Assembly (NCBI GenBank): GCA_024741835.1
Contig: JAENRP010000555.1
Coordinates: forward strand, 1-18,979
DNA from: Diplocarpon mali
Taxonomy: Eukaryota > Ascomycota > Leotiomycetes > Helotiales > Drepanopezizaceae
Length of the DNA: 18,979 nt
Direction: 5' to 3'
Below are positions 1 to 18,979 of this stretch, piece by piece. How positions within the stretch are numbered: the stretch's first letter is position 1; every line of letters starts with the position of its first letter. The translations under genes and the position numbers were made by a program. The notes beneath the pieces were generated by a model. It saw only the letters and a program-made list of their open reading frames with translations, was not told where the DNA came from and did no database searches.

Positions 1-3
1 TAA

Positions 4-3000
4 TTTATAAATAATAATTATAAAGTGATCTTTAAAGTTAAAATTAAAGATAGACTTTATATTATCTTAAAGGTAATATTATAGAAATTGACTCTTAGGC
101 CAGACCTATAAGTGGATTCCTTTAAGGAATGTGCACTTTCTACCTTAATACAATTAAGCGAGGATAAGGAGAATAAATAGACTCTTAAGCTAAGATCGTA
201 AGTGAAATTTGCGAAAATGACTCTTAAGCTAAGATTATAAATAGAATGCAACGTATCCTTAAAGATAACTCTTAAGCTAAGATTATAAATGAATTTAATA
301 GAAATGACTCTTAGGCTAAGACTACGAGTAGATTCTGCAGATTTGCTAATAATGACTTTTAAGCTAGGATTGCAAGTGAAATTCGTAGAAATAACTCTTA
401 GGCTAGGACTGCGAGTAAAATTCGCAAATTTATTAGAAATGACTCTTAAGCTAGGACTGCAAGTAGATCTTGCCATTTTTAGGAAATCGACTCTTAAGCT
501 AGGACCGTAAGTGGATCTTATAGTTTTACTAAAAACGACTCCCGAACTAGGCTTACAACTAGAAAACGGCAAAACCTCGAACTGCTATTACTAGTCCTTT
601 CTAGCCGCTAATAACAAAGTATCGATTAATAATAGGCTACTAAAGCTATTAGAAGCCGAAAGCCTATTAAGGTATTAATTAATATATAGAAGATTTATAT
701 ATTTAAGGCTAGAGAAATTAAAGGGCTTATATAAGGTCTTAACCTTAAAATAGAAGATTTAAATACTAAAGGATCGCCTAATATGCCGAATTTGCAAGCT
801 GATAAAACTTCGAAATCGGATGTAAACTAAGCTTAATCTATAAAAAGATTCAATACTAGCGCTAATATCTATTAATACTACTAGACTATTTACAACTTTA
901 ATTAAAGGAAATAATTAGTTTTCTTAAATAGTAGATAACTCTACTTAATAGATATAGACTATTTGCACTAAGACCAAATCTAAGCTTATAAAAAAGCTAG
1001 AAACTTAAAAAGTAATAAAGGAATGCTAGACCTAGTTAAAGCTAATAGCTATTAAGTCTAATAACGTATTAAAGATTAGGGCAAAGCTTAATAAATAGGC
1101 AAAATAAAGAGTTTACTATAAACTAATTATAATATATAAAGGTTCCTATTAAAATAGCATCGCTAAGCAAAGTATTTAATAAGTAAAGACTGACTATTGC
1201 GCTCTACTATAAGATGCTAACCTACTACTGGAATTCTAGGACCTTATAGTTAAAGTAAACGTATACTTATAAAATAGAATAGGTAGTAGACTAATAGTTA
1301 ATAGCACTTAAATATCGCTATATAAGGCATATTTCGGATAGAAATTAAGCTTAGACTATATCTGCGTCTTTAGAAGCGTTTGCTATTCTTATATTAGCCC
1401 GAAGTCCTAGCCTGCAAGTATAAAGAGTAAGAAGCTAATAGACTAAGGTAGAGAATATATATTTATTAAGTATATTAAATAGATAATAAAGCAATAGATA
1501 GTATATACGCTAGATCTAAGGCGAGTAATTATATCCTTAGTAGTTGAGTTCGATAAATCTCGAAATAAAGAAAAGCTATTCTTAAAGCTTTGCATACTTA
1601 GAGATTCGCAAAGTATACTAATCGATAGTAATACTATTAAGCCGAACTAATAACCCCTTTCTTTTAGCTTAGGTATATTAAGCGCACCCGCTAATCGACG
1701 ACCTGCTAATTGTCCAAAAGCCGAATAGACTATTCCTATTATCTGCAAACTGCTTAAAGTATAGAACAACTTTAATATTATTATCCCTTTAATTAAAGCA
1801 CCTATAGTAAAGGATATTCCTAAAATAGGTATAAGTAATAATAAGCCTCTACTATTAGAAAGCAGTTCCTTAGATAATAAGCCTATAGAACCTATAGCTA
1901 AACCTACGCCTTTAAAGAAGAATAGAGACCTAGAATTAGAAGATACCTTAGACGAATGCGAGTTTAAGCGTATCTAAGCTATAATAGCGCATAAGATCTA
2001 TAAGTTCGAACTTTAATAGAGCTTTAACAAAGATAATGCGTTTTTAGCCGCTAGGAGGATAATAAAAATCTCTCTTCTAAAGACGTATAATAAAGCTATT
2101 AATAATCTAAAGAATAAAGTAGTATAGAATAAGGCAATCTAAGAGAAGATAAGCTCTTTTACTATAAATAGTATATAGATAAAGGAACTAATACTAAAGG
2201 ACGTGAACTTAATATTAATAAAGTAGGTCTTTATAATTAAGATATATGCAGATAGAACCCTAAAGCGTTATAAGGTAAGGCTTATAGCTAAGGGCTTCTC
2301 CTAATAGTATAAAGAAGACTACTTTAATATATTTATACTAACAGTTCGTATAAATACCTTTTGCATATTCATAGCAATAGTAGCTGCTAAGGACCTTAAA
2401 TACAAATAGTATAATATTAAAAATGCATTTACTAAAGCGACTATAAAGGAACGGATTTTCCTCTCTTAACCTAATAGTATTCTTATATACGCTAGCCACT
2501 CTCTCTATATACTCTATAGTATCTATAGGCTTAAATAATCAGCCTATAATTAAAACCTCTTATATAACTCTACTTTAATAGAAATTGGATTCGTTTAAAG
2601 CCTAGCTAACCCTTATCTATTTACCTATGCTAAGTATAGAATTAAGTTGCTATTATATATTAACGATATTACTATAGCTATGAAAACAACTACTCAATTG
2701 GATTAGTTCTTTATAATAATTCGGAAACGTTTTAATACTAAGGATTTAAAAGGAATTTATAAGATCCTTAGCATCTGCATTATAAAGAACTATTCTACTT
2801 GAAAACTCTAGTTAGACTAAGAGCAGTATATTAAAAAGATCCTAGACCGAATAGGACTCTCTACTTATACTTCTAATTTTAAGCTAAAGCGTACTCCAAT
2901 CGAAGGAAAGTATAATAAGTTAGAGCCTACTAATGAAAATAAGCAAAGAGGAGATTTAAAGAAGTACTAATAGGATATTAAAGCAATTATATATACTATA

Positions 3001-3660
3001 ATATATATAAGACTAGATATCGCCTTTATTACTAGGCAACTTAATTAGAACTTAAAGGATCTAACGATTCGATATAAGAATGCAGTCAAGCGATTTAAAA
3101 GGTACCTTTAATTAATAATCATATAAAAGGTAAGATATAGACTAACGAAATATATAAGCGCAAAGCTTAAGATATATACCGATTCCGATTAGGCAAATAT
3201 AAAAGGTTAGAAAAGTATATCTAAAAGCGTAGCAGTATTATATAGCAGACCTATATTATAAGGAAGTAGGAAGTAGAAATCAATAGCTACTACAAGCATT
3301 AAGGCTAAATATATATCAATATTATTAAATTACAAGTAAAGATTATAAATTGCTTAAGTTTTAAAAGATATAGGTTTTGCTAAATATATTAAATAAAATA
3401 GGAACTATATTAATCTTTAAGCAGATAATATAAGGGCAATTGCACTTATAAAGAATCTATACTTATATAAGCGATCGAAATATATTAATATTACCTACTA
3501 CTTTATCTGCGACCTTATTATAAAGAATAAGTTATCAATTACCTATATCCTAATTGATCAAATAGTAGTAGATGGATTTATAAAGCTACTAAAGATAGTT
3601 GCAAAGTTCGAAGCGTTTAAAGATATACTAGGGTTATAGAAGATAGTAGGGGCTTAGCAG
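4..3660 (+). pseudogene. CopA-1 pol: protease tail, integrase, reverse transcriptase and RNase H remnant
   Basis: A single frame (codons starting at 4, 7, 10 and so on) can be followed for about 1,200 codons through many TAA/TAG stops without a net frameshift. It covers the protease C-terminus (4-90), a palindromic linker (91-560), the pre-integrase domain with a conserved Cys pair (about 679-800), integrase (about 820-1560), a variable linker, RT (about 2190-2890) and RNase H (about 2990-3620). The integrase D,D,E residues read N, N and K at 874, 1060 and 1165. The RT box normally YVDD reads YIND at 2656-2667. The RNase H D-W-A motif keeps D, but its Trp codon is TAG at 3187. These changes are G-to-A, as RIP makes. 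The gene is dead. The family call is firm; the exact C-terminus near 3640-3660 is uncertain. Confidence 0.93.
91..560 (+). repeat. Ten-copy array of the 23-bp palindromic module in the CopA-1 protease-integrase linker
   Basis: Copies start at 91, 181, 220, 268, 307, 355, 394, 442, 490 and 538. Successive distances are 90, 39, 48, 39, 48, 39, 48, 48, 48 and 48 less one final unit, all multiples of 3, so every copy is in the pol frame and reads roughly T-L-R/K-x-x-L-x-V. The last copy (538-560) is strongly decayed. Each unit is an imperfect palindrome beginning ACT and ending AGT. Spacers are AT-rich and vary in sequence. RIP has turned the CGA of better-kept copies into TAA, CAA or CGT-like triplets. 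The array lengthens a linker that is short in ordinary copia proteins. Confidence 0.9.
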
Positions 3661-3671
3661 ACTTAAGGACG

Positions 3672-3820
3672 ACTCCTAGGCCCGCCTTGCAAGTTAGGTC
3701 ATATAGTCTTATAAAGGAAAGTTTTTAAATCGACTCCTAGGCCTAGACCGCAAGTTAAGTTATATAGTCTTATAAAAGAACGCTTTTAGGAAATTTGACT
3801 CTTAGTCCTACCCTATGAGT
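3672..3820 (+). repeat. Three palindromic modules in the CopA-1 3' untranslated region
   Basis: Copies lie at 3672-3694, 3733-3755 and 3798-3820, just downstream of the RNase H domain. The spacings of 61 and 65 bp are not multiples of 3, unlike every copy inside pol, which fits non-coding placement. The same three copies occur at matching positions in the inverted CopA-2, so they were present before these two copies diverged. Between them and the LTR (3821-3959) I see only AT-rich untranslated sequence ending in a purine-rich stretch. Confidence 0.85.
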
Positions 3821-3950
3821 AGAGTTTAGTGATTTCAATAGAGGTTATTATTAATTAATTGTTTTTAATTTAAAAAGATACCTAAGAGTTAGATTAGCGC
3901 AAAAGGATAGTTATTATTTTCCCAATTATAAGTCAATTAGAGTAAGGTCT

Positions 3951-3959
3951 GAGTAAGGG
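3951..3959 (+). other. CopA-1 polypurine tract candidate
   Basis: The purine-rich stretch GAGTAAGGG lies immediately 5' of the LTR start at 3960, where the plus-strand primer of a copia element is expected. The equivalent stretch is present in inverted CopA-2 just beyond 14714. Confidence 0.6.
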
Positions 3960-4154
3960 TATTAAGATAGGTGATATAGCTATTACTCTAATATATTATC
4001 ATATGACCCTACTGCTTAATTAGTAGGATATTAATACATATATAGCTATAAGGAAGAAAGAGGTAACCTTCCTTCTTTAACTCTTACTAATATATCGACT
4101 ATCGACCTTTAGAAGCCTCCTTTACCTATTGCGCCGACTCACTTAAGCTCAATA
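3960..4154 (+). mobile_element. CopA-1 3' LTR, 195 bp
   Basis: The boundaries come from three aligned copies: this one, 14520-14714 (inverted) and 16920-17114. All are 195 bp. The LTR begins TATTAAGATAGG (the canonical TG probably lost to RIP) and ends CTCAATA (probably from CTCAACA). By eye it differs from the CopA-3 LTR at about 20 positions, almost all transitions. The next five bases, CAATC, would be the target duplication if the other end of the element were visible. Confidence 0.85.
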
Positions 4155-6959
4155 CAATCTGCTGTTACTGATATGCAGATCAAGGAAATAAAATCAGGGA
4201 AGACGCGAATCTGCGCTCCTTATAAGAAAGGCAGACCTCTCTAATACGTTAATAAACGTTCAGCTCACCCTCGACCTATAAAGGCACTTGACGAGCTATA
4301 TATCGATATGGTTCATCTAAAGCCAACTAGCCTTAACGGCTATAAATATGCCTTTATCTTCACTTGCTTAGCTATAATAGCTAAGTAGAGATAGACTTAT
4401 ATAAACAAATCTAATGCCTTCGAGGCAAATAAGAAGATGATCAGCCTCTTATAAACTTAATACAATTGTATAATCAAGCAGTAGAGAACTAATAAAGGCA
4501 AGGAGTACTCTCTTATATAAATGCAAATACTTATAGAAAACCTTAGCATAATTTTAGAAGAATCTACTCTATATACGCTAGAATAAGACGGCAGATTAGA
4601 ATAATCAATTCGTATACTAATGGAAAAGTTGCGAATAGCCGTAATTGACTAAAATATACCCTCCTTTCTCTAGCCTTACCTCCTTCTTTCGATAATATAT
4701 ATCATTAATCTTACCGCCTCTAATATTCTAAGTGGTAAGACTCTATATAAGGTCTTTTAGGATAATATCAAGCCTGATAAGCCTTATACTCCCTTAGTCA
4801 AGCATCTTCGAGTACTAGGCTATCGCATTTATATGCTTATTAAGAAAGAAAAGCGAACTTAAAGCAATAAACTCGCTTTAAGAGCAGAGGTAGGTACTCT
4901 TATTAGATTTGACAGCAGAAGTATCTATTAGATCTATATACTATTGCAACTAAGGGAGAAGATTATTCGATCTTCTTATATTCGATTCGATAAAGACGGC
5001 CTGATTATAGAGCCGCAATTGAGGGGTGATTTCACTCCTAGGCCAGGCCCGCGAGTCACTTCTTAAAACGATATTTTCACTCCTAGGCCGGGACCGCGAG
5101 TCAATTCTAACTCTTACGATTTTACTCCTAGGCCGGGACCGCGAGTTAATTCTGATTTAGGAGAAGCTAATAAAGCTGAGCTTCCAACTCTAAGAAAGAG
5201 AGGAAGACCTCCTAGTTTAAAGAATAAGGCTTACCCTTAGCCTTTTAAGAAGAGAGCTACTCGCTCTACTGCTCTTAGATTCAAAGCTAATAACTCTAAT
5301 AATAAAGAAGCCTATTTAGGCGCCTTCCATATAGCCTTACTCGACTCTTTATACCCAAATGACCTGAAAATAGTCGAATAAGCCCTCTCTTGCGCTAACG
5401 CTAATAAATAGAGATCTGCGATCAACTTTAAGTACAATTCCCTCACTTATAAGAATATATAAGTGGTAGTGAAATGCTTAAAACTCTTTAAAGACGATAG
5501 AGTACTTAGATCAAGGCTTGTCTTTAAAATAAAAAGAGACTAAAATAGGGAAATCTCCTAATAAAAGATCAGATTCGTTATATAAGGCTATATATAATAA
5601 TAAGGTCGAGATTATAACTAAACATTTGCAAGAGTATGCAAATCTGTAGTTTAGAAGATCGCAATTGCACTTATAGCGCTATACAACTTCAAGCTAAATT
5701 AGTTCGATATTAAGATAGCTTTCCTTAATTTAAAAACTGACTCTAACATCTATATCAAATTACCTCCTAGATATACTTAAGATAAGGTCGTTCTTTTACC
5801 TTAAGACTACTATCTTAAGCTTCTTAAGGCCTTATATAGCTTAAAGCAATCTCTACAACTATAATAAGAAAAGCTACGGTCTAAGCTGCAAAAGCTCGAT
5901 TTTCAACCTCTTAATACTAATAATTGCGTATATATCAACCGCGCCTCTCAGATTCTTATTATTACCTACATCGACGACTTCCTTATAGTAGCAAAGAAGG
6001 GTGATATATATAATAAGTTTAAAAGAGATCTTCGCAACCTCTTCGAAATTATAAGTGGCGAACTAGCTAACTACTTCTTAAGAGTACGTATAGTTAGAGA
6101 TCGATAAAATAGAACGATCTTACTTTATTAAAATGCCTATATTAATAAGGTTCTTAAATGTTTTTATATAACTAATTGTAAGAGCGTACTAACGCCTTTT
6201 ACTAGTAGCTATAAAGTTCATATAGTCAAATTTGAAGGCCAAGCCACTCTATAAGAAGTGAAGCTATACTAAGAGATCTATGGTTCTTTATAGTACCTTG
6301 CGCACTATATGTATTAGGATATACTATACTACTGCTCTATTCTTAGCAAATTCCTCACTAACCCTTTACTATAATATATAGTAGCTTTAAAACGAGTTTT
6401 ATAATACTTATAAGGAATGCGATTCTATTATACTACCTTTAGAAGTAAAACAATTGACTTAGAGCTTTAGAAATTGCATAGCTACTGCGATTCTAACTAG
6501 GCAGGTGATAAAGGAAGTAGAGCCTCCTATTCTAGGGCCGTCTTCTTCCTTAATAATGGCATAATTACCGCCTCCTTTAAGTGATAAACTATTATCGCTC
6601 TCTTATCTATAGAGGTAGAGTATATTGCTATATGCAAATTCGCATAAGAGGCCTCTTAGATACGCTAAGTACTTAAGGAAATGGGCTATAGTAATAACAA
6701 CGCTACTAAAGTCGAGATGATCTGCAATAACTAAGGAGCCCTTTATCTTACTGAAAACCCCGAATATTATTAAAGAACGAAGTAAATCGATATCAAGTTC
6801 TATTATATTCGGTAAGAGCTTTAGAAAGGCCATTTGGACCTCTAGTATATAAATACTAAAGATAACGCTGCTAATAGACTTATTAAGAGCTTAAATAGCT
6901 CCAACTATGCCGCCTTTATCAAATTGTTAAATATAAAGGTTCTGCACCTCGATTAAGGG
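4155..6959 (+). pseudogene. CopB pol: integrase, reverse transcriptase and RNase H remnant
   Basis: One frame (4155, 4158 and so on) runs about 930 codons with scattered TAA/TAG and no net frameshift. Near 4212 a C-A-P-Y-K-K-G-R-P segment is the pre-integrase Cys pair with its second Cys changed to Tyr. Integrase follows (about 4270-4680): the first catalytic Asp survives (Y-I-D-M-V), the D-N-G-x-E-Y region reads N-K-G-K-E-Y, and the G-x-x-E-Q helix keeps its Glu. The integrase-RT linker holds three palindromic modules (5034-5146) and an R-K-R-G-R-P segment (about 5194-5211) resembling an AT-hook. RT has an intact Y-I-D-D at 5967-5978. RNase H (about 6470-6860) has the D-W-A-G-D motif as N-stop-A-G-D, the stop replacing Trp. 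The terminal TAA at 6957 may itself be a mutated CAA. Confidence 0.92.
5034..5146 (+). repeat. Three palindromic modules in the CopB integrase-RT linker
   Basis: Copies lie at 5034-5056, 5079-5101 and 5124-5146, exactly 45 bp apart and in the pol frame, each reading T-P-R-P-G-P-R-V. They are among the best preserved copies in the window and are far more GC-rich than their surroundings. The first is preceded by GGGGTGATTT, the same leader found before the copy at 7031. Confidence 0.92.
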
Positions 6960-7030
6960 GTGATTTTTTTTTTTGCACCTCTATTATAAGGTGATTTTTT
7001 TTACACTTCTATTAAGGGGTGATTTTTTTT
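6945..7030 (+). repeat. Triplicated hairpin plus T-tract repeat in the CopB 3' untranslated region
   Basis: Three tandem units of 31, 28 and 27 bp start at 6945, 6976 and 7004. Each has a CACCTC-like arm, a short AT loop, a GGGGTG-like arm and GA, then a run of T (11, 8 and 8). In RNA each arm pair can form a stem of about 6 bp, with decay in units two and three. The last unit runs straight into the palindromic module at 7031. Confidence 0.75.
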
Positions 7031-7053
7031 ACTCCTGGGCCAGGCCTGCGAGT
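7031..7053 (+). repeat. Near-consensus palindromic module in the CopB 3' region
   Basis: This is one of the least mutated copies: ACTCCTGGGCC, a central A, then GGCCTGCGAGT. It lies downstream of pol, after the hairpin/T-tract repeats, so it is probably not translated. Of 11 arm pairs, 8 are Watson-Crick, two are G-T and one is mismatched. Confidence 0.88.
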
Positions 7054-7083
7054 TGATTTTAACTTACTAAAGGGTGGATTTCC

Positions 7084-7120
7084 TACTCTAGAGTAGAGCG
7101 CGCTAGCGAACTCTACTCTA
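7084..7120. repeat. Overlapping perfect palindromes in the CopB 3' region
   Basis: Positions 7084-7097 are a perfect 14-bp palindrome (CTACTCT then AGAGTAG). Its right half also starts a 10-bp perfect inverted repeat, 7089-7098 with 7111-7120, around a 12-base loop containing GCTAGC. This is unlike the 23-bp module. Function unknown. The flanking 7121-7215 is AT-rich with no feature I recognise. Confidence 0.7.
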
Positions 7121-7215
7121 TTTCCCATATCTGCAAGTTGATTTTTTATGCGAAACTATAAATTATAACAAAAGTTATAATATTATATATATTGCTAGCG
7201 AGTACCTTTAAAGGT

Positions 7216-7228
7216 CTCCCTAGAGGGG
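7216..7228 (+). other. CopB polypurine tract candidate
   Basis: A stretch ending in AGAGGGG lies directly before the inferred LTR start TGTATTATAAG at 7229. A purine block at this place is expected for plus-strand priming in copia elements. Confidence 0.6.
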
Positions 7229-7463
7229 TGTATTATAAGTATGCCTATTATATATTTATCATATGATCTATTATATGATATATCATATATATAATATATC
7301 ATATGACTTGCCATATGACTTAGTAGCAGCCCTTGTTAAATAGCTCGTAGTTAAAGAGCTCTTATGAATCAAGACACTCAATATCGTCGTTTGCACTTCA
7401 TACTTCTTCGTGCCCTCTTCTAGTTCACTATCAAGTTTACTATCAGAGAACCTTATTGCTACA
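7229..7463 (+). mobile_element. CopB 3' LTR, about 235 bp
   Basis: It starts TGTATTATAAGTATGCC after a purine tract and ends TTATTGCTACA, giving matching TGTA/TACA termini. The first third is rich in CATATG-centred palindromes (7257-7315). The last third is pyrimidine-rich, as in the U5 of fungal copia LTRs. No second copy is in the window, so the 3' boundary rests on the TACA terminus and on where gypsy gag homology begins. Confidence 0.7.
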
Positions 7464-7465
7464 CT

Positions 7466-8130
7466 ATAGGTTTAATATTATATAACGAGTTCTGATTTAA
7501 GTTCGTCACCTTTGCTATAGCTAATAAGATCGATCAATCTTATTAGTTTAATAATATCTATAAAAAGGTCTCTTTAGCCTTAAAGAACGACCTTTAAGTA
7601 GAGAAGTATAAAATAAATAATAATTATACTACTTTAGATAAGTTCTTAGCTATTGCGGATTATAAGGCTTATAATATTAAGTAAGAAGAAGCCTATAATA
7701 CTTAATAAGTCGCCTTTGCTATCGCATTCTCCCTTTTAAAGGACCGCGTCCTTAGCATACTAAAAAGGGAGTTATAAAGACCTATAGCCATAGCTACCTC
7801 CCTAGCTCTTTGTACTTATTCTCCCTCGCTAGCGGCTTACTAAGAAGGGTCTGCTAGCCCAAAGCTATTATCTAATCTCTACTATAACTGCAAAGCCTTT
7901 AATCACTATATAATAGACTGCCTTAAGCTAAAGAAGTAGGGCGAGTTTATAATAGCTAAAGTTAAGATAGAAAACAACCTGCTATTAAGAAACTGCTAAG
8001 CTATAGTAAAGACTCCTACTATAATATAGGTTATAATTTATAAAAAGACTTAGATTTTGATTCCTACTTATTAATAGGCGGCTGCCAGTTCTTAGTTCTT
8101 ATAGAACTAGCTTAAAATAGATCATTTATT
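7466..8130 (+). pseudogene. GypA gag remnant with zinc knuckle
   Basis: In the frame starting at 7466 the sequence reads as the C-terminal half of a gypsy gag. A charged, helical segment (about 7470-7760) includes a run recognisable as the retrotransposon gag core. After it comes a CCHC zinc knuckle at 7880-7921, in which the first Cys is now Tyr, while the second Cys, His and last Cys remain (C-x4-H-x4-C intact). Many TAA/TAG codons interrupt it. The N-terminus and start codon are missing because CopB's LTR replaces them. Gag lies one frame away from pol; the switch falls near 8100-8140. Confidence 0.82.
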
Positions 8131-8637
8131 AAAATAGTTACTTATATTAATAGTAAAGCTAATATTTTCAATATTATTAAAACGTCTTTAGCATACTAGC
8201 TCTCTTAAAGACTTGAGGTGAAGTTTATTAAACTACTTAAACCGATTACCCCTACTGGCTATAATAGCCTTAAGGGAGAAACCATTCGATTCGCTATCTT
8301 ACTTACCTTTATAATCGATAGGCGATAAATCAACTTCCCTTTCCTAATTATAAGCTTAAGAGCAACTGACGTTTTAATTAGCAAGAAGTTCCTAGAGCAC
8401 TATAACTTTAAATAGTCCTATAGAAAGGGAAAAAATAGTATCTTTTAGCCTAAGGATATGCCTATTATCCTTTACTTTAATTAACGTATACTAATCGATC
8501 TCTTATAGCTAATAAAACCTCTAATAGCCTAATAAGATATCGATTGTCAAGCAGCTATAATAGACGCTAAAGATAAAGACCTTAGAATGGCCTAAGTCTA
8601 GCTCTCGATGCTAGCAAGCAATAACGCCTCGAATTCT

Positions 8638-8750
8638 ACTCCTAGGCCTAGCCTGCGAGTGAAAACTGCAAACTCGAATTCTACTCCTAGGCCTAGTTTG
8701 CAAATGAAAACTTCGAACTCGAATTCCATTCTTAAGCCTAGCTTGCAAGT
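8638..8750 (+). repeat. Three palindromic modules in the GypA protease-RT linker
   Basis: Copies lie at 8638-8660, 8683-8705 and 8728-8750, each 45 bp apart and in the pol frame, reading T-P-R-P-S-L-R-V in the best copy. Spacers are 22 bp and resemble each other (GAAAACT...CTCGAATTC). The surrounding 95-codon stretch is open because this part is less mutated. The same three copies occur in GypB at 14201-14313. Confidence 0.92.
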
Positions 8751-10614
8751 GGCCTTTTATAAATCTAAGGATAGCAGTTTCTTTAAAGACTTGAAAAGAG
8801 ATCTGAATTATATAAAGAAGGCCTTGCTAAGAGTATTAAACCCTTTACTCCCTCTTTTAGTAAAAAGAAACGCTCCTTTAAAGATAGCTTATTAGATTAG
8901 CCTAATCTTAGCCTTAGCAATCGGCGCCCTTTACTACCGCTTTATAATTAGGGTAAGATAAGCTATATAAACTTAAGAACTAGCGCTTAAAGAGTTTACA
9001 TTTATAAGCTCTATTTATAATTTAGACTAAGAGATTAATCGCCGAGAATCGGCTAGGCAAGCTGAAATTAGCTCCCTTGGCCTTAGTTCGGCGCTGCAAG
9101 CTAAGTATAAGAGTAATAATAAGCTAATAGACTAGAAGCTCCCGCCTTAGTACGCTAAGTTCAAGAATGTCTTTAGTCGCTAAGCCTTTAATTAGCTACC
9201 GAAACTTAGGCTAAGGGTAGATTATAAAATTGAGCTAATAGGCGAAAACAACTTAATAATCGAACCCTTCTGCCGCCTTACTAATAAATAGCTCTTAAAG
9301 GTTAAGAGTTATATTCTTAAGAACTTATATAAAGGATTTATTAAAGCTTTAAGTTCCCTTTAAGTAGCCCTAATCCTCTTTATTAGAAAAGCTAATAGCT
9401 CCTTATATTTATATATTAATTATCGGAAACTGAACGCCTTAATAAAGAAAGACCCTTACTTAATTCCCTTTATTAATAAGATAATAGCATATATATCGAA
9501 AGCTTATATTTTTATAAAGATTAATATATAATAAGCCTTCTACTATATTTATATATTAGCTGATGCTAAGGACCTAACTACCTTTCGCATGCGCTATAAG
9601 ACTTATAAGTATAAGGTTTTACCATTTGAGCTAATAAATAGGCCTGCTACCTTTTAGAGGTTTATTAACGATATTCTCTTTAAGCACCTTAATGATTTCT
9701 ACTCTACCTACTTAGATAATATTCTAATCTACTTAAAAAACTCCTTTAATTATAAGATTTATATTAAGAAGATCTTAAGAATTCTTTAATACTATGGCCT
9801 TTAAGCAAATATTAAGAAAAGCGAGTTTAGGGTTATTAAAACTAAGTTCTTAGGGTTTATTATTAGAGTTTATAAAATTAAGGTAGACTTTAATAAGGTC
9901 TTAGTTATTTAGGAGTAGAAATACGCTAAGAATATATATAGTATATAAAGCTTCTTAAGGTTCTATAACTTCTATCGAAGGTTTATTTAAGGCTATAGTT
10001 ATATCTGCCGACCTTTAATAGCTCTTATAGGGAACGTTCCTTTTGATTTTAATAATACTTATAAAGAAGCTTAGGAAACTTTGCGCTTAAGCCTTTAAAT
10101 AACTCTGATTTTATACTACTACTACCTTTAGAAGTAGATAAGGCTTAAGACCGACGCCTTTAATAATATAGTCGCTAGCGTACTCTCTTAACTTTAAGAA
10201 GACGATGATTACTACCTAATTGGGTATTTCTTAAAGACTATAAATAATGCTAAGCTAAATTACCTTATTTATAATAAGGAGCTCTTAGCGATTTTTAAAT
10301 CGTTCTACTACTATAAGGCAGAGCTACTTAAGGCTTAGAAAATAATATGCGTATATATAGATCATAAGGCCTTTAAGTACTTTATAATAACTAAGGACTT
10401 AATAGCCTAGCAAGCTCGCTAGGCGGAGTTCTTCGCTAATTTCAACTTCCTTATTATATACCAAATAGGTATAATAAATACGCTAGCTAATACACTCTCC
10501 TATTAAGACTAGGAGCTGACCCCTCTTAAGGCTAGGAAACGAGCTTTACGCTACTAGCAGCTCTTGCCTAATGATAAGTTCTTTATAGAAGTACTTACCA
10601 TTAGAAACGATTCT

Positions 10615-10682
10615 ACTCGCAGGCCCGCTCTATAAGTAACTTTAGCGCAGATCAATTCTACTCCTAGGCCCGGCCTATAAGT
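10615..10682 (+). repeat. Two palindromic modules in the GypA RNase H-integrase linker
   Basis: Copies lie at 10615-10637 and 10660-10682, again 45 bp apart and in the pol frame (T-R-R-P-A-L-stop-V and T-P-R-P-G-L-stop-V). The stop in each replaces the CGA of better-preserved copies. This is a second independent linker of the same element carrying the module. GypB does not extend this far, so its age relative to GypB cannot be judged. Confidence 0.9.
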
Positions 10683-12039
10683 GACAATTATACCAATCGC
10701 GCTAATAGAGGCACCTGCCGACCCAACGTCTAAAGTCAAGTATAATATAGCGAGCTACTATATTATCAATAAGGTCATTTAAGCTAATAAGACCTCCCTT
10801 AAGCTATAGAAGTTCTAAGACAAGGCGTAGAGCTATAGCCTCGACTATAAACTCAGCTAAGGCAAACTCTTTTTCTAAGGTAGACTTATTATACTATTAT
10901 AACCTCTTAAACTATAAATAGCCCTAATTCGTTATATATATAAGCAACCTTGCGTCGCATATGCTAGAATCGGGAAAACAAGGCTTCTAATAGGAAGAAA
11001 ATACTACTAGAAAAGCCTTAGTAGCAATATCGGCACTTATATTTAAAACTATTATTATTTAAAAATGAAAGCTTATTATAATAAAACCCCAGGTTTCTTA
11101 TAACCCTTGCCAATTCCTAAATGAGCTTACTAATACTTAATAATAGATTTTATAAAGCTTCTGCTTAACAAACTTAGTTATAATTTTGCCCTTATAATTA
11201 TCGATAGGTTATTAAAGAAGGCAGTTTCAGTTCTATACTATAATTTAGTTGATGCAAAAGGCCTTATAGAATTGTTTTTAGTTTATTAGATATGCTATTT
11301 TAGCATATCTGACTCGATTCTATTAGATAAAGGCGCTTAATTCGTCTCTTCCTTTTAAAAAGAGCTCTATTAAATACTAAGTTCAAAGGTTAAGCTAACT
11401 ATAGCCTATAACCCTAATGTTAATAGCTAAACTAAGATCATAAACTAATACTTAAAATAACGCCTTAGGCCATTCTACTTATACTACTAAGACAATTGGA
11501 GTCGTCTCTTGCCTTTAATAGATATTACCCAATTGACCTTACCTTATAAATCCCTAGGGCAAATTTCCCCTTTTTAAGTGCTAAACGACTATAAAGCTCG
11601 CTCCTCTTAGAATTTAATTAACCTAGAGCCTTTATAGATAGCAACTGAGAGATTAAATTGTAAAATAGCGCTTTATATAGCTATTAGAGCTTAAAAAGTA
11701 GTCCAATTCGCTTAATTATCTCTTTAAGTATAATAAGTTAAAATAAAATAGCTTGCAGATCTCTACTGCTAGCCAATTGATTAGACTATAGGAGATAATA
11801 TGCTAATTAGTATTAAAAATTAGAAACTGGACCGGCCGAGCCGAAAGCTCTCCAATAAGTGGTATAGCCTAGTAAAAGTACTAGAAAAGCTAAGAGAAAG
11901 CTAAAAGCTATAATTGCATAATTCGCTTTATTCAATCTACCTTATATTCTACTCCCACTTACTATAAAAATATATTCCCAACCCTTTGCTAAGCTAAGCT
12001 TAAGAACCTCCTGCCCTAATTAAAGTATTATTAGAATAA

Positions 12040-12165
12040 GAGGAGTAGGAGATAGAAGAAATAATTGGATCTTATATTTAAGCTAAGAAGTTCGAATATT
12101 AGATTAAGTGGAAAGGAGCTAACGAAGACCTCGAGTAGTACTTATGCTTTAATGCTATAATAGTA
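12040..12165 (+). other. Chromodomain at the C-terminus of GypA integrase
   Basis: In the pol frame an E-I-E-E-I-I segment is followed, after about 15 residues, by I-K-W-K-G (Trp at 12109) and an acidic E-D-L-E stretch. This matches the chromodomain strand-strand-helix pattern. Chromodomains of this type bind methylated histone H3 in chromoviruses and can direct integration to heterochromatin; here that is inference from the family. RIP stops interrupt it. Confidence 0.85.
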
Positions 12166-12324
12166 CCGTATACTATTCGAGATTTCCATCTAAAGAACCC
12201 TTAAGCTAAGAGGCTATTAAGGGCGCTATTAAGCTAGCTTAGATCATATAATAATAGAGTTGACGATTATAGGGACCTAGAGGATAATACGCCTATAGAT
12301 ACAATTGCGTAGGCGCAGTTTTTC

Positions 12325-12336
12325 AAAGGGGGGGGG
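12325..12336 (+). other. GypA polypurine tract
   Basis: Three A followed by nine G lie directly before the LTR start. This is the standard plus-strand primer site of Ty3/gypsy elements, and it doubles as the last pol codons before the TAG at 12337-12339. Confidence 0.85.
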
Positions 12337-12339
12337 TAG

Positions 12340-12582
12340 TATTACGGCCGCATTATATATACGGTTATATCATATATTGAAGTCAGGTGCACGCTAAGGT
12401 AGCGAGGTGGCTGGATCACGTACACGCTAGTGAAGCACCTGTACTTATTCTGGAGGAGCTCTACCAGAGACTCTCTCTCTTCTTCATCTTTTCTTCTCTA
12501 TTATATAGCGTACCTCTTGAGGTAATACAGTCAGCGTCATTCGATTCTCGCCCCATTGTACGCTCCAGAGCAAGTCGTACCA
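12340..12582 (+). mobile_element. GypA 3' LTR, about 243 bp, largely spared by RIP
   Basis: It starts TATTACGGCCGC (from TGTTACGG, as in fungal gypsy LTRs) after the polypurine tract. It ends GTCGTACCA where homology to inverted GypB begins. By hand count, 12361-12480 contains 14 CA or TG dinucleotides, against 4 in a CopA stretch of equal length (1501-1620). A pyrimidine-rich CT run at 12469-12497 precedes a TATATAG sequence. A 78-codon open frame overlapping it (12387-12623) is a chance ORF in this less mutated DNA. No second copy of the LTR is in the window. Confidence 0.8.
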
Positions 12583-14519
12583 CTTATGATCTATATATAC
12601 GTATACAGTTTTCTAGGCCTTGAGTAGCTTTGCCTTGTACTGGTAGAACGATCTAAAAATCGCTAGGAGCTCCTTATTGTAAATAGGGTAATTCAGCTCG
12701 GCGTTATTTATAGTCTTCGAGAAGTACCCGATTAGGTAGTAGTTATTATCTTCCTAGAGTTAGGAGAGTATGCCGGCAACTATGCTATTAGAGGCGTTGG
12801 TCTTAAGCCTTATCTGCTTCTAAGGGTAATAGTAGTATAAAATCAGGGTTATTTAAAGGCTTAAGCGTAGAGTTTCCTAAGCTTCTTTATAAGTGTTATT
12901 AAAATCAAAAGGAATATTCCTTATAAGAGCTATTAAAGGTCGGTAAATACGATTATAGCTTTAAATAAACCTTTAGTAGAAGTTATAGAACCTTAAGAAG
13001 CTTTATATACTGCGTACATTCTTAGCGTATTTCTACTTTTAAATAATTAAGACCTTATTAAGGTCTACCTTAATTTTATAAACTCTAATAATAAACCCTA
13101 GGAACTTAGTCTTAGTAACCCTAAACTCGCTTTTCTTAATATCTACTTAAAGGCCGTAGCGTTAGAGAATTCCTAAGATCTTTTTAATATAAATCTTATA
13201 GTTAAGGGAGTTTTTTAAGTAGATTAGAATATTATTTAGGTAGGTAGAGCAAAAATCGTTAAGGTGCTTAAGGAGAATATTATTAATAAACCTTTAAAAG
13301 GTAGTAGGCCTATTTATTAGCTTAAATAGTAAAACCTTATATTTATAGGTTTTATAATATATGCAAAAGGTAGTTAGGTCCTTAGCGTTAGCTAATATAT
13401 AGATATAGTAGAAGACTTATTATATATCGATTTTTATAAAAACATAAGCTTTCGATATGCGTACTATTATCTTATTAATAAGTAGAATCGGGTAGGGGTC
13501 TTTCTTTATTAGGGCGTTTAGTTTCTAATAATCGATATATAGATATAAGGAGCTATTAGCTTTTCTAATAAAGAGGATTAGGGCTGCCTAAGGGGAACTC
13601 GAAGCTTTAATAAATCCTTTATATAGGTTTTTAAGAATATAGCTCTTAACCTTTAAGAGCTATTTATTAATAAGGCGGCAGAGGGGTTCGATTATCAAAT
13701 TGTTCTTACCTATTAGTTCGATTTTATAATTTACCCTTAGCCTAGTTTCTAGCAGTTGATTAAAGGCCTAGCGACTAAAGACGTTCTTAAACTTAGTATA
13801 TTAAAGCAGGAGCTTTTAGTCTATTAGCTTATTATTGCTCTTATACTTAGCTTATAGCGCCGAACTAAGGCTAAGGGAGCTAATTTCAGCTTGCTTAGCT
13901 GATTTTCGGCGATTAATCTCTTAGTTTAAATTATAAATAGAGCTTACGAATATAAACTCTTTAAGCGCTAGTTCTTAAATTTATATAGCTTATCTTACCT
14001 TAGTTATAAAGCAGTAGTAGAAAGCGCTAATTGCTAAGGCTAAGATTAGACTAATCTAGTAAGCTATCTTTAAAAGAGCGTTCCTCTTTATTAAAAGAGG
14101 GAATAAGAGGTCTAATACTCTTAGCAAGGCCTTCTTTATATAATTTAGATCTCTTTTTAAGTCTTTAAAGAAACTGCTATCCTTAAGTTTATAAAAGGCC
14201 ACTTATAAGCTAGGCCTAGGAGTGGAATTCGAGTTCGCAGTTTTCACTTATAAGCTAGGCCTAAGAGTAGAGTTCGAATTTGCAGTTTTCACTTATAGGC
14301 TAGGGCTAAGAGTGGAGTTTAAGGCGTTATTACTTGCTAGCACTAAGAGCTAGGCTTAGGCCATTCTTAGGTCTTCGTCCTTAGCGTCTATTATAGCTGC
14401 TTAACGATCGACGTCTTACTAGGCTATTAAGGGTTTTATTAGCTGCAAGAGATCGATTAGTACGCGTCGATTAAAGTAGGAGACAATAGGCATATCCTTA
14501 GGCTAGGATATACTATTTT
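12583..14519 (-). mobile_element. GypB: inverted fragment of the GypA family
   Basis: On the minus strand this matches GypA 8432-10368 over exactly 1937 bases; coordinates pair as x + y = 22951 throughout. It covers the protease end, the linker, RT and the first part of RNase H. It is cut at 12583 by the GypA LTR and at 14519 by the CopA-2 LTR. It is therefore the interior of an older gypsy copy that received both insertions. The last bases next to the GypA LTR (12583-12720) retain more CA/TG than the rest. Confidence 0.93.
12583..14519 (-). pseudogene. GypB pol remnant: protease end, RT and partial RNase H
   Basis: Read on the minus strand from 14519 to 12583, it contains the protease C-terminus (14519 to about 14330), the palindromic linker (14313-14201), RT (about 13720-13050) and RNase H up to its D-H-K motif at the 12583 junction. 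The RT active site reads Y-L-N-N at 13231-13242, so both catalytic Asp codons are changed, compared with one in GypA. There are many in-frame TAA/TAG codons and no net frameshift relative to GypA. It is non-functional. Confidence 0.9.
14201..14313 (-). repeat. Three palindromic modules in the GypB linker
   Basis: Copies lie at 14201-14223, 14246-14268 and 14291-14313, 45 bp apart. They are the exact positional counterparts of GypA 8728-8750, 8683-8705 and 8638-8660. Their presence in both copies shows the module entered the family before GypA and GypB separated. Confidence 0.9.
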
Positions 14520-14714
14520 TATTAAGCTTAAGTGAGTCGGCGCAGTAAGTAATAGAAACTTCTAAAGGTCGATAGTCGATATATTAGTAAGAGTTAGGGA
14601 AGGAAGGTTACCCCTTTCTTCCCTATAGCTATATATATATTAATATCCTATTGATTAAGCAGTAGGGTTATATGATAATACATTAAAGTAATAGCTATAT
14701 TACCTATCTTAATA
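14520..14714 (-). mobile_element. CopA-2 3' LTR, 195 bp, inverted
   Basis: This is the reverse complement of the CopA LTR and has the same 195-bp length as the other two copies. Its outer end is at 14520, next to GypB bases ATTTT, which would be the target duplication. Purines equivalent to the CopA-1 polypurine tract lie just beyond 14714. Confidence 0.85.
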
Positions 14715-14853
14715 CCCTTACTTAAACCTTACTCTAATTAACCTGCAGTCGGGAAAATAATAACTATCCTTTTACGCTAATCCAACTCTTAAGTATCTCT
14801 TTAAATTAAAAATAATTAATAAATAGCAACTTCTATTAAAATTACCAAACTCT

Positions 14854-15002
14854 ACTTATAAGGCAGGACTAAGAGTCAATTTTCCTAAAAGCGTTCCTTT
14901 ATAAGACTACGTAACTTAACTCGCGGTCTAGGCCTAAGAGTCGATTTAAAAACTTTCTTTTATAAGACTATATGACCTAACTTATAAAGCAGGCCTAGGA
15001 GT
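14854..15002 (-). repeat. Three palindromic modules in the CopA-2 3' untranslated region
   Basis: Copies lie at 14854-14876, 14919-14941 and 14980-15002, at the mirror positions of the three in CopA-1 (3672-3820). The region 14715-14853 between them and the LTR is AT-rich untranslated sequence matching 3821-3959. Confidence 0.85.
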
Positions 15003-15009
15003 CGTCCTT

Positions 15010-16919
15010 AAGCTTATTAAGCCCTTACTATCTTTTGCAACCTTAGTATATCTTTAAATGCTTTAAACTTTGCAACTATCTTTAATAGCTTTATAAATCC
15101 ATCTACTACTATTCGATTAGTTAGGATATAGATAATTGATAACTTATTCTTTATAATAAGGTTGTAAATAAAGTAGTAGGCAATATCAATATATTTCGAT
15201 CGCTTATATAAGTATAGATTCTTTATAAGTGCAATCGCCCTTATATTATCTACTTAAAGATTAATACAGTTCTTATCCTATTTAATATACTTAGCGAAAC
15301 TTATATCTTTTAGAACTTAAGCGATTTATAATCCTTGCTTATAATTTAATAATATCGATATATATTCGGCCTTAATGCTTGCAATAGCTACTGATTTCTA
15401 CTTCCTACTTCCTTATAATATAGGTCTGCTATATAGTACTGCTACACTTCTAGATTTACTTTTCTAACCTTTTATATTTGCCTAATTGGAATTAGTATAT
15501 ACTTTAAGCTTTGCGCTTATATATTTTATTAATCTATATCTTACCTTTTATATGATTATCAATTAAAGGTACCTTTTAAGTCGCTTAACTACATTCTTAT
15601 ATTAAATCGTTAGATCCTTTAGGTTCTAACTAAGTTGCTTAATAATAAAGGCGATATCTAGTCTTATATATACTATAGTATATATAATCGCTCCGATATC
15701 CTATTAGTACTTCTTTAGATCTCCTTTCTACTTATTTTTATTAGTAGGCTCTAACTTATTATACTTTCCTTCGATTAGAGTATACTTTAGCTTAAAGTTG
15801 GGAGCATAAGTAAAGAGTCCTATTCGGTCTAGGATCTTCTTAATATACTACTCTTAGTTTAATCAGAGTTCTTAAGTAGAGCGGTTCCTTATAACGCAGA
15901 TGCCGAGAATCTTATAAATTCCCTTTAGATCCTTAGTATTAAAACGTTTCTAAATAGTTATAAAGAACCAATCTAATTAAGTGGTTGTTTTTATAGCTAT
16001 AGTAATATTATCGATATATAGTAGCAACTTAATTCTACGCTTAGTATAGGTAAATAGATAAGGGTTAGCTAAGCTTTAAACGAATCCCATTTCTATTAAA
16101 GTAGAGCTATATAAGAGGTTCTAATTATAGGCTGATTATTTAAGCTTATAAATACTGCAGAGTATATAAAGAGAGTGGCTAGCGCATATAAGAATACCGT
16201 TAGGTTAAGAGAGAAAAATCCGTTCCTTTATAGTCGCTTTAGTAAATGCATTTTTAATATCGTACTATCTGCATTTAAGGTTCTTAGCGGCTACTATTGC
16301 TATAAATATATAAAGGGTATTTATGCAAACTATCAGCGCGAATATATCGAAGTAGTCTTCTCTATACTATTAGGAAAAGCCCTTAGTTATAAGCCTTGCC
16401 TTATAACGTTTTAAGGTCCTATCTGTATATATCTTAATTATAAAGACCTACTTCGTTAATACTAAGTTCATATCCTTTAGCATTAGTTCCTCTATCTATA
16501 TACCATTTGCAATAAGAGAGCTTATCTCCTCTTAGATTGCCTTATTCTATACTACTCTATTCTTTAGATTATTAATAGCTTTATTGTACGTCTTTAGAAG
16601 AGAGATTTTCATTATCCCCTTAGCGGTTAAGAACGCATTATCTTCGTCGAAGCTCTATTGAAGTTCGAGCTTATAGATCCTATGCGCTATTATAGCCTAG
16701 ATACGCTTAGACTCGCGTTTATCTAAGGTATCTTCCGGTTCTAAGTCTTTATTCCTCTTTAAAGGCATAGGTTCGGCTGTAGGTTCTATAGGCTTATTAT
16801 CTAAGGAACCGCTTTCTAATGGTAGAGGCTTATTATTACTTATACCTGTTTTAGGAATATCCTTTACTATAGGTACTTTAATTAAAGGGATGATAATATT
16901 AAAGTTGTTCCGTACTTTA
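15010..16919 (-). pseudogene. CopA-2 pol remnant: linker, reverse transcriptase and RNase H
   Basis: Read on the minus strand, it carries the CopA integrase-RT linker (16919 to about 16490), RT (about 16480-15780) and RNase H (about 15690-15050). The RT box reads Y-I-D-N at 16007-16018, while CopA-1 reads Y-I-N-D. The two copies thus lost different catalytic Asp residues, showing independent mutation after duplication. Stops are frequent; register with CopA-1 is perfect. The integrase half is missing because CopA-3 inserted at 16919. A 79-codon plus-strand open frame at 16175-16414 is an antisense shadow. Confidence 0.9.
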
Positions 16920-17114
16920 TATTAAGATAGGTGATACAGCTATCACTCTGATGTATTATCATATGACCCTACTGCTTAGTCAGTAGGATATTAATACGTA
17001 TATAGCTATAGGGAAGAAAAGGGTAACCTTCCTTCCTTAACTCTTACTAATATATCGACTATCGACCTTTAGAAGTTTCTATTACCTACTACACCAACTC
17101 ACTTAAGCTCAATA
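16920..17114 (+). mobile_element. CopA-3 5' LTR, 195 bp
   Basis: It starts TATTAAGATAGG exactly where CopA-2 homology stops and ends CTCAATA. It retains more CA/TG than the CopA-1 LTR (for example GATACAGC against GATATAGC), so it is the less mutated copy and the best guide to the family LTR. It contains a CATATG-centred palindrome shared with the CopB LTR. Confidence 0.88.
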
Positions 17115-17132
17115 GGTTATAAGCTTTAGCTA
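17115..17132 (+). other. CopA primer-binding site candidate
   Basis: GGTTATAAGCTTTAGC follows the LTR directly, where the tRNA primer site of a copia element is expected. RIP may have altered it, and I cannot name the tRNA. Confidence 0.45.
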
Positions 17133-17233
17133 AACCGATAATAGATTATTAACTTCCTTTAGAAAGCACTTGCGCTATAACTATTAGTAGGAAGTTGAAT
17201 AAGACTTATAGTAAGAGGCGAGCAATCGGCGAA

Positions 17234-17400
17234 TAAGAGGTATGATTCCCTATTTAGCTAACCTATATTGCAAGAGGTATAATTCCTTGCTCTATAACCC
17301 TTTGGTATTATAAGAGGTATAATTCCTTGCTTTACTATATTTCGTAAGAGGTGTGATTCCCTGCCTTATAGCCTAAAAACCCTTTTCGATAAGAGGACTT
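17234..17400 (+). repeat. Leader repeats in CopA-3, about four copies of an 18-20-bp unit
   Basis: The unit resembles AAGAGGTRTRATTCCYTGC and starts near 17235, 17272, 17312 and 17346, spaced 34-40 bp, with a degenerate fifth copy near 17391. The array lies between the primer-binding site and gag, the region where retroelement RNAs hold packaging signals and translation leaders. The rest of 17133-17513 shows no gene. Confidence 0.7.
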
Positions 17401-17513
17401 CCTCCTTATTTAATACTTTTATAATACCTACTATTTAATCATTTTGACTTTTCGATAGAAGGAGTGCCTTTAACTATTTAATTTATTTGATTTTAAACGC
17501 AATTCTATTTAAA

Positions 17514-18690
17514 ATAGCAATAGCTTCCGATTCTGATCGAAACACTAGACTTAAAGACCTCTAACTCTTTCGAAAGAACTAGCAATAATAATTCGATGAT
17601 TTAAAGCTTTACTTTAAGAGTAAAGGCATCGAAATAGCGATTTAAAAGACACTTATTAAATATGCGAGAATAGCCCCTTATACTCCCTCTATTAATTCGT
17701 TTACTTCCACTTTAATAGCTAATATAACTACTAAGGATTTGCCAGATATATTAAATAAGCTTAGCCTAAGAGCTTTAGTAGATAATAACCGAGAATCCTA
17801 AAGGCAGATTTTAAATATAAAAAAGGAGAAAGAGTATAAGCTAGCCTTAGCTAAATGCAAGCTTAAGATTAATAGAGGTTTAAGCGATAAAGACTAAGAT
17901 TTTATTTAAGTTTATAATAATGCAAAGATAAGATAGGATACTTTAAAGGTAAAATACTCTTAGACAATTGCCCTTAATACCTAACATCTATTATAGCAAA
18001 TCACTTTATTTTAATATAAAAAAGACAGAGATAGCAAGGATATAGATATAAATATAGACTTTACTTAGTCTATACTATATAAAGTAAGAAGGAGAGTAAG
18101 AGCTGCAGATCCTAAGATAGCTATAACTTTTAAGGAAACTCAACTTTTTAATCTCTTACTTAATAGCCTCCTTCTTAAGTTCGCTATTATAAAATAATCT
18201 CTTCTTATCTAACCTAACCTTAAGATCTATAAGAAGATTGACCTCTTTTAAACTATTAAGCAAGACTTTAAAGGACGCTTTAAATCGGCAAATGCCGCAT
18301 TATAAGGTAATAATAAGCCCGAGAAGAGGAAGGAGCGCAGGACAAGTCCTTAAGCTTATCAGGGATGCTACTTCTATAATAATACTTATAATATTACTAA
18401 TTATAAAGTTAAAAGGCAATTGATTAATATAGTCGCTAGCTTTAATATTAAGAAGCAATTGAAGCAGAAGTTAAGAAGCAAACTACCTTTATTCTACTAA
18501 AGGCCGCAACTACTAAGGAAAGGCAAAGGAAAAGGCTATTTAATCAAAACTTCAGCAGATACCTTTAATAATAATAGTAAGTTATTTAAATTTAAATCCA
18601 CTTTCGATAATTTAAATAATAATTATAATAAAGATACTTACGTTTTTAAAGCCGATCTTTATAAAATCCTTAAATCCGACTAATATAGTA
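17514..18690 (+). pseudogene. CopA-3 gag remnant
   Basis: A frame from 17514 runs through gag into protease without a shift, so CopA has a single gag-pol ORF. The probable start is ATA at 17514 or 17520 (each followed by GCA or GCT), an ATG changed by RIP. The first part is hydrophilic and helical. Residues about 285-297 (18366-18404) look like a decayed zinc knuckle of the form C-x2-C-x3-H-x4-C, in which the first Cys remains and the other three ligands are Tyr codons (TAT, from TGT or CAT). Lys/Arg-rich segments flank it. About 20 TAA/TAG codons interrupt it. The identification rests mainly on position and the adjoining protease. Confidence 0.8.
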
Positions 18691-18979
18691 ATACTAATTG
18701 TATAGCATATATAATTGATAAACCCTACCTATTTAAAGGCCCGCTTATTAAAATAAAAAGGCGCTCTATTAAGGTTAGTAATAGAAGGTTATATACAGAC
18801 TCGATAGGTATAGTAGAGATGAATATTATTAGCATTTCTTTCCTTTTGCAAAATGTTCTCTTTATACTTAGCTTAAGTATTAATCTTTTATCTAGCTATA
18901 AGATCTATATAGAGTTAAATTATATAAGAGTTTTTAATAATCAATTTATATAGTTTATAAATAATAATTATAAAGTGAT
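18691..18979 (+). pseudogene. CopA-3 protease remnant, running off the window
   Basis: In the gag frame an I-I-D segment (Asp at 18717) is followed by L-F, a basic stretch, a G-I-G-x-V-like turn and a hydrophobic L-Q-N-V-L-F...N-L-L-S block. This is the usual C-terminal half of copia proteases. The D-S/T-G box is damaged after the Asp. The frame continues in register into the sequence at window position 4 if the shared 29 bases are superimposed. It is decayed and incomplete. Confidence 0.82.
18951..18979 (+). repeat. Direct terminal repeat shared with 1-29
   Basis: The last 29 bases match the first 29 with one difference (G at 18953, A at 3). Both are in the same codon register of CopA gag-pol, just after protease. 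Confidence 0.95.

Follow-up and report, generated by a model that had tools for sequence, protein, structure and literature searches.

GC clusters are short palindromes of fungal mitochondria, bacterial REP sequences are linked with RAYT transposases, and Wolbachia reportedly contains protein-coding palindromic repeats. Among the closest described systems are the Rickettsia palindromic elements, which, in the cited portions of the reports, are 105–146 bp long and lie in bacterial protein and RNA genes (PMC2229807, PMC6649704). In the excerpts cited for fungal mitochondria, palindromic microsatellites of Fusarium are called mobile (PMC7218506), and Magnusiomyces has bypassed palindromes within coding sequence, which are untranslated (PMC6649704). 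For retrotransposons, the cited part of PMC6952103 gives Gag/PR, PR/IN, and IN/RT as the cleavage joints of the Ty1 polyprotein. Here, we describe a 23-bp palindrome in the window, i.e., the whole 18,979-nt stretch of Diplocarpon mali contig JAENRP010000555.1 that was analyzed, and in the rest of this fungal genome. No paper on this palindrome module was found among the literature matches listed.

The first-pass annotation had reported 28 palindrome copies in CopA, CopB, and a gypsy family, and all 28 starts indeed carried the 23-mer in register, with three (181, 220, and 268) recognizable only as decayed array members. With the strict arms, only 8 of the 28 starts showed three or fewer mismatches (0 expected from 200 shuffles), and a degenerate consensus recovered 25 of the 28 with seven or fewer. 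The single central base, also claimed earlier, was confirmed in all 37 exact-arm copies, even when spacers of 0–24 were allowed. The consensus first proposed (ACTCCTAGGCC...TGCGAGT, translated as TPRPGLRV) had to be revised, as little-decayed copies identify it as a RIP-decayed form. The sharper form given by these copies is ACTCCCGGGCC-N-GGCCCGCGAGT, which reads T-P-G-P-G-P-R-V and is followed by an AT-rich linker; palindrome and linker together form a repeat unit of 39–54 bp.

A genome-wide scan allowing up to two mismatches returned 525 + 550 matches, i.e., up to 1,075 copies, given that near-symmetric copies may count on both strands, and the reversed control returned 0. A scan for perfectly symmetric forms, made with the decayed spelling only, yielded 0 exact matches and 18 and 49 places at one mismatch; most of the 49 were the asymmetric form plus one RIP-type change. 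When 23-mers of different families in the window were paired at 19 or more matching bases, 1 of 18, 25 of 49, and 25 of 39 pairs did not have both members in palindromes. Since this AT-rich window contains such pairs, homology could not be proven from it by itself; the exact copies genome-wide prove it instead. A looser scan (six plain mismatches, 20 random regions) gave 16 matches versus 7 in shuffles; two of the 16 lay in gene-like regions (L020 and L023) and, on letter-by-letter reading, look unlike the module. Rfam gave no match anywhere in the window. The decayed and sharper exact patterns had 0 matches in viral and prokaryotic genome contigs, which is silent on other fungi, as is the lack of protein matches at E 1, because the fungal content of those databases is uncertain.

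Of the 37 exact copies, the 30 that were read belonged to six flank contexts (S1, 11; S7, 8; S8, 5; S2, 3; S3, 2; and S10, 1). S1 and S2 have approximately 14 upstream bases in common, and the other exact-copy flanks look unrelated. For a total of 203 palindromes, automatic clustering of the flanks gave 42 clusters, which were merged by eye into 19 labels.

In CopA, ten palindromes (91, 181, 220, 268, 307, 355, 394, 442, 490, and 538; site S6, 91–560, forward strand) lie at the PR/IN joint in steps of 39, 48, and 90, all in one common phase. The stretch before this array, which recurs at 18684–18950, has a weak Pol_BBD match (E 0.007, below the cut-off). The little-decayed CopA copy L150 has eight S6 palindromes in one forward frame with ACT as a codon (the ACT frame), interrupted by two stops, one of which sits at a further, decayed module; six of the eight no longer read TPGPGPR. 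Behind the end of CopA pol, three palindromes (3672, 3733, and 3798; S5, 3672–3820, forward strand) follow in steps of 61 and 65. The stop-free pol piece ends at 3636, and a TAG stands at 3655; the little-decayed copy L151 has the same TAG and the same three palindromes, and this TAG is probably the true CopA pol stop. The IN/RT joint of CopB has three palindromes at 45-bp intervals (S2, 5034–5146, forward strand), which are in the pol frame. An SH3-like IN domain (PF25597, E 4e−4) lies just upstream in the S2 copy L042, and RVT_2 (E 4e−7) downstream, each just below its curated cut-off. A single palindrome (S1, 7031–7053, forward strand), which reads ACTCCCGGGCCGGGCCCGCGAGT in the little-decayed copy L145, follows the end of CopB pol and a T-run tandem repeat.

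In the gypsy element, three palindromes in 45-bp steps (S3, 8638–8750, forward strand; also L149) occupy the PR/RT joint, with domain names assigned by eye, and two with a 45-bp step (S4, 10615–10682, forward strand) occupy the RNase H/IN joint, both sites in the pol frame. Across the genome, RT_RNaseH matches are situated directly upstream of S4 copies. On the reverse strand, a second, inverted gypsy copy has S3 again (14201–14313), and a second copy of CopA, likewise inverted, has S5 (14854, 14919, and 14980; 14854–15002), where flank clustering grouped 14919 with 3733. Across families, the module is found at NC/PR, PR/IN, IN/RT, PR/RT, and RH/IN joints, behind pol stops, and in front of a gag-like ORF. 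At S8, its orientation is reversed and the frame continues across one stop to DTGASEHI (L146), which fits the D-S/T-G-A protease motif as given in the cited part of PMC6952103. Pfam gave no match for CopA 3421–3636, the gag-like piece of L003, window positions 8602–8892, or two pieces of L016, and an implausible match for a third L016 piece; the L016 palindromes lie in AT-rich sequence of unknown kind. Judged by eye, the copies lie outside catalytic domains, in agreement with the first-pass annotation.

That annotation had also placed every pol copy in the same phase. Single-frame translation supports this for CopB (5034, 5079, and 5124) and gypsy (8638, 8683, 8728, 10615, and 10660), all in the pol frame with ACT as a codon; the phase of 3672–3798 and 7031 is uninformative because these copies seem to be downstream of pol stops. 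Each of the six frames of the module is open, yet all the checked pol copies use the ACT phase. Among the loci collected at that stage, the ACT frame was the longest stop-free frame at the palindrome in 132 of 153 entries (15 and 6 for the other two), a count in which decayed modules themselves close one frame; some of the exceptions were antisense. In the ACT phase, the two strands have their wobble positions opposite one another, and either orientation therefore reads T-x-G-P-G-P-x-V.

The single phase and the orientation-independent core peptide would suit a functional linker or protease-processing cassette, in which T-P-G-P-G-P-R-V is selected, recombination among elements has spread it across families, and the palindromic form is a side effect. 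The joints correspond to known Ty1 cleavage joints, and coding-site transversions fall mostly at wobble positions. Compared with the L145 form, the 25 palindromes of little-decayed copies had 22 transversions, 18 of them at wobble positions (of the other four, noncoding S5 had two, and S4 and S6 one each), and transitions had no such bias (18 of 44). In a larger set, 107 of 117 transversions at coding sites and 4 of 8 at noncoding sites were at wobble positions; as two substitutions account for all 107 and the copies are related, this signal of selection rests on few events. Such a cassette is nevertheless a doubtful explanation of the whole pattern: the copies behind pol or in a leader (S1, S5, and S7) can be of no use to a polyprotein, every site repeats the same Gly/Pro codons, which is more than peptide selection requires, and other Copia and Gypsy families have the matching joint without the module. 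Leaving aside the first S2 module, palindrome transversions within families equaled the flank level for S2 copies 2 and 3 and for S3 and were absent at S7, and transitions at S3 and S7 were higher inside the palindromes than in the flanks; there is thus no sign of extra conservation within a family.

The first S2 module had a transversion divergence 3.6 times that of its flanks, and at positions 9/15 all four combinations occurred among the 203 palindromes (GC 92, GA 64, TC 37, and TA 8), both of which are expected if modules were exchanged. Pairing at 9/15 was broken in 102 of the 203 copies. Another explanation is a signal bound by a dimeric factor across a one-base spacer, or an RNA packaging hairpin, acquired by several families with an incidental phase. 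The invariable spacer with its free central base, the compensated T9-A15 pair in L131, and the mismatch at 5/19 kept in 24 of the 25 little-decayed palindromes would agree with such a signal, as would the best pairing being found at noncoding S1 and S7 (9.8 and 10.0 of 11), although these were picked by similarity. We regard it as improbable, because the central base is a wobble position too, most S2, S3, and S6 copies have broken pairing, and an incidental phase should differ among the five joints, yet it is the same. The hairpins are also weak relative to shuffles: that of the little-decayed form is modest, at −12.7 kcal/mol (z −1.47), and the other five folded forms are weaker. A Helitron 3′ hairpin was dropped as a candidate, as there seems to be no constant end after the palindrome.

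The carriers are LTR retrotransposons with RIP-like decay, distributed over many contigs of a fungal genome, which does not agree with the mitochondrial location of a GC cluster or double hairpin element. The local GC of all 48 sampled copies was 0.27–0.45. In 1-kb windows (those with >300 N were skipped; L017 is nearly all N), AT-rich sequence had nine copies in 36 kb, and the 154 windows sampled from gene space had none. This distribution speaks against a free-standing miniature element, with its own or a borrowed transposase, surviving by chance in transposons. The many unrelated contexts, both orientations, and the copies in the AT-rich L016 sequence would fit such an element, but no target duplication was seen and, within a family, the copies have fixed sites in common instead of dispersed ones; we consider it quite unlikely.

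Inheritance of an ancestral linker by all these elements is the explanation to which we give least credence. The module is present in the copies read within a family, but CopA and CopB carry it at different joints, and the CopA IN/RT joint has none (L133, family assigned by eye). Among the fetched loci, 6 of 8 Copia and 7 of 8 Gypsy were without it; Gypsy D (34% identity over approximately 920 aa) and six further Gypsy loci have an RH/IN joint without the module. A linker common to all copia and gypsy elements, which the first-pass annotation had named as the refuting outcome, is thus contradicted. Among the copies read, no empty site was seen within a carrying family, so that insertion was never observed and any target site duplication, which together with terminal inverted repeats would mark a MITE, is unreadable. 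All 12 S7 copies fetched by flank were occupied; the full occupancy of the aligned S2 and S3 copies is biased because they were found with module-containing queries. Copy number at S4 varied from 1 to 4 in unit steps, with 13 spanning matches at +23 and three split matches that resolve by hand to 68, 113, and 158; L128 has the array of four.

What the copies show directly is a sequence common to unrelated families, its sites, its phase, its occurrence in both orientations, a copy number that changes in unit steps, and its absence from other families. We consider it somewhat probable (roughly 55%) that a small coding palindrome was copied from one LTR retrotransposon family to other, unrelated ones within one fungus. 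Weighing against this reading are the full occupancy of carrying families among the copies read, the broken 9/15 pairing, and the lack of extra conservation of the module within families. Fewer moves than sites would be needed, since one element contains both S3 and S4, and S1 is similar to S2. The unit of palindrome plus linker would pass from one family to another. The likeliest routes would be template switching, in which reverse transcriptase changes at the GC hairpin from one co-packaged RNA to another, and ectopic gene conversion. The unit may then be kept where an additional Pro/Gly linker is tolerated or useful, as at polyprotein joints, and in untranslated ends; unequal exchange or slippage would multiply it in tandem, and RIP would later decay it. 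Both the transfer between families and selection on the linker are inferred. Because both strands are in register with facing wobble positions, insertion either way gives the same Gly-Pro linker, and a tentative extension, less likely than the transfer itself, is that an orientation-independent coding palindrome is traded between these families as an interchangeable polyprotein joint.

The appearance of the palindrome at the joints of unrelated jumping genes gives the impression of a tiny module handed from one parasite to the next. If this is true, modules smaller than an element pass between unrelated retrotransposon families, and the module may be a natural, portable polyprotein linker. Spreading protein-coding palindromes are known from bacteria; a counterpart borne by nuclear retrotransposons would allow a direct test of the ability of reverse transcription to disseminate a word of 23 bp. 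The idea of a spreading palindrome, as first annotated, stands in that the module is common to unrelated Copia and Gypsy elements at unrelated places and families without it exist, and falls short in that the gene-space sample contained no copy. The proposed likeness to Rickettsia palindromic elements is likewise partial: both are in-frame palindromic repeats in many unrelated genes with repeat identity fading with time, as far as the cited portions describe them (PMC2229807, PMC6649704), whereas the present palindrome is only 23 bp, is carried by nuclear LTR retrotransposons, and had no copy in the sampled gene space. Fungal mitochondria also have short palindromes, but here the carriers are nuclear and the palindrome is read in frame, unlike the bypassed palindromes of Magnusiomyces. 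Bacterial REP sequences are similarly short palindromes in many copies, according to the cited part of PMC12306157, but are found in bacterial intergenic regions. Finally, the Copia coding copies lie at the same joints as those cleaved in Ty1, whereas the Ty1 joint peptides quoted in the cited part of PMC6952103 resemble neither each other nor the module.

One coding palindrome, a 23-mer of two arms and a central base, is common to unrelated retrotransposon families in the Diplocarpon mali genome. The first-pass annotation had placed 28 copies in the window, and the 23-mer was seen at 28/28 positions; under strict arms, eight of the 28 lay within three mismatches, versus none expected. When the genome was scanned (49.4 Mb, 676 contigs, the window being contig C555), 525 + 550 matches to the 23-mer were found at ≤2 mismatches, and a reversed control pattern gave none at the same threshold; the chance expectation for 22 fixed bases is ~2e−6 copies. 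In 20 × 10 kb of the genome, compared for GC content in one-kb windows, the 36 windows with GC below 0.42 held nine palindromes, and the 154 sampled windows above 0.42, taken as gene space, held none; presence in host genes had been raised earlier as a point to check. Extrapolation by hand from the sampled windows gives roughly 2,300 copies genome-wide; local GC was 0.27–0.45 around 48/48 copies sampled by similarity. The genome is that of a fungus, since a search for the fungal-specific domain PF04082 gave 60 matches in it and none in 14 control genomes. The window's dinucleotide indices (TpA/ApT, 1.5; (CpA+TpG)/(ApC+GpT), 0.56, versus 0.68 and 1.27 in a gene-space sample) form a RIP-like signature.

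A flank scan of loci L001–L108 and the window found 203 palindromes in 92 of these, and 42 automatic flank clusters were merged by eye into 19 labels. CopA carries an array at the protease/integrase (PR/IN) joint (S6) and copies behind pol (S5); CopB carries reversed copies before a protease-like motif, DTGASEHI (S8), and others at the integrase/reverse transcriptase (IN/RT) joint (S2) and behind pol (S1); the gypsy family carries them at PR/RT (S3) and RNase H/IN (S4). In one more family, they lie upstream of a gag-like ORF that has no Pfam match (S7; occupied in 12/12 copies fetched by flank, with eight more found via the palindrome). At S10 (L119–L125, L104), there are mostly two palindromes, 107–124 bp start to start, unlike the 45-bp arrays, and several follow a long T-run. 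L016 holds five further palindromes in surroundings of an unassigned kind; at L016:5884–6080, two are reversed in one frame with stops between (TRRPSLQV, TREPGLQI) and no evident pol features. The Pfam matches to SH3-like IN (E = 4e−4), RVT_2 (4e−7), and Pol_BBD (0.007) were each below the curated cut-off and RVT_1 in L003 (2e−14) was above it; the genome's RVT_2 and RT_RNaseH matches adjoin S2 and S4 copies, and all remaining domain names were assigned by eye. Elsewhere in the window, a tandem repeat of about 28 bp (GCACCTCTATTAAGGGGTGATTTTTTTT; 6943–7030) directly precedes S1, its end resembling the letters before S2; just past the CopB S2 array, an RGRPP stretch resembles an AT-hook (5200–5240; GRP kept in 8/9 stop-free CopB pieces); and the gypsy integrase end (12090–12180; KFEY*IKWKG) looks chromodomain-like by eye. 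Similar LTR-like stretches, one inverted (3930–4170, 14540–14770, 16925–17120; by eye), mark nested or truncated copies. An identical stretch (ATAAATAATAATTATAAAGTGAT) stands at both contig ends (1–30, 18950–18979); judged by eye, this probably reflects a contig broken within two copies of CopA.

The shared phase within pol was borne out, S2, S3, and S4 being read in the pol frame; the S6 and S8 frames run into neighboring domains with single stops inside. Five sites would agree by chance among three open frames with a probability of about 0.01 (by hand, if independent), a figure that overstates the weight of the agreement because S3 and S4 belong to one element. Few-stop copies were reached via domain searches of the genome (150 of 1,082 and 150 of 660 candidates scored). 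In these little-decayed copies, S1 reads ACTCCCGGGCCGGGCCCGCGAGT (L145), S2 ACTCCCGG[T/G]CCGGGACCGCGAGT (L131), and S3 ACTCCCGGTCCCGGCCCGCGAGT, present twice (L149); S8 is reversed (L146), and S5 (L151) and S6 (L150) are more varied. None of the six frames of the L145 form contains a stop, and its phase is therefore not imposed by stops. On the evidence of these little-decayed copies, the peptide TPRPGLRV (T-P-R-P-x-L-R-V in the first-pass annotation) stands for an earlier T-P-G-P-G-P-R-V. The 23-base length makes the third codon positions of the two strands face each other. Wobble positions received 107/117 transversions at coding sites (159 copies) and 4/8 at noncoding sites (33 copies), essentially as two changes (G>T at position 9, C>A at position 15). 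The 25 little-decayed palindromes had 18/22 transversions and 18/44 transitions at wobble positions, and 24/25 kept the unpaired position 5/19.

An ancestral linker aligned in all copia and gypsy elements had been named as one alternative. The first and second modules were present in every one of 21 CopB and 21 gypsy aligned copies, found with module-containing queries, and length changes in the stretch shown were multiples of three; in 7/20 fetched gypsy copies (L057, L060, L061, L064–L067), the third S3 palindrome lacks the same 15 nt, an in-frame loss that leaves ACTCCTA-T. For a module-free S4 query, 40 of 176 candidates were scored: 13 matches spanned the site, all exceeding the query by 23, and split matches came in 45-bp steps; two of the 13 and a four-unit array (L128) were read. 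Families without the palindrome nevertheless exist, which argues against an ancestral linker. In Gypsy D (34% identity across an alignment of about 920 residues), the best site scored 13 in two decayed copies and 16 in L142, by eye a Gypsy D copy with little decay; counted palindromes score ≤6, and strongly decayed carriers can exceed that. The palindrome occurred in the IN/RT stretch of 2/8 fetched Copia loci, both CopB, and in the RNase H/IN stretch of 1/8 Gypsy loci, the 16 stretches presumably covering the exact joints; five of the seven unoccupied Gypsy loci are one family by eye.

RNA folding, suggested earlier as a check, predicts a modest hairpin (−12.7 kcal/mol and z = −1.47 for the least decayed form, with weaker folds for the five others). 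All four base combinations occur at positions 9 and 15, and haplotypes of the first S2 module differ by transversions and linker within flanks of one family (0.043 transversions per site in the module versus 0.012 in the flanks). Because S1 and S2 are both preceded by TTAAGGGGTGATTT, one probably derived from the other within CopB. Together, these patterns point to module exchange, and repeated mutation could also account for them. Passage of the palindrome between families is the simplest reading, by a route that we infer. The palindrome is not classed as a Rickettsia palindromic element, to which it had been compared, because its length differs and host-gene copies were absent from the sample; it nevertheless works alike. 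The joints that it occupies in Copia match those cleaved in Ty1.
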